Assembly: GCA_027482225.1 (NCBI GenBank)
Contig: JAIXWD010000020.1
Span: forward strand, 124,001-188,000
Direction of reading: 5' to 3'
DNA: 64,000 bases
From: Bacteroidota bacterium
GTDB lineage: Bacteria; Bacteroidota; Bacteroidia; UKL13-3
In this document: positions 1 to 64,000 of the stretch, in pieces
Position numbering within the stretch: position 1 is the stretch's first letter
Layout: each line of letters starts with the position of its first letter
Notes under the pieces: generated by a model
The model's database searches: none
The model's input: only the letters and a program-made list of their open reading frames with translations
What the model was told of the DNA's origin: nothing
Translations under genes and position numbers: made by a program

Positions 1-201
1 TGATGGTAGCGGTATTTGGTATGTTTTATCTACCAAATCGTGCATATAAATTCCCGGCTCCATTGTGTCGTATGATAAACCAATAATTCGAATTTCAAAT
101 AGTTCGCTGTCTTTGAGTGCACGAATAACTGGTATGCCGGGACCAGGACTGTCAATGTTATTTAAACCTGAAACAGCAATAGTAATCTTCCGTTTACTCA
201 T
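1..201 (-). CDS. ATP-grasp-like protein, N-terminal part only (runs off left edge)
   Basis: Minus-strand reading MSKRKITIAVSGLNNIDSPGPGIPVIRALKDSELFEIRIIGLSYDTMEPGIYMHDL... resembles the N-terminus of carbamoyl-phosphate-synthase-like ATP-grasp proteins; start overlaps the upstream ORF by 8 nt. Confidence 0.6.
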   Translation of the reverse strand, partial: MSKRKITIAVSGLNNIDSPGPGIPVIRALKDSELFEIRIIGLSYDTMEPGIYMHDLVDKTYQIPLPS

Positions 202-442
202 GGTAATCGGTAAGGTTAAATTGTTCAATCATTTTCAAAAAATCATATAAATCTTTTTCAATGGTTTCTTTATCAGTTTGGTAATCTTCAATTACCCTGT
301 TTCTAATAGCATCTTCCGATTTGCCTTCTTGTAAATCTTTTAGGATGCTCAATCCAATTGGGTTTACCGAAAAAGAATCTCCATTTCCTGGATTAAATAC
401 AAATCCTGTATCGCTTAGTGCGATATTCTTTAATAACTTCAT
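194..442 (-). CDS. PqqD-like small protein
   Basis: 82 aa, ...PGNGDSFSVNPIGLSILKDLQEGKSEDAIRNRVIEDYQTDKETIEKDLYDFLKMIEQF, PqqD-like pattern. Confidence 0.65.
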   Translation of the reverse strand: MKLLKNIALSDTGFVFNPGNGDSFSVNPIGLSILKDLQEGKSEDAIRNRVIEDYQTDKETIEKDLYDFLKMIEQFNLTDYHE

Positions 443-456
443 TTCAGTTAAGTTGT

Positions 457-996
457 TTATGGTAAGGGGTAATGTTCATCTTTGGCTTGGTTATTTTGAT
501 GCATTGCACCAGGTGCATGTGGACGTGGTGGTCTCATTAGCATACGCATTACTTCATCAATAATTACATCAAAATGTTGTTGTTGCTCAGCAGTGCAAAT
601 TGCCCTCACTTTTCTAAAATGATTAAACGTGATGTGCTCAAGTTTCTCTTCATTTTGCATTATTCGAGCAATGTGTTGGTATGATGCAGTTGTATCTGGT
701 TGGTCACTTTTTAACAAGTCGTACATGGCATCTTTTTCTACACGGATATTATCTTGTATATTTTTCATTTCTTGAAAATGTTCCTGACGAAGTTCTTCAA
801 AAACTTTTTGTTGTTCTTTGTTTAAATCAAGTTTGCTAATGATAAAATCTTTCGGACCACCGATTGGTGCATGTGTTGTTATCATAGATAACGTGCTGAA
901 GTCGATATATCTCCAAATGCTAGCAATTGTGCTTACATTAAGTATGGTTAATAAAATAACCAAAGTAAGCAACAGTTTAGTTTTGTTTATTCTCAT
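457..996 (-). CDS. Periplasmic heavy-metal sensor / Spy-CpxP-like protein
   Basis: N-terminal TM, helical region with LNKEQQKVFEELRQEHFQEMKNIQDNI and C-terminal MRPPRP; LTXXQ-like. Confidence 0.6.
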   Translation of the reverse strand: MRINKTKLLLTLVILLTILNVSTIASIWRYIDFSTLSMITTHAPIGGPKDFIISKLDLNKEQQKVFEELRQEHFQEMKNIQDNIRVEKDAMYDLLKSDQPDTTASYQHIARIMQNEEKLEHITFNHFRKVRAICTAEQQQHFDVIIDEVMRMLMRPPRPHAPGAMHQNNQAKDEHYPLP

Positions 997-1005
997 GATT
1001 ATAAA

Positions 1006-1320
1006 TTAATAAAAGTAACTTGAAACATGCTCGTTGCCGAAATATTCTTGTGCTATCTTATGCAATTCCATTTGTTCATTTATTTGTTTTTGGGGTTGTT
1101 TAGTTACAGTCCAAATGGTTATCGCATTAAGCGAAATAAAAACTACTCCTGTAACAGCAATGCGCAAAAACCATGCTCCCGTATAATAAATTGGCTCTGG
1201 TGTTCCCGTTTTAATACGATTAATAATCTTATTGAACAAAAATGGAGATGCTTCCGCTCGTTGAATACTGTGTATGCTATTTACAGTATCGTCAATTATT
1301 TTATTGTTTGAATTAGTCAT
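1006..1320 (-). CDS. Small single-TM protein, putative anti-sigma factor
   Basis: Single TM segment, located immediately downstream of an ECF sigma gene. Confidence 0.45.
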   Translation of the reverse strand: MTNSNNKIIDDTVNSIHSIQRAEASPFLFNKIINRIKTGTPEPIYYTGAWFLRIAVTGVVFISLNAITIWTVTKQPQKQINEQMELHKIAQEYFGNEHVSSYFY

Positions 1321-1364
1321 CTGTTATTTAGAAGTATAACAGCATCAAAACTTGCGTTAACTGT

Positions 1365-1937
1365 TTATTTATTTTTATAATATTCAGATAACGTGATTCT
1401 TAAATTTCTAGTTGCCCTAAAAAGGAGCGATTCTACACTTGATGTTGTGGTATTCATTATTTCTGCAATTTCTTGATAAGATAATTGTTCAATTTTACTT
1501 AAAGTAAATGCAGTTTGTTGTTTAATAGTAAGCTTACTTATGGCCAAAAATAATACACTTGCATGTTCTTTGTTTTCAAGTGCAACACCTGGGTGTTCGA
1601 AATGCGGTTTATCATATACCAACTTATTTTCTTTATTAAATAGTGAGGTAAGTTGGGCAAACCTCTTTTTAGTTTTTTGTCTCTTTAAATAATCGTAACA
1701 TTTGGTTATGGTTATTTTATATATCCAGGTTTTTAAGGTCGATTCTTGTCTAAATTTTCCAATTGATTTATGTATTTCTATAAATACATCTTGGGTAATA
1801 TCTTCTGCTTCTGATTGTTGTTGCAAAATACTTAAAGCAGTGTTATATACCATGTTTGTGAACATGTTATAAAGCATTTTAAAAGCGGCTTCGTCACCAC
1901 CTAATATAGCTTCAATTAACTCTCTATCATTAAGCAT
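1365..1937 (-). CDS. RNA polymerase ECF sigma factor, sigma-70 family
   Basis: DITQDVFIEIHKSIGKFRQESTLKTWIYKITITKCYDYLKRQK and C-terminal LSYQEIAEIMNTTTSSVESLLFRATRNL. Confidence 0.93.
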   Translation of the reverse strand: MLNDRELIEAILGGDEAAFKMLYNMFTNMVYNTALSILQQQSEAEDITQDVFIEIHKSIGKFRQESTLKTWIYKITITKCYDYLKRQKTKKRFAQLTSLFNKENKLVYDKPHFEHPGVALENKEHASVLFLAISKLTIKQQTAFTLSKIEQLSYQEIAEIMNTTTSSVESLLFRATRNLRITLSEYYKNK

Positions 1938-2009
1938 TTATACAAGTATACTTACTTAAGTTCACACGATTCACTTCTTTTTGTATAAACAACAAATTAT
2001 CAGAATAAA

Positions 2010-2032
2010 AAGCCACACTAAAAGTGTGGCTT
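2010..2032 (-). terminator. Intrinsic terminator (near the sigma factor / serS junction)
   Basis: AAGCCACACT-AAA-AGTGTGGCTT perfect stem with A/T flanks. Confidence 0.6.
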
Positions 2033-2056
2033 ATATTATTTATTCAATTATGATTT

Positions 2057-3328
2057 TTAATTAATCACATCAAAGCCAACATAAGGCACCAATGCTTTTG
2101 GTATTTTAATGCCTTCAGGTGTTTGGTTGTTTTCTAAAATGGTAGCCAAAATACGTGGCAATGCCAATGCACTTCCATTTAAAGTGTGTACCAATTGGTT
2201 TTTACCATCTTTGGTTTTGTAACGGCATTTTAAACGGTTGGCCTGAAAACTTTCGAAGTTTGATGTAGAACTAACTTCTAACCAACGTTGTTGTGCTGCG
2301 CTGTATGTTTCAAAATCGTAGGTTAGTGCTGATGTAAAGCCCATATCGCCACCACACAAACGAAGTATGCGGTATGGCAATTCAAGTTTCTCTAACAAAC
2401 CTTGCACATGTTTTACCATTTCATCTAAAATTGCATACGATTGTTCGGGTGTTGTAATTTGTACAATTTCTACTTTTTCAAATTGATGTAAACGGTTTAA
2501 TCCACGCACGTGTGCGCCCCAACTTCCAGCTTCTCTTCTAAAACAAGGAGAATAGGCCACATTTTTAACTGGCAATTGTTCTTCTTTTAAAATTACATCA
2601 CGGTATAAGTTAGTAACTGGTACTTCTGCTGTTGGTATCAAATATAAATCATCTACTTGTGCATGGTACATTTGACCTTCTTTGTCGGGTAACTGTCCTG
2701 TTCCAAAACCACTTTCCGCATTTACCAAATATGGAGGTACAATTTCTTCATAACCAGCTTTCATGGCTTCGTCTAAAAAGAAATTTACCAAACCACGTTG
2801 CATACGAGCTCCTTTACCACGGTATACTGGAAACCCAGCTCCTGTTATTTTTGTGCCTAATTCAAAATCAATTAAATCGTATTTAGTAATTAAGTCCCAA
2901 TGTGGCATTGCACCTTCAGCAAGTGTTGGTATCTCGCCATTTTCAAAAACAGTTACGTTTTCTTCAGGTGTTTTACCTTCTGGAACAATTGCATTTGGAG
3001 TATTTGGAATGGTAACTAATTTGGCAAATAAATTTTCCTCAAGTTGTTTTACTATTTCCTCTAAATTTTTGGCTTGTTCTTTTAAACTTGATGATTGTTT
3101 TTTTACCTCTTCGGCTTCTTCACGTTTTCCATTTTTCATCAGCTCGCCAACTTGTTTGGCAATTTTATTTGCTTCAGCTTGGTTGTTTTCCATTTCTTGT
3201 TTAGCGGCACGTGTTTTTTCATCAAGCACAAGTACCTCATCAACCACATTTAAAAATGCAGGGTTGCGTTTATATAAGCGTTCCTTAACCTCTTGGGTGT
3301 TTTCTCTTAATACCGATAGTTGTAACAT
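2057..3328 (-). CDS. serS: Serine--tRNA ligase
   Basis: 423 aa with class II aaRS motifs (FRREAGSWGAHVRGLNRLHQFEKVEIV; NGSALALPRILATILENNQ) and N-terminal coiled-coil arm. Confidence 0.97.
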   Translation of the reverse strand: MLQLSVLRENTQEVKERLYKRNPAFLNVVDEVLVLDEKTRAAKQEMENNQAEANKIAKQVGELMKNGKREEAEEVKKQSSSLKEQAKNLEEIVKQLEENLFAKLVTIPNTPNAIVPEGKTPEENVTVFENGEIPTLAEGAMPHWDLITKYDLIDFELGTKITGAGFPVYRGKGARMQRGLVNFFLDEAMKAGYEEIVPPYLVNAESGFGTGQLPDKEGQMYHAQVDDLYLIPTAEVPVTNLYRDVILKEEQLPVKNVAYSPCFRREAGSWGAHVRGLNRLHQFEKVEIVQITTPEQSYAILDEMVKHVQGLLEKLELPYRILRLCGGDMGFTSALTYDFETYSAAQQRWLEVSSTSNFESFQANRLKCRYKTKDGKNQLVHTLNGSALALPRILATILENNQTPEGIKIPKALVPYVGFDVIN

Positions 3329-3367
3329 ATAAAATGTTGCTTTGTAAGCTGCATATGCAGCAATTCA

Positions 3368-3805
3368 TTATTCGTTGATAATTACTTTTTCCATTAAATC
3401 ACCTTGACGAATGGCATCGATTACTTCTAACCCTTCAACCACTTTACCAAAGCAAGTATGGTTTCTATCAAGGTGAGCAGTGTTTGTGCGACTATGGCAA
3501 ATAAAAAACTGCGAGCCACCTGTGTTACGTCCTGCATGTGCCATTGACAAAACACCTCTATCATGGTATTGGTTTTCTCCTGTTAATTCACAATCAATCT
3601 TATATCCAGGTCCACCATTGCCAATACCATTTGGGCATCCGCCTTGTATTACAAAATCTGGCAACACCCTGTGAAATGTTAGACCATTGTAAAAACCACT
3701 TTGGGCTAACTTTGTAAAGTTGGCAACGGTATTCGGTGCATCGTTTTCAAAAAATTCAATTTTCATTACACCTTTAGAGGTGTGTATTTCAGCTGTTTTA
3801 GTCAT
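3368..3805 (-). CDS. Peptidyl-prolyl cis-trans isomerase, cyclophilin type
   Basis: [30 protein letters not shown]... [10 protein letters not shown]. Confidence 0.95.
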
Positions 3806-3952
3806 TACTTTTTACATTTAGGAGTGCAAAAGTAAACATTTAAGCGATAAATTATATAGGCATTATAGGTGTTAAATAATTGTCATGGCAAGTACATCAC
3901 TTTGTATATCATGGCTTAATTAGTATTTTGGCAACAATATCATTGTATACCT

Positions 3953-6166
3953 ATGGCACATGTCCCTCATCTAATAACAGATTTAGCGCTTATTCTTTTC
4001 TCTGCAGGTTTAGTTTCGCTTATTTTTAAAAAGCTAAACCAGCCAGTAGTTTTGGGATATATTATTGCGGGATTGTTGGTGAGTCCCAGTTTTTCTTTAT
4101 TTCCAACTGTAACCGAAGTGGATAGTATTAAAATATGGGCTGAAATTGGTGTTATTTTCCTGCTCTTTAGCTTAGGCTTAGAGTTTAGTTTTAAAAAGTT
4201 GGTAAAAGTTGGGAGTACTGCAGCAATAACAGGCTTGTTTGAGGTAACAGCAATGCTTATTACGGGATATTTTGCAGGGCAATTTTTAGGTTGGGGTAAA
4301 ATGGATAGTATTTTCTTAGGCGGAATAATTGCTATATCATCAACCACTATTATTTTTAGAGCATTTGATGAATTAGGATTAAAAGCAAAGAAGTTTACTG
4401 GTACAGTAATAGGTATTTTAGTAATTGAAGATTTAGCTGCAGTTTTATTGATGGTGCTCCTATCTACATTAGCTGTTAGTCAAAAGTTTCAGGGTGGAGA
4501 AATGTTGGCTTCTGTGTTAAAGCTTGGTTTTTTCTTGGTGTTGTGGTTTTTAATGGGCATATACTTGTTACCAAGTTTGCTTAAGAAATTAAGTAAACAC
4601 ATAAGCGATGAAACCTTATTAATTATTTCAATTGCATTGTGTTTAGGTATGGTTTTGTTTGCCGCTAGTGTTGGTTTTAGCTCAGCCTTGGGCGCCTTTA
4701 TTATGGGTAGTATTTTAGCCGAAACAACACAAGCCGAACGTATAGAACATGTGGTTAAATCTGTTAAAGATTTATTTGGTGCTGTGTTTTTTGTGTCAGT
4801 AGGTATGCTTATAAATCCGGGTATATTAATAACATATATAGGTCCTGTTATTTTACTTACTTTTATTATCATGTTGGGTAAAACATTTTTTGTTACGAGT
4901 GGATCTTTAATAAGTGGTGTTCCATTAAAACAAAGTGTACAAGCAGGTACAAGCTTATCACAAATTGGTGAGTTTAGTTTTATCATAGCCACTCTTGGAC
5001 TTACTTTGGGAGTAACCAGTGATTTTCTATATCCAATTGCTGTTGGTGTATCGGTAATTACAACATTTACCACTCCATATATGATCAGATTTGCTGAGCC
5101 TTTAAATGGTTTTTTAAATAGGGTGTTACCAACAAAATGGCTTCAAGTGATAAATGAATATTCTACTGGAGCGCAGCATATTAATGCTGAAAGTGATTGG
5201 AAAAAAGTATTAAATAAATTTTTTCAGGTTATTATATTTAATGGGGTAATTTGTGTAGCCATCATTTTAGTGGTTACAAATTTTATTGATCCCTTTTTTA
5301 CCGTTTGGGGTAAATTGGGAACTGTTTTCACAACATTTATTGCAATAAGTGCTCTAGGGCCTTTTTTATATATGCTTTCTGTGCGCAAAATTAATCGCCA
5401 ATCATATACCGAACTATGGTTAAACAGATACAACCGTGGGCCAATAATTGGAATGGAAATTGCCCGTGTGGCTTTGGGTGTTTTTTTAATTGGTTTTTTA
5501 CTCGACCAGCTTTTTTCAACATTCACTGCGCTTACTATTGGCGTTTTGGTTGTAGTAATAGTAACTGTTCTTTTCAGGAGACGTCTAACAGCCTTCTCTA
5601 ATAAAATAGAGAAAAGGTTTATTGATAATTTATACCTTAGAGAAACCATGCATGTTCAATCTCCTTTTGGGCATTTACTACCATGGGATGCCCACATGGC
5701 TAACTTCGATATTGATATAGATAGTACTTTAGTTGGAATACCTCTTGAGGAACTCATGCTTAGAGAAAAGTTTGGGATAAATTTAGCTTTGATTGAACGT
5801 GGTGCCAGAAAAATTATGATGCCAAACAAAGAAGACAAACTCTATCCATTTGATAAAATAACGGTAATTGGAACTGACGAGCAAATTTTTAATTTTAAAA
5901 ATACCATCGAAACAGCCAACAGCGCACAAGTATTTAATCATGCTGAAGGTGATGTTACCTTAACCCAACTCACTGTTCATCCGGGTTTTATTTATCTAGG
6001 TAAAAGCATACGAGAATCAAATTTTAGGAAATGTATTAATGGAATGATTGTAGGTATAGAACGAAATGGAGAGCGTATATTGAATCCAGATTCTAGTATG
6101 AAGTTTGAACTGAATGATACCTTATGGATTGTAGGTGATAATAAGCTTGTTAAAGCATTGGTTTAA
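3953..6166 (+). CDS. CPA2-family cation:proton antiporter with C-terminal TrkA-C domain
   Basis: Multi-TM Kef-like sequence LGYIIAGLLVSPS...FLLFSLGLEFSFKKL...; C-terminal LWIVGDNKLV. Confidence 0.9.
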   Translation: MAHVPHLITDLALILFSAGLVSLIFKKLNQPVVLGYIIAGLLVSPSFSLFPTVTEVDSIKIWAEIGVIFLLFSLGLEFSFKKLVKVGSTAAITGLFEVTAMLITGYFAGQFLGWGKMDSIFLGGIIAISSTTIIFRAFDELGLKAKKFTGTVIGILVIEDLAAVLLMVLLSTLAVSQKFQGGEMLASVLKLGFFLVLWFLMGIYLLPSLLKKLSKHISDETLLIISIALCLGMVLFAASVGFSSALGAFIMGSILAETTQAERIEHVVKSVKDLFGAVFFVSVGMLINPGILITYIGPVILLTFIIMLGKTFFVTSGSLISGVPLKQSVQAGTSLSQIGEFSFIIATLGLTLGVTSDFLYPIAVGVSVITTFTTPYMIRFAEPLNGFLNRVLPTKWLQVINEYSTGAQHINAESDWKKVLNKFFQVIIFNGVICVAIILVVTNFIDPFFTVWGKLGTVFTTFIAISALGPFLYMLSVRKINRQSYTELWLNRYNRGPIIGMEIARVALGVFLIGFLLDQLFSTFTALTIGVLVVVIVTVLFRRRLTAFSNKIEKRFIDNLYLRETMHVQSPFGHLLPWDAHMANFDIDIDSTLVGIPLEELMLREKFGINLALIERGARKIMMPNKEDKLYPFDKITVIGTDEQIFNFKNTIETANSAQVFNHAEGDVTLTQLTVHPGFIYLGKSIRESNFRKCINGMIVGIERNGERILNPDSSMKFELNDTLWIVGDNKLVKALV

Positions 6167-6278
6167 TAGGATAATCATCTGTTTTTTATATCTTGTATAG
6201 TGCTACTGAAGTGGTAAGGCCAAAAAAACATACCTAATTTAAAATAAACATTTATTTTGCAACCAAATTAAGAAAGCA

Positions 6279-7667
6279 ATGAATTACGATTTAATAGTTA
6301 TAGGTAGCGGACCTGGTGGTTATGTTGCTGCCATCCGTGCTAGCCAGTTAGGATTAAAAACGGCTATTGTTGAACGCGAAAGTTTAGGTGGTATTTGCTT
6401 AAACTGGGGTTGTATTCCAACAAAAGCTTTATTAAAATCGGCTCAAGTATTTGAGTACATTAAACATGCAAGTGATTATGGTATTAATGTTAAAGATGCA
6501 GCTCACGATTTTGATGCGGTTGTTAAACGCAGCCGTGGAGTTGCTGATGGCATGAGTAAAGGTATTGCTTTTTTGATGAAGAAAAATAAAATTGATGTGC
6601 TTATGGGTTCTGGCAAACTGGCTTCTGCAGGAAAAGTAGAAGTTACAGATGCTGCTGGTGCGAAAAAAACATATGAAGCCAAATCAATTATTTTAGCAAC
6701 AGGTGCGCGTAGCCGCGAGTTACCTAATGTAAAAGTAGACAATAAAAAGATTTTAGGTTACCGCGATGCCATGGTTATGGATAAACAACCTAAATCTATG
6801 ATTGTAATGGGCAGTGGTGCTATAGGTTGTGAGTTTGCATACTTCTATAATGTGATGGGAACCAAAGTTACCATTGTTGAGTTTTTACCTACTATTCTTC
6901 CTATTGAAGACGAAGATGTATCAAAAGAAGTGGCTAAATCTTTTAAGAAATCGGGCATAGAAATTATGACTGATTCTGCTGTTGAATCTGTTGATACAAG
7001 TGGTGCTGGTTGTAAAGTAAAAGTTAAAACAAAAACAGGTGTAATTGAATTGGAGGCTGATGTTGTTTTATCGGCTGTAGGTATTCAAACCAACCTAGAA
7101 AACTTAGGTTTAGAAACTGTTGGTGTTAAACATGATAAAGGAAAAGTATTGGTTGATGATTTTTATGCAACCAACATTAAAGGAGTTTATGCTATAGGTG
7201 ATATAGTGAAAGGTCCTGCTTTGGCCCACGTAGCAAGTGCAGAAGGAATTATATGTGTAGAGAAAATAGCAGGTCATCATCCTGAAGCTTTAAACTATAA
7301 TAACATTCCAGGTTGTACTTACTGCTCACCTGAAGTTGCTTCAGTTGGATATACAGAAAAAGCAGCGAAAGAAGCAGGTTACCAAATTAAAGTAGGTAAA
7401 TTTCCTTTCTCTGCTAGTGGTAAAGCAAGTGCTGCTGGAGTTAAAGAAGGTTTTGTGAAAGTAATTTTTGATGCTAAATATGGCGAGTTTTTAGGAGCCC
7501 ATATGGTAGGTGCTAACGTTACCGAATTAATTGCTGAGGTTGTGGTTGCGCGTAAGCTAGAAACTACTGGAATGGAAATTATTAAATCGGTACATCCGCA
7601 TCCAACCATGAGTGAAGCTATTATGGAAGCTGCAGCACAGGCTTATGGTGAGTGTATTCACTTATAA
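6279..7667 (+). CDS. lpdA: Dihydrolipoyl dehydrogenase
   Basis: YDLIVIGSGPGGYVAAIRASQLG; GGICLNWGCIPTKALL; C-terminal HPHPTMSEAIMEAA. Confidence 0.97.
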   Translation: MNYDLIVIGSGPGGYVAAIRASQLGLKTAIVERESLGGICLNWGCIPTKALLKSAQVFEYIKHASDYGINVKDAAHDFDAVVKRSRGVADGMSKGIAFLMKKNKIDVLMGSGKLASAGKVEVTDAAGAKKTYEAKSIILATGARSRELPNVKVDNKKILGYRDAMVMDKQPKSMIVMGSGAIGCEFAYFYNVMGTKVTIVEFLPTILPIEDEDVSKEVAKSFKKSGIEIMTDSAVESVDTSGAGCKVKVKTKTGVIELEADVVLSAVGIQTNLENLGLETVGVKHDKGKVLVDDFYATNIKGVYAIGDIVKGPALAHVASAEGIICVEKIAGHHPEALNYNNIPGCTYCSPEVASVGYTEKAAKEAGYQIKVGKFPFSASGKASAAGVKEGFVKVIFDAKYGEFLGAHMVGANVTELIAEVVVARKLETTGMEIIKSVHPHPTMSEAIMEAAAQAYGECIHL

Positions 7668-7689
7668 TATTCTAAAGTTAATCGATACT

Positions 7690-7726
7690 AAAACGCCTTC
7701 ATTCTATGCTAGAATGAAGGCGTTTT
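7690..7726. terminator. Bidirectional terminator between convergent genes
   Basis: AAAACGCCTTCATTCTA-TGC-TAGAATGAAGGCGTTTT perfect 17-bp stem. Confidence 0.85.
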
Positions 7727-7753
7727 TATTTGTGTGAAATTGTTGCTTTATCC

Positions 7754-10700
7754 TTAAAATAAGTATCTCGCCTCCATTCTGCCAATATGAAGTGTACGTT
7801 GTGCATCAGCGGATCTGCCATCATAGTTTATGGTAATTTGTAAGTTACTGCCCAATCGTTGCTGGTAATTAATATTCCATACAGCATTTTGTCCAACCGC
7901 TAATCCTTGTAACATATCATAACCTAACTGACTTTGGGCATCGCCATTAAAATTAATTTGATAAGAACTAAGTTTCGCATTAATAACGCCTTGTTTTACT
8001 AAACTGTACCTAAACTCTGCACCTATTTCACGGTTATTGCTTTTTTGATTCCCCAATTCATCTAAATTATTTCCTTCAAAATAACTGAACAATGCTGTAA
8101 GCCTTAAACGTGTATTTAATTGATAACTTAAGCGAGGTTTAAACTCTATAAATGTGTAGTTAAAGTTATTGTCGCTAAAAAAATCACTAGTATAAATACG
8201 TACCCCAGTATTTATTGAATTGTTAATACTCCATGATGAGTTCACATTCCAACGAAAATTAATGCCTTGTTCGGTGCGGTTTCTTGCTTCAAATCCATTT
8301 GTTAAAAACGTTTTACTTCTTTGGTTTGAATATGTTATTTCGGCTCCAAATGTGGGGTTACTGCGATTAATAAATAAGGTGTTTCTAAATATAGCGTTTA
8401 ACGATATTAAAGAGGTATCATTCACATTTAACAAAAACGGATTCAAAAAATCTCTAGTATTAATCTGTGTTGTTTTTCTATCAATTTTTAAAGCCGATTG
8501 ATTACTCAATTTACTTAACAATTTTCTGAAATCTTTTTTGCCATTCCATACCGCTGCAGGATTTATATTTAATGTTTGGTTAAACTGGTTGGCGTTGGTG
8601 CTGATGTATGAATTTGTGGGTAAAAAAACACGGATGTAATTGGCCATGGGCTTATCGGTAATGCCTGCTAAAACAAACTCGTTAAGCTGTTGTGCGCCAT
8701 CATCATTAAAATCTTTCCAAACATAAATACCTTGTCCAACCAATACTTCTACATACTGAAAATCTCGTCTTAATTCTTGACCCGAACCAATTTGATAATA
8801 GGTATTAGCTACAAATACCCGCCTTAAAAAAGCGTAATCATATTCTATTCTTGCTAATAAGGTACGCTCTGGTTTTAGCTTAGTAATATTTGTATCGCTA
8901 ATTAAAAACTCGCGGTAAGTAAAGCTGCCAGATAACCTATTACCATTTTTTTGCCTGATATCTGCACCTGTATTAAAGTTATGCCCAACAGTTGATTGCG
9001 CCATTTCAGTATTTCTTGGTAATAAATCTAAGCGCTTGTTGTATACCAAATGGTAGCGAACTTTGGTTGAGTCTGTATTGCGTATAAATGCACCATATTG
9101 CTGATATCCATAACTACCACCAAGCAATGTATCGCTGTTTCGCCTAAAATAACTTTGTTCTGTTTCTACATTTAAACCACTAGTAAGTTTCCATATTTTT
9201 CTTGTAACCTCTCCTTTGTATCTTCTTACATCACTTGTTTCAAAACCCAATGTACTGTTTGATGTTTTTAACCATTCTGTTTCTGCTGTAAAAGTACTTT
9301 TGCCCAATAGTAAAAATGTGCCTACTTGGTGTTGTAATCCATTAAATTGTTTTTGTCGGTTATAGCTTCCTAATTGATAATATACTTGGAAATTATTATT
9401 GTAGTTTAAGGCTGTTTTAATAGATGTTATATTTTCTTCATACCCTGTATCTATATTGTTGTTTTGATTACTTAATAGCCTATTCCATGTTCTATCAAAT
9501 TCTACATTTTGGTATCGTTCTACATACCTAAAATTTTCATTAACATGTTCATAATTTACACTGCTATTAAGTGTCCATTTATTGTTGTTTTTAATTGACG
9601 ATAAGTTCGTAGTATTTTCAATAGATGCTTTAAGTCCATACCCGGCATCGTTGCCTTTATCTTGGTTAGAATAGGTATTGATATCGTTAATACTATTAGC
9701 TGCTTCTATTTTTATAATAGTATTTTTTATTGCTGTTAATTCTGTTCCTACTGTTAACATTTGCCTGCGTTTTGGGCTAATCAATTTAATAACAGGTTCA
9801 TAATCTCCTTGCGGAATTCCGCCTATGGGTTCAACCCAAGCATAAACACGGCCGTTGGCATTGCTACTAATTTGTTTGTAATTTCCCAAACCTTGTCCTA
9901 CCAAACTAAAACGCATTTCATAAAACACACTATCGTTACCTTGCGTTGGTGCATAAATGTATACCCCTTGATAAGTTAATGTATCTATTTTTCGGTATAA
10001 AACTTTTTTACTGTCGTAGCTTACTTTTACTTCACTGTTAATAATTGCAGCATCAATATTATCTCCAACATTAGCCAATATTTTTTTACTGCTATCGGTA
10101 AGGCTCTGTAAAAAGGGTTGATCTTTATTGTCTTGTTCGGTAAAGTAGTTTACACGGATTTTATACTTTGGCATTTCAAAGTCAGTGTGGGTATGAAATA
10201 CAGTTCTAGCATAATTTCTATCAGCAAATTGAAACTCAACTACAATACGGCTATATTGTGTAATTGGCCTTCGAGGCATAAATGTAATTTCTCCTGTATT
10301 GTAATCTATTATATAATCATTCTGTTCTCCACGGGTTAATTTTTGTCCATCTAAATACACTGCTTCTGTACCAGATATAATAATGATAAACAACTCTCCA
10401 TTTGTTCCGTTTAATCTATAAGGTCCTTGGTTTCCTTCAATACCATTTATGATGTTTCGTGAGAATCGGCCTCTACTTAATGCACCATCTGCACCAATAT
10501 TTATTTTACCTTTTTTACCAATATTAAACATGGTGTTAAATTGTGCACCTCTTGATTTTTTATAATAGTTCATGAAGTAATTACCTGTTGGCCTTATCAT
10601 TTCAAAATCACCTACAGTTAATGTGGTATTATCCTTTGTTAATTGCACAAATACGCGGTCGAAGTCTTGCAGCTGTTGGGTATTTCCTTCAGGTTGTATT

Positions 10701-11257
10701 GGGTTATTATCGTCACTTATGGCGGCAAGCACATCAATATCATTGTTTAGTTTACCTGCCATTTGTAAATTTAAATTAGCATTCAATACAATATCTTGGT
10801 TGTTTCCAAAACCTAAACCACGGCTAATCGACCCATTTAGTTTTAAACCATCGTTTTTAAACAAATTAATTCTGTTATTTGCGTTAGGGGCGTATCCTAA
10901 ATCATAACGATTGCCTTTAATTTCGGGTATTTGAAGGCTTCTAGATTTGTTGCTGTAAACTTGTTTTAAATTAATATTAGGTGTTTTATAGCTTAATTGC
11001 AGGGGTTTGTTTTTATAGGCTTGATTAACTTTTATATACCCAGTAAAATAATTAATTTGATAATCAATACCCTCTTTTAATACATTGTTGTTATCTGTAA
11101 AAATAATTACACTACTCTGTACAATAGTATGGGTGTCAACAAGAAAACTATCTGCATTTACCGTAATTGTTTTTACACGGTAGCTTCCATTTTGTTGTGC
11201 TTTACTAACAAATATGGTGAGCACCAATACTACCCATAACCACAAGAGCTTCATCAT
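7754..11257 (-). CDS. Large outer-membrane beta-barrel-like protein (start revised to MMKLLWLWVVLVLTIFVSKAQQ)
   Basis: Signal peptide, long beta-rich sequence ending ...RMEARYLF; track start at 11290 overlaps upstream CDS, internal ATG gives a signal peptide. Confidence 0.65.
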   Translation of the reverse strand: MMKLLWLWVVLVLTIFVSKAQQNGSYRVKTITVNADSFLVDTHTIVQSSVIIFTDNNNVLKEGIDYQINYFTGYIKVNQAYKNKPLQLSYKTPNINLKQVYSNKSRSLQIPEIKGNRYDLGYAPNANNRINLFKNDGLKLNGSISRGLGFGNNQDIVLNANLNLQMAGKLNNDIDVLAAISDDNNPIQPEGNTQQLQDFDRVFVQLTKDNTTLTVGDFEMIRPTGNYFMNYYKKSRGAQFNTMFNIGKKGKINIGADGALSRGRFSRNIINGIEGNQGPYRLNGTNGELFIIIISGTEAVYLDGQKLTRGEQNDYIIDYNTGEITFMPRRPITQYSRIVVEFQFADRNYARTVFHTHTDFEMPKYKIRVNYFTEQDNKDQPFLQSLTDSSKKILANVGDNIDAAIINSEVKVSYDSKKVLYRKIDTLTYQGVYIYAPTQGNDSVFYEMRFSLVGQGLGNYKQISSNANGRVYAWVEPIGGIPQGDYEPVIKLISPKRRQMLTVGTELTAIKNTIIKIEAANSINDINTYSNQDKGNDAGYGLKASIENTTNLSSIKNNNKWTLNSSVNYEHVNENFRYVERYQNVEFDRTWNRLLSNQNNNIDTGYEENITSIKTALNYNNNFQVYYQLGSYNRQKQFNGLQHQVGTFLLLGKSTFTAETEWLKTSNSTLGFETSDVRRYKGEVTRKIWKLTSGLNVETEQSYFRRNSDTLLGGSYGYQQYGAFIRNTDSTKVRYHLVYNKRLDLLPRNTEMAQSTVGHNFNTGADIRQKNGNRLSGSFTYREFLISDTNITKLKPERTLLARIEYDYAFLRRVFVANTYYQIGSGQELRRDFQYVEVLVGQGIYVWKDFNDDGAQQLNEFVLAGITDKPMANYIRVFLPTNSYISTNANQFNQTLNINPAAVWNGKKDFRKLLSKLSNQSALKIDRKTTQINTRDFLNPFLLNVNDTSLISLNAIFRNTLFINRSNPTFGAEITYSNQRSKTFLTNGFEARNRTEQGINFRWNVNSSWSINNSINTGVRIYTSDFFSDNNFNYTFIEFKPRLSYQLNTRLRLTALFSYFEGNNLDELGNQKSNNREIGAEFRYSLVKQGVINAKLSSYQINFNGDAQSQLGYDMLQGLAVGQNAVWNINYQQRLGSNLQITINYDGRSADAQRTLHIGRMEARYLF

Positions 11258-14200
11258 GCCACATGTTGTTGTTTTGGTAAAGTAATACAAAATTCAGTAC
11301 CCACTTCCAATTGTGTTTTAAATGAGATACTACCACCACCACTTTCTATCATATTTTTTACAATTGGTAAACCAAGCCCCATACCACTAATTTTAGTGCT
11401 ATAGTATGGTGTGAAAACATTTTTAGCTTGTTCTTCTGTCATACCAGATGCATTATCCTTAACGAAAATTTTAATGTTTTCATTGTGGTCTATCACATCT
11501 ATTTGTATTTCACCAATTTCATGCTCAGGCATTGCCTGTATTGCGTTTTTTAATAAATTTGATATGGTACGATTAAAATATCCTGCATCAAAAGATATGG
11601 TTAGGTTTTCGGCACAATGCAAACTTATTCTATGCTCATTACCCTGTGAGTATAAATCAACCAGTTGCGATAAAGTATCTTTTAGCTTAATGTTTTCATA
11701 TGTGGGAGCAGGCATCTTTGCGTAAGATGAAAACTCATTGGCTAATTCAGAAAGCACATCAATCTGAGCGATTAATAAGTTCGAGGTACGAGTAATTTTA
11801 TCTCCGATGTTATTATCATTGTTAGCATACGCCCGCTGTAAGTGCTGTACGCTAAGTTTCATTGGTGTTAGTGGGTTTTTAATTTCATGTGCAATTTGTC
11901 TTGCAATATCTCGCCAAGCACCTTGTCGTTCTGTTTCGGCTAGCTTACGCGCACTTGCATCTAACTCTGTAATCATTCGGTTGTATTGTTTAACCAATTC
12001 ACCTATCTCATCATCACGCTGCCATAAAATAGGCTCGTTACTATGCCCTAAAGTAGTACTAGATAATCGTTGCTGAATTAATGTAAGCGGATAGGATATG
12101 TTCCTTGAAACCCAATATGCTATCACTACTATTATAATAAATAGCAAAACGTATAAATTAATAAATCCAATCACTACCGATGAGATTTCGCTTAATAAAT
12201 CAATTTGTTTACTAAAATAAGGTAGTTGCAAATAACCTACTACTTCGCTACGGGAATTAAATACAGGTGCATAAGCTGTTTGAAACACTAAGTCGCCAAT
12301 TTTTTCATTTTGGCTATATTGTGATTCGCGCAAATGATTCAAGTGGAAATAAGCATTTGGATGCATTTTAGGACCTATAATTTGCTCATCATACAGTTTA
12401 CTTATACTGGAAGCTATTAACTCGCCTTTGGTATCATACAAAGAAATGTCAGTATCGTAAAAGTCTGCAATTTGATTGATAAAAGCCTCGGTTTCACCTT
12501 CTATAATTCTTCCTTTTAAATTGGTTATACGTTCGTTTTCAATATTGATAACAATGTTCCGTAACTTCTTCATTAAACGGTCGGTTTGACGCATGTTATA
12601 CTTGTCAATTGTAAAGCGTATGGTAAAATAGGAGCTAAATATGAGTGTAGTGAAAACGATGAAGATAATAGATGTTTGAATCCGTGTTCTAATCAAAATA
12701 ATTTGATTGGCATCCATCATCATTAATTTGAGTAAACTATTTCTTAGCCAAGAAATAATGTTATTATTGGTAAGCGAAGAGCGCTTTAGTGCTTGTGCAT
12801 TCAAGAAAATAAACAGCACCAGCACCATAATTAATATCACTGTACAACAGGTAAAAATAAACGAGAACAAACCAATAACTTGGCTTAAGTTATTAGCAGG
12901 TTTACTTACCACTACGGTTAATGGTTGTGCATCTGTAAATAATAAGTGGCTATAATTGTTTTCATCAAAAAACTTAAATTTATTATCGGTTTCGCCCCAT
13001 GTGTTAATGATGCTGTAAGCGTAATTCCCACTTTGATAAACTAGTTTTTTATCTTTATAAACCGCGTAAGAATATTCGTTATTTTTTGTTCTGTTTGCAG
13101 TGTTACCTTCAACTAAAATTTCGTCAAACCTATTTTCGTTTTGTATTAATTTGGGTTTAAGAATAACAAATAAATACCCAATTCTTTTTTTGCCATCCCT
13201 TATAATAAATTTACCAATATATCCTTTTATATCGCCACTGTTTTGCATGTACCTAAACGATTCTGCAAAAGATTCAAGGCGTTGTTGATTGTAAAGTTTA
13301 TTGGCTTGATAGTAACTTAATTCATTACGTTCTTTAAAGTGATTACCAGATGAGTCATAATCTAGTAATTGTACATCAAATTTACTTAAGTATCCAGTAA
13401 AGTATAATTGACGAATGCGTTTTTCAAACTGTGATTTAATTATAAACGGACTCTCGAAATATATTTTGATGTAATTGTCTCGTTTTATCTTTCTATCAAT
13501 ACCACGCAAGAAATAGTCGTTGGTGATATCGTTTTGTGAAATTTGTTTTACTGCGAATAGTTTTCTGTTATCGCGCTCGCGCACATTATGCCAATGCCAT
13601 ATGCTTAATGCACTGTAACTAGATATAATAACAATTACAATAAAGTATTGCTGAAAACGATTGAGTTTAGGCGTAAATAATTTAAATACAATAAATACTG
13701 ATGCCAATGTTAGTACTGACCAATATCTGAAAATATCATGCTCAAAATATTTATTGGCTATTAGTAAATATAACAGTGCAATGCATACTACAATTAACCA
13801 AATCCAAATTCTTTTTCCTTCATGTTTTTTGATGGCACGTGTAAAATTTCTGCTAATAAAATACACTACCAATAATTGCAATATGCAAACGGTAATAGCA
13901 AAATAAGTAAATATGTTTATAGAGTATATTTGGGTAATATCAAACGATATTTGAGAGTCGATGGTTAAACTTTTAATGGCACTATAAACTGCATCTGATG
14001 CAAAAATACATAAAATACCATAACCAATAATTGGCCAAATCTTACCTTTAGCATGTTTAACCTTATTGTGGTTTTTTCTATTCTCAAGTAATATAAAATA
14101 CCACAATATTATTCCAGAGTCAACCAATAAATCTCCTAGTGAAGGAAACCAAACAGAAGAAGCATAAATACCCGCATTAAATAATTTGATGTCGTATATA

Positions 14201-14982
14201 AAATGTGGTATATTATATAAAGTACTTGCCGAACGTATCCATATAAATACACCAAAAAACAGCACACTAGTTAAAATCGGATAAATACGTATATAGTACC
14301 TTACCAATACATGAATAAGTGAAATGCAATACAGCAGTAATATCAAAATGGTTATAAATAACCAGGTGCTAGTTGATTCTCTTACAGCAAATATTTGTAT
14401 TGAAAACAAGTATTTACCATCAATTGAAAAAATATCAGTGTACTTTTCGTTTATTTTTGTTTTAATAACAATGGCGTCTTCTAAAAAACTAAGCGCATTG
14501 CTAAATTTATTTTGTAGGTATTGGTTTTTGTAAGCAAAGTTATGTTTAACTAAATAGGTAAAAACGTAAGTATATGTTCCTCTATTCTGTTTATAAACCA
14601 AATACCAACCATTAGGTGCTTTTATAAAGTTGTGGTAGCTATTATCTTTAAACTTAATTTGTTTAATATTTATTTCATTATCACTCCAATACTTTAGGGT
14701 ATCGTTTTGTGTAATAAACAAATTACATTCTTCTTTTTTTAAAAGCTTGTTTAAGCTACTCCAATTACGTTGAAGGTTAGTCGAGTCCATAACCAACTCA
14801 TTTTGAATAAGCTCAACAAAACCAATTTCTTTGGCACGTATAATACGCTGTGTTTTTTCGTAACCCTGTTGTATTTGATTATCTGTATTTTTGATTTGTA
14901 GCTGCTCATATACGCCAAGCCCAACAAGAGCTAAGCAGCCTGCAATAAATAAAAACCAATATAAACGTATGCCTTTTTTCAA
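11254..14982 (-). CDS. Membrane sensor histidine kinase (HAMP, HisKA, HATPase)
   Basis: 1242 aa; HEIKNPLTPMKLSVQHLQRA H-box, N-box LLKNAIQAMPE, G-box GMGLGLPIVKNMIESGGGSI; about 10 N-terminal TM segments. Confidence 0.9.
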   Translation of the reverse strand: MKKGIRLYWFLFIAGCLALVGLGVYEQLQIKNTDNQIQQGYEKTQRIIRAKEIGFVELIQNELVMDSTNLQRNWSSLNKLLKKEECNLFITQNDTLKYWSDNEINIKQIKFKDNSYHNFIKAPNGWYLVYKQNRGTYTYVFTYLVKHNFAYKNQYLQNKFSNALSFLEDAIVIKTKINEKYTDIFSIDGKYLFSIQIFAVRESTSTWLFITILILLLYCISLIHVLVRYYIRIYPILTSVLFFGVFIWIRSASTLYNIPHFIYDIKLFNAGIYASSVWFPSLGDLLVDSGIILWYFILLENRKNHNKVKHAKGKIWPIIGYGILCIFASDAVYSAIKSLTIDSQISFDITQIYSINIFTYFAITVCILQLLVVYFISRNFTRAIKKHEGKRIWIWLIVVCIALLYLLIANKYFEHDIFRYWSVLTLASVFIVFKLFTPKLNRFQQYFIVIVIISSYSALSIWHWHNVRERDNRKLFAVKQISQNDITNDYFLRGIDRKIKRDNYIKIYFESPFIIKSQFEKRIRQLYFTGYLSKFDVQLLDYDSSGNHFKERNELSYYQANKLYNQQRLESFAESFRYMQNSGDIKGYIGKFIIRDGKKRIGYLFVILKPKLIQNENRFDEILVEGNTANRTKNNEYSYAVYKDKKLVYQSGNYAYSIINTWGETDNKFKFFDENNYSHLLFTDAQPLTVVVSKPANNLSQVIGLFSFIFTCCTVILIMVLVLFIFLNAQALKRSSLTNNNIISWLRNSLLKLMMMDANQIILIRTRIQTSIIFIVFTTLIFSSYFTIRFTIDKYNMRQTDRLMKKLRNIVINIENERITNLKGRIIEGETEAFINQIADFYDTDISLYDTKGELIASSISKLYDEQIIGPKMHPNAYFHLNHLRESQYSQNEKIGDLVFQTAYAPVFNSRSEVVGYLQLPYFSKQIDLLSEISSVVIGFINLYVLLFIIIVVIAYWVSRNISYPLTLIQQRLSSTTLGHSNEPILWQRDDEIGELVKQYNRMITELDASARKLAETERQGAWRDIARQIAHEIKNPLTPMKLSVQHLQRAYANNDNNIGDKITRTSNLLIAQIDVLSELANEFSSYAKMPAPTYENIKLKDTLSQLVDLYSQGNEHRISLHCAENLTISFDAGYFNRTISNLLKNAIQAMPEHEIGEIQIDVIDHNENIKIFVKDNASGMTEEQAKNVFTPYYSTKISGMGLGLPIVKNMIESGGGSISFKTQLEVGTEFCITLPKQQHVA

Positions 14983-14988
14983 TAGGGT

Positions 14989-15954
14989 TTAAATCCTTGT
15001 GTTAGGAATCAAATAGTTTTTCACGTAATCAGTAACACCTTCCTCTATACTGGTGAAATTTGTGGTATATCCAATGGATTTTAGTTTAGCCATGTTGGCT
15101 TCCGTAAAATATTGGTATTTATCTCTAATATCAATTGGCGTATCTATAAAGGAGATGTTTGGTGTTTTATTTAGAGCTAAAAAAATAGCCTCAACTAAAT
15201 GATTAAATGTACGTGCCTTGCCACTGCCTAAATTATAAATACCACTATGTTTTCTGTGGGTCATTAGAAACATACATACATTAGTAACATCTTTTACGTA
15301 TATGAAGTCGCGTAACTGTCCGCCATCCGGGTAGTTAGGGTTATGCGATTTAAATAATTTTACTTCTCCTGTTTGGTGTATTTGATTAAAGGCATGCATC
15401 ACCACGCTTGCCATTCTTCCTTTATGGTATTCATTAGGTCCGTATACATTAAAAAACTTAAGTCCAGTCCAGAAGTATGGTTTTTTATCTTGTGCAATGG
15501 CCCATTTATCAAAGTCGTTTTTTGAGTGTCCGTATAAATTAAGTGGTTGCAATAAATCCAATTTGGATTCATCGTCATCATAGCCATGTTCACCATCACC
15601 ATAGGTAGCAGCTGATGAAGCATAAACAAATGGTAAGCCAAACGCTACGCATTTTTCCCACAGCATTTTGGAATAATCTAAATTTAGCTCCTTTAAAATG
15701 GCATTGTTGGTTTCGGTAGTGTCTGTGCGTGCCCCAATATGAAAAATAAACTGAATTAAACTATGGTTTTCATCAATCCATGCACCCAAATCTGTACGAT
15801 TTACTTTTGTAGTGTATGTTTTACCAGTTAAATTATCTTCCCTAATGGGCATTCCAAAATCGTCAACTAAAACTAAATCGTTATATCCAGCATGGTTTAA
15901 GGCGGCAACTAAACAACTACCAATAAATCCTTCCGCTCCCGTTATAATTATCAT
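14989..15954 (-). CDS. hldD: ADP-L-glycero-D-manno-heptose-6-epimerase
   Basis: IIITGAEGFIGSCLVAALN; YGHSKNDFDKWA; GLKFFNVYGPNEYHKGRMASVVMH. Confidence 0.93.
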   Translation of the reverse strand: MIIITGAEGFIGSCLVAALNHAGYNDLVLVDDFGMPIREDNLTGKTYTTKVNRTDLGAWIDENHSLIQFIFHIGARTDTTETNNAILKELNLDYSKMLWEKCVAFGLPFVYASSAATYGDGEHGYDDDESKLDLLQPLNLYGHSKNDFDKWAIAQDKKPYFWTGLKFFNVYGPNEYHKGRMASVVMHAFNQIHQTGEVKLFKSHNPNYPDGGQLRDFIYVKDVTNVCMFLMTHRKHSGIYNLGSGKARTFNHLVEAIFLALNKTPNISFIDTPIDIRDKYQYFTEANMAKLKSIGYTTNFTSIEEGVTDYVKNYLIPNTRI

Positions 15955-16080
15955 AAATTTATTCGTATTTTGCTCAAAAATAAAGATAATACACCTAAAA
16001 CCTAAGTATTTCGCAGTTTTAACTTAAATGTTTTTCAATCATTAATAGTGGTTTGTATATTTGCTCCTCTTTAAGGCACC

Positions 16081-16503
16081 ATGCAAAAAAGTAAAACAGT
16101 TTATATCACTCGTAAAGTGCATTTTAATGCAGCGCACAAGCTGTATAATCCCAATTGGTCTGAAGCTGAAAATGAGGCTTTTTTTGGCAAGTGTGCCAAC
16201 AAATATTACCATGGGCATAATTTTGATATGTATGTAACCATTAAAGGTATTGCCAACCCAGATACGGGTATGGTAATGGATCTTAAAAAGCTACGCGACA
16301 CCATTAATACCTATGTAGTTGATAAAGTTGATCACCGTAATATTAATCATGATGTTGATTTTATGACAGGTCAAATGGCTTCTATAGAAAACATGGTGGT
16401 AGCCATATGGGAACAATTAGCACCTCATATTACAGATGGCAAATTGCACTGCATTAAGTTGTATGAAACCGAACGTCAGTTTGTGGAATACTATGGTGAA
16501 TAG
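16081..16503 (+). CDS. queD: 6-carboxytetrahydropterin synthase-like protein
   Basis: HFNAAHKL...GHNFDMYVTIKG...GMVMDLKKL...VDHRNINHD. Confidence 0.9.
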   Translation: MQKSKTVYITRKVHFNAAHKLYNPNWSEAENEAFFGKCANKYYHGHNFDMYVTIKGIANPDTGMVMDLKKLRDTINTYVVDKVDHRNINHDVDFMTGQMASIENMVVAIWEQLAPHITDGKLHCIKLYETERQFVEYYGE

Positions 16504-16591
16504 CCCAATAACAGTAATCTATTTTTATCTGCATTCTTGTAGTTGAGTTTAAAACTTGTATATTTGATTTTTAACTAAATTATTAACCTAA

Positions 16592-17212
16592 ATGAAAGCA
16601 ATTTCAAAGTTTGGAATAATAGCAATAGCCGCTTTACTAAGCGCTTGCTCGAGTACAACTAATGTGTATGATTACTACCTAAAAAATGTAATAGAAAAGC
16701 ATGAAGTAGGTAAGTCGGCCACTTCAAAAAGTAAATTGTTGCTTCGTGGTTTTGAAAGCACAAACAAAGCGCAGGTTGAATTTATTGCCTATAAAACAGA
16801 TAACGAAAAATATTTGGTTTTAGGTTCACATAAAGTCGCTAAATCATTTTACATTCAAGACAGTTTATATCATTTTGATGTGACAGATTTATACAGCCGT
16901 GTACGTGGAGATGATTTCATTCGTCAGATGGGAGATTTAAATGTATTTTTCACTCATATACCAGCTGCTAATGCTTTGGCATTCTTATCCGTTTGGCCAA
17001 ATTTAAAAAATGATTACAACGCATTAAAGCCAGCTACTGGTGAAGTTGCCTATATTGATTATGCCATTACCACAGATGTTGTATTAAGTTTTGAAAAGAA
17101 AAGTTTAACCCAACAACCTAAAGATTGTAACATTTGGATTGGTAAACGTAAACATACTGTTAGTATTGTAGATTTAACAAAAGTACTAACCGCACTTAAA
17201 GCATTTAACTAA
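16592..17212 (+). CDS. Hypothetical lipoprotein
   Basis: Lipobox-like ALLSACSS at N-terminus. Confidence 0.6.
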   Translation: MKAISKFGIIAIAALLSACSSTTNVYDYYLKNVIEKHEVGKSATSKSKLLLRGFESTNKAQVEFIAYKTDNEKYLVLGSHKVAKSFYIQDSLYHFDVTDLYSRVRGDDFIRQMGDLNVFFTHIPAANALAFLSVWPNLKNDYNALKPATGEVAYIDYAITTDVVLSFEKKSLTQQPKDCNIWIGKRKHTVSIVDLTKVLTALKAFN

Positions 17213-17237
17213 AAGTATATATTTTTTGTAATTATCA

Positions 17238-17271
17238 ATAACCTGAGGTGAACAACTCAGGTTATTTTTTT
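17238..17271 (+). terminator. Intrinsic terminator
   Basis: ATAACCTGAG-GTGAACAA-CTCAGGTTAT followed by T-run. Confidence 0.8.
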
Positions 17272-17313
17272 ACCAATTCTTTTATTAATTGCAACACTAA
17301 TTATTTCAATTTT

Positions 17314-18195
17314 ATGAAAGCATATTTATTTCCAGGACAAGGTTCGCAGTTTGTGGGCATGGGTAAAGATTTATACGATAACAATGAGCAAGCAAAAGCC
17401 TTGTTTGAAAAAGCCAATGATATTTTAGGCTTCCGCATTACTGATGTTATGTTTAGCGGAACCGATGAAGAATTAAAACAAACACGTGTAACGCAACCTG
17501 CTATTTTTTTACACTCGGTTATTAAAGCTTTGGTTGCCGGAGATGCCTTTACACCTGATATGGTTGCAGGACATTCGCTGGGTGAATTTAGTGCCCTAGT
17601 AGCCAATAAAACATTAAGTTTTGAAGATGGTTTAACATTGGTTTACAAACGAGCCTTAGCGATGCAAAAAGCTTGCGAAATTAAACCAAGTACTATGGCC
17701 GCTGTGTTGGGTTTGGATGATGCCAAAGTAGAAGAAATTTGTGCAAGCATTACTGATGAAGTAGTGGTTGCCGCCAATTATAATTGCCCTGGCCAATTGG
17801 TTATTTCTGGAAGTATGGAAGGTGTTAACATTGCTTGCGAATTATTAAAAGCTGCAGGAGCAAAACGCGCTTTGGTTTTACCTGTAGGTGGCGCATTTCA
17901 CTCTCCATTAATGGAACCTGCCAGGGTTGAATTGGAAGCTGCCATTCATGCAACACATTTTAGCGAACCTATTTGTGCTGTATACCAAAATGTAACGGCT
18001 TGTGCTGTGCGTGATGTGACTGCTATTAAAGCGAATTTAATTGCACAATTAACTGCACCTGTAAAATGGACACAAAGTATACAAGCCATGTTGAGTGATG
18101 GTGCCAGCGAGTTTATTGAGTGTGGTCCTGGTAAAGTATTACAAGGGTTAGTTAGTAAAATTCATAAAGAAGCCATGGTTTCATCATTAGCATAA
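17314..18195 (+). CDS. fabD: Malonyl-CoA:ACP transacylase (start revised to MKAYLFPGQGSQ)
   Basis: FPGQGSQFVGMGKDLY; AGHSLGEFSALVA; GGAFHSPLM. Confidence 0.96.
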   Translation: MKAYLFPGQGSQFVGMGKDLYDNNEQAKALFEKANDILGFRITDVMFSGTDEELKQTRVTQPAIFLHSVIKALVAGDAFTPDMVAGHSLGEFSALVANKTLSFEDGLTLVYKRALAMQKACEIKPSTMAAVLGLDDAKVEEICASITDEVVVAANYNCPGQLVISGSMEGVNIACELLKAAGAKRALVLPVGGAFHSPLMEPARVELEAAIHATHFSEPICAVYQNVTACAVRDVTAIKANLIAQLTAPVKWTQSIQAMLSDGASEFIECGPGKVLQGLVSKIHKEAMVSSLA

Positions 18196-18203
18196 AAAAA
18201 TTC

Positions 18204-18662
18204 ATGGCATTACCCAATATTTTTAGTACACCTGTTTGTGAAGATATGATAAGCAGAATAAATAGGCTTAACATAAATACACCAGCACTATGGGGCAAAA
18301 TGAATGTAAGCCAAATGTTGGCGCACTGTTGCATTACATACGAAATGATTTTTGATAACAAACATGCTAAGCCCAATTTTTTATTGGGTTTTGTACTAAG
18401 AACATTTATAAAAGGTAAGGTTGTAGGAGAGGACCCGTATAAACAAGGCGGACCTACCTCACCACAATTTTTGATTACCAACGAACGTGATTTTGAAAAA
18501 GAAAAAACGCGCTTAATTAATTACATCAATCAAGTGCAGCTAATGGGTGAAACTGCATTTGAAGGAAAAGAATCGCACTCGTTTGGGGTGTTAAATAAAA
18601 CCGAATGGAACAACATGATGTACAAACACCTGAACCACCATTTAAGTCAATTTGGAGAGTAA
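18204..18662 (+). CDS. DUF1569-like protein (DinB-like fold)
   Basis: NTPALWGKMNVSQMLAHCCITYE...NHHLSQFG. Confidence 0.7.
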   Translation: MALPNIFSTPVCEDMISRINRLNINTPALWGKMNVSQMLAHCCITYEMIFDNKHAKPNFLLGFVLRTFIKGKVVGEDPYKQGGPTSPQFLITNERDFEKEKTRLINYINQVQLMGETAFEGKESHSFGVLNKTEWNNMMYKHLNHHLSQFGE

Positions 18663-18696
18663 ATACTATTCGCTTTTGTGGTGATATAAAACTTGA

Positions 18697-18731
18697 AATC
18701 CTGTTGGTGCAATACCAACAGGATTTTTTTG
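18697..18731 (+). terminator. Intrinsic terminator of the fabD/DUF1569 unit
   Basis: AAATCCTGTTGGT-GCAAT-ACCAACAGGATTT + T-run. Confidence 0.85.
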
Positions 18732-18742
18732 TCTTTTTTTTT

Positions 18743-18790
18743 GCTAATAACGTTCTCTGATCTTTGCTATAAGATCTTTTCTAACGTTAA
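18743..18790 (-). repeat. Short/degenerate attC-like palindrome (attC6), terminal end of cassette array
   Basis: TAACGTT...GATCTT-tgctat-AAGATC...AACGTTA inverted repeat directly after the last cassette ORF; boundaries uncertain by about 1 nt. Confidence 0.55.
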
Positions 18791-19201
18791 TCAGTTTGAC
18801 TCTGTGTATTTTTTAAAATTGTCTAAGATTGCTTGCCAGCCGTTTCTCTGCAATTCAATTGGATTTTCTGTTTCTGGGTCAAAAGTAATGGCTACTTCTG
18901 TTTGTCCGTTTGTTTCTTTAAGCTCTAAAGTTGCCTGTCGTCCGCCAAATTCATAGGTAAAACCTTCACCTTGGCGGATGTCTAAATAAACAGCATCAAA
19001 GTCAAAACCAAAACTTCCGTCTTTAGCTTCCATTCTTGCTACATATCGTCCACCAACTTTAATATCGTTTGTTACAGTTGGGCAATGCCAACTTGGGTCG
19101 GCAAAGTTCCATTTTATTATATGTTCGGGTTGAGTGTAGTAGTCCCAAACTTTCTTCGTGTCTGCATTTATGGTAGCAGTAACATTTATTTTATTTGTCA
19201 T
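18791..19201 (-). CDS. SRPBCC / AHSA1-like domain protein (cassette 6)
   Basis: TATINADTKKVWDYYTQPEHIIKWNFADPSWHCP...WQAILDNFKKYTES. Confidence 0.88.
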   Translation of the reverse strand: MTNKINVTATINADTKKVWDYYTQPEHIIKWNFADPSWHCPTVTNDIKVGGRYVARMEAKDGSFGFDFDAVYLDIRQGEGFTYEFGGRQATLELKETNGQTEVAITFDPETENPIELQRNGWQAILDNFKKYTESN

Positions 19202-19204
19202 AAT

Positions 19205-19672
19205 TTATTTGAGTTCTGATAAAATTATTTTTTTCATTTTAAATGTATTTGTCAATGCTTTATCCCTTACAATTGGGTCTTCGCTCTGAATAAGTTCAAA
19301 ATACTCAACTGGAACTATCTGCCACGATAGTCCATATTTATCTTTGCACCAACCACAAACACCTTCTTCTCCTCCGTTATTTGTTATTGCATCCCAATAA
19401 TAATCAGTTTCAGCTTGGTCTTTTGTACTTATAACAAAAGAAACGGCTTCATTAAATTTAAACAAAGGTCCAGCCGCTAAAATACTAAACTCAATACCTG
19501 CAATTTGCATAACTGCTGTATCAAAGGTTTGTCCACCCATTTCTGGTGGATTTGTAAATTGCCGATAGTCTTTTAATATGCCGTCTTTAAAAATTGATAA
19601 GTAATAACTTACTACTTCTCTTGCGTCTTTCTCAACCCATAGACAAGGTGTTATTTTTTGTTGAACTGTCAT
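19205..19672 (-). CDS. VOC-superfamily protein, PhnB/3-demethylubiquinone methyltransferase-like (cassette 6)
   Basis: QKITPCLWVEKDAREVVSYYLSIFKDG...GWCKDKYGLSWQIVPVEYFEL. Confidence 0.9.
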   Translation of the reverse strand: MTVQQKITPCLWVEKDAREVVSYYLSIFKDGILKDYRQFTNPPEMGGQTFDTAVMQIAGIEFSILAAGPLFKFNEAVSFVISTKDQAETDYYWDAITNNGGEEGVCGWCKDKYGLSWQIVPVEYFELIQSEDPIVRDKALTNTFKMKKIILSELK

Positions 19673-19715
19673 ATCGTTTATTTTTAATTATTTCTAAGTG
19701 GTTTCGGTAAAATTG

Positions 19716-19851
19716 CTCGTAACGTTTTTGGGGCTTTGTGAAGTTGGCGGATTTTCAGCACAAAAGTTCAATGGAAGCACGAATGTTGAATCTTGCACAA
19801 AAGTTTAATAGAAGCACTTCAGCCGACATTTTGCCTAACCGATGTTAGGGG
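19716..19851 (-). repeat. attC-like imperfect palindrome (attC5)
   Basis: Minus strand CCCCTAAC...GTTACGAGC ends; internal GGCAAAATGTCGGC / GGCTTTGTGAAGTTGGC arm similarity; same loop motif as other copies. Confidence 0.8.
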
Positions 19852-19863
19852 TTCGTTGTGTTG

Positions 19864-20202
19864 TTAGCCTGTAATCTGTTGCAACCATTCTGAAATTATT
19901 TTTGGTTTAATGTCGTCAACACTTCTTATTTTAAGGTGTTTCAAAGTGTTTCCTTCGCCTTCTAATAAATTCTCAGGGTCAATGAGTTTGTCTATTTTGT
20001 AAAAGCCAAGAGTTATATGCTTTTTCGCAAATCTCAAGTATGCAAAATCTTTCCCATTGTTGAATACTGGCATATTCCATTTAATTTCTTCTGAAACATT
20101 GTCTATTGTCTCGTGGACGATTTTTCGCAATGTTTCAAGAATTATTATTTGTTCTTCTGTAGCTTTGTCTATATATTCAGTTACTTTTTTATTATAGTTC
20201 AT
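19864..20202 (-). CDS. DUF1801-domain protein (cassette 5)
   Basis: ETLRKIVHETIDNVSEEIKWNMPVFNNGKDFAYLRFAKKHITLGFYK. Confidence 0.85.
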   Translation of the reverse strand: MNYNKKVTEYIDKATEEQIIILETLRKIVHETIDNVSEEIKWNMPVFNNGKDFAYLRFAKKHITLGFYKIDKLIDPENLLEGEGNTLKHLKIRSVDDIKPKIISEWLQQITG

Positions 20203-20212
20203 AAAATTTTAT

Positions 20213-20647
20213 CTAATTGTCTCTACAAGCGCATTCGTGATTTTCATTTATATACTTGATTGTTGCTATACTTAACTTTTCTAATGTGACAAGATTGATG
20301 TCAGATAATTTTTTGAAGTAAATACAGGCTTTACCCATTTTAAATTTCCCTAAATTTTCAAGAAGTTGTTTATTGTCATGTCCAGGTGCAGAAACATAAA
20401 GTGAGAATTCGGCTTTTCTAGGAGAAAAGCCAATTAGCATAGAGTCACCATCGTGTCCGCTCGCGTATTTGTAATGATAGCTACCAAAACCTATCATTGT
20501 TGGACCCCACATTTTTGGTTCGAAGCCTGACCATTTTTTCATAAGGTCAATTAGTTTAAGACTGTCTTGTTTTTTTTGTTCATTGTCTACAAATGAGTTT
20601 ATGAAGTTAAATACATTGACTTCTGTTGCTGTCGTTTTTGATGCCAT
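20213..20647 (-). CDS. DUF1801-domain protein (cassette 5)
   Basis: LIDLMKKWSGFEPKMWGPTMIGFGSYHYKYASGHDGDSMLIGFSPRKAEFSLY. Confidence 0.88.
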   Translation of the reverse strand: MASKTTATEVNVFNFINSFVDNEQKKQDSLKLIDLMKKWSGFEPKMWGPTMIGFGSYHYKYASGHDGDSMLIGFSPRKAEFSLYVSAPGHDNKQLLENLGKFKMGKACIYFKKLSDINLVTLEKLSIATIKYINENHECACRDN

Positions 20648-20696
20648 CTTATTTATACGTTTTTGATTTTTAGTCCAATGTCGTTTTTTACAATGA

Positions 20697-20830
20697 CCGC
20701 TAACGTTCCCACGCTTGGCGCAGTGGGGGATTTTGGAAAACTAAATTGTCTGCCAGCACAAATTTACAATAGAAGCACAAAGTTTCAATGAACCACTTTA
20801 GCCCCCATTGCGCCAAACTTGTGTTAGCGG
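20697..20830 (-). repeat. attC-like imperfect palindrome (attC4)
   Basis: CCGCTAAC...TTGGCGCAGTGGGGG ... CCCCCATTGCGCCAA...GTTAGCGG; long near-perfect arms. Confidence 0.9.
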
Positions 20831-20919
20831 CTGTTTTTTCTGTCGTGACTGTCCGCGGGTTGCGTTAACGTCTGAACGTGATGGTTACACGAAAAAACTA
20901 AAAACTGTCTGCAAAAAAA

Positions 20920-21747
20920 TTATGGCAAAGTTGTCTTTAAGTAAGCAAAGTTGTCTACCCACGATCCGCTGCTGTTGTCATAGGTCATGCTATTTGTCTT
21001 TAACGCAAATGAACTGTCGTTGATCCACACTATTTCTGAGATATACCAGCCGTCTGCCTCATGATTTATGTAGCCCTCATACTTTAATGAATTATTTGTC
21101 TTAGTAATTTTAATAACATTAAACCGACAAAACCCTTCAGGAGATGTCCCGTCATTTGAAAAGGAAATCAGGAATTTGTCATTAGGTGAAATAACAGGTG
21201 GATTATTAGGTCCATCCAATAGCGAATTTAAGGTGTACTTTATATTACTTGAACTATCAATTAAGAATGATTCTCCCAGAGTAAACTCGCCAGTTTCCCA
21301 CCAGTTTTCTAAAACGTAAACTTTCAACTCGTCTACATAGCCTTTATATCCAAACCAAGAAAATCCTCTACGATTTCCATAGCTCTGATTATACTCAATG
21401 TTGAATGGGAGTTTTGATTTTGCAGTTTTAATAAAGAATAGCGTATCTTTTAGTTCAATTCTGGAAGAGTCTACTGTCAGTTTATTATGGTAGTTTTTCT
21501 TGTATTTTATAAATTGTGTTTTGCTGATTTCAAAAAATTCGAGTTTTGTCTTAATAAGAGTCGAGCAGTTTATGCATATAGTAGCGTCAACTGTGTCTGC
21601 TAAGTCGATATTGTCTTTGTAAAGGTGTTCAATTTTGTCTTTTTTTGTGGTGTCGCTGTCAACCCGTTGCGAGGCTGTTTGGTTTGAATTGTCGCATGAT
21701 GCGAGGAAAAGCAGTCCAAATATTTGAAGAAAAAACCGTCTTGTCAT
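20920..21747 (-). CDS. Hypothetical lipoprotein (cassette 4)
   Basis: MTRRFFLQIFGLLFLASCDNSNQTA lipoprotein signal; start 22 nt inside cassette boundary. Confidence 0.7.
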   Translation of the reverse strand: MTRRFFLQIFGLLFLASCDNSNQTASQRVDSDTTKKDKIEHLYKDNIDLADTVDATICINCSTLIKTKLEFFEISKTQFIKYKKNYHNKLTVDSSRIELKDTLFFIKTAKSKLPFNIEYNQSYGNRRGFSWFGYKGYVDELKVYVLENWWETGEFTLGESFLIDSSSNIKYTLNSLLDGPNNPPVISPNDKFLISFSNDGTSPEGFCRFNVIKITKTNNSLKYEGYINHEADGWYISEIVWINDSSFALKTNSMTYDNSSGSWVDNFAYLKTTLP

Positions 21748-21762
21748 TTCGTTTTAAAATTA

Positions 21763-21899
21763 CCGCTAACGTTTCCGTAGCCTTGCGCAGTTGCCGATTA
21801 CGGAACGATAATCTGTCGTGCTAAGATAAAGATGAAAGCGTAAAACAAAGCTGAAATTTAGCAATTTAACGGCAATTGCGCGAGGGTACTGTTATAGCC
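21763..21899 (-). repeat. attC-like imperfect palindrome (attC3)
   Basis: CCGCTAACG...CCTTGCGCAGTTGCCG ... CGGCAATTGCGCGAGG...GTTATAGCC. Confidence 0.88.
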
Positions 21900-21914
21900 A
21901 GTTTCATTTCTGTG

Positions 21915-23036
21915 TCAGTCAAAGGATATTTGTCGAAATGTGTATGAGTCTTTATTCCTTATGTATACAAAAACGCCCAAAGATCGTTGCGCAATAAAAA
22001 TAGTACTGTTGTTATCGATTTGCATTCCAACTGGACGACTACCAGCAGAATAACCTTTCCCAAGGCTATATTCTATATTTAGTTTAGTCTTTATCACTTC
22101 TTCAATACTATCTTTCTGTATTCTGAACACCCCAAATTCAGACATAATGAACAAGGGGACCTCCTTGTCTTTTAGACAAAAGGCACTTAAATCCGACTTT
22201 TCTCCAAATAGTAAATGCATTTGTGGCACTGAATCCTGTTGAGGTTTATCCTTTGACTTACGTGGTTGCGGCCATAATACTTGTTGAAGTTTATCTTTTT
22301 GAAATGTGTAAATGCCTGATTCACGCATAGCAAGGTGCGATAGTCCGCTGGCTATCCAAAGTGTACCCTTTGAAGAATACTCTAGTCCTTTTATGTTATC
22401 TTCTATGATAAATTTCCCTTTACCGAAAGTTTTATTATCCCCTTTTGAAATTGGTATTTCTACAAGAGCACCGCCCCACTCTCCATTGTCATAACCGAGA
22501 TATATACTATTTGAAGTCATTAAACAATGTTGCGGTATGTCGTAATCGTTTGCATGAAATTCATCTATTAAGGAATCAATTGCAATTTTCTGCCAAGTTG
22601 AGTTAGGTTGTTTGAAAAATATTTCATCAAACGTAATTACCAAGAGCAGATTTTCATTTGCCACCAGCCTAAACTTTTTGATTTTATTGAAATCAGGAAA
22701 AAGAGGATTCGTAGTCCATTTACCCTCATGTTTGTTCTTTGTTAAGAGGAAGAAGGAGTCGTCTCTTTGCACAATAACATGTAAAGAGGAAGGTGTTTCT
22801 GTCAAGTCAAGAATTGCTGTATCATTAGCAATTTGAAGTCTAGTTAGCCTGTTTTTTATTGTGTCGCAAACGTAGTATTTATCGGTTCTTGACCAGTCTT
22901 TTTCCGCAATAATGAGGCCGTTCCAAACAAGTAGTCTTTTAAGTAACGGTTGTTCTACTTTCAGCTGGTCTATATTCTGTCCAAAACAGGAAAGAGTTGA
23001 TAGAAAAAAAATGAAAGCTAGTTTAATGTTTGTCAT
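21915..23036 (-). CDS. Hypothetical secreted protein (cassette 3)
   Basis: MTNIKLAFIFFLSTLSCFGQNIDQ signal peptide; start 15 nt inside cassette boundary. Confidence 0.7.
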   Translation of the reverse strand: MTNIKLAFIFFLSTLSCFGQNIDQLKVEQPLLKRLLVWNGLIIAEKDWSRTDKYYVCDTIKNRLTRLQIANDTAILDLTETPSSLHVIVQRDDSFFLLTKNKHEGKWTTNPLFPDFNKIKKFRLVANENLLLVITFDEIFFKQPNSTWQKIAIDSLIDEFHANDYDIPQHCLMTSNSIYLGYDNGEWGGALVEIPISKGDNKTFGKGKFIIEDNIKGLEYSSKGTLWIASGLSHLAMRESGIYTFQKDKLQQVLWPQPRKSKDKPQQDSVPQMHLLFGEKSDLSAFCLKDKEVPLFIMSEFGVFRIQKDSIEEVIKTKLNIEYSLGKGYSAGSRPVGMQIDNNSTIFIAQRSLGVFVYIRNKDSYTFRQISFD

Positions 23037-23043
23037 CGAAATT

Positions 23044-23179
23044 GGCTATAACGTATTCGGGCTTGGCGAAGGTGGCGATTTTCACCACAAATGTTGATGC
23101 GGAAAACCAAACTTTGATTAACCACAAATGTGTCTGCGGAACACTGAACCGCCACTTTTGCCAAACCCGTGTTATGCGG
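23044..23179 (-). repeat. attC-like imperfect palindrome (attC2)
   Basis: GGCTATAACG..GGGCTTGGCGAAGGTGGCG ... CGCCACTTTTGCCAAACCC..GTTATGCGG. Confidence 0.9.
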
Positions 23180-23189
23180 TCGTTTTTCT

Positions 23190-23603
23190 TTATGCTCCAT
23201 CATGCTTTTCTTTATATCTGATTGGGGTAATAGCCCAAATTAGTTGAAAAACAAAAGCACCAATCAGTGTCCATAGAATATCATTCCAGTCAAAACATCC
23301 TCTTGTTGTTATAGTTTGCAAAAACTCCCAGGATAGAAGTCCTGCAAGTGAAATTAGGTTTGCAGTAATGTGTTTCTTTTCGTTTAACCATTTATTTGTC
23401 CATTGCATTTGTGGTATTATTAAAATAAATAATGCAGGTATTCCAATTGCTGGAAAAAAATTAGGAGCAATTCCCAACAAATATATTATTGTCAAGTTTA
23501 CGCCTGTGTAATTTGGTCTAATGTTGTCTTGCACTTGTTGATATGCAATAAAGCAAAGTGCAAATATCGTGAACCAATAAAATAAACTCTTTGATGTCTT
23601 CAT
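23190..23603 (-). CDS. Hypothetical small membrane protein (cassette 2)
   Basis: 137 aa, about 4 hydrophobic segments. Confidence 0.6.
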   Translation of the reverse strand: MKTSKSLFYWFTIFALCFIAYQQVQDNIRPNYTGVNLTIIYLLGIAPNFFPAIGIPALFILIIPQMQWTNKWLNEKKHITANLISLAGLLSWEFLQTITTRGCFDWNDILWTLIGAFVFQLIWAITPIRYKEKHDGA

Positions 23604-23620
23604 TTTTTTAAAGTATCTCG

Positions 23621-24289
23621 CTATAATGTTGTCGTTCTATTTTTCATTTTGTCATAAAGGTCTTGAATAATCTTTTTGCTTTCAATTAATTTAGCTCCTG
23701 ATATAATCGCTTTTTTGGCATTCCATAACGAGGGAATTGACAACTTTCCTTGTGAAAGAGAATACATCCAAATTAAGTCTATAAAGTTTATAAATAGATT
23801 TAGCCTATAAAATAATGATGGATTTTTAATGTCAAACCCCATTTTACCTAATGTCCTATCATTGAAGAAGTATGATGTCCCAACTATATTTACCGTTTCT
23901 GGTATGCTTTTATTCTCAATTAGCTCAATTATTTTTATTAATCCTTCAATATGGTACAACAATAGCTTAGTTCTTATTTCAATTCCTGCTCTATATTTTC
24001 TCATTACAAATAAGTAGTCAAAACTACCGCCACTGTGTAAGTCTATTTGACGGTCGTTTGCAATATAGCCAAGTAACATTGGTGAATAATACTTGTATAC
24101 ACCGATAAGTCTTAAAAGTGGTGTAACGGCAAATTGTCCAATAGGAATATAAATTATGAATAGTAAATAAAATATTGGTTGAGAATATCCTTTCTCAATA
24201 ATTGAAAGTGCTGGCAAAAAACCAAATAACAGCAATAAAAGGGCTTCAATCCATTGTATTATCTTTGGTTGTTTATAGAAGCCATTCAT
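23621..24289 (-). CDS. Hypothetical membrane protein (cassette 2)
   Basis: 222 aa; 4-nt overlap with upstream CDS. Confidence 0.6.
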   Translation of the reverse strand: MNGFYKQPKIIQWIEALLLLLFGFLPALSIIEKGYSQPIFYLLFIIYIPIGQFAVTPLLRLIGVYKYYSPMLLGYIANDRQIDLHSGGSFDYLFVMRKYRAGIEIRTKLLLYHIEGLIKIIELIENKSIPETVNIVGTSYFFNDRTLGKMGFDIKNPSLFYRLNLFINFIDLIWMYSLSQGKLSIPSLWNAKKAIISGAKLIESKKIIQDLYDKMKNRTTTL

Positions 24290-24933
24290 ATTCGTGCTGT
24301 CGTTTTTCGTTCAATATTGCGACCATAAAAGTATGAGGCTTTTTCTTCAATATTATCGTATGTTACTACTTCTTTATCCCTATGAAATTCAAAATAACAG
24401 AGCAGTGCAAAGTCACCTGAAGACATTGCGGTATGGCAGAGTAAAATACCTAAAATTGTCAATGACCAATTATAAGAAGAAATTGAAAGTAATAATAGCA
24501 ATATCATTGAAATTGAAATAAAAGGGGCGAGTACAACTATTCTGAATTCATTCTTATTAGCAACAAATTTGTCAGCAAGTGCCAAAAAGTAAAACTTCTT
24601 TATGTTTGAGTCATAAGATGTATTTTTTGCTCCCTGCGATTTATAAGCTAAAACGTGAATGTATTCGTGCAAAGGAACTAATAAAAAGGCGATTGAAAAA
24701 CCAATAAAATAGTGGTATGTCCAATCTAAGTTTGTTAACATTTCCTGCTGAAAATTAACAACAAACAAAATGATTGCTATCAAAAGAAAAAAAATATTTA
24801 GTCCATAAAATACAATTGAAATAGTCGTCCTTTTATTAAGATATTTTCTTAGAAATACTGGCAGATCCTTGTGTTCTAACTTGTCAAGCAGAAAATATCC
24901 TTTTTCTGTCAGTTGGTCTGGTCTAATTTTCAT
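24286..24933 (-). CDS. DUF3267-like membrane putative zincin (cassette 2; start revised to MKIRPDQLTEKG)
   Basis: HEYIHVLAYKSQGAKN HExxH in multi-TM context; the track's N-terminal 35 codons lie in attC1. Confidence 0.75.
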   Translation of the reverse strand: MKIRPDQLTEKGYFLLDKLEHKDLPVFLRKYLNKRTTISIVFYGLNIFFLLIAIILFVVNFQQEMLTNLDWTYHYFIGFSIAFLLVPLHEYIHVLAYKSQGAKNTSYDSNIKKFYFLALADKFVANKNEFRIVVLAPFISISMILLLLLSISSYNWSLTILGILLCHTAMSSGDFALLCYFEFHRDKEVVTYDNIEEKASYFYGRNIERKTTARI

Positions 24934-24954
24934 TTCTAAATGTCGTATTAAAAT

Positions 24955-25090
24955 GCCGCATAACGGTTTGCAGCTACAAGAAGTTGGCGATTTCGAAGCA
25001 CAAAACTGTCTGCCTGCACTGAACTTGATACGAAGCACAAAGCTTCATTTAACCACTGAACCGCCAATTTCTTGTAGGTGCTGTTAGCAC
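24955..25090 (-). repeat. attC-like imperfect palindrome (attC1)
   Basis: GCCGCATAACG..AGCTACAAGAAGTTGGCGATTTCGAAGC ... CGCCAATTTCTTGTAGGTGCTGTTAGCAC; 16-bp arms with one mismatch. Confidence 0.92.
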
Positions 25091-25239
25091 TTCGCCCTTC
25101 TTTTCTGTTGTGTTGTTGTCTGTCCATTTTGGTCTGTCTTACTAATTTTTGGAGTCTTTAATTGAGAATTCAGTTTGGTAGCAAAATCTGTCAAAACAGT
25201 AATTGCAGTCTATTGATAAAGTATTCTTTACAACTGAAG

Positions 25240-26019
25240 TCAATTTGCTCTTTTAATTTTTCCTTTGCTTTTCGATTTATAATAGGCTGCCCACATTGAT
25301 GCAATGCCACCCAGAGCAACCCAGATTGAGCCTGGAATATCTTTTCCTTCAATTTCAGCCAATAAAAATACTATTCCAATTATTATACTCATCCCAACTA
25401 AAACAAAATACATCCAAGATTTTTCGAAAAGTGATTTTGTCCTAATAACCTTAGATTGATTTTCACCCTTGAAGTTTGCTATTGCCTTTTCAAATTCATC
25501 ACAGAAAATTTCTAATTGTTCTTCGTTGCAAAAATTGCTGTTGGCTACAAGTGTTAATTCGCTCCGATTTGTAAAAAGAATTTTAAGAGTAACCCCATTC
25601 ATGTAATCTACTTGATATGATTTTATTTCATTAAAATTTATAATATGTTTCCTATCAACTAAATTTATTTCTGCGAAGGTTTCAGACAAAATTGCTTGTC
25701 CTTTTTTCTTAATATTTTTCCGATTGAACCAATAAATTAAAATTGGAACTACAAATGCAGCAATTAGTACTGCAAAACCAAGCCATAAAGCAGAAAACAT
25801 TAATAGAACAAAAGGCACAAAAATGAGCCCGAATAAATTCAATAAATATTTTTGGTCAGTAAATTCAAAATTATATTCCAAAACCTGTCCCTTTATATGT
25901 TCTAATTTACTAGAAGGTATCTCTATATTTACTTTGGGTAGTGCATATCCACATTTCGTACAGTATTTTTGTGAACTTGAGTTAATTGCTCCACAGGTAT
26001 TGCAGTTTATTTTATCCAT
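25240..26019 (-). CDS. Zinc-ribbon membrane protein (cassette 1)
   Basis: INCNTCGAINSSSQKYCTKCGYALP zinc ribbon plus TM segments. Confidence 0.75.
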   Translation of the reverse strand: MDKINCNTCGAINSSSQKYCTKCGYALPKVNIEIPSSKLEHIKGQVLEYNFEFTDQKYLLNLFGLIFVPFVLLMFSALWLGFAVLIAAFVVPILIYWFNRKNIKKKGQAILSETFAEINLVDRKHIINFNEIKSYQVDYMNGVTLKILFTNRSELTLVANSNFCNEEQLEIFCDEFEKAIANFKGENQSKVIRTKSLFEKSWMYFVLVGMSIIIGIVFLLAEIEGKDIPGSIWVALGGIASMWAAYYKSKSKGKIKRAN

Positions 26020-26061
26020 GTCATTCTGTTAAGTTTATTTCTTGTCGGGCATTTCTTTTAG

Positions 26062-26145
26062 GGTGAGTGCTAACTAGTTTATAGACGAAGGTTTTCTTCG
26101 CTTATCTACCCTAATTTCGGTGTATATACGAAGGTGTTCTTCTTT
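26062..26145 (-). promoter_or_regulatory. Candidate attI-like attachment site
   Basis: Core GTGCTAAC at 26067-26074 (minus GTTAGCAC) complementary to attC1 first core; adjacent direct repeats ACGAAGGTTTTCTTC (26085-26099) and ACGAAGGTGTTCTTC (26128-26142). Confidence 0.6.
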
Positions 26146-26171
26146 TTGGTTTAATTGTTTTGTGGTTGTTT

Positions 26172-27284
26172 TCATAGATCTAAACTGTCGAATGGTGATA
26201 CAATATTACGAATACTTCGGGTACTTACATGGGTGTATATTTCTGTTGTTTTACTGCTACTATGTCCCAAAATTTCTTGGATGTAGCGTAAATCGGTTCC
26301 GTTTTCTAATAAATGTGTGGCATAGCTGTGGCGCAACCAATGTAATGTTACAGGCTTATTAATGTTTGCTTTTCTTACAGCATCTTTTAATACAAGTTGT
26401 AAACTTCTGGCATCATATGGCATTCCTTTTTGCATGCCTTCAAACAAATAACGCTCGGGTTGGTGTGCCTTTGCATAAGTACGCAATAAATTTATGGTTT
26501 TATCGCTTAATGGGCTTATTCGGTCTTTCTTTCCTTTCGATTGATTGATGCGTAAAATATTTCGTTTAGAATCAATGTCTGTTAGTTCTATTTTTAACAG
26601 CTCGCCACATCTTAAACCGCAACTGTAAACTAGCGATAACATGGCTTTATGTTTTATGTTGTTTAGCGAATTAAGAATAGCACTTACTTCTTCTTTATTT
26701 AAAACATTAGGTATTCTTTTTTCACGTTTGGGCCTATGAACAGTTGCTATGTTTATTTTAGTGTTTTTTACTACCGTAAAAAACAGCTTTAGAGCATTTA
26801 CTACTTGGTTTTGATAGGAGGCCGAATATTTATTCTTTTTAATATAGTCGTTGTTAAAGTTTATAATATCGGTGTTGTCTATCTCTGATATCGGTTTATT
26901 GGCATAATATTTTAACAATATTATGATTGCATCTGCATATACTTTTATGGTTTGTTCACTATATCTTCTTGAGTGCATCCACCGTGTAAATTGTTCAATA
27001 TATAGTGGTGTTTCGTTTGCAAATGTGTTTGTATCCTTTGGGGTGTATGTTTTTACATCTATGGCAATTTTCATTAACTCCCTGTGGGTTTCATTATCCG
27101 CAATATGCCATGCTTTTAATGTGCGGCTCCATCTTGCTCCAGGTATTGCCCTTACCAATTGGTTAAGTGATGCGGTATTTGCAAAGTATAATGCGATACG
27201 TTGTTGGTTATCGTGCAGAACCAATTTTGCCATGATGGTTTTGTTGGTAATTAGTTGCGCAATTTGTATAACCGTGTCGGTCAT
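26172..27284 (-). CDS. Tyrosine recombinase with extra N-terminal domain (cassette-array integrase candidate)
   Basis: Catalytic boxes SCGLRCGELLKIELTDID...HWLRHSYATHLLENGTDLRYIQEILGHSSSKTTEIYTHVS; N-term LVLHDNQQRIALYF...IPGARWSRTLKAWHI; no IntI-type insertion between boxes. Confidence 0.92.
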   Translation of the reverse strand: MTDTVIQIAQLITNKTIMAKLVLHDNQQRIALYFANTASLNQLVRAIPGARWSRTLKAWHIADNETHRELMKIAIDVKTYTPKDTNTFANETPLYIEQFTRWMHSRRYSEQTIKVYADAIIILLKYYANKPISEIDNTDIINFNNDYIKKNKYSASYQNQVVNALKLFFTVVKNTKINIATVHRPKREKRIPNVLNKEEVSAILNSLNNIKHKAMLSLVYSCGLRCGELLKIELTDIDSKRNILRINQSKGKKDRISPLSDKTINLLRTYAKAHQPERYLFEGMQKGMPYDARSLQLVLKDAVRKANINKPVTLHWLRHSYATHLLENGTDLRYIQEILGHSSSKTTEIYTHVSTRSIRNIVSPFDSLDL

Positions 27285-27390
27285 GTTGGGGTTAATAATG
27301 GGTTTAAATACAAGTGCTAATTAAACAAATAAGTGGTGTATTTACAAGTTCTAATATTAACAGCGGTATATTTTTATAGGTAAGTTAAGT

Positions 27391-27490
27391 TTGGCTTAGG
27401 GATTGAAGCAGGCTGCCCAGCAGCGCGGAAAGCCCGACCATAAAGCCACATGCAAGGGTTGCGTATGGAGTGTGCTTTAGGGTAAGCCCC
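27391..27490. other. Candidate structured intergenic element (GGGATTGAAGC...GCGGAAAGCCCGACC type)
   Basis: TTAGGGATTGAAGCAGGCTGCCCAGCAGCGCGGAAAGCCCGACCATAAAGCC; GC-rich compared with surroundings; GCTGC-CCA-GCAGC hairpin. Confidence 0.5.
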
Positions 27491-27496
27491 AAAACT

Positions 27497-27533
27497 AAAA
27501 AAGCCACCCTAATAAAAAATTGGGATGGCTTTT
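27497..27533. terminator. Bidirectional-looking terminator
   Basis: AAAAGCCACCCTAA-TAAAAAA-TTGGGATGGCTTTT. Confidence 0.75.
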
Positions 27534-27553
27534 GTAATAATATGAAATAAACC

Positions 27554-28159
27554 TTATACCGATTTTGGACGGTAGGTATTTGTATTTGAAGTTGATTTGC
27601 TGCTTATTTTAGTTGCCTTTGGTGTTGCAGTTTTTGTACTTGTTTTTGTAGGTGCTGCGGTTTTCTTAGCTGTTACTTTTTTAGATTTCTCACCACTGTT
27701 TTCTAAATCTTCACTTTTATTTACAGTATTTTTTAGGGTTTCATCTGTTGCCTCATCTGCTTCTGCAGCATTATCTTCAGCCAATAAAACTTTAAAATCA
27801 ACAATATCTTTTAGTGCATTGTACCAAACCAATAATTTTTTGATATCAGAGTCGTACACACGTTCACTGTCAAGCTTAATTACATCAACCAGAAATTTAC
27901 GTTGTGTTTCTGCATTGTCTTTTGCAGTGGGTGCACCACCTTTTTCGTGTAATTTTACAAACACTTCTGCTAAACGCATATCGCCTTCTTCGGTATACAT
28001 TGAAATATCTTCTAATACCGATACTTTATCTTGAATGCTGGTTGGGAAACGTTTCTTTGTTTCGTTTAAGCTTTCTAAAATTAAACCGGTTTTAGTACGG
28101 CCGATTATTTTGTGTAATCCGCTAACACCCGAAATGGCTACGATCTCTTTTAAATTCAT
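27554..28159 (-). CDS. DUF5606-like protein with Lys/Thr/Ala-rich tail
   Basis: MNLKEIVAISGVSGLHKIIGRTKTGLILESL; C-term KKVTAKKTAAPTKTSTKTATPKATK. Confidence 0.75.
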   Translation of the reverse strand: MNLKEIVAISGVSGLHKIIGRTKTGLILESLNETKKRFPTSIQDKVSVLEDISMYTEEGDMRLAEVFVKLHEKGGAPTAKDNAETQRKFLVDVIKLDSERVYDSDIKKLLVWYNALKDIVDFKVLLAEDNAAEADEATDETLKNTVNKSEDLENSGEKSKKVTAKKTAAPTKTSTKTATPKATKISSKSTSNTNTYRPKSV

Positions 28160-28276
28160 CCTATTAAAAATGTTTGTTGTTTAAAATTTGCGAAGGGCAA
28201 ATGTAGCATTTTTTGGAATATGCCAAACCCTTTCGTTTTATCTATTAAAATCAACACAATATATTTGCCTCGAGTA

Positions 28277-29023
28277 ATGAAGTGGTATACGTTTTTTTTT
28301 ACTTTATGTTTTTTTACGTTTGTTAACGCACAGCAAATAGTTAACATGGAGGGCAGGCGCTTTGAAAATCCTCGTAATGGATGGCAAGGCAACATAGAGT
28401 TCGGGGCCAACTACACACAAATTACCACTACCATAAAACAGTTAAGCAACCGTGTTTTTATCATACACCACAACCCCAAGCGCAATATTTTATTTGTAAA
28501 TGATGTTAGTTTTGTAAGTGTTGATAACCGTAATTTATTAAATAATGCTTTTCAGCATTTTAGGTACATAAAACAAGGCGACTCGGTTGTTTTTCCCGAA
28601 GCGTTTGCACAGTTACAATTTAACCAGCAATTAGATATTAGCTTGCGGGCTATGGCTGGTGCAGGTTTACGCTTTAAGGTATATAAAGATAACAAATCGT
28701 TTTTTTATATGGGTAATGTGTTGTTTTATGAACACGAACAAAACCCTAACCTTGAGTCACAAAATAATTTACGTTTAAGTTCTTATGCAAGTTTGGATAT
28801 TAGTGAGTGGGACTATTTACCCATGACGTTAGTTGCTTATTTACAGCCCAAAATTACAGATATTAATGATTACAGGATTTCGTTAGAAGCTAGTTTATTG
28901 TTTCGTTCTAAGGGCAAATTTTCTTTCAGATCTCAAGCACGTTATGTGTTTGATGCCGACCCACCACCTGGTATTAACAAGATGTTTAGCAGTTTTAACA
29001 ACAGCTTGGTTTATAGTTTTTAA
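28277..29023 (+). CDS. Hypothetical secreted/outer membrane protein (start revised to MKWYTFFFTLCFFTFVNAQQ)
   Basis: Signal peptide; beta-rich. Confidence 0.55.
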   Translation: MKWYTFFFTLCFFTFVNAQQIVNMEGRRFENPRNGWQGNIEFGANYTQITTTIKQLSNRVFIIHHNPKRNILFVNDVSFVSVDNRNLLNNAFQHFRYIKQGDSVVFPEAFAQLQFNQQLDISLRAMAGAGLRFKVYKDNKSFFYMGNVLFYEHEQNPNLESQNNLRLSSYASLDISEWDYLPMTLVAYLQPKITDINDYRISLEASLLFRSKGKFSFRSQARYVFDADPPPGINKMFSSFNNSLVYSF

Positions 29024-29166
29024 TGATGTTTATTGCTTAATTTAATGACTAACTACTTATATTATAGTAGGTTATATATACTTTTATTAGGTTTTGTTTT
29101 TTGCCCTTAAAAGCGCTGTTAATCGCAATAAAACCTATAAATTTGCTCGATTTTCTAAAAATAATT

Positions 29167-32100
29167 ATGGATACTGTAGCAATATATCAACCTAAAAACA
29201 AAATACGAATTGTAACCGCAGCAGCTTTATTTGATGGGCATGATGCAGCTATCAATATCATGCGTAGAATTATTCAGGCAAGTGGTGCAGAGGTTATACA
29301 CCTAGGCCACGATAGAAGTGCTGAAGAGGTAGTGAATTGCGCCATACAAGAAGATGCCAATGCAATTGCCATGACCAGCTACCAAGGCGGGCATGTGGAG
29401 TATTTTAAATACATGCATGATTTATTGAAAGAAAAGGGCTGCGGACATATTAAAATTTTTGGTGGTGGTGGAGGTACTATTTTACCCGAAGAAATGGATG
29501 AATTGCATGGCTATGGTATTTGTCGTATTTATGGTCCTGATGATGGACGTGCCATGGGCTTGCAAGGAATGATTAATGACATGTTGGAGAAATGTGATTT
29601 TCCAACTGGGAAAAATCTGAATGGTGAGGCCAAACACTTAGCAGAAAAAGATTATAAATCTATAGCACGTTTGATTTCTGCTGCCGAAAATGATCCTGAA
29701 AATTTCCGTAATATCTTAGATCAAATTAATCTAACCTCTAACCATAAAAAAACATCTCCGGTATTGGGAATAACTGGCACAGGTGGTGCGGGTAAGTCTT
29801 CTTTGGTTGATGAGTTGGTGCGTAGGTTCTTGCTTGATTTTGAAGAGAAAACCATTGCTATTATTTCAGTTGATCCATCAAAAAAGAAAACAGGTGGTGC
29901 TTTACTGGGTGATAGGATTAGGATGAATGCCATAAAAAATCCGCGTGTTTACATGCGCTCCTTGGCCACCCGCCAAAGTAATTTAGCCTTATCTAAACAT
30001 GTACAAGAAGCTGTTGATATTGTTAAAGCGGCTAACTTCGATTTAATTATTTTAGAAACTTCGGGTATTGGACAAAGCGATACTGAAATTATGGACCACA
30101 GCGATGTGGCACTATATGTAATGACACCAGAATATGGTGCAGCCACCCAGTTAGAAAAAATTGATATGTTGGATTTTGCCGACATTATAGCCATCAATAA
30201 ATTTGACAAAAAAGGTGCGTTAGATGCATTGCGTGATGTAAAAAAACAATTTCAACGTAACCATAAACTGTTTGATAAAAACGCTGATGAAATGCCTGTT
30301 TATGGTACCATTGCCAGTCAGTTTAACGATCCGGGCATGAATAGCTTATACAAAGCTATAATTGATATCATGGCGCATAAAACTGGAGCTGAGTTGTCTT
30401 CATCATTTACCATCACACAGGAAATGAGTGAAAAAATATACATCATTCCTCCTGCACGCACGCGTTACCTTTCAGAAATTAGTGAGAATAACAGAAGCTA
30501 CGATAAGTGGGTTAATAAACAAGCTGATATTGCCGATAAATTATACGGTTTGCAACAGTCTGTTGATACATTATTGGCCTTTAAAAATCCTGATACAGCA
30601 TTAATAGATGCATTAAAAGCCGCATACAAAGAGATTGAATTAAACCTTGATCCGCGTAATAAAATTATATTAGAAACTTGGCAGCAAAAGAAAGACATGT
30701 TCTGCAACGAGCATTATGTTTTTAAGGTTCGCGATAAAGAAATAAAAATTAAAACACATACAGAGTCGTTATCTCATAGCCAAATACCTAAAGTTTCTGT
30801 ACCTAAGTATAAAGGTTGGGGTGATGTTTTACGCTGGGCTTTGCAAGAAAATTTTCCAGGCGATTTCCCATATACTTCTGGAATCTATCCATTTAAACGC
30901 GAAGGCGAAGATCCAACAAGGATGTTTGCAGGAGAGGGCGGTCCGGAGCGAACCAACAAACGTTTTCATTACGTATCGCAAGGTATGCCAGCTAAGCGTT
31001 TAAGTACCGCTTTCGATTCAGTAACTTTATATGGTAACGACCCCGATCACCGACCAGATATTTATGGTAAAATTGGTAATTCGGGTGTAAGTGTTTGGAG
31101 TTTAGATGCCGCTAAGAAGCTGTATTCTGGGTTTAATTTAGCTGATCCTAAAACATCCGTTTCAATGACTATTAATGGTCCTGCTGCAATTATTTGTGCA
31201 TTTTTTATGAATGCGGCTATCGATCAACAATGCGAAATATACATTAAAGCAAACGGATTAGAAAAAGAAATAGACCAAAAAATAGAGGCAATTTTTAAGG
31301 CCAAAGGGACTACTCGGCCAACATACAATGCTGCTGATATACCAGAAGGAAACGATGGTTTAGGTTTAATGTTATTAGGTGTTACAGGTGATATGGTTTT
31401 ACCTGCTGAGGTGTACAACAAAATTAAAGTAGATACTTTAAAGCAAGTTCGTGGAACTGTACAAGCTGATATTTTAAAAGAAGACCAAGCTCAAAACACC
31501 TGTATTTTCTCAACAGAATTCTCCCTACGTGTGATGGGCGATGTACAGCAATATTTTATTGATAATGCAGTGCGTAATTTCTATTCTGTTTCAATTAGTG
31601 GATACCACATTGCCGAGGCTGGAGCAAATCCAATAACACAATTGGCTTTAACACTTTCTAATGGCTTTACGTTTGTAGAGTATTATTTAAGTCGTGGAAT
31701 GAACATTGATGATTTCGCTCCTAATCTATCATTTTTCTTCTCTAATGGCATAGATCCAGAGTATGCAGTAATTGGACGTGTAGCTCGTAGAATTTGGGCT
31801 AAAGCCATGAAGTTAAAATACGGTGGAAATGAGCGTAGCCAAATGTTGAAGTATCATATACAAACTTCGGGTCGTTCGTTACATGCACAAGAAATAGATT
31901 TTAACGACATACGTACTACCCTGCAAGCATTGTATGCTATTTACGATAATTGTAATTCTTTGCATACCAATGCTTATGATGAAGCCATTACTACACCAAC
32001 GGAAGAATCGGTGAGGCGTGCGATGGCCATACAGTTAATTATAAACCGTGAGTTGGGCTTGGCTAAAAACGAAAATCCATTGCAAGGTTCATTTATAATT

Positions 32101-32550
32101 GAAGACTTAACCAATTTGGTTGAAGAAGCTGTGTTGTTAGAGTTTGATAAAATTTCTGAACGTGGTGGTGTATTGGGTGCAATGGAAACCATGTACCAAC
32201 GCAATAAGATACAAGAAGAAAGTATGTATTACGAGATGTTAAAACATACAGGAGAATTCCCAATAATTGGGGTGAATACATTCTTGTCTAGTAAGGGTTC
32301 ACCAACCGTTTTGCCTAAAGAAGTAATACGCTCAACCACCGAAGAAAAGGAATACCAAATAACGATGCTTAATGAGTTGAAGAAAGGTAATGCAGAAAAA
32401 GGCGCTGAAATGCTTAAACGTTTGCAGGAAGTGGCCATTAAGAATCAAAATATTTTTGCCGAAATGATGGAAGCTGTTAAGTATTGTTCTTTAGGTCAAA
32501 TTACCAATGCATTATTTGAAGTAGGTGGGCAGTATAGAAGAAATATGTAA
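29167..32550 (+). CDS. icmF: Fused isobutyryl-CoA mutase (B12-binding + MeaB-like GTPase + mutase); start revised to [11 protein letters not shown]
   Basis: B12 domain [20 protein letters not shown]; GTPase [24 protein letters not shown]; mutase [50 protein letters not shown]. Confidence 0.95.
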
Positions 32551-32576
32551 CAAGCATAAAATATTTTCTTGTCGGT

Positions 32577-33611
32577 TCATTTCGATTTAACCAATTTTCC
32601 AATTTTACCTTTTGGCCCTGCTAAAAATACAGCACTACCATTCTTTGCTTTTCGTACCACATGGAAGGGTTTGTTTGATATATAATTTGCATTTAAATAT
32701 ACTCCATGAGGCCCACATGTTATGTATCCTTTAAGCCAAGATATATGCTCAATACACGACAAGTAATAATAGTCTTCGAAACTCTCTCCATAAACTCCAT
32801 TTAGAGAATTAAGAACATATTTTTTAAACCGAATTGTTGAATCAAGATAGTCTCCACCCACTAAGGCATATCCTGCATATTTTGAAAAAGAAAATGCTCC
32901 TGAAGATGCTTTTCCTTGATTAATTCCTAATCGACACCTTCCTTTTAATTCGAAATTCTTGAATACATAAATAGCCGAGTACATTCCGCCCGTTACAAAC
33001 CCAAATTCATCTTTGCCCCAGCACCGTAAACTTGTTCCACTTGCTGCAAATACGGCTTCTCCATCCATAGCACTTGGTGTTTCGGTAGTATCCAATTCTT
33101 GCCAGGTTTCGCCACCGTTGTTGGTTTCAACCAATACAAAATGTCCGTTAATGGGATCGCCCACTAATATACCACGTTGTTCGTCCCAAAAATCCATGGC
33201 ATCTAAAAAGTAAGCACTGTCGGTATTTTTGTATACTTCTTTCCAAGTTTGTCCACCATCTATAGTTTTTAAAATATAAGCAGGAGTACCGCTGCTCATG
33301 ATCACTGCACGTTTATCATCAAAGGCTTCTATGTCTCTAAAATCGATTTTCTCGTAACCTTTAAGTTGCATGTAAGTAAATGTTTTTCCGCCATTGGTGC
33401 TGCGCGCAAAAGTGCCTCTGCTGCCACTTACCCAAATGGTGTTATCGTCCACCACACTTAATCCCCTAAAGCTAGTTTTGCTTAAAATAACACCTTCGCA
33501 TTGGTTTAATGTGTTGCTATCTAATACCTGTATTTGGTATTGCGCAAAAGATAATTGGGTTATCAACAACCCCAATAAAACAAAAACTAATTTTAAGTTT
33601 GGTATTTGCAC
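32577..33611 (-). CDS. Secreted YCF48/BNR-like beta-propeller protein
   Basis: Repeats SRGTFARSTNGGKTF, LKTIDGGQTWKEVY, VETNNGGETWQEL. Confidence 0.8.
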   Translation of the reverse strand: MQIPNLKLVFVLLGLLITQLSFAQYQIQVLDSNTLNQCEGVILSKTSFRGLSVVDDNTIWVSGSRGTFARSTNGGKTFTYMQLKGYEKIDFRDIEAFDDKRAVIMSSGTPAYILKTIDGGQTWKEVYKNTDSAYFLDAMDFWDEQRGILVGDPINGHFVLVETNNGGETWQELDTTETPSAMDGEAVFAASGTSLRCWGKDEFGFVTGGMYSAIYVFKNFELKGRCRLGINQGKASSGAFSFSKYAGYALVGGDYLDSTIRFKKYVLNSLNGVYGESFEDYYYLSCIEHISWLKGYITCGPHGVYLNANYISNKPFHVVRKAKNGSAVFLAGPKGKIGKLVKSK

Positions 33612-33632
33612 AGTACGTTTAAATTTGTTGTT

Positions 33633-34190
33633 ATGTTCAAATATACATTTCTGTTGGTATTACTTTTTGCAGGTTGTGTAAATACACAAATTGGTTATTT
33701 TGAGGTAAGTCCATATGCACGTGTTACCTCCAATAAAATAGATCAACCACTTTATGTAAAATACAGCAGCAGAGTAAACGATACACATTTGGTTAAAGAG
33801 CCTGGTTTTACAATTCAAACTACCGATTTACATAAGAGTTATTTGTTTGCTACACAACGTGCTTTTGGCGATTTATTTAGTGATGTAAGATTGTTTATGA
33901 CAAGCGATGTTGGATTTATATTAGAGATTCAACGAATGGATCCCAAATGGTCGTTTCATGAGAAACAAAAGATCAATCAATTTAAGGATACATTTAATTA
34001 TACCGAGACTTGGTGCACTATACAATATGCCAGTACCATTTACCGAAATGATTTATTAGTGAGTCAATCAACAGGAAATGTAACCGTTAAACAAGAAGAA
34101 ATTGCGGCATATAAACCAGAAGTAATTTTTAAAGAAGCCGTAAAACGCAGCATCGCAAAAATGGCACAAGAGCATTATGATAAGAGATGA
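33633..34190 (+). CDS. Hypothetical lipoprotein (start revised to MFKYTFLLVLLFAGCVN)
   Basis: Lipobox LLFAGC. Confidence 0.6.
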   Translation: MFKYTFLLVLLFAGCVNTQIGYFEVSPYARVTSNKIDQPLYVKYSSRVNDTHLVKEPGFTIQTTDLHKSYLFATQRAFGDLFSDVRLFMTSDVGFILEIQRMDPKWSFHEKQKINQFKDTFNYTETWCTIQYASTIYRNDLLVSQSTGNVTVKQEEIAAYKPEVIFKEAVKRSIAKMAQEHYDKR

Positions 34191-34306
34191 TTTTTTTACC
34201 ACAAAGTTCAAAACGTTTTCACAAAGGTTACAATGATTGGTAGTAGAGTAAAGAGAAACATACATAATTAACCCTATACCCTTATGCCTCTGTTATTCAT
34301 AAACCG

Positions 34307-35422
34307 TTATTGTAGCTTCTTCACTAGGTTATTTACAATATTACTCCAACTATACATTTTATAAAAAGCATCAGGTATATGTTTGGGTTGATTAATATAT
34401 TGTACCACAGCATTTGCAAAATCATCCCAATTATTATCATCAACAACAATTAAATTATCGCCACAAATATTTTTATCAATCCCCAATGCTCCATTTTGTG
34501 TTGATATAACCCGTTGATTTCTGGCCAAGGTGTCAATGGCTTTGGTTTTTATTCCACCACCACTTAAAATTGGGTTCAACATAATATCAGCGGTATCAAT
34601 ATACAAATTAATATCATCTACAAACCCCATGTATTTGATATGTTCAGTGTTATTTATCTTTTGTGCAATACCATCTGGTAATCCTTTACCACAAATAATA
34701 ATTTTGAAAGTTAATCCTTGCTTAGTTAGTCTCGGATATATTTCATCTATAATAAAGTTAACTGCATCGTAATTGGGTGCGTAACTTAAGGTGGAAAAGA
34801 ATAAAATCATCTTCTCATTTGTGCCAATATTTAAGTCGTTTTTTAGGTTTGATATGGCTAGCGTATTCGATAATGATGGTTGTTTATCATAACTTATTCC
34901 ATATGGTGTAAGCAATGTGTTTTCTGGTTTTAAATCAAACTCATATATGGCTTTTTGTTGGTCTATTTCACTTAAGAAAAAAACCAAATGAGCTGATTTG
35001 TATGTGAATTTTTCGTACATATAAAGTATTTGCCAAAACCACTTGCCCATACTTTTAAATCTTAAATACTCGATGTTATGGCTGCGTACTGCTATTTTAT
35101 TTTTAGTTGTTAATCGTAACCAAACTATCAACCAGCCAAACCATGGTTGTTCAAATAATATCCAACTAACTTCTTTTTGTTTAATCAGTTTTTTGAGTTT
35201 GCTAATTAAACTAAAGTTATAATAACGACTAACATTAAATGGCATGGCATAAACCATGTCGGTTTTCCCTGTTTGAAATTCATATCCGTTTTTGTAAGGC
35301 TCAACCGTAAACGCTGTTACGTCATTGTTTTTAGATAACTCGTTCAGCAACCCTGCTGTACAAATTTCTCCTCCTGTGGTGGCAGGTAAAAACGGGTATG
35401 ATATAACAGATATGATGCGCAT
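34307..35422 (-). CDS. Glycosyltransferase, GT4-like
   Basis: N-term VISYPFLPATTGGEICTAGLLNELS; C-term ILSGGGIKTKAIDTLA...VISTQNGALGID. Confidence 0.85.
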   Translation of the reverse strand: MRIISVISYPFLPATTGGEICTAGLLNELSKNNDVTAFTVEPYKNGYEFQTGKTDMVYAMPFNVSRYYNFSLISKLKKLIKQKEVSWILFEQPWFGWLIVWLRLTTKNKIAVRSHNIEYLRFKSMGKWFWQILYMYEKFTYKSAHLVFFLSEIDQQKAIYEFDLKPENTLLTPYGISYDKQPSLSNTLAISNLKNDLNIGTNEKMILFFSTLSYAPNYDAVNFIIDEIYPRLTKQGLTFKIIICGKGLPDGIAQKINNTEHIKYMGFVDDINLYIDTADIMLNPILSGGGIKTKAIDTLARNQRVISTQNGALGIDKNICGDNLIVVDDNNWDDFANAVVQYINQPKHIPDAFYKMYSWSNIVNNLVKKLQ

Positions 35423-35428
35423 AATAGT

Positions 35429-36328
35429 TTATTTGTATGCTTCTACATTAATACGATCACCAGATATGCCAAACCATTTTGTTAAATAATAATTGGGATA
35501 TTGCATGCTCTTTTTAACCAAGTTTTCGATAAAAGTTCCACGCAAAGGAATGGTTGATGGATGTTTTATATCGTGTTTAACCAATACTTTATTAAAACCA
35601 GTTTGTTTACACATACGTGTTATACTTTTGCCTGTAAACTCTGTTAAATGATAGGGTGGTATGGTCATTGTTTTTTGTTTGCCTGTTAAATTGTAAACAA
35701 AAAATGCCAGCTTGCTTGATAACAAATTTAACGAACCCGGTAAATGAATAAACGCTACTCCTCCAGGTTTTAATATCTTTTGTACCAATTGCATGGCTTG
35801 GGTTGGGTTGGTAAAATGTTCCAATACATCACCCATAATCACCACATCAAATTCGTTTTCAAAAATATCATTGTTAAGCAATGCCATATCAAATGGTTTA
35901 TTAATTAAGTTTAAACCAAAATTATTTTTAGCATATTCAACAGCAAATGATGAAAGTTCAATGCCTTTAACAGTATACCCAACATTATTTAGGGCGTTTA
36001 AAAAATTGCCTGTTGCGCATCCAATTTCTATAATATTTCCTTCTTGGCAATATTTTCTCATGTTTTCAATACCATCAGCGTAATCTCCATTATTTAATAG
36101 TGCTAAATAATCAGTATCCATATGATGTGTAGCGCTGTTAGCTTCAGTAAAATAATCTGAAGCATACATTTCTTCAATTTCTTGCGATGTAGGTAATGGC
36201 CATATTGAGCGTAGTTTACAACTATCGCATTGGTAAAGCCATAAGTAACGTTCTTTAAACAAATACCTGAACGGAACTTTACTCGCTTTTTTTGAACCAC
36301 ATAAATTACATTCGAAATCTTTAGCCAT
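35429..36328 (-). CDS. Class I SAM-dependent methyltransferase with N-terminal zinc-binding motif
   Basis: FECNLCGSKKA...YQCDSCKLRS; IIEIGCATGNFLNAL; DVVIMGDVLEHFTNP. Confidence 0.88.
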   Translation of the reverse strand: MAKDFECNLCGSKKASKVPFRYLFKERYLWLYQCDSCKLRSIWPLPTSQEIEEMYASDYFTEANSATHHMDTDYLALLNNGDYADGIENMRKYCQEGNIIEIGCATGNFLNALNNVGYTVKGIELSSFAVEYAKNNFGLNLINKPFDMALLNNDIFENEFDVVIMGDVLEHFTNPTQAMQLVQKILKPGGVAFIHLPGSLNLLSSKLAFFVYNLTGKQKTMTIPPYHLTEFTGKSITRMCKQTGFNKVLVKHDIKHPSTIPLRGTFIENLVKKSMQYPNYYLTKWFGISGDRINVEAYK

Positions 36329-36367
36329 CTGTGTATATTTGAAAACCACCACAAGTAAACAATAATA

Positions 36368-36904
36368 ATGTCAATCATCAAAGTTCACAACAGAAATTTT
36401 GAACCTTTTATATCCGCTAAACAAATTGATGAGCGCTTGAGCACTATTGCGCAGGATATTACCCAAGAATACAAGGATAAAAATCCGTTGTTCATAGCAG
36501 TTCTTAATGGTGCATTTATTTTAGCAGCCGATTTGTTTAGGAAAATCAATTTCCAAAGTGAGATTTCATTTGCCAAAATATCAAGTTATTCTGGCACATC
36601 AACCACCGAAAACATAAAGCAGCTTATTGGTTTCAGCGAATCAATAACAGACCGTCACATCATTATTATTGAAGATATAATTGATACGGGTTTAAGTATG
36701 CAACATGTTATAAATCAAATTCAAAGTCATCATCCTGCTTCGGTTAAAATTTTAACTTTGTTGTTTAAACCTAAATCTTTAAAAGTTGATGTAGCCCCTC
36801 ATTACGTTGGGTTTTTAATTGAACCAAAATTTGTTTTAGGTTATGGTTTAGACTATGATGGCTTAGGTAGAAACTTACCTGACATTTACGCTGAAGTTTC
36901 TTGA
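36368..36904 (+). CDS. hpt: Hypoxanthine phosphoribosyltransferase
   Basis: IIIIEDIIDTGLSMQHVI PRPP motif; LNGAFILAADL; LGYGLDYDGLGRNLPDIY. Confidence 0.93.
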   Translation: MSIIKVHNRNFEPFISAKQIDERLSTIAQDITQEYKDKNPLFIAVLNGAFILAADLFRKINFQSEISFAKISSYSGTSTTENIKQLIGFSESITDRHIIIIEDIIDTGLSMQHVINQIQSHHPASVKILTLLFKPKSLKVDVAPHYVGFLIEPKFVLGYGLDYDGLGRNLPDIYAEVS

Positions 36905-37011
36905 TGTTTTGATTGGCAGCCTAGATTAGTTTTTTTATGTAATTATCTCCTTAAATAGTTTAAGATTTAATGCCTTTAAGCGATGTGATGTAAGACTTTT
37001 ATTGTTTAAAT

Positions 37012-37149
37012 TTAACGTTTAGTCCTACATTTATCGCTACAATATTTCACCTCTTCCCAAACTTTTTCCCATTTTTTTCTCCATGTAAATGGTTTGTTAC
37101 ACGATAGGCACAGTTTAGATGGTAAATTGGTCTTTTTTACTCCTCTCAT
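37012..37149 (-). CDS. DUF2256-type small zinc-binding protein (45 aa; absent from ORF track)
   Basis: Minus-strand translation [45 protein letters not shown]; CxxC...CxxxC; start overlaps the upstream stop (ATGA). Confidence 0.85.
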
Positions 37150-37424
37150 CGCTTACTTATTTTATTTAAAGTAACTTGTCTTTGAAGGTTACATTTAAAT
37201 CGATCTATTTCCGGGTTACGCTTTTTGGCGTGCTTCTGAGAAACCCCTTGGTTAACTCGTTTGCGCCAAAGTCTCCAGCTACTTGGTTTTAGTTCGTTTC
37301 GCATCAAGCGTATTACATCACTTTCTGCAAGACCAAATTGTATCTTAATTGCGTCAAAAGGTGTACGGTCTTCCCATGCCATCTCAATTACCCTGTCAAT
37401 CTCTTCAACACTTAATTTATTCAT
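37146..37424 (-). CDS. TIGR03643-type protein (start revised to [26 protein letters not shown])
   Basis: [50 protein letters not shown]. Confidence 0.82.
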
Positions 37425-37465
37425 TAACAATACAAACAGAAAAGTATTAAAAGTGTTTAACAAAC

Positions 37466-39004
37466 ATGCAACAAGGTATTCCTATTTCGGTGGTTTGGTT
37501 TAAACGCGATTTGCGATTAACTGACCATGCTCCCATTAAAGCCGCAATAGAAAAAGGATTGCCAGTTTTGATGCTATATGTTTTTGAGCCAAGTTTAATG
37601 CGTGCACCAGATTCTGATATTAGACATTGGCGTTTTGTTTGGCAAAGTTTAATGGATATAGAAAACGACTTAACCAAATATGAAACTAAACTTTGTATTG
37701 CTGCAGGTGAGGTTGTAGATGTGATGACGCAACTAAACAAAAAGTTTAAAATTATGCATGTTTTTTCTCACCAAGAAATTGGAGTTAAGCTCACTTTTGA
37801 TAGGGATATATCTGTTGCGAAATTTTGTAACCAACATCAAATTACTTTTAATGAGTTTCAACGAGATGGAGTACAACGTGGTTTGCGTAATAGAAAAACA
37901 TGGAATAAAGATTGGAAATATTTCATGAGCCAATTTACTCAAGAGCCAGATTGGAGTAAGTTTATCAAAATCGAAACAGATAAGTTAACAGAATTAGATA
38001 ATAGGGGAGATGTTTCTAACGAAGTAAAAACTGCACATCCTGCTTTCCAACCCGGAGGTACAAAATACGCTAGGCAATATTTAAGTAGTTTCTTGCAAGG
38101 ACGCATGTTTAACTACATGAAGCACATTTCAAAACCGCAACTAAGCAGAACTGCTTGTAGCAGGTTATCGCCATATTTGGCATGGGGTAACATAAGCATG
38201 CGCGAGTTAATTCATGCTGCAACTAATGAACATGGTAAGGGTAACAAAAAAATATTATCTTTTTTTATTGCACGTTTGCATTGGCATTGCCACTTTATAC
38301 AAAAGTTTGAAAGTGAGTGCCGCATGGAATACGAAAACCTGAACACTACCTTCAATAACATCCGAACTGAATGGAATGAGGATTTTTTTGAAGCGTGGAA
38401 AACTGGAAAAACTGGTTATCCTTTGGTTGATGCTTGTATGCGTTGTGTTATGGCAACTGGGTATGTTAACTTTAGGATGCGCTCCATGTTGGTTACTTTT
38501 TTAACACATAATCTTTGGCTCGATTGGCAAAAGGGATCAATACACTTAGCTAGGCAATTTTTAGATTACGAGCCAGGTATTCATTACTCGCAATTTCAAA
38601 TGCAATCGGGCACAATGGGTGTTAATACTATTCGTACCTACAATCCGCTAAAACAAAGTTTAGATCATGATTCTAATGGTGATTTTATAAGGCAATGGGT
38701 TCCAGAGTTAGCCAATGTACCAGCACCTTTTATTCATCAACCATGGTTAATACCAGAGGGCTTACAACAACAGTATAAATGTAAAATTGGTGTTGATTAT
38801 CCAATGCCTATAGTAGAGTTAAAATCAAGTGCCCAGCATGCCGCCAAACTTTTATGGCAAACCAAAAAATCAGTAGAAACCCGTCAGCAAAACCAACGTA
38901 TATTAGAAGTGCACACTCATAGGAAAACAGAGCAAGAAAAACTGATTACCTCACGCTCTGGGAAAGCAAAAATTAAGATTGATTTAAACCATAAATTGTT
39001 TTAG
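37466..39004 (+). CDS. Cryptochrome/deoxyribodipyrimidine photolyase family protein
   Basis: [77 protein letters not shown]. Confidence 0.93.
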
Positions 39005-39049
39005 TATTTTTTAATAGCCTATTTTTATATTGCAAAAAACTATATTCCA

Positions 39050-39958
39050 TTGAAAGCCATCATAGATTTAGGAACCAATACTTTTCACTTGTGCATTGCC
39101 GAGGTTAAGCAAGGTATACTCATAGAATATTTCAATCTTCAACTTCCGGTAAAAATTGGTAGAGGGGGCATCAACAAAGGAATGATAACGCCAGAGGCTT
39201 TTCAACGTGGAATAACAGCACTAAACGAGTTTAAAAAACACATTGATCAGTATGAGGTTAAAGAGGTCATGGCTATTGCCACATCAGCTATTCGTAATGC
39301 TAAAAACGGTAATCAGTTTATAAAAGAAGCTTCAGATGTATCAGGAATTAACATAACTACAATTTCAGGTGATGTAGAAGCTACTTATATTTATAAAGGA
39401 GTTTTCCATTCTTTTAAATTTCCTGATTATCCTGTATTGGTTATGGATATTGGTGGTGGAAGCGTAGAGTTTATTATTGGTATAGGTGAGCAAATATTAT
39501 GGAAACAAAGTTTTGAAATTGGAGCAGCTCGTTTAATTGATAAGTTTCATCATAGCAACCCCATTGACAATAATTCTGTAAATAAATTATTGAATTATTT
39601 GGTGCATACTTTATTGCCGCTGCATCAAGCAATAAATTTACATCAACCCCAAGCCTTAATAGGAGCAGCTGGAGCTTTTGAAACATTGGTTGATGTAGTT
39701 ATTATGGACTTAGCTGTTGAACCCCTTTCGTTAAGCAAAAATGCTTTTGAAATTCGTAAAGAAGAATTTGACCTATTTGTTGAAATGATGCGTAATTCAA
39801 CGCAAGAACAACGCATACGTTTAAAGGGTATGAAAGATTTTAGGGTTGAAATGATGACCGTAGCAGCTTTGTTAATGCAGTACGTGTTTAGAATAGGCAA
39901 CTTTAAAAGAATAATAGCTGTAAATTATGCTTTAAAAGAAGGTGTTCTATTTACTTAA
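39050..39958 (+). CDS. Ppx/GppA phosphatase family protein (TTG start)
   Basis: KAIIDLGTNTFHLCIAEV; VLVMDIGGGSVEFIIG. Confidence 0.9.
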   Translation: MKAIIDLGTNTFHLCIAEVKQGILIEYFNLQLPVKIGRGGINKGMITPEAFQRGITALNEFKKHIDQYEVKEVMAIATSAIRNAKNGNQFIKEASDVSGINITTISGDVEATYIYKGVFHSFKFPDYPVLVMDIGGGSVEFIIGIGEQILWKQSFEIGAARLIDKFHHSNPIDNNSVNKLLNYLVHTLLPLHQAINLHQPQALIGAAGAFETLVDVVIMDLAVEPLSLSKNAFEIRKEEFDLFVEMMRNSTQEQRIRLKGMKDFRVEMMTVAALLMQYVFRIGNFKRIIAVNYALKEGVLFT

Positions 39959-40517
39959 ATGCTTTAAGTTTTTCGTATAGTTTTGAAATAGGTAAGCCCA
40001 TTACATTGTAAAAACAACCGTTAATTTTTTCTACAGCAACATATCCAAACCAATCTTGAATACCATAGCTACCTGCCTTATCAAAGGGTTTGTAAGTTTT
40101 GATGTAGTGCCATATTTCTGCATCACTTAATGGTTTTATCTTAACTTCACTGCAATCAAAAAACGCCATATTTTGGGTTGATGTTTTGATGCAAACTCCT
40201 GTATAAACTTGATGCGTGGTTCCACAAATTTCTTTTAGCATATTGTAAGCCTCCTGCTCACTTTCTGGTTTGTTCAATACATGATTATTTACCCATACAA
40301 TGGTGTCAGCAGTAATCAATACTTCTTGTTCTGATATGTCTTTTGGATATGCGTTTGCTTTTTTTTCAGCTAAATATAAGGCAATTTCTTCACCTTTCAG
40401 ATGTTCGGGAAATGTCTCGTCAACTTCGTATGTAAATACCTCATATGCTAATTCTAAACCTTTAATTAATTCTTGCCTACGAGGCGATTTAGATGCCAAG
40501 ATTATTTTTTTATTCAT
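39951..40517 (-). CDS. maf: Maf-family nucleotide pyrophosphatase (start revised to MNKKIILASKSPRRQEL)
   Basis: IILASKSPRRQELIKGL; VLITADTIVW; YGIQDWFGYVAVEKINGCFYNVMGLPI. Confidence 0.95.
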   Translation of the reverse strand: MNKKIILASKSPRRQELIKGLELAYEVFTYEVDETFPEHLKGEEIALYLAEKKANAYPKDISEQEVLITADTIVWVNNHVLNKPESEQEAYNMLKEICGTTHQVYTGVCIKTSTQNMAFFDCSEVKIKPLSDAEIWHYIKTYKPFDKAGSYGIQDWFGYVAVEKINGCFYNVMGLPISKLYEKLKAFK

Positions 40518-40980
40518 GATGGTAGGGTTCACCTTTAATAATAGTAAATGCGCGGTAAAGTTGTTCAATAAAAATTAATCTTATCAATTGGTGTGAGAAC
40601 GTCATTTGTGATAAAGATACTTTTGTATTGGCCCTTGTATAAACTTCATCACTAAAGCCATATGCACCTCCAATAATAAAAACCATATGAGCTTGGTGTA
40701 ATGAAAGCTTTTGTAAATAATCAGCAAATGCAGTTGATGTATATTCTTTACCGTTTTCATCAAGTAAAATCACAAAATCGGTTGGTGCCAATTTCTTCAA
40801 TAACACTTCACCTTCATTTTTTTTTATTTGGTTAATGTCATTTGTTTTTAAACGCGTAGGCAATTCAAACAATAGACTTTCAAACTTGCAGTAATGTTTT
40901 AATCTTGTAGCAAATTCATCAAATCCTGTATCAACAAACTTAAAATGGGTTTTGCCTAATTGTAGCAATGTAATTTTCAT
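40510..40980 (-). CDS. rlmH: 23S rRNA (pseudouridine1915-N3)-methyltransferase
   Basis: FVILLDENGKEYTSTAFADYLQ; MVFIIGGAYGFSDEVY; LSQMTFSHQLIRLIFIEQLYRAFTIIKGEPYHHE. Confidence 0.97.
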   Translation of the reverse strand: MKITLLQLGKTHFKFVDTGFDEFATRLKHYCKFESLLFELPTRLKTNDINQIKKNEGEVLLKKLAPTDFVILLDENGKEYTSTAFADYLQKLSLHQAHMVFIIGGAYGFSDEVYTRANTKVSLSQMTFSHQLIRLIFIEQLYRAFTIIKGEPYHHE

Positions 40981-41052
40981 TCACTTCAAATGTAATAATT
41001 CGGTATCATTCCAAATATTGTATTATTCAGTTGGAATTAAATGGAATAACAT

Positions 41053-41086
41053 AAAAAAGAGGCTACCTTATTGGTAACCTCTTTTT
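41053..41086 (-). terminator. clpC terminator
   Basis: AAAAAGAGGCTACC-ttatt-GGTAACCTCTTTTT. Confidence 0.8.
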
Positions 41087-41088
41087 AC

Positions 41089-43641
41089 TTACTCTGGATT
41101 AACCGGAGGGGTATCTTTTTTCTTTCGTGGTTCTTTCTTTTTTACCACATTAATTTTCAGTTCTTCTGCATTGGTTTCTTTATTGTAATCAATTTCAATA
41201 ACAGCACCTTCCATGCTTTCTCCTTTTAATAATTCTTCTGCAACTGGATCTTCAACAAAACGTTGTATGGTGCGAGATAAAGGACGAGCACCCATATCTG
41301 GGTCGAAACCTTTTTCTGCTAAGAAATCTTTAGCTACATCAGTTATTTTAAAGGTAAAGCCAAGTTCCTCAACACGCTTGACTAATTTCTCTAAGTTTAA
41401 ATCAAGTATTTTATGAATTGATTCTCTATCAAGTTGGTTAAATACAATCACATCATCAATACGGTTTAAAAATTCAGGAGAGAAAAAACGTTTCAATGCG
41501 TTTTCAATCACAATTTTTGTATTGGCATCTGCTTGAGCTTGTTTACTTGGCGTGCTAAAACCTACACCTGCACCAAATTCTTTCAATTGGCGGCTACCAA
41601 TGTTTGATGTCATTATGATGATGGTATTTCTAAAATCAACTTTACGACCTAAGCTATCGGTAACAAAGCCTTCATCCAATACTTGAAGTAAGATGTTAAA
41701 TACATCAGGATGTGCTTTTTCAATTTCATCAAGTAAAACTACTGCGTATGGTTTTCTTCTGATTTTTTCAGTTAACTGCCCGCCTTCTTCATAACCAATG
41801 TATCCTGGAGGCGCTCCAACCAATCTACTCACGGCAAACTTCTCCATGTATTCACTCATATCAATACGAATCATGGCATCATCAGCATCAAACAAGTAGC
41901 GAGCAAGTACTTTGGCCATCTCTGTTTTACCAACTCCTGTTGGCCCTAAAAACACAAATGAACCAATTGGTTTATTCGGATTTTTTAAACCGGCACGTGC
42001 ACGCTGAATGGCTTTGGCTAATTTTTTTATTGCATTATCCTGACCAATTACTTTGCCTTGTAAATCTTCAGGCATACTTAATAATTTTTGGCCTTCACTT
42101 TGCGCAATACGTTTAACAGGCACACCGGTCATCATTGCAATAACCTCCGCAATATCGTTTTCGGTTACCTTATAGCGTTGTTGTTTTGTTTCATCCTCCC
42201 ATTTCACCTTTTCGGTTTCTAGTTGTTCCAATAAGTGTTTCTCCTTATCACGCAACTTAGCAGCCTCTTCGTATTTTTGGCTTTTAACCACTTTATTTTT
42301 CTCTACTTTAATATCTTCAATAGCTTTTTCCAGTTCAAGGATATTTGTAGGAACATGAATATTGCTTATATGCACACGCGCACCTGCTTCATCTAAAACA
42401 TCAATAGCTTTATCAGGTAAATGACGATCGTTGATGTAACGGTTACTTAACTTTACACATGCTTCAATGGCTTCTGCATCATAAATAACATTGTGATGGT
42501 CTTCATATTTATTTTTAATGTTATTTAAAATTTGAACTGTTTCTTCTGGTGTTGTGGGATTAACCAGTACAGATTGAAAGCGTCTTTCTAATGCACCATC
42601 TTTTTCAATATATTGACGGTATTCGTCTAAAGTAGTTGCTCCTATGCACTGTATTTCGCCACGTGCCAAAGCAGGTTTAAACATGTTACTTGCATCTAGG
42701 CTACCGCTTGCTCCACCTGCACCAACAATGGTATGAATTTCATCAATAAACAAAATTACATCAGGTGATTTTTCAAGTTCATTCATCACCGCTTTCATGC
42801 GTTCTTCAAATTGACCGCGGTACTTAGTACCTGCAACTAAACTTGCCAAATCGAGCATAACCACTCGTTTGTTAAACAATACGCGAGAAACTTTGCGTTG
42901 CACAATACGTAAAGCTAAACCTTCGGCAATAGCAGTTTTACCAACGCCTGGCTCACCAATAAGCACAGGATTATTTTTCTTTCTACGACTTAATATTTGC
43001 GATACGCGTTCAATTTCTTTTTCACGTCCAACAATAGGGTCAAGTTTACCTTCCTCAGCACTTTTGGTTAAATCTCTTCCGAAATTATCAAGTACAGGTG
43101 TTTTAGATTTACTGTCTGATTTTCTGGTGGGCTCTGATGGTTTGCGAGGTTCTTCGCGATAAAAATCGTCTTCAGGGCTATCTGAATTCATTTCGTTTTT
43201 TACATCTGAGATGTTATTTTCAACAGCAGACTTAAATATATCGTAGCTAATTCCGTATTGAGATAAAATTTGTGATGCTAAATTATCCTCATCACGCAAT
43301 ACAGAAAGTAGTAAATGCTCAGTTCCTATAATATCTGTTTTAAAAATTTTAGCCTCAAGATAAGTAATCTTGAGTACCTTTTCTGCTTGTTTAGTTAAAG
43401 GAATATTAACCAGATTGGTGTTGTTATTGGCTGTGCCTTTAATAGCGTCTTCAATAGTTTTTTTCAATCGGATAATGTCCACATCAAGGGCTTTTAAAGT
43501 GCGGATGGCTTTCCCATCACCCTCACGAACCAAACCCAATAAAAGGTGTTCTGTGCCTATGTAATCGTGACCTAATCGTATAGCTTCTTCTCTGCTATAA
43601 CTAATCACATCTTTTACGCGTGGTGAAAATTTAGCTTCCAT
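41089..43641 (-). CDS. clpC: ATP-dependent Clp protease ATP-binding subunit ClpC (start revised to [14 protein letters not shown])
   Basis: Two Clp_N repeats, two AAA+ domains ([33 protein letters not shown]), UVR-like motif between. Confidence 0.96.
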
Positions 43642-43872
43642 AATATGTTTCCTCCAACTCTTTAAATTGTTGTTGCTGCAATTCAAATATAATTCCAATT
43701 ATGTTACAACGCAATGTTGTCATAAAAAGGTTTAAACAATAATACTAACGTTGTCTACTACTTTTAAAACTTGACTTATTGGCTTAAAAAGTGACACTTT
43801 TAAATATCTAACCATTACGAATATTTTGTTTAGGTCTAGAAAAGTGTGGTTAGTAGTTTATTGTTGTTCAGT

Positions 43873-44547
43873 TTATTTCTGCTTTAATTTCTTGTAAAAT
43901 ACTGTTTTAAATTTTTCTAATTTAGGTTTGATAACAACTCTGCAGTAGCCTTCTTCTCCATTTTGGTTGTAATAATTTTGATGGTAATCTTCTGCTACGT
44001 AAAACGTTTGTAAAGGACTTACTTCTGTTACTATAGGAGAATCAAATACCTTTGCAGCTGTTAATTGTTCAATTACTTTTTCTGCTTCTATTTTTTGTTC
44101 ATCATTATGGTAAAAAATCACTGAACGGTATTGTGTGCCCTTATCTGCACCTTGTTGGTTAAGTGTAGTTGGGTCATGGCTCATAAATAAGGCCTGAAGC
44201 AAATCGTTGTAAGTTATTTTTTGTGGGTTGTATACGATTCGGCAAACTTCTGCATGTCCTGTATTACCATAGCAAATCTCACGATATGTTGGATTCGGCA
44301 CATTACCTCCGCAATAACCGCTTATTACAGTATCTACTCCCTCCAATTGTTGGAATACGGCTTCCACGCACCAAAAACATCCTGCACCAAAAGTGGCAGT
44401 GGCTGAATCTGGCTTATTTATGTTGTTATTCATGGTTTGTTTTGTTATGATTTTAGGGTTGGTATTTGATTTATTTTTACCACATGCAGCAAAAGTACCT
44501 ATGGTAAATAGGGTAACCAATATTAGGTCTTTATTTATTGATTTCAT
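43873..44547 (-). CDS. msrA: Peptide methionine sulfoxide reductase A, lipoprotein-like N-terminus
   Basis: TATFGAGCFWCVEAVFQQLEGVDTVISGYCGG; HAEVCRIVYNP; N-term TFAACGKN. Confidence 0.96.
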   Translation of the reverse strand: MKSINKDLILVTLFTIGTFAACGKNKSNTNPKIITKQTMNNNINKPDSATATFGAGCFWCVEAVFQQLEGVDTVISGYCGGNVPNPTYREICYGNTGHAEVCRIVYNPQKITYNDLLQALFMSHDPTTLNQQGADKGTQYRSVIFYHNDEQKIEAEKVIEQLTAAKVFDSPIVTEVSPLQTFYVAEDYHQNYYNQNGEEGYCRVVIKPKLEKFKTVFYKKLKQK

Positions 44548-44618
44548 ACTAATACAACAATTGCTATTGATTAATGTTTAAATGCATTAAGGTAAAGGTA
44601 TTTTATTAAGTTTGTGGT

Positions 44619-45185
44619 GTGATAAAAAGACAGATTATTATATTAATGAGTTGTTTTATTTTTTTGGGTTTTTCTGCTCAAAACAATACCTCTGATATTC
44701 CTCTCCTAGATTTAAAAGGGAATTTAATCAAGTTAAATCAACTACATAATTATAAAGCTACTGTTATTTTCTTTTTATCTCCCGAATGCCCACTTTGTCA
44801 GAGTTATACGCTTACTATCAATCAACTTATTAAAAAGTATAACGGAAAACCCATTCAGTTTATTGGGGTTATTCCTTCTAATGATTTTTCGGTTGATGAT
44901 ATTTTAAATTATAAGCGTAGTTATAAATTAAGCCTGAATTTAGTGCGCGATACAAAAAGTTTAATGGCTAAAAAGCTTGGCGCAACCATAACTCCAGAGG
45001 TTTTTTTATTAGGTAAAACTGGTGTTATTAAATATAGTGGTAGGATTGATAATTGGGCTTTTGATTTGGGTAAGAAAAGGTCTGTAATAACTGAGCATAA
45101 TCTGATTGACGCCATAGAAGCTGTTCTTCAAAATAAATCTGTTAAAATTAAAAAAGCTAAAGCTGTAGGATGTTTTATCGAGTAG
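44619..45185 (+). CDS. Redoxin/TlpA-like thioredoxin-fold protein
   Basis: ATVIFFLSPECPLCQSYTLTINQL; ITPEVFLLGKTGVIKYSGRIDN. Confidence 0.85.
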   Translation: MIKRQIIILMSCFIFLGFSAQNNTSDIPLLDLKGNLIKLNQLHNYKATVIFFLSPECPLCQSYTLTINQLIKKYNGKPIQFIGVIPSNDFSVDDILNYKRSYKLSLNLVRDTKSLMAKKLGATITPEVFLLGKTGVIKYSGRIDNWAFDLGKKRSVITEHNLIDAIEAVLQNKSVKIKKAKAVGCFIE

Positions 45186-46555
45186 AGAATTTTCGCATAT
45201 TATTTTTTATGTTCATTGGCCTATTATTGTTTAGTTGTAATGGGCAAACCTCATCAATTAAGGAGGTTAAAGGTCCAGTAACTTTTGCCGAACATATTGC
45301 GCCCATTATTTATACTAACTGTACAAAATGCCATCAAAAAGGAGAGGCAGGGCCATTCACTCTCACATCATACTATGATGTTGCCAAACGAGCCAAACTT
45401 ATTAGGTATGTCACCGAACACCGCATTATGCCACCTTGGCCTGCAGATCCTACCTATAGTAATTTTGCAAACGAACTGTATTTAACTGATGCACAAATTA
45501 ATTTAATTAAGCGTTGGGTTGATGATGGATTACTTGCGGGGGATACCATAAATTTAAAGGTTCCTGAGCTAGTTGGTACAGATTTACAGTTGGGTACTCC
45601 TGATTTAATTGTAAGGTTACCTAAATTGAAAATACCTGGTAACAATACAGATTTATTTACTGTAATAAAGATACCATATGAAATTAAGCAAGATACTTTT
45701 GTAAGGGCTATAGAGTTTGTATGTGGAAATAAACAATTGGTTCATCACATGAATGGTCATTTGGTGCAATTTGATGCAAGAAAAAAACAAAATATAAATG
45801 AAGGTAAAAGTTGGGTAAATCAAAACAAAACTCAAAGTAATCAAATACATCGCGAGTTGGGTTTGCTTCATGATGATGGAACATATCCTACGTTAACACC
45901 TAGCGTAAGTAATTATTTACCGGGTTCACTTTTTAGCCTATATCCAAAAGAAATTGGAGGGTATAAAATAACTAAAAAGGGCGCATTTTATTTAAATGAT
46001 ATGCACTTTGGGCCAACACCAATTGATGCCTACGACTCTTCTTATTTTAAAATATATTTTAGTGCAACTCCTCCTAAAAGGCCTATTAGTGAGTTTCAAA
46101 TAGGTACATTAGGCATTGCGCCCGTTGTTCCAGATTTAGTTGTACCTCCAAATAAGGTTAAAACGTTTAATATTAAGGCTACCATACCTAATGATATTTC
46201 TATTGTTAGTATTGTGCCGCACATGCATCTTATTGGAAAGAGTTTTTTAGCATATGCCATCAAACCAAGTGGTGATACCATCCCGTTAATCAGGATAAAT
46301 AATTGGGATTTTAGATGGCAGTACTTTTATCAATTTAAAACGTTATTAAAACTGTCTCGAGGAACAATTATATACGTAGAAGGTGTTTATGATAACACAG
46401 CATCAAATCCAAATAACCCTTTTAGCCCTCCAAAAGAGATTAGAGAGCGAGAAGGAAGTATGAAAACCACAGACGAGATGTTTCAATTAATTATTACATA
46501 TGTTCCTTATCAGGTAGGAGATGAAAACATAAGCCTAGAAAATATAACTCCTTAA
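45170..46555 (+). CDS. Lipoprotein with heme-binding CxxCH and copper type II monooxygenase-like C-terminal region
   Basis: HIAPIIYTNCTKCHQKGEAGPFTLTSY; IMPPWPADPTYSNF; HHMNGHLVQFD; HMHLIGKSF. Confidence 0.8.
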   Translation: MFYRVENFRILFFMFIGLLLFSCNGQTSSIKEVKGPVTFAEHIAPIIYTNCTKCHQKGEAGPFTLTSYYDVAKRAKLIRYVTEHRIMPPWPADPTYSNFANELYLTDAQINLIKRWVDDGLLAGDTINLKVPELVGTDLQLGTPDLIVRLPKLKIPGNNTDLFTVIKIPYEIKQDTFVRAIEFVCGNKQLVHHMNGHLVQFDARKKQNINEGKSWVNQNKTQSNQIHRELGLLHDDGTYPTLTPSVSNYLPGSLFSLYPKEIGGYKITKKGAFYLNDMHFGPTPIDAYDSSYFKIYFSATPPKRPISEFQIGTLGIAPVVPDLVVPPNKVKTFNIKATIPNDISIVSIVPHMHLIGKSFLAYAIKPSGDTIPLIRINNWDFRWQYFYQFKTLLKLSRGTIIYVEGVYDNTASNPNNPFSPPKEIREREGSMKTTDEMFQLIITYVPYQVGDENISLENITP

Positions 46556-46581
46556 CAAGATTGTGAAATGAATTAAGCATA

Positions 46582-46615
46582 AAAAAGGCCTAACAAGAAT
46601 TTGTTAGGCCTTTTT
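46582..46615. terminator. Bidirectional terminator
   Basis: AAAAAGGCCTAACAA-GAA-TTTGTTAGGCCTTTTT. Confidence 0.85.
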
Positions 46616-46635
46616 GGTAAAAGTTCTATTAGTTT

Positions 46636-46899
46636 TTATGCTTCTGCAAGAGGAGCAACCGAAACGTACGATCTGTTATCAGCTTTCTTTTTGAAAACTA
46701 CCTTTCCGTTGATAAGAGCAAATAAGGTATGGTCTTTACCAATGCCTACATTGTTACCTGGATGATGTTTTGTTCCACGTTGGCGAACGATAATGTTACC
46801 GGCTGTAGCAAACTGACCACCGAAAATTTTCACGCCAAGACGCTTACTATGCGACTCGCGACCGTTCTTTGAACTACCAACACCTTTTTTGTGTGCCAT
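46636..46899 (-). CDS. rpmA: 50S ribosomal protein L27
   Basis: [52 protein letters not shown]. Confidence 0.98.
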
Positions 46900-46933
46900 T
46901 GTATTTAGTTATTAATCGGTTTAAAATTAAAAA

Positions 46934-47245
46934 TTAAGCGTTAATCGCTTCGATTTGGATTTTAGTAAAAGATTGACGGTGACCGTTTTTCTTTCTGTAA
47001 CCTTTTCTACGTTTCTTTTTGAAAACGATTACTTTGTCGCCTTTACAGTGTGTTAACACTTTGGCTTTAACATTAGCATTGGCTACAGAAGGAGCCCCTA
47101 CTTTTACTGATCCGTTGTTGCTTAAAAGCAACACATTGTTAAGTTCAATGCTGGCGCCTTCCTCTTGTTGTAACCTATGTACATAAAGAGTTTGGTCTTT
47201 TTCTACTTTGAACTGTTGGCCAGCGATTTCCACTATTGCAAACAT
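46934..47245 (-). CDS. rplU: 50S ribosomal protein L21
   Basis: MFAIVEIAGQQFKVEKDQTLYVHRL...KKKRRKGYRKKNGHRQSFTKIQIEAI. Confidence 0.98.
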   Translation of the reverse strand: MFAIVEIAGQQFKVEKDQTLYVHRLQQEEGASIELNNVLLLSNNGSVKVGAPSVANANVKAKVLTHCKGDKVIVFKKKRRKGYRKKNGHRQSFTKIQIEAINA

Positions 47246-47641
47246 GTTTGTATAAAATTATATTGTTAAAAGGACGGCAAAGATATGCCTATTTCAAAGA
47301 ATTACAAGTGTAATGGTTAAAAAAACCGAAATAACTTTTCAATTGTGCCAAAACTGAGTATTTGTATCGGATTTTATTTAAAAATTAACTTAAAATTATA
47401 TGATATTCACTTACAAGAATAGTACTTTTAACTTTAATAGTTGTTTTTTTTATTTTGTTGATTAACAGTTAAATGCCTTACTTCATTCAATTGTTTATGC
47501 CCTTTTTTAAATTTTGGGAGCAAAGTTCATAGATGCTAAAGTTTAACTAGTTTCTTTTTTAAGCCAATTTACTGATAAAAATTAGGATCATTTACTCAAC
47601 TATCCTTTCGTAGGTCGCACAATTTGTCATAACTTGCAATT

Positions 47642-47980
47642 ATGGAAAATCAACCTAAAGAAGCCTTTAACGAAATTGTAGATCACCTTCAAGATTATTT
47701 AGAAACTCAAAAGGAGATTATTAAACTAAATACTGTAAAACACGGGAGTACTGCTGCTGGGAATATGGTAGCTTTTACTTTGTTGGCTATGTTTTTATTG
47801 GTAACTTATCTCTTTTTAAACGTGGCCTTGGCTCTTTTCTTTGCAACATCAATCGGGTTATTTCAATCATTTTTAGTGGTAGGAGGGGGTAATTTACTGG
47901 TTGCTATTTTAGTTTATTTGTTACGAAATACATTGGTGGTGCGTCCAATTCAAAGTTTAATCATTAAGCTAACAACTTAA
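47642..47980 (+). CDS. Phage-holin-superfamily-like small membrane protein
   Basis: Two hydrophobic hairpin segments, charged N-terminus. Confidence 0.6.
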   Translation: MENQPKEAFNEIVDHLQDYLETQKEIIKLNTVKHGSTAAGNMVAFTLLAMFLLVTYLFLNVALALFFATSIGLFQSFLVVGGGNLLVAILVYLLRNTLVVRPIQSLIIKLTT

Positions 47981-47984
47981 TAAT

Positions 47985-48431
47985 ATGGCAAAAAATATAA
48001 TTGAATTAGAAAAACAGTTATTGCTTTTAGAAATTAAAAAAGAAGAGCAAGTAAAGCAACTAAAGGCCGATTTTTCAGTCTTGGTTGATGCCATGAAACC
48101 TGCTAATATCATTAAACGGGGATTTAGTGAGTTAATTGGCGGAGATAAATCTGCCTCGGTTAATCCATTAGTTGGCGGTATAGCTAGTTTTGCTGGGACT
48201 TTCCTATTAGAAGAATTTTTATTTAAGCGTACTGGTTTTTTCTACCGAGTACTAACTAGTGTTTTGGCAAGTGGAATGTTTCAAGATTTAGTTAAAGGGG
48301 AAGACTCTTTGTTAAAGAAATGGGCAATAAAATTAAAAGATAGGTTTAAAAACACAACCACTGATTCTTTGATTGACGAAGATCATAACCATAATGAAGA
48401 AACCTGGCCTGAATCATCCTCAGCTAAATAA
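47985..48431 (+). CDS. Hypothetical protein
   Basis: 5-nt gap from preceding gene, same strand. Confidence 0.6.
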   Translation: MAKNIIELEKQLLLLEIKKEEQVKQLKADFSVLVDAMKPANIIKRGFSELIGGDKSASVNPLVGGIASFAGTFLLEEFLFKRTGFFYRVLTSVLASGMFQDLVKGEDSLLKKWAIKLKDRFKNTTTDSLIDEDHNHNEETWPESSSAK

Positions 48432-48505
48432 TTGATGGCTTTTCTGTTTTAGTTAAATGGCTAAAATGATTGCCGAAAACTTGTGGATAGCGAATAGCGT
48501 TTGTA

Positions 48506-49570
48506 ATGTACTTTGCCAACATGAGCATGGATTTTTTTATCAGTAATCTTGAGCAATTAAGTGTACATGAAGTTGGCAATAAAAATAATGGCGGACAGCT
48601 GTATGCTTCCGCGGAGAGTATAGAGGTTGATGATGAAAGTTTGGTTGCATTGCTTCAACATTATTTCTTTAAGCCATTCACAAATCAAGAGTTTTGGCAG
48701 TTTACATCCAGCAATGAAGATGTGAGTTTGAATCCTATTTATTCCTTTGCACAACAAATTTTTAATCAAACATCTTCTTTTCATTTACAAAGTATAAATA
48801 TTGCAAAACACTTGTTTGAGTGCACCAATCATCCAAATATAAAAGATGGCGATTTGTATGTTGCACATATTAGTCATGTGAAGTTGGGTGATGAAATGTG
48901 TGACGCCATAGGAATATTTAAATCAGAACACAAAGAGCCTTTTTTAAAAGCAAAACGAAAGGGTAAAGTATACGCTATAAATGGAGATGAAGGCATTAAT
49001 ATTGATAAGTTAGATAAGGGTTGTATTATTTTAAAGCTTAATGAAGAACAGGGCTATAAAATAGCTATTGTTGATAAGGCTGGCCGTGGGGTGGAGGCTT
49101 CCTATTGGAAGGATGATTTTTTACAAATTAAAACCTGTGTAGACGATTACAACTATACTCGTAATTTTTTAAACGTAGCAAAAGCATATGTTACTCAAAA
49201 ACTTACAGAAGAGTTTGAGGTAACCAAAGCCGATCAGATAGATTTGCTTAACAAGTCAGTAAATTATTTCAAGGAAAATGAACATTTTGTGGCTGAAGAT
49301 TTCGCTGCTTCAGTATTTGAGGATAGTACAGTGATAAACTCATTCAACTCTTTTAAACAAACGATGCAAACTGATGGCGATTTAGACATGGCCGATGGTT
49401 TTGCTATCAACACCCAAGCTGTAAAAAAACAAGCACGTATTTTTAAAAGTGTTCTAAAATTAGATAAGAATTTTCACATTTATATACATGGCAATCGCAA
49501 TTTGATTGAACGCGGTGAAGACCAAAACGGACGTAAATACTATAAAATATATTACGATAACGAAGAATAA
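48506..49570 (+). CDS. Nucleoid-associated protein (NdpA-like)
   Basis: Length and sequence pattern (SIEVDDESLVALLQHYFFKPF...; C-term RNLIERGEDQNGRKYYKIYYDNEE). Confidence 0.75.
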   Translation: MYFANMSMDFFISNLEQLSVHEVGNKNNGGQLYASAESIEVDDESLVALLQHYFFKPFTNQEFWQFTSSNEDVSLNPIYSFAQQIFNQTSSFHLQSINIAKHLFECTNHPNIKDGDLYVAHISHVKLGDEMCDAIGIFKSEHKEPFLKAKRKGKVYAINGDEGINIDKLDKGCIILKLNEEQGYKIAIVDKAGRGVEASYWKDDFLQIKTCVDDYNYTRNFLNVAKAYVTQKLTEEFEVTKADQIDLLNKSVNYFKENEHFVAEDFAASVFEDSTVINSFNSFKQTMQTDGDLDMADGFAINTQAVKKQARIFKSVLKLDKNFHIYIHGNRNLIERGEDQNGRKYYKIYYDNEE

Positions 49571-49597
49571 AATACAAATAATTCAATTTTAAGGCAT

Positions 49598-49628
49598 AAA
49601 AAAAGTCGTTCAATTGAACGACTTTTTT
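49598..49628. terminator. Bidirectional terminator
   Basis: AAAAAAAGTCGTTCAATTGAACGACTTTTTT perfect palindrome. Confidence 0.85.
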
Positions 49629-50044
49629 ATTTAGTAGAGTGAGATCAGGCAATTTCTAACTTTTTAGAAGGGTATGAATTGGTAGTTGATTTGTGGAAAT
49701 ACATGAATAGGCGAGATGATTAAAATTTCATACCGAGTATAAGTTTTCTTTAACCACATATCCAGCAAAAGCTGATTCTGAAGCATAAATAATAACGGTG
49801 GTAAGACCTGGTAATGTTATCGCCAGTAATAGGTGTATGTAAATAAATTTGGGTAAATTGTTATTTTTGGGAGTAATTAATTTAAAAATACAGCTGTAAT
49901 TGCAAAAAGAATAAAATGAAATAAAGTTTTGCATAGCAGTCCATTATAGTATGGCTAAGCGAAGGTTTGTTTCGTGTATATTCAAGTTATGCGTCATGCT
50001 TATAAGAAACCACTCACTTGAAACAGCCTAATTGAGAAAGAGAA

Positions 50045-50611
50045 ATGATTGAAATAAAAAAATATTTCCAAAAAATGGCTCCTATTTCTGAAAAAGATTG
50101 GGAGTTCTTTTCATCAAAACTTATAAAACGTGAATTTGCCAAAAAATCAATAATTTTAAAAGTAGGTCATAAAGAAAACTACTTATCTTTTATTGAAAAG
50201 GGAATTGTTAGAAAATGTATTCCTCAAGAATTTGATGATTTAACTTTTGAATTTGCATTCATCAATAATTTTGTGTCCGCATATGATTTTTTCTTGACAC
50301 AAGAACCATCAACTTACCAGTTAGAAACCTTAACAGACACTATACTCTGGAGTGTATCGTATAATGACTTAGAAATAATTTATGACAAAACGGAAATTGG
50401 CAATACTATAGGAAGATTGGCAAGCGAAGACCTGTTTATGAAAAAATCTAAGCGAGAATTATCTTTATTAATCCAATCTGCCCAGGAACGTTATTTGAAC
50501 TTATTTACAGAACAGCCTGAATTGTTGCAATTTATTCCATTAAAGTATATAGCCTCTTATATTGGAGTAACGCCACAGGCACTAAGTAGAATAAGGAAAC
50601 GTATTTCTTAA
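50045..50611 (+). CDS. Crp/Fnr family transcriptional regulator
   Basis: cNMP-like fold ENYLSFIEKGIVRKCIP; HTH IPLKYIASYIGVTPQALSRIRKRIS. Confidence 0.9.
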   Translation: MIEIKKYFQKMAPISEKDWEFFSSKLIKREFAKKSIILKVGHKENYLSFIEKGIVRKCIPQEFDDLTFEFAFINNFVSAYDFFLTQEPSTYQLETLTDTILWSVSYNDLEIIYDKTEIGNTIGRLASEDLFMKKSKRELSLLIQSAQERYLNLFTEQPELLQFIPLKYIASYIGVTPQALSRIRKRIS

Positions 50612-50674
50612 CCCAAGTTCATTGTTTGAATTTTAGCTTATTAGCAATTTCCCAACTTATCAAAAAAAAGAGAA

Positions 50675-51202
50675 ATGGGAAAATTATTATTATCGTTAGT
50701 ATTATTTATCGTTGCAGCAACTTCGTTAATTGCCCAAGATTTAAACCCTTATCATCATATTATAAAGGGATTTGTTAGGAAAAACTTCAAATCTATAACA
50801 GAGCACCGTTATGACGAGGTTTTAAAGGGGGTGTCTAATAAAGAATTAGAACATACGTTTGCAGGAGATAATTGCTTGGGTGGTACACGCCATGATAAAG
50901 AAAGCTTGAAAAGATGGTTTGAAAGAGTGGGAATTGTACTTCCAGACCTTAAATTTGAGGTAACAGACATTCAGGTTAAAGGAAATCCAGCCAAAACCCT
51001 TGTTATTGCAAGGTGGACAGCAACTTGTCATTTATTAAATGGTGAGCCATACATAAATAAAGGAGTTCATTTTATCACATTGAAATGGGGAAAGGCTGTT
51101 AAATTTGATGTTTATGAAGATACTAAAACTGTATCTCATGGTTTAGATGTTCAATTTGAATCAGGTATCAAGGAAGCTAAAGCTCCCAAAATTGAAAGCT
51201 AA
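50675..51202 (+). CDS. SnoaL/NTF2-like secreted protein
   Basis: Signal peptide LSLVLFIVAATSLIAQD; GGTRHDKESLKRWFERVGIVLPDLKFEV. Confidence 0.75.
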   Translation: MGKLLLSLVLFIVAATSLIAQDLNPYHHIIKGFVRKNFKSITEHRYDEVLKGVSNKELEHTFAGDNCLGGTRHDKESLKRWFERVGIVLPDLKFEVTDIQVKGNPAKTLVIARWTATCHLLNGEPYINKGVHFITLKWGKAVKFDVYEDTKTVSHGLDVQFESGIKEAKAPKIES

Positions 51203-51380
51203 AATTACATCTAACTCCGAAATATTCATTAATGAAGCAATTGAAATAGCTCGAAAAATACAGTATTATTTGGATTCATCAGACCTTGAGACCAAATTGA
51301 AATTGCAGAAAACAGTGTTCCCAAAAGGGCTTATTCATTATCCCTTCAACAAGGAGTTAACTAACTCGAAATGTAAATAA
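51199..51380 (+). pseudogene. C-terminal remnant of a serine recombinase (resolvase-type)
   Basis: EAIEIARKIQYYLDSSDLETKLKLQKTVFPKGLIHYPFNKEL resembles the extreme C-terminus of Bacteroidota recombinase-family proteins; no catalytic domain upstream. Confidence 0.5.
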
Positions 51381-51434
51381 TTTTCTCCCCAGAATCCCTT
51401 TGTTTTCAAGGGCTTTGCAATGGCATAAAAAAAG

Positions 51435-51468
51435 AAAAAGCCTCTTAGAAAATCTAAAAGGCTTTTTT
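51435..51468. terminator. Terminator
   Basis: AAAAAGCCTCTTAGA-AAA-TCTAAAAGGCTTTTTT. Confidence 0.75.
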
Positions 51469-51478
51469 AATTTTTAGG

Positions 51479-51552
51479 TAGCGGGAAGCAGAATCGAACT
51501 GCCGACCTTAGGGTTATGAATCCTACGCTCTAACCATCTGAGCTATCCCGCC
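51479..51552 (-). tRNA. tRNA with CAT anticodon (probably elongator tRNA-Met)
   Basis: Minus strand GGCGGGATAGCTCAGATGGTTAGAGCGTAGGATTCATAACCCTAAGGTCGGCAGTTCGATTCTGCTTCCCGCTA; cloverleaf, loop TTCATAA. Confidence 0.95.
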
Positions 51553-51820
51553 AGATTTGTTTGTTAATAGTTACAATAGCAAGATTTTTCTGTGAAAAAA
51601 CATTACTTATTAACTAGTAACGGGGTGCAAATGTAAAAATAAAAAAAATAAAAACCTTACTTTTGTAAACAAAAAAATTACGCCTCATTATCAATACGCA
51701 ACAATAAGGCTGTATTAAAATATAGACTTAGGTTTTATGCTTGTGTAAAATAATTAACACGTTGTACACATTGAATTTATTTTTACGTTTTATATTCGGA
51801 AACTGAAATACAATATAAAA

Positions 51821-52600
51821 ATGATTTATACCCGAAAAATATTATTGAGTTCTGCTGTTGCACTAGCATTGGGTACGAGTACAGTATATCTTCTAAGTAA
51901 TGGAAACGTTAAGGGCGTTGCTAATAATGTAAGCATAAGCTCTCCATCATATCCTACCTTTGGAATTGATTTGCCAAGCGAATACGATTTGCATGGTATA
52001 GATGTATCTCGTCACCAAAGAAATATTGATTGGGATGCAGTGAGTAAAATGAAGCATAAAGATGTTTCTATTCAATTTGCTTTTATAAAAGCAAGTGAAG
52101 GACGCACGGTTGTTGACGAATACTTTAAGTCAAATTGGAAAGAATGCAAAGAGGCTGGAATTTTGCGTGGAGCCTATCACTTCTATCGTCCACATTTAAC
52201 TGCTGATGAACAGGCTCGACTATTTTTTAGACAAGTTTCAAAATTAGAAAAGGGTGATTTAGCTCCTGTTTTAGATATTGAAATGTATGGGGGGGCAAGT
52301 CAATCCTTGTTAAAGAAGAATTTAAAACGTTGGTTGGTATTGGTTGAAAAACAATACGGTGTAACACCAATTATTTATACCAACTATGGTTTTTATAAAA
52401 CAATGTTAAAGGGTGCTGAGTTTAAAAAATATCCTCTTTGGATTGCTCATTACCGAACACCTGATTTAAAAGACAAATTTTCAGGATGGCATTTTTGGCA
52501 ACATAGCGACCGAGGTCGTGTTAATGGAATAAGGGGAGGTGTTGACTTTAATGTGTTTGATGGAGATATTGAGGATTTGAAAAAGTTAACTAAAAGTTAA
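51821..52600 (+). CDS. GH25 lysozyme-like glycoside hydrolase
   Basis: YDLHGIDVSRHQRNIDWDAV; FAFIKASEGRTVVDEYF; APVLDIEMY; FWQHSDRGRVNGIRGGVDFNVFDG. Confidence 0.93.
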   Translation: MIYTRKILLSSAVALALGTSTVYLLSNGNVKGVANNVSISSPSYPTFGIDLPSEYDLHGIDVSRHQRNIDWDAVSKMKHKDVSIQFAFIKASEGRTVVDEYFKSNWKECKEAGILRGAYHFYRPHLTADEQARLFFRQVSKLEKGDLAPVLDIEMYGGASQSLLKKNLKRWLVLVEKQYGVTPIIYTNYGFYKTMLKGAEFKKYPLWIAHYRTPDLKDKFSGWHFWQHSDRGRVNGIRGGVDFNVFDGDIEDLKKLTKS

Positions 52601-52622
52601 AATAGCATTATAGCATAATTTT

Positions 52623-52660
52623 AAAAGGCCGATCTATTTTAATAATAGTCGGCCTTTTTT
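52623..52660. terminator. Bidirectional terminator between convergent genes
   Basis: AAAAGGCCGA...TCGGCCTTTTTT. Confidence 0.8.
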
Positions 52661-52669
52661 ATTAATCAA

Positions 52670-53737
52670 TTAAAAATCAATTCTGAATCGCTCTTTACGG
52701 TGTTGCGAAAATGGAAGGGAATGTTCACTTAATTTAAAGTTTTCATTTCTTGTCCTCACTAAGTCGATAGCTGCATAAAATGCATTTCTAAAACTGTTTT
52801 CATCTGCCTTGTTTTTACCTGCTATGTCGTAGGCTGTTCCATGGTCGGGGCTGGTGCGAATAAAACTTAAACCAGCAGTGAAATTAACCCCATTCTCAAA
52901 ACCTAAAAATTTAAATGGTATAAGACCTTGATCGTGGTACATAGCCAAAACAGCATCAAATTTTTGATATTGACGAGCACCAAAAAAACCATCGGATGGA
53001 TATGGTCCGTAAGCCAGTAATCCTGCTTCTTGTGCTTTGGCACATGCAACAGCAATAATATCTTTATCTTCATTGCCCAAAAGGCCATTATCCCCTGCAT
53101 GAGGGTTTAACCCCAATACCGCAATTTTTGGTTTGGTAATGCTAAAGTCTTTTTGTAGGCTTTTTTGCATCGTTTTAAGTTTACTTAAAATGCCATCAAC
53201 GCTAATCTTAGAAGCTACATCTTTTAAAGGTACATGGCCTGTAACTAAACCAACTTTTAAATCATCACATACTAACATCATCAAATAATTACTTGTTTGA
53301 TCTTGTTGAGCCAAATATTCTGTATGTCCTGTAAATGGTAATGCACCAGTATTTACATTATGCTTGTTTAATGGCGCGGTTACCAAAGCATGAATATTAC
53401 CGGCTTTTAGGTCTTTGGTTGCAGCTTCTAAGCTCTTTAAAGCATATTTCCCGCCTACCTCTGTTACTTCACCTGGTTTTATTTCTACCTCTTCATCCCA
53501 ACAAACTATAACATTAGCCTTTTTATGTACTACTTGATCAATACTTTTTATGATGTTAATATTAAAGTCTGGGTGGTTAATGGCCTTTTTCCAATAAGAA
53601 ATAATTTTTGGCGAACCATAAACAACTGGTGTGCAGTAATCTGAAATACGGTTGTCTAATAAAGTTTTTATCACTACCTCAGGACCAATGCCGTTAACAT
53701 CTCCTAGGGTTATGCCTATTAAAGGTAATTTACTCAT
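52670..53737 (-). CDS. pdxA: 4-hydroxythreonine-4-phosphate dehydrogenase
   Basis: LPLIGITLGDVNGIGPEVVIK; PFTGHTEYLA; GLNPHAGDNGLLG; MYHDQGLIPFK; TSPDHGTAYDIAGK. Confidence 0.97.
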   Translation of the reverse strand: MSKLPLIGITLGDVNGIGPEVVIKTLLDNRISDYCTPVVYGSPKIISYWKKAINHPDFNINIIKSIDQVVHKKANVIVCWDEEVEIKPGEVTEVGGKYALKSLEAATKDLKAGNIHALVTAPLNKHNVNTGALPFTGHTEYLAQQDQTSNYLMMLVCDDLKVGLVTGHVPLKDVASKISVDGILSKLKTMQKSLQKDFSITKPKIAVLGLNPHAGDNGLLGNEDKDIIAVACAKAQEAGLLAYGPYPSDGFFGARQYQKFDAVLAMYHDQGLIPFKFLGFENGVNFTAGLSFIRTSPDHGTAYDIAGKNKADENSFRNAFYAAIDLVRTRNENFKLSEHSLPFSQHRKERFRIDF

Positions 53738-53741
53738 GTGT

Positions 53742-55178
53742 TTAGTTGCTTAACTCTTTTAAAAATTGGAACATTAATCTTACACCAACGCCTGTTCCAT
53801 TTTTAGGGCGGTAGCTACTTGCAGTGCTATTATATGCAGGTCCTGCAATATCAAAATGCATCCAAGGATAATCTATAAATTTTTCTAAGAATTTTCCTGC
53901 AGTTATAGCACCTGCAACTGGTCCACCAATATTTTTCATATCAGCAATATCACTCTTTAAGAGGTTGCCATAATCATCCCAAAATGGAAATTCAACCAAA
54001 CGCTCATGTACTTGATTGCCACATATCTTTAAATTAAGCTTTGTTGCTTCATCTGCAGTGCCCATACAAACAATACCATAGCTACCAATAGCCGCAGCAG
54101 CTGCACCTGTTAATGTTGCAAAATCCATAACTAACTCTGGTTTATACTTTTTGGCATAAGCCAAAGCATCTGCCAAAATCATTCTTCCTTCAGCATCAGC
54201 ATTAAGCATTTCTACTGTTTTTCCATCGTACATTTTTATTACGTCACCCGGTGCGTATGCATTTTCACCTGGTCGGTTATCTGTTGCAGGAACCAAGGCA
54301 ATAACATGTACTTTAAGTTGTGCTTTTGCAACTGCATACATGGTTGATGCAACTAAAGCACCACCTGCCATATCGCATTTCATGGTATCCATTCCAGCTG
54401 TTGGTTTTAAACTTAATCCTCCAGTATCATATACCACACCTTTACCTACTAAAACAATAGGTTTTTTGTTGATCGCTTTTTTAGGTTTGTATTCCATAAT
54501 GGTAAAGGTTGGAGGTGTTTGACTTCCTTTGTTTACCGCTAATAATCCACCCATTTTAAGGGCTTCAATTTGCTTTTTATTTAATACTTCAACTCTAAAA
54601 GAAGCGGCCTTTCCCATTTTTTTCATCTCTTCAGCAAAGCCAATTGCGTTTAAATGACTTTGTGGCTCATTTACTAAATTACGCGCTTTACAAACTGCCT
54701 CAACTAAAATTTCTAATTCTGTTACTGCAGTTTTTTTCATTTGGGTTGAAACAACAACAATATTTTTTAAGGTATTAAAATCTTGTTCGCTCTTGTATTT
54801 TATAAATTGATAATTACTCAATGCACAACCTTCGGCAATGGCTAATAGTAATTCTTCGTTTTCTACTAAAGATTGCAATTCAACATCGGCATATTTGTGT
54901 ATATTAATGGCTGTACAAACTTTGTTACCAATGCCACGCAGCATTTCTAGTTGTTCTGATTCGTCTTTGCCTTCTATTTCTTCTATAAGTTGTATATATG
55001 CTAATCGGGTTAGTTGATTTACCAATATCAAATGCTCTTTAGCTGCAATTTTTTTGTTGATGTAATCAATTTCTTTTTTATCAAACGATAACGATTTCCA
55101 ATCTGTTTTTTTGTTTGCTAAATAAAGTACCGACTTATTATTATTGTGTTTAGTTTTTAATTGAATTGTGGTGTTCAT
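53742..55178 (-). CDS. Leucyl aminopeptidase, M17 family
   Basis: VLVGKGVVYDTGGLSLKP; MKCDMAGGA; NADAEGRMILADALAYA; WMHFDIAGPAY. Confidence 0.96.
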   Translation of the reverse strand: MNTTIQLKTKHNNNKSVLYLANKKTDWKSLSFDKKEIDYINKKIAAKEHLILVNQLTRLAYIQLIEEIEGKDESEQLEMLRGIGNKVCTAINIHKYADVELQSLVENEELLLAIAEGCALSNYQFIKYKSEQDFNTLKNIVVVSTQMKKTAVTELEILVEAVCKARNLVNEPQSHLNAIGFAEEMKKMGKAASFRVEVLNKKQIEALKMGGLLAVNKGSQTPPTFTIMEYKPKKAINKKPIVLVGKGVVYDTGGLSLKPTAGMDTMKCDMAGGALVASTMYAVAKAQLKVHVIALVPATDNRPGENAYAPGDVIKMYDGKTVEMLNADAEGRMILADALAYAKKYKPELVMDFATLTGAAAAAIGSYGIVCMGTADEATKLNLKICGNQVHERLVEFPFWDDYGNLLKSDIADMKNIGGPVAGAITAGKFLEKFIDYPWMHFDIAGPAYNSTASSYRPKNGTGVGVRLMFQFLKELSN

Positions 55179-55268
55179 ATTGTATGTTACTATGTGCAGC
55201 AAATCTATAAAAAAAACTCACATGCAAATAAGGAAGGATAAATGCATAAAATTTGTTCTATTTGCAAT

Positions 55269-56063
55269 ATGAGGCATGAACAGGTTAGAGCAAAAAAATA
55301 TTTAGGGCAACATTTCTTAAATGACGAGCAAATTGCATCCGATATTGTAAATGGATTAATGAGTAAGTGTGATGTAAAGCAAGTACTTGAAATTGGCCCT
55401 GGAATGGGGGTGCTCACTAAATATTTGCTCCAAAAGCCTATTACCCTCTATGCCATAGATATAGATTCGGAATCTATTGATTACCTCAAGAAGCATTATG
55501 TTGATTTGGCTCCTAGACTAATTGAAGGAGATTTTCTACAAATTAAGCCAAGTGATTTATTTAAGGATGAGTTTGCACTAATTGGAAATTTCCCTTATAA
55601 TATATCAACTCAAATAGTTTTCAAAGTGTTGGAATACCGAGAGCAAATTCCGATTATGACAGGAATGTTTCAAAAAGAAGTTGCCGAAAGAATTTGCTCT
55701 AATCCAGGAGGTAAAGAGTATGGTATTTTAAGTGTTTTAGCTCAGACCTATTATGATTTAGAATACTTATTTACGGTTCCTGAACATGTTTTTATACCGC
55801 CCCCAAAGGTTAAGTCGGGAGTGATGCGCATGTTACGTAAAGCCGAGGTACCTGATATTGATGAAAAGATGCTGTTTAAGGTTGTGAAAGCGGCTTTTAA
55901 CCAAAGAAGAAAAAAATTACGTAATGCAATTTCGCAATTTGGTGTTGATGACACTATTTTGCAACAAAATGGTTTTGCTGATAAAAGAGCAGAACAATTA
56001 TCAGTAAACAATTTTATAGCATTAACCAACTTAGTTATTAAGTATGGAAACAACAATAATTGA
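55269..56063 (+). CDS. rsmA: 16S rRNA (adenine1518/1519-N6)-dimethyltransferase (likely start MRHEQVRAKKYLGQHFL)
   Basis: KKYLGQHFLNDEQIA; VLEIGPGMGVLTKYLL; LIGNFPYNISTQI. Confidence 0.96.
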   Translation: MRHEQVRAKKYLGQHFLNDEQIASDIVNGLMSKCDVKQVLEIGPGMGVLTKYLLQKPITLYAIDIDSESIDYLKKHYVDLAPRLIEGDFLQIKPSDLFKDEFALIGNFPYNISTQIVFKVLEYREQIPIMTGMFQKEVAERICSNPGGKEYGILSVLAQTYYDLEYLFTVPEHVFIPPPKVKSGVMRMLRKAEVPDIDEKMLFKVVKAAFNQRRKKLRNAISQFGVDDTILQQNGFADKRAEQLSVNNFIALTNLVIKYGNNNN

Positions 56064-57405
56064 TAACGGATTTATAAAGCAGATTAAGCAAATAATTGCG
56101 AATGATTTGTTAGATGAGTTGCAACAACAACTTCAACACATCTATGCTCAGGACGTTGCGGATTTGTTAGACAAGCTTGATACAAGTGAGTCGAGACAAG
56201 TTATGTTGTGTATTGATTCTGATAAGGCAGTAAAAGTTTTGGTTGAAATGGAAGATGATATTCGAGCACGTTTTTTAGCTACCTATCAACCCAAAGAAAT
56301 TGCCGATAAGTTTGTACAGTTCATGGATAGTGATGATGCTGCCTATGTGCTTAATCATTTGGCTGTAAAAGAAAAAGAAGAGGTAATATCTTTCCTGATA
56401 GATATAGAGTTTGCATCAAGTTTACTTTCATTAATGAGTTACGAGGAATACACTGCTGGAAGTTTAATGGCGGTGGAGTTGGTTAAGGCTAATGATAATT
56501 GGACAGTAAGACAATGTATTGACGAAATTAGGCGACAAGCTGAAGATGTTGATTCTATTTACGTTGTTTATGTAACTGATAAGTTTGAGCGTTTGGTTGG
56601 ATTAATCACACTTAAAAACCTCATACTTTCTCTTCCTGATTCCAAGTTACAAGAAGTTTCAAACAAAGAAGTTATTTCAGTTTCAACATCAACAGATAGT
56701 GAAGCGATTGCAAATTTATTTGAAAAGTACGACTTGGTTGTGCTTCCCGTTGTTAATGCTTTAGGCCAATTGGTTGGTAAAATTACAGTTGATGATGTGG
56801 TGGAAGTGATTAAAGAAGAAGCTAACGAGGATTATCAGTTAATGTCGGGTATTACCGAAAATGTTGATGCAACAGATAAGGTATGGATATTATCAAGAGC
56901 GCGTTTACCTTGGCTATTAATAGGTTTATTGGGTGGTATAGGTTCATCTCGATTCATAGAATTATATGAAGACACGTTGAAAATTCATCCCGAAATGGCC
57001 TTCTTTATGCCGCTTATCGCGGCTATGGGAGGTAATGTAGGGGTGCAGTCTTCGGCAATAGTAGTTCAAGGTTTGGCCAATGATACTTTGGGTACACAAA
57101 ATATTGTATCTAAAATTTTAAAAGAACTACGAGTAGCGTTGTTAAACGGACTAATATGTTCTATACTTTTGTTTGCATATAATGCGGCTTTTGCAAATTC
57201 ATTTGATTTAAGCATAACAGTAAGTGTGGCTTTGTTTAGTGTAATTATTTTTGCTTCAGTTCTGGGAACGTTTATACCAATGATGTTGCATAAAATGAAA
57301 ATAGATCCAGCAATTGCAACTGGGCCTTTTATTACAACAACTAATGATTTATTAGGCCTAGCCATTTACTTTACAATAGGTAGATTAATGTATACTTCAT
57401 TGTAA
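56044..57405 (+). CDS. mgtE: Magnesium transporter MgtE
   Basis: MgtE N-domain, CBS pair, C-terminal TM domain MPLIAAMGGNVGVQSSAIVVQGL. Confidence 0.96.
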   Translation: METTIIDNGFIKQIKQIIANDLLDELQQQLQHIYAQDVADLLDKLDTSESRQVMLCIDSDKAVKVLVEMEDDIRARFLATYQPKEIADKFVQFMDSDDAAYVLNHLAVKEKEEVISFLIDIEFASSLLSLMSYEEYTAGSLMAVELVKANDNWTVRQCIDEIRRQAEDVDSIYVVYVTDKFERLVGLITLKNLILSLPDSKLQEVSNKEVISVSTSTDSEAIANLFEKYDLVVLPVVNALGQLVGKITVDDVVEVIKEEANEDYQLMSGITENVDATDKVWILSRARLPWLLIGLLGGIGSSRFIELYEDTLKIHPEMAFFMPLIAAMGGNVGVQSSAIVVQGLANDTLGTQNIVSKILKELRVALLNGLICSILLFAYNAAFANSFDLSITVSVALFSVIIFASVLGTFIPMMLHKMKIDPAIATGPFITTTNDLLGLAIYFTIGRLMYTSL

Positions 57406-57460
57406 TTTTATACTTCGTGCAACCATTCATTAAAAAATAATAACTAATAAATTATTAAGT

Positions 57461-58417
57461 ATGGCAAAAAACAAATTGATTTTAATAATTGATGACGTTC
57501 ATGAAATACTTATAGAAGGGTTAATCCAATTTGGTTATGAAGTTAATTACATGCCAACGGCCACCCGGAGCGATCTTTTACATCATATCTCAAAAGCAAC
57601 TGGTTTAATTGTTAGAACTAAAACTCCAATAAATGCTGAAGTAATACAAGCTGCTCCCAAATTGAAATTTATTGCTCGAGCAGGCGCGGGTATTGATAAT
57701 ATTGATGAGAAAATTGCACATGCCCAAAATATTAAAGTGTTTAATGCAGGTGAGGCAAATGCCGATGCAGTTGGTGAACATACTTTGGGCATGATGCTAA
57801 GTTTGTTTGCTAAAATTAATAAATCGGATAAAGAAGTTAGGGTTGGTATTTGGAATAGAGAAGATAACAGAGGTGAAGAGTTAAGTGGTAAAACAGTTGC
57901 AATTATTGGTTTTGGTAACACAGGAAAAGCAGTAGCTCAAAAATTAAGTGGATTTAATGTAAAGGTGTTAACCTATGATAAATATCTTAGCAACTATTCA
58001 AATAAATATGCAACAGAAACTGAGATGGAAGAGATTTATTTGAAAGCTGATGTATTAACACTACATGTGCCATTAAACAATGATACGAATGGATTTATTG
58101 ATGCTGAATATTTACAAAAATTTGCAAAACCAATTTGGTTATTCAACATGTGCAGAGGAGAAGTTGTAGTAATGAAAGATATAGTAACAGCGATTGAAAA
58201 TGGAAAAATCAAAGGCGCAGGATTTGATGTTTTAGAAAATGAAAGATTAAATAACTTGAGCGAATCAGATAAAATATGGTTTAACTACATTGCTAAAAGT
58301 GAAAAAACAATTCTTTCACCGCATGTTGCAGGTTGGACAAAAGAGTCATATTTTAAGATTTCTACCGTGTTATTAAAAAAAATATTAGATGTAAATTTAA
58401 ACGAATCAGTAAGTTAG
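57461..58417 (+). CDS. D-isomer-specific 2-hydroxyacid dehydrogenase (3-phosphoglycerate dehydrogenase-like)
   Basis: AGAGIDNIDEKIAHAQNIKVFNAGEANADAVGEHTLGMML; VAIIGFGNTGKAVAQKL; SPHVAGWTKES. Confidence 0.9.
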   Translation: MAKNKLILIIDDVHEILIEGLIQFGYEVNYMPTATRSDLLHHISKATGLIVRTKTPINAEVIQAAPKLKFIARAGAGIDNIDEKIAHAQNIKVFNAGEANADAVGEHTLGMMLSLFAKINKSDKEVRVGIWNREDNRGEELSGKTVAIIGFGNTGKAVAQKLSGFNVKVLTYDKYLSNYSNKYATETEMEEIYLKADVLTLHVPLNNDTNGFIDAEYLQKFAKPIWLFNMCRGEVVVMKDIVTAIENGKIKGAGFDVLENERLNNLSESDKIWFNYIAKSEKTILSPHVAGWTKESYFKISTVLLKKILDVNLNESVS

Positions 58418-58513
58418 CTAGATATGTTAATGTAATGTTTTGATAAATTAAACCAAATTCCTTTAATTTACCAACTTGTAAGAATTACACTCAAACCGAA
58501 TAATTATTAATTA

Positions 58514-61500
58514 ATGAAAAAGGTATACAGTTTTTTAGTTGCGCTAATGGCTATTTGTATGGTAGCTAACGCGCAGTCGCAACTGGGCGAACTTCGTGGT
58601 AAAATCATCGACAGCAAAACAAAAAAGCCTGTTGATTATGCTAGTATCCAGCTAAAGTTGAATGGCATTATCAAGGCTCAAGTGAAATCTGATGATGATG
58701 GTGATTTTATCATCAAACCACTACAACCTGGTGATTATACTTTGGAAGTATCTTCAATTGGATACCAAGGTCAATCTATTAGCGGTATTAGTGTAATAAG
58801 TGATCAGGCTACATATCAAAATGTTTCCTTAGTTCCATCTGGAGGTAAAGAGTTGGAAACTGTTGTGATAAAAAGTAAAAAAGTACTTGTTGACCGTGAA
58901 GGAAAAGGTGGGGGTACCAAAACCGCAGAAGAAATTATGCGCTTACCTCAACGAAATGCAAACATGGTAGCAAATACATTTGCGGGTGTTGATGCCAGAG
59001 CTGGTGCAGCCCCAACAATAAGAGGAGCTCGTGCTGATGGTACTGCTTACTATATTGATGGTGTTCGAGTTGCTTCAGGAAGTATAACGATACCTCAAAA
59101 TGCTATTGATCAAATACAAGTGATCACCAGTGGTACTCCTGCTCTATATGGCGACTTTACTGGTGGTGCTATTGCCATTAATACAAAAGCTCCTTCAAGA
59201 ATTTGGATGCGCTCATTTGAATATATCACCGCTTCTCCTTTTTACGGCTGGGCAGGAGATAATTCCAATTACAATGAATTTCAGGGTTTTATTTCAGGCC
59301 CATTACTAATAGCTAACAAAGGTAAAGCAGATAAAGAGCGCGTTCTTTTAGGCTTTTCACTTGCAGGTAGCGGTGTTTATCAGTTAGATGGTAGATTGCC
59401 TGCTGTTGATATTTTTAGAGCTAATGACGCTGCCCAAGCTAGGATAGAAGCAAATCCACTAACAAGAACCGCAACTGGTGGTTTTGTTCCATCGGGTGAG
59501 TTTTTAACCAAAGGCGATTTAGTAAAAGTTGACCAACGTCAAAATGTTGCTAATTACAGCATTAACTTACAAGGTAATTTTTCATATCAACCAACCAACA
59601 ACATATCTATTCGTCTTGGTTATCAAGGTAACTTTTTTAGAGGTAGAGGATTTAGTTACGCAAATTCTTTGTTAAATTACGATAACAATCAACTATCTCA
59701 AGATTTTACTGGTCGTGTTATAGGACAGTTTACTCAAACATTTAATAAAACCGGTGATGAAGCTAAAAAACAACAAACTATTTCAGGCTTTTATTACACA
59801 GCGCGTTTCTCTTATGAGAGACGTTTCATAGAATCTATGAATGCCGATTATGGAGATGATTTATTTAGCTATGGTTATGTAGGAAAGTTCAAAACATATT
59901 CTCAAGATTTTTATGGATTAGTAACAAAAGAGTTTGAACAAGCACCAGATTCATTTAATTATGTAGATAAAAACGGTCAGCAAAAAACGTTATATACCTC
60001 TGCTTACCGCAGAAATTTTGGTACATTTGATACTGCCTACACATTTGAGCCTGTTGGAAACAATATTCGTTCAAACTACACCCGCTCCATTTATGATTAT
60101 TATGCTTCGCAAGGAGATAATGTAACTAGTTTAAGTCAATTACGTGGTTTAGGAGGTTTAACAAATGGTGATAATCCACTTGGCATATACTCAAACATGT
60201 GGACTAGCCCCGGAACTGTGCAAGGTGGTTATAGTAAATCGATGAATGAGGCTTACATTTTGTTTGTAATGAGTGAAGCATCAATAGCCCCTAAAAAGAA
60301 CCCCAAAGCGAAACACGATTTACAATTTGGTTTTACATACGAACAACAATTTAGACGTGGCTATGGTGTTGGTGCAACAGGTTTATGGACTTTGATGCGT
60401 CAGTATTCCAACGCTCAATTCGTAAGCTTAGATTCTAATAATTACTCATTAAAATTTGATCAATATGGTAACTTCCAAGATACTGTTACTTTCGCAAACA
60501 AGATTGATCCTAACCAACAAACTAATTTTGACAGAAACTTACGTAATAAGCTAATTGCAGATGGAGAGTTAGATGTCTACGGTAATCCTATCAGTGCTCA
60601 AACTCGCATTGATGTGAACTCATACGCTCCTAATAAATTTTCATTAGATATGTTTTCTGCTGATGAATTATTAAATAATGGTAATTCATTGGTTTCTTAT
60701 AATGGTTACGACTATTTAGGTAACCGTGTTAATGGTAAAAAAAGTGTTAACGATTTCCTAAATGATCCTACTAACCGCGCTTTAGGCGCTTACCAGCCAG
60801 TATACATGGCGGCTTGGTTGCAAGATAAATTTGCATTTAAAGATTTGATTGTTCGTGCAGGTGTGCGTTTTGATCGTTTTGATGCAAATCAAGTTGTTCT
60901 TAAAGATCCATACTCTTTAGTACCAATTTACAGTGTTGGTGAAGTAAGAGGAGGTAATTTAAAAGGTTTAGGGTCATTAATTCCAAGTAATATTGGTGAT
61001 GATTATAAAGTATATGTTGATACTAGAACACCAAACGCAGCAAATAAAGTAAATATTACTGGTTACCGTAATGGTAACGATTGGTACGACAAAGATGGAA
61101 ATCCAGTAACTGATCCATCTGCATTATGGCGTGATGCACAGCGTGAAAATAGTGATGTAGAAAATGGAAATATACCATTCTTAGTTACTGATGCTGAAAA
61201 CAATGGTATAGCCAAACCAACATCTGCCTCTTTCCGTGATTACAAACCAGATATCAAGATTTCACCACGTATTTGGTTCTCATTCCCAATTTCAACAACT
61301 TCTCAGTTCTTCGGTACATATGATGTATTGGTACAACGTCCTACAGAAAGTAATATAGCTCAAATAGATGATTATTTCTACTTGAACAACCGTAGAACTG
61401 GTGTAATTGCCAATCCTGATTTACGTATGACACAAGTAACTGATTACGAAATGGGTTTCCGTCAACAAATTGGGGATAATTCAGCTTTAGGTATCGTTGC

Positions 61501-62320
61501 ATCTTATCGTGAATACAGAAATTTGATTCAGTTATATCGTTTTATAGAGGCGTATCCTTTCCCATATACCTCATTCAGTAATTTAGATTTTTCTACAGTA
61601 AAATCTTTCCGTTTAGAATATGAATTAAGAGACCTTGGTAACATTAATATTTCTGCTAACTACATGTTACAGTTTGCTGATGGAACTGGTTCAAACTCTC
61701 AATCAAGTAGTGCTCTAGTTCAAGTTGGTTTACCTACATTACGTAATATATTCCCTCTTGATTACGATACCCGTCATACATTAAAAGGTACATTCGATTA
61801 CCATTACCGTGCTGGAAAAGATTACGATGGTCCTATTGTAGCTGGTAAGAAAATTTTAGAAAATGCTGGTATTAACTTTATTTTCAACTATACATCAGGT
61901 CGTCCATTCACACAAACTTTAATTGCAGTACCAGAGGTTCAAAGTGGTGTAGTAGCTCGTTCTCAAGTTAAAGGTACGATTAATGGCGCTAATTTACCTC
62001 CACAGTTTTTTATTGATATGAATATTGATAAAAACTTTACTTTCAAGAAAGAATCGTTATCAGGAAAAACTACTATGTATCGCTTACGCGTTTTCTTGTG
62101 GATGCAAAATGTATTTAATGCAGCTAATGTTTTAGGTGTTTATCAGTATACTGGTTCGGCCTATGACGATGGTTACTTAGCTTCGCCACAATCTATAGAA
62201 CAAAAACGTGTTGCAACCAATACACAGTCTTTTGTTGACCTATACAATACAAGAGTTGTAAACCCTGGTTTATTTGCTCTACCAAGATTAACTCGTTTAG
62301 GTGTTTCATTATACTTCTAA
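58514..62320 (+). CDS. TonB-dependent receptor with N-terminal carboxypeptidase-like regulatory domain
   Basis: Signal peptide; GKIIDSKTKKPVDYASIQLKLNG; plug IRGARADGTAYYIDGVRV; barrel ending RLGVSLYF. Confidence 0.95.
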   Translation: MKKVYSFLVALMAICMVANAQSQLGELRGKIIDSKTKKPVDYASIQLKLNGIIKAQVKSDDDGDFIIKPLQPGDYTLEVSSIGYQGQSISGISVISDQATYQNVSLVPSGGKELETVVIKSKKVLVDREGKGGGTKTAEEIMRLPQRNANMVANTFAGVDARAGAAPTIRGARADGTAYYIDGVRVASGSITIPQNAIDQIQVITSGTPALYGDFTGGAIAINTKAPSRIWMRSFEYITASPFYGWAGDNSNYNEFQGFISGPLLIANKGKADKERVLLGFSLAGSGVYQLDGRLPAVDIFRANDAAQARIEANPLTRTATGGFVPSGEFLTKGDLVKVDQRQNVANYSINLQGNFSYQPTNNISIRLGYQGNFFRGRGFSYANSLLNYDNNQLSQDFTGRVIGQFTQTFNKTGDEAKKQQTISGFYYTARFSYERRFIESMNADYGDDLFSYGYVGKFKTYSQDFYGLVTKEFEQAPDSFNYVDKNGQQKTLYTSAYRRNFGTFDTAYTFEPVGNNIRSNYTRSIYDYYASQGDNVTSLSQLRGLGGLTNGDNPLGIYSNMWTSPGTVQGGYSKSMNEAYILFVMSEASIAPKKNPKAKHDLQFGFTYEQQFRRGYGVGATGLWTLMRQYSNAQFVSLDSNNYSLKFDQYGNFQDTVTFANKIDPNQQTNFDRNLRNKLIADGELDVYGNPISAQTRIDVNSYAPNKFSLDMFSADELLNNGNSLVSYNGYDYLGNRVNGKKSVNDFLNDPTNRALGAYQPVYMAAWLQDKFAFKDLIVRAGVRFDRFDANQVVLKDPYSLVPIYSVGEVRGGNLKGLGSLIPSNIGDDYKVYVDTRTPNAANKVNITGYRNGNDWYDKDGNPVTDPSALWRDAQRENSDVENGNIPFLVTDAENNGIAKPTSASFRDYKPDIKISPRIWFSFPISTTSQFFGTYDVLVQRPTESNIAQIDDYFYLNNRRTGVIANPDLRMTQVTDYEMGFRQQIGDNSALGIVASYREYRNLIQLYRFIEAYPFPYTSFSNLDFSTVKSFRLEYELRDLGNINISANYMLQFADGTGSNSQSSSALVQVGLPTLRNIFPLDYDTRHTLKGTFDYHYRAGKDYDGPIVAGKKILENAGINFIFNYTSGRPFTQTLIAVPEVQSGVVARSQVKGTINGANLPPQFFIDMNIDKNFTFKKESLSGKTTMYRLRVFLWMQNVFNAANVLGVYQYTGSAYDDGYLASPQSIEQKRVATNTQSFVDLYNTRVVNPGLFALPRLTRLGVSLYF

Positions 62321-62338
62321 AAAAAATAAAACATAGAT

Positions 62339-64000
62339 ATGAAAAGTATAAATCAACAATTTTTGAAGTTTGCAAAGGCAATGGGTGTTGCTGCTATTTT
62401 AGTAGCATCTGTAAACACTGCACAAGCTCGCTATAACGTTGGTACTCCAGATCCCAAAGGGCCTCGTGAGCCTGAAATAAAAGGCAAAAGGTTTGGCTGT
62501 TTGCCTGCTACACAGCAGCGAGACTTAGATGTAAACAACGTTAGAACTACCATTCTGAATGGTGGTGACATGTGGTGGAATTTAAGTAATGCACGTTATG
62601 AAATACCTAAAATCCAAACTGGACAGGTATCAAAACACTCTTTATTTTCTGGAGCTTTATGGATTGGTGGTGTTTCTAATGGAAACTTAAAATTAGCGGC
62701 ACAAACATACCGTCAAGGTGGTAATGATTTTTATCCTGGACCATTAGTAAACGGTACCGCTGCAGTTTCGGAAGATAAATGTAAAGCGTACGATAAAATT
62801 TGGCGTGTTACTTTACGTGAGGTTCAAGATTTAGTAGCAACCACGGATATTAATTCATATGAAATACCTGATGATATAACTTCTTGGCCAGGTAATGGAG
62901 ATGTTGCTATTGGTGAATCAGCTCGTTTAGCTCCTTACTATGATAAAAATAATGATTCAAAATATGATCCTTTAGATGGAGATTATCCTACTTTAAATAA
63001 AGGTAAAGAGGAAATCAAAAATATTCCAGATATGATGTTGTACATGATATACAACGATAAGGGTAATATTCATAGTGAAACGCAAGGTGTTCCTATAGGT
63101 TTAGAATTGCATACTCAAGCGTTTGCATACTCAACAAACGATGAGATTAATAACATGACATTTTATCGTACTACCATTTTCAATAGAAGCAGTGAAACTG
63201 TTGATAGTACTGTATTTGGTCAATGGGTTGATGCAGATTTAGGAAATTACTCTGATGATTATGTAGAATGTGACGTAGCCCGTAATTTAGGTATATGTTA
63301 TAACGGTGACGATAATGACGAAGGTATTTTAGGCTACGGTTTAAATCCACCGAGTGTAGGTGTTACTTTTTTTGAAGGTCCGAGAAGACCAGATAGCTCA
63401 GAAATTGGATTAACGAAGTTTGTTTATTATAACAATGATTTTAGTTTAACTGGTAATCCTAGTCGCCCTGAGCATTTTTGGGGATACTTAAATGGACGTT
63501 GGAAAGATGGTGCAAATATTACATACGGTGGTAACGGCCGTGGAGGTTCTGATACTGCTAGTTTCATGTTCCCAGGAAATACAGATCCTGCTGGAAGACC
63601 TACTTGGAACGAACGAATTGCGGGTAATCAACCTCAAGATAGGCGCTTTTTACAAACAGCTGGTCCATTCACATTATTACCAGGCGCTGTAAACCGTGTT
63701 ACTATTGGTGTTGTATGGGCTCGTGCATCAAGCGGAGGAGCTACAGGTTCATTCAACTTACTCAAAGAAGCAAGCGATAAAGCAACAACGTTATACAAAA
63801 ATAATTTCGATTTAAAAGTTGGACCTGATGCTCCTAAATTAGAGGTTGTTGAATTAAATAGGAAGCTGGTAGTAAAAATTTTAAATACTCAAACTATTGA
63901 GAATTTTGTTGATGAATTTGCAGGCCCTTGCCCAACTAAAACAACTTACAAATTTCAAGGATACCAAGTTTGGCAGTTAAAAACTGCCAGTGTACCAAGT
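62339..64000 (+). CDS. Large secreted protein (truncated by right window edge; absent from ORF track)
   Basis: ATG at 62339; MKSINQQFLKFAKAMGVAAILVASVNTAQARYNVGTPDPKGPREPEIKG..., open to the window end. Confidence 0.75.
   Translation, partial: MKSINQQFLKFAKAMGVAAILVASVNTAQARYNVGTPDPKGPREPEIKGKRFGCLPATQQRDLDVNNVRTTILNGGDMWWNLSNARYEIPKIQTGQVSKHSLFSGALWIGGVSNGNLKLAAQTYRQGGNDFYPGPLVNGTAAVSEDKCKAYDKIWRVTLREVQDLVATTDINSYEIPDDITSWPGNGDVAIGESARLAPYYDKNNDSKYDPLDGDYPTLNKGKEEIKNIPDMMLYMIYNDKGNIHSETQGVPIGLELHTQAFAYSTNDEINNMTFYRTTIFNRSSETVDSTVFGQWVDADLGNYSDDYVECDVARNLGICYNGDDNDEGILGYGLNPPSVGVTFFEGPRRPDSSEIGLTKFVYYNNDFSLTGNPSRPEHFWGYLNGRWKDGANITYGGNGRGGSDTASFMFPGNTDPAGRPTWNERIAGNQPQDRRFLQTAGPFTLLPGAVNRVTIGVVWARASSGGATGSFNLLKEASDKATTLYKNNFDLKVGPDAPKLEVVELNRKLVVKILNTQTIENFVDEFAGPCPTKTTYKFQGYQVWQLKTASVPS

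Follow-up and report, generated by a model that had tools for sequence, protein, structure and literature searches.

A probable integron-type cassette platform with an I2-less tyrosine recombinase in a Bacteroidota genome

In the window (the whole 64,000-nucleotide stretch of DNA analysed), ten ORFs, all on the minus strand, were split into six units by five imperfect palindromes according to the ORF listing, and the ten same-strand ORFs in six units reported by the initial annotation were correct by both ORF listing and palindrome positions. Cassette 1 (24964-26073, minus strand) carried a zinc-ribbon membrane protein ORF (25240-26019), with TTAGCAC as its start and GTGCTAAC as its own attC core. 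Cassette 2 (23052-24963, minus strand) contained ORFs at about 24286-24933, 23621-24289 and 23190-23603, the last one VanZ-like, and had the start TTATGCGG and the own attC CCGCATAAC. One ORF without a family (21915-23036) was present in cassette 3 (21770-23051, minus strand; start TTATAGCCA, own attC TGGCTATAAC), and one lipoprotein-like ORF (20920-21747) in cassette 4 (20704-21769, minus strand; start TTAGCGG, own attC CCGCTAAC). Cassette 5 (19723-20703, minus strand) held two DUF1801 ORFs (20213-20647 and 19864-20202), and its start TTAGCGGT and own attC ACCCCTAAC differed by one mismatch. The terminal unit 6 (18751-19722, minus strand) was composed of a 3-dmu-9_3-mt/VOC-type ORF (19205-19672) and an AHSA1/SRPBCC ORF (18791-19201). 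Both cassette 2 and unit 6 are probably composite, and they resembled fused cassettes in which an internal attC had been lost. PADLOC gave no match for ten window ORFs, and defence cargo was rejected.

The five long palindromes of the initial annotation were all found at their places. A covariance model made from these five window sites only (R1) scored the attC of cassette 1 (24960-25087) with 126.7 bits, that of cassette 2 (23048-23175) with 118.5 bits, cassette 3 (21766-21895) with 116.1 bits, cassette 4 (20700-20827) with 134.9 bits and cassette 5 (19719-19848) with 103.4 bits, all on the minus strand and with a core-to-core length of 128-130 nt. When the repeats were folded as single-stranded DNA, a check suggested earlier, four of the five beat shuffled sequence (z -2.8, -1.6, -2.2 and -2.5), while the 19.7-kb palindrome folded poorly alone (z +0.4), yet reached 84-103 bits to the family model. 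A sixth, short and degenerate palindrome at the far end of the array (18743-18790, minus strand) had also been taken as a delimiter; it would be an eroded terminal attC at best, but it was recovered neither by R1 nor by a second model from 55 sites (R2), and its core was mismatched to the start of unit 6.

Over the 55 sites, 93% of the stem cells were paired against 63% after shuffling, and the covariation score was 0.685 against 0.153 for shuffled sites and at most 0.10 for slid ones. The 1173 paired stem cells comprised 1144 Watson-Crick and 29 G-T pairs, a single position accounting for 22 of the latter, and the near absence of G-T pairs indicated that the stem is DNA rather than RNA. Invariant in attC were TAACA and CGTTA, one to each side, and an A-C mismatch inside the stem. 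As first described, the cores lay near but off the RYYYAAC / GTTRRRY consensus, which was fitted exactly by none of the five window cores, the invariant part being TAACA / CGTTA. In canonical attC sites, extrahelical bases mark the recombined strand. Two strand-asymmetric features were observed here: the A-C mismatch, nearly invariant with A in 100% and C in 97%, and a spacer of unequal length (1 versus about 6 nt); clear unpaired bulged bases were not seen.

The crossover of integrons takes place at G^TT, and whatever follows it is already part of the next cassette. Core ends that complement each other are therefore expected at the two ends of one cassette and not on the two sides of a single attC. 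The start/core pairs of the window were TTAGCAC/GTGCTAA, TTATGCGG/CCGCATAA, TTATAGCCA/TGGCTATAA, TTAGCGG/CCGCTAA and TTAGCGGT/ACCCCTAA, the last with one mismatch. This own-core complementarity was first seen in a set of 38 cassettes and later in 83 consecutive ones, where 65 cassette starts matched their own attC over at least 4 nt, against 4 of 83 across the same attC site and a mean of 3.4 (maximum 12) in permuted pairings. The complementary bases after GTTA fell outside the paired part of the covariance model. The other 18 of the 83 cassettes did not close, and in some of them an intervening site was probably missed. Canonical IntI arrays of sister classes also had own-core complementarity at some consecutive sites, with 7, 7 and 6 nt.

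An attI (26074-26135, minus strand) was identified about 90 nt past the recombinase gene described below, consisting of the inverted arms ACCTTCGTATATACACC / GGGTAGATAAGCGAAG and a third direct copy ACCTTCGTCTATAAACTAG which ended at the G^TT crossover (AG^TTA at 26074/26073). Behind the recombinase, 28 of 35 loci showed the cassette start that the first attC predicts. It nearly always lay 85-131 nt beyond the stop codon, mostly in the context ...TATANNNN(A)AG^TTA or a close variant, and 7 of the 35 loci had no clear attI match. In the window, both attI and the first attC matched the newest cassette.

The proposed cassette integrase is a tyrosine recombinase of 370 aa (26172-27284, minus strand), whose intact ORF encoded the R, K, H-R, H and Y catalytic motifs and an N-terminal extension of about 90 residues, while I2, the additional region specific to IntI, was absent. 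It was transcribed toward the array, with attI beyond its 3' end. The protein matched Pfam Phage_integrase (1.8e-41) and NCBIfam XerA/integron-integrase (233 bits), meanwhile the match to TIGR02249 reached 206 bits against a cut-off of 265 and was split in two stretches. R225, K250, H315, R318, H341 and Y350 were invariant in 26 homologues. Between fixed alignment points, the I2 region counted 49-50 residues in nearly all family sequences versus 91 in IntI1; at I2, IntI1 and IntI4 had about 40 residues more than the recombinase, and the IntI4 alignment fell into two blocks, with 72 residues where the recombinase had 30. The IntI-like C-terminal SPFD motif existed in the Bacteroidota recombinase family. 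A structure model (pLDDT 82, pTM 0.53) resembled XerA and IntI4 with an additional N-terminal beta-alpha domain. A HARP-like identity of this domain is not claimed because only 3 of 26 members matched, weakly, with a best E of 0.0069. In trees, the family formed one branch (94/90) outside the IntI branch (100/100); a sister relation between the two was neither shown nor rejected (p-AU 0.22), and an IntI that had lost I2 was rejected since the family was not nested within the sampled IntI. Since this enzyme falls outside the canonical integron integrases, the system is more unusual than the term integron-like would tell.

The attC family was followed through 76 loci which had been fetched for encoding a homologue of the adjacent recombinase. 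R1 revealed 72 sites outside the window (E 1e-28 to 0.04), and all 72 were located on the recombinase strand and downstream of the recombinase homologue; this is taken as the unbiased count because R2 was partly trained on the searched loci. The palindromes are thus a family and no product of chance. With R2, 86 sites outside the window were found on the recombinase strand versus 0 on the other strand. Of the 37 loci that extended for 2 kb or more past the recombinase, 34 had sites, and the remaining loci were mostly contigs ending soon after it. In addition, attC sites were seen in genomes where no recombinase was matched at E 1e-60. One plasmid, from Chryseobacterium, carried the recombinase, and plasmid carriage was rejected since R2 found no array on it. 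Phage carriage was likewise rejected, as a scan of viral contigs found no relative.

Both flanks of the array were syntenic within the genus, and replacement of whole units at the same chromosomal site was observed in genomes G004, G002 and G006. In G004, left-flank proteins were 93-99% and right-flank proteins 92-98% identical to those of the window, with DNA identities of 95% over 5.2 kb at the left and 92% over 5.5 kb at the right. Between these flanks lay other cassettes with their own attC, and in the parts covered by G004 contigs only the terminal AHSA1 gene was shared, so that this genome had the AHSA1 half of unit 6 and the left flank in common with the window and similarity stopped at 19163. 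The congener G002 kept the attI up to ...CTTCGTCTATATACTAG (88% over 67 bp; the similarity ran to 26070), which was followed by TTAGGTAC and a different cassette with its own attC core GTACCTAAC. G006 was alike, its cassette start TTATGTGC being paired with the own attC core GCACATAAC. At the left end, similarity stopped at 18743 against G005 and at 18729 against G002. The comparison of related strains for unit changes at G^TT points, proposed with the initial annotation, thus gave kept flanks, different units and breakpoints at 26070-26074 (attI) and 18729-18743 (left end), and a gene order simply inherited vertically, named there as the refuting case, was excluded by congeners with kept flanks and different units. 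The G^TT cut points predicted there gained independent support from core complementarity, attI and congener junctions. The idea that this Bacteroidota chromosome bears a mobile array of cassettes likewise held, on the strength of the replacement in congeners and the predicted breakpoints, but it was incomplete since the recombinase (26172-27284) and the attI (26074-26135) had been missed.

At the level of sequence, comparison established the attC family and its stem, the attI, the G^TT boundary, the circle logic, the replacement of units and the link to the recombinase. The locus is very probably an integron-type cassette platform, working or recently working, which is moved by this recombinase. 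We infer that the enzyme is the one that moves the cassettes and that it acts on single-stranded hairpins. It would join circular cassettes to the adjacent attI, with the crossover AG^TTA at 26074/26073, and would recombine attC sites with each other, which could bring units in, take them out and reorder them, all in one orientation. The attC would be read mainly by its folded single-strand shape, with fixed short cores TAACA...CGTTA and a long stem of free sequence; recognition of a folded strand is suggested because the stem sequence varied freely while pairing and a few bases were kept. The single-strand route would then proceed without the I2 helix and use another element, perhaps the N-terminal domain.

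The same system might instead exchange double-stranded or cruciform DNA by a Xer-like two-strand route. The recombinase is indeed Xer-like and without I2, and among solved structures XerA is the nearest to it in sequence and fold. However, sequence-specific binding of a duplex does not need a stem whose pairing is kept while its sequence is free, and complementarity was regained where the two ends of one cassette circle meet, so a duplex exchange seems rather unlikely. An array that moved formerly and is now static would agree with the fused-looking units 2 and 6, whose internal attC seems to have been lost, and with the degenerate terminal site. Such decay is quite improbable, as the recombinase ORF was intact with its catalytic residues, attI and the first attC matched the newest cassette, and a congener whose proteins were 97-99% identical for most of the flanking genes carried different cassettes.

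The array could also be an orphan one (CALIN) moved in trans by a canonical IntI, the neighbouring recombinase being unrelated. Canonical IntI was detected in 85 of 299 genomes of the phylum, all of those listed from other classes except one of Bacteroidia (G095), and canonical attC sites of the sister classes had the same TAACA/CGTTA cores and weak R2 scores. The source genome (99.9% complete), however, contained four PF00589 proteins in all and no TIGR02249 match at E 1e-70, on which ground an IntI acting in trans was rejected; meanwhile the I2-less recombinase stood beside a same-strand array in 34 of the 37 loci that could be tested, and attI came immediately after it. This explanation is therefore given a very low probability. 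RNA elements, terminators or REP/MITE-like repeats between ordinary genes could be considered as well, since the palindromes were located between co-directional genes and were able to fold. Yet Rfam gave no match, G-T pairs were nearly absent, the boundary complementarity, the attI and the replacement of units would be left unexplained, and the comparison of orthologous loci contradicted such repeats, which makes them hardly worth considering.

Integrons are gene-capture platforms known for the spread of antibiotic resistance. The chromosomal or sedentary integrons with IntI are alike the present system in having attI beside the recombinase, one-way arrays of units with 1-3 ORFs, attC hairpins with R-type cores, the G^TT crossover and complementary core ends in one cassette circle, and the TAACA/CGTTA cores were common to canonical arrays of sister classes. 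In contrast, the Bacteroidota recombinase has no I2 and branches apart from the IntI clade, its transcription runs toward the array with attI following its 3' end, and none of the five window attC cores fits RYYYAAC exactly, with a conserved A-C stem mismatch perhaps taking the place of defined extrahelical bases. Integron platforms also have a cassette promoter Pc, and promoters of Bacteroidota deviate from the sigma-70 consensus. The system would work like an integron, yet it lacks two defining traits, the I2 domain and a place in the IntI clade, and also the strict RYYYAAC core. To our knowledge, no cassettes or attC exist for XerA and archaeal XerC-like recombinases. Tyrosine recombinases by IS91-family transposases are related, are similar in length to XerA-type enzymes and lie near IntI in the tree, but they adjoin an IS91 transposase instead of a cassette array. 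XerA and the archaeal XerC-like enzymes (NF040815; PDB 5hxy, 4a8e) are the closest solved relatives and have the same catalytic core without I2, whereas the Bacteroidota family has the N-terminal extension of about 90 residues and the IntI-like C-terminal SPFD motif. The integrase of Treponema chromosomal integrons is also transcribed toward attI and cassettes, but it is classified as intI, i.e. canonical, and belongs to another phylum (PMC3607928).

According to a passage of PMC7790495, citing Messier and Roy 2001, I2 is experimentally necessary for cassette capture by canonical integrases, which makes an I2-less enzyme acting on hairpins unexpected. Detection of IntI by standard software demands the IntI-specific region (PMC9668308), and IntegronFinder 2.0 reported a complete integron among Bacteroidetes only in Salinibacter (PMC9024848). 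No description of an I2-less cassette system was found in the full-text literature; most subscription journals and preprints lay outside this search, and a prior description is possible. We lean towards a structure-guided, integron-type cassette recombination in a lineage that never acquired I2. In this case either I2 would be dispensable for folded attC, or a separate solution, e.g. the N-terminal domain, would exist and integrons would have arisen or diverged in two branches.

The arrangement of recombinase and array recurred across one large class, Bacteroidia, where recombinase homologues were detected in 135 of 296 sampled genomes (E 1e-60; a count by recombinase match only, which takes in more distant members). 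If the family functions in the way suggested by the comparisons, an extensive network of gene capture would be unannotated in close to half of the Bacteroidia genomes sampled, and it would offer a natural test of the purpose of I2 and of the origin of integrons. Parts of the window array were also met elsewhere. At another locus (L156), the first ~640 nt of cassette 2 made up a cassette by themselves that began right at the attC boundary. A homologue of a portion of cassette 5 adjoined attC in other genera (L148, L149), and DUF1801 and AHSA1 genes were found beside attC in other arrays.

The gene of the proposed cassette integrase, a 370-aa tyrosine recombinase (window 26172-27284, minus strand), proved to be mosaic when congeners were compared. 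Over the first ~65 codons (27089-27284), DNA identity with the congener G004 was about 92%, the same level of conservation as in the flanks, and identity over the whole protein was only ~53% (window compared with loci L180/L179). The catalytic part, attI (26074-26135, minus strand) and the cassettes seem to have been exchanged together as a block. Residues 18-70 (about window 27075-27233) form an N-terminal beta-beta-alpha-beta-beta-alpha domain in which two tryptophans are invariant, and this domain might have a role in recognition of branched or folded DNA; Pfam HARP was weakly matched in three of 26 recombinase homologues (best E 0.0069).

Within the array, component parts of unit 2 (23052-24963) and unit 6 (18751-19722) were found apart in other genomes. 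Both units look like fusions of cassettes, and since their parts stand separately elsewhere, an internal attC was probably lost in each.

More attC-like sites lay outside the array in the same genome, at C7:21660-22464, C16:138008, C3:410943 and C10:152552-156375, scoring 26-95 bits with R1, the covariance model built from the five window attC sites only. They were mostly singles or pairs, as if cassettes had occupied secondary sites, and both C10 sites were near another tyrosine recombinase (C10:151711, 429 aa). In the complete genome G029 (loci L157-L163) the recombinase was present in three copies and attC-like sites numbered 49, with more than 10 in one run behind the copy at 118822; this genome is well suited to experimental work.

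Tyrosine recombinases adjoining IS91-family transposases (L106:15165-16088, L121, L122) were placed near IntI, the canonical integron integrase, in the tree, and may help explain its origin. In addition, a genome from another class with canonical IntI had Bacteroidia-type attC sites (L166:1838-4505, up to 80.7 bits), located upstream on the strand of IntI. One cassette's start there matched the attC of the adjacent cassette; the two appear to have swapped ends.
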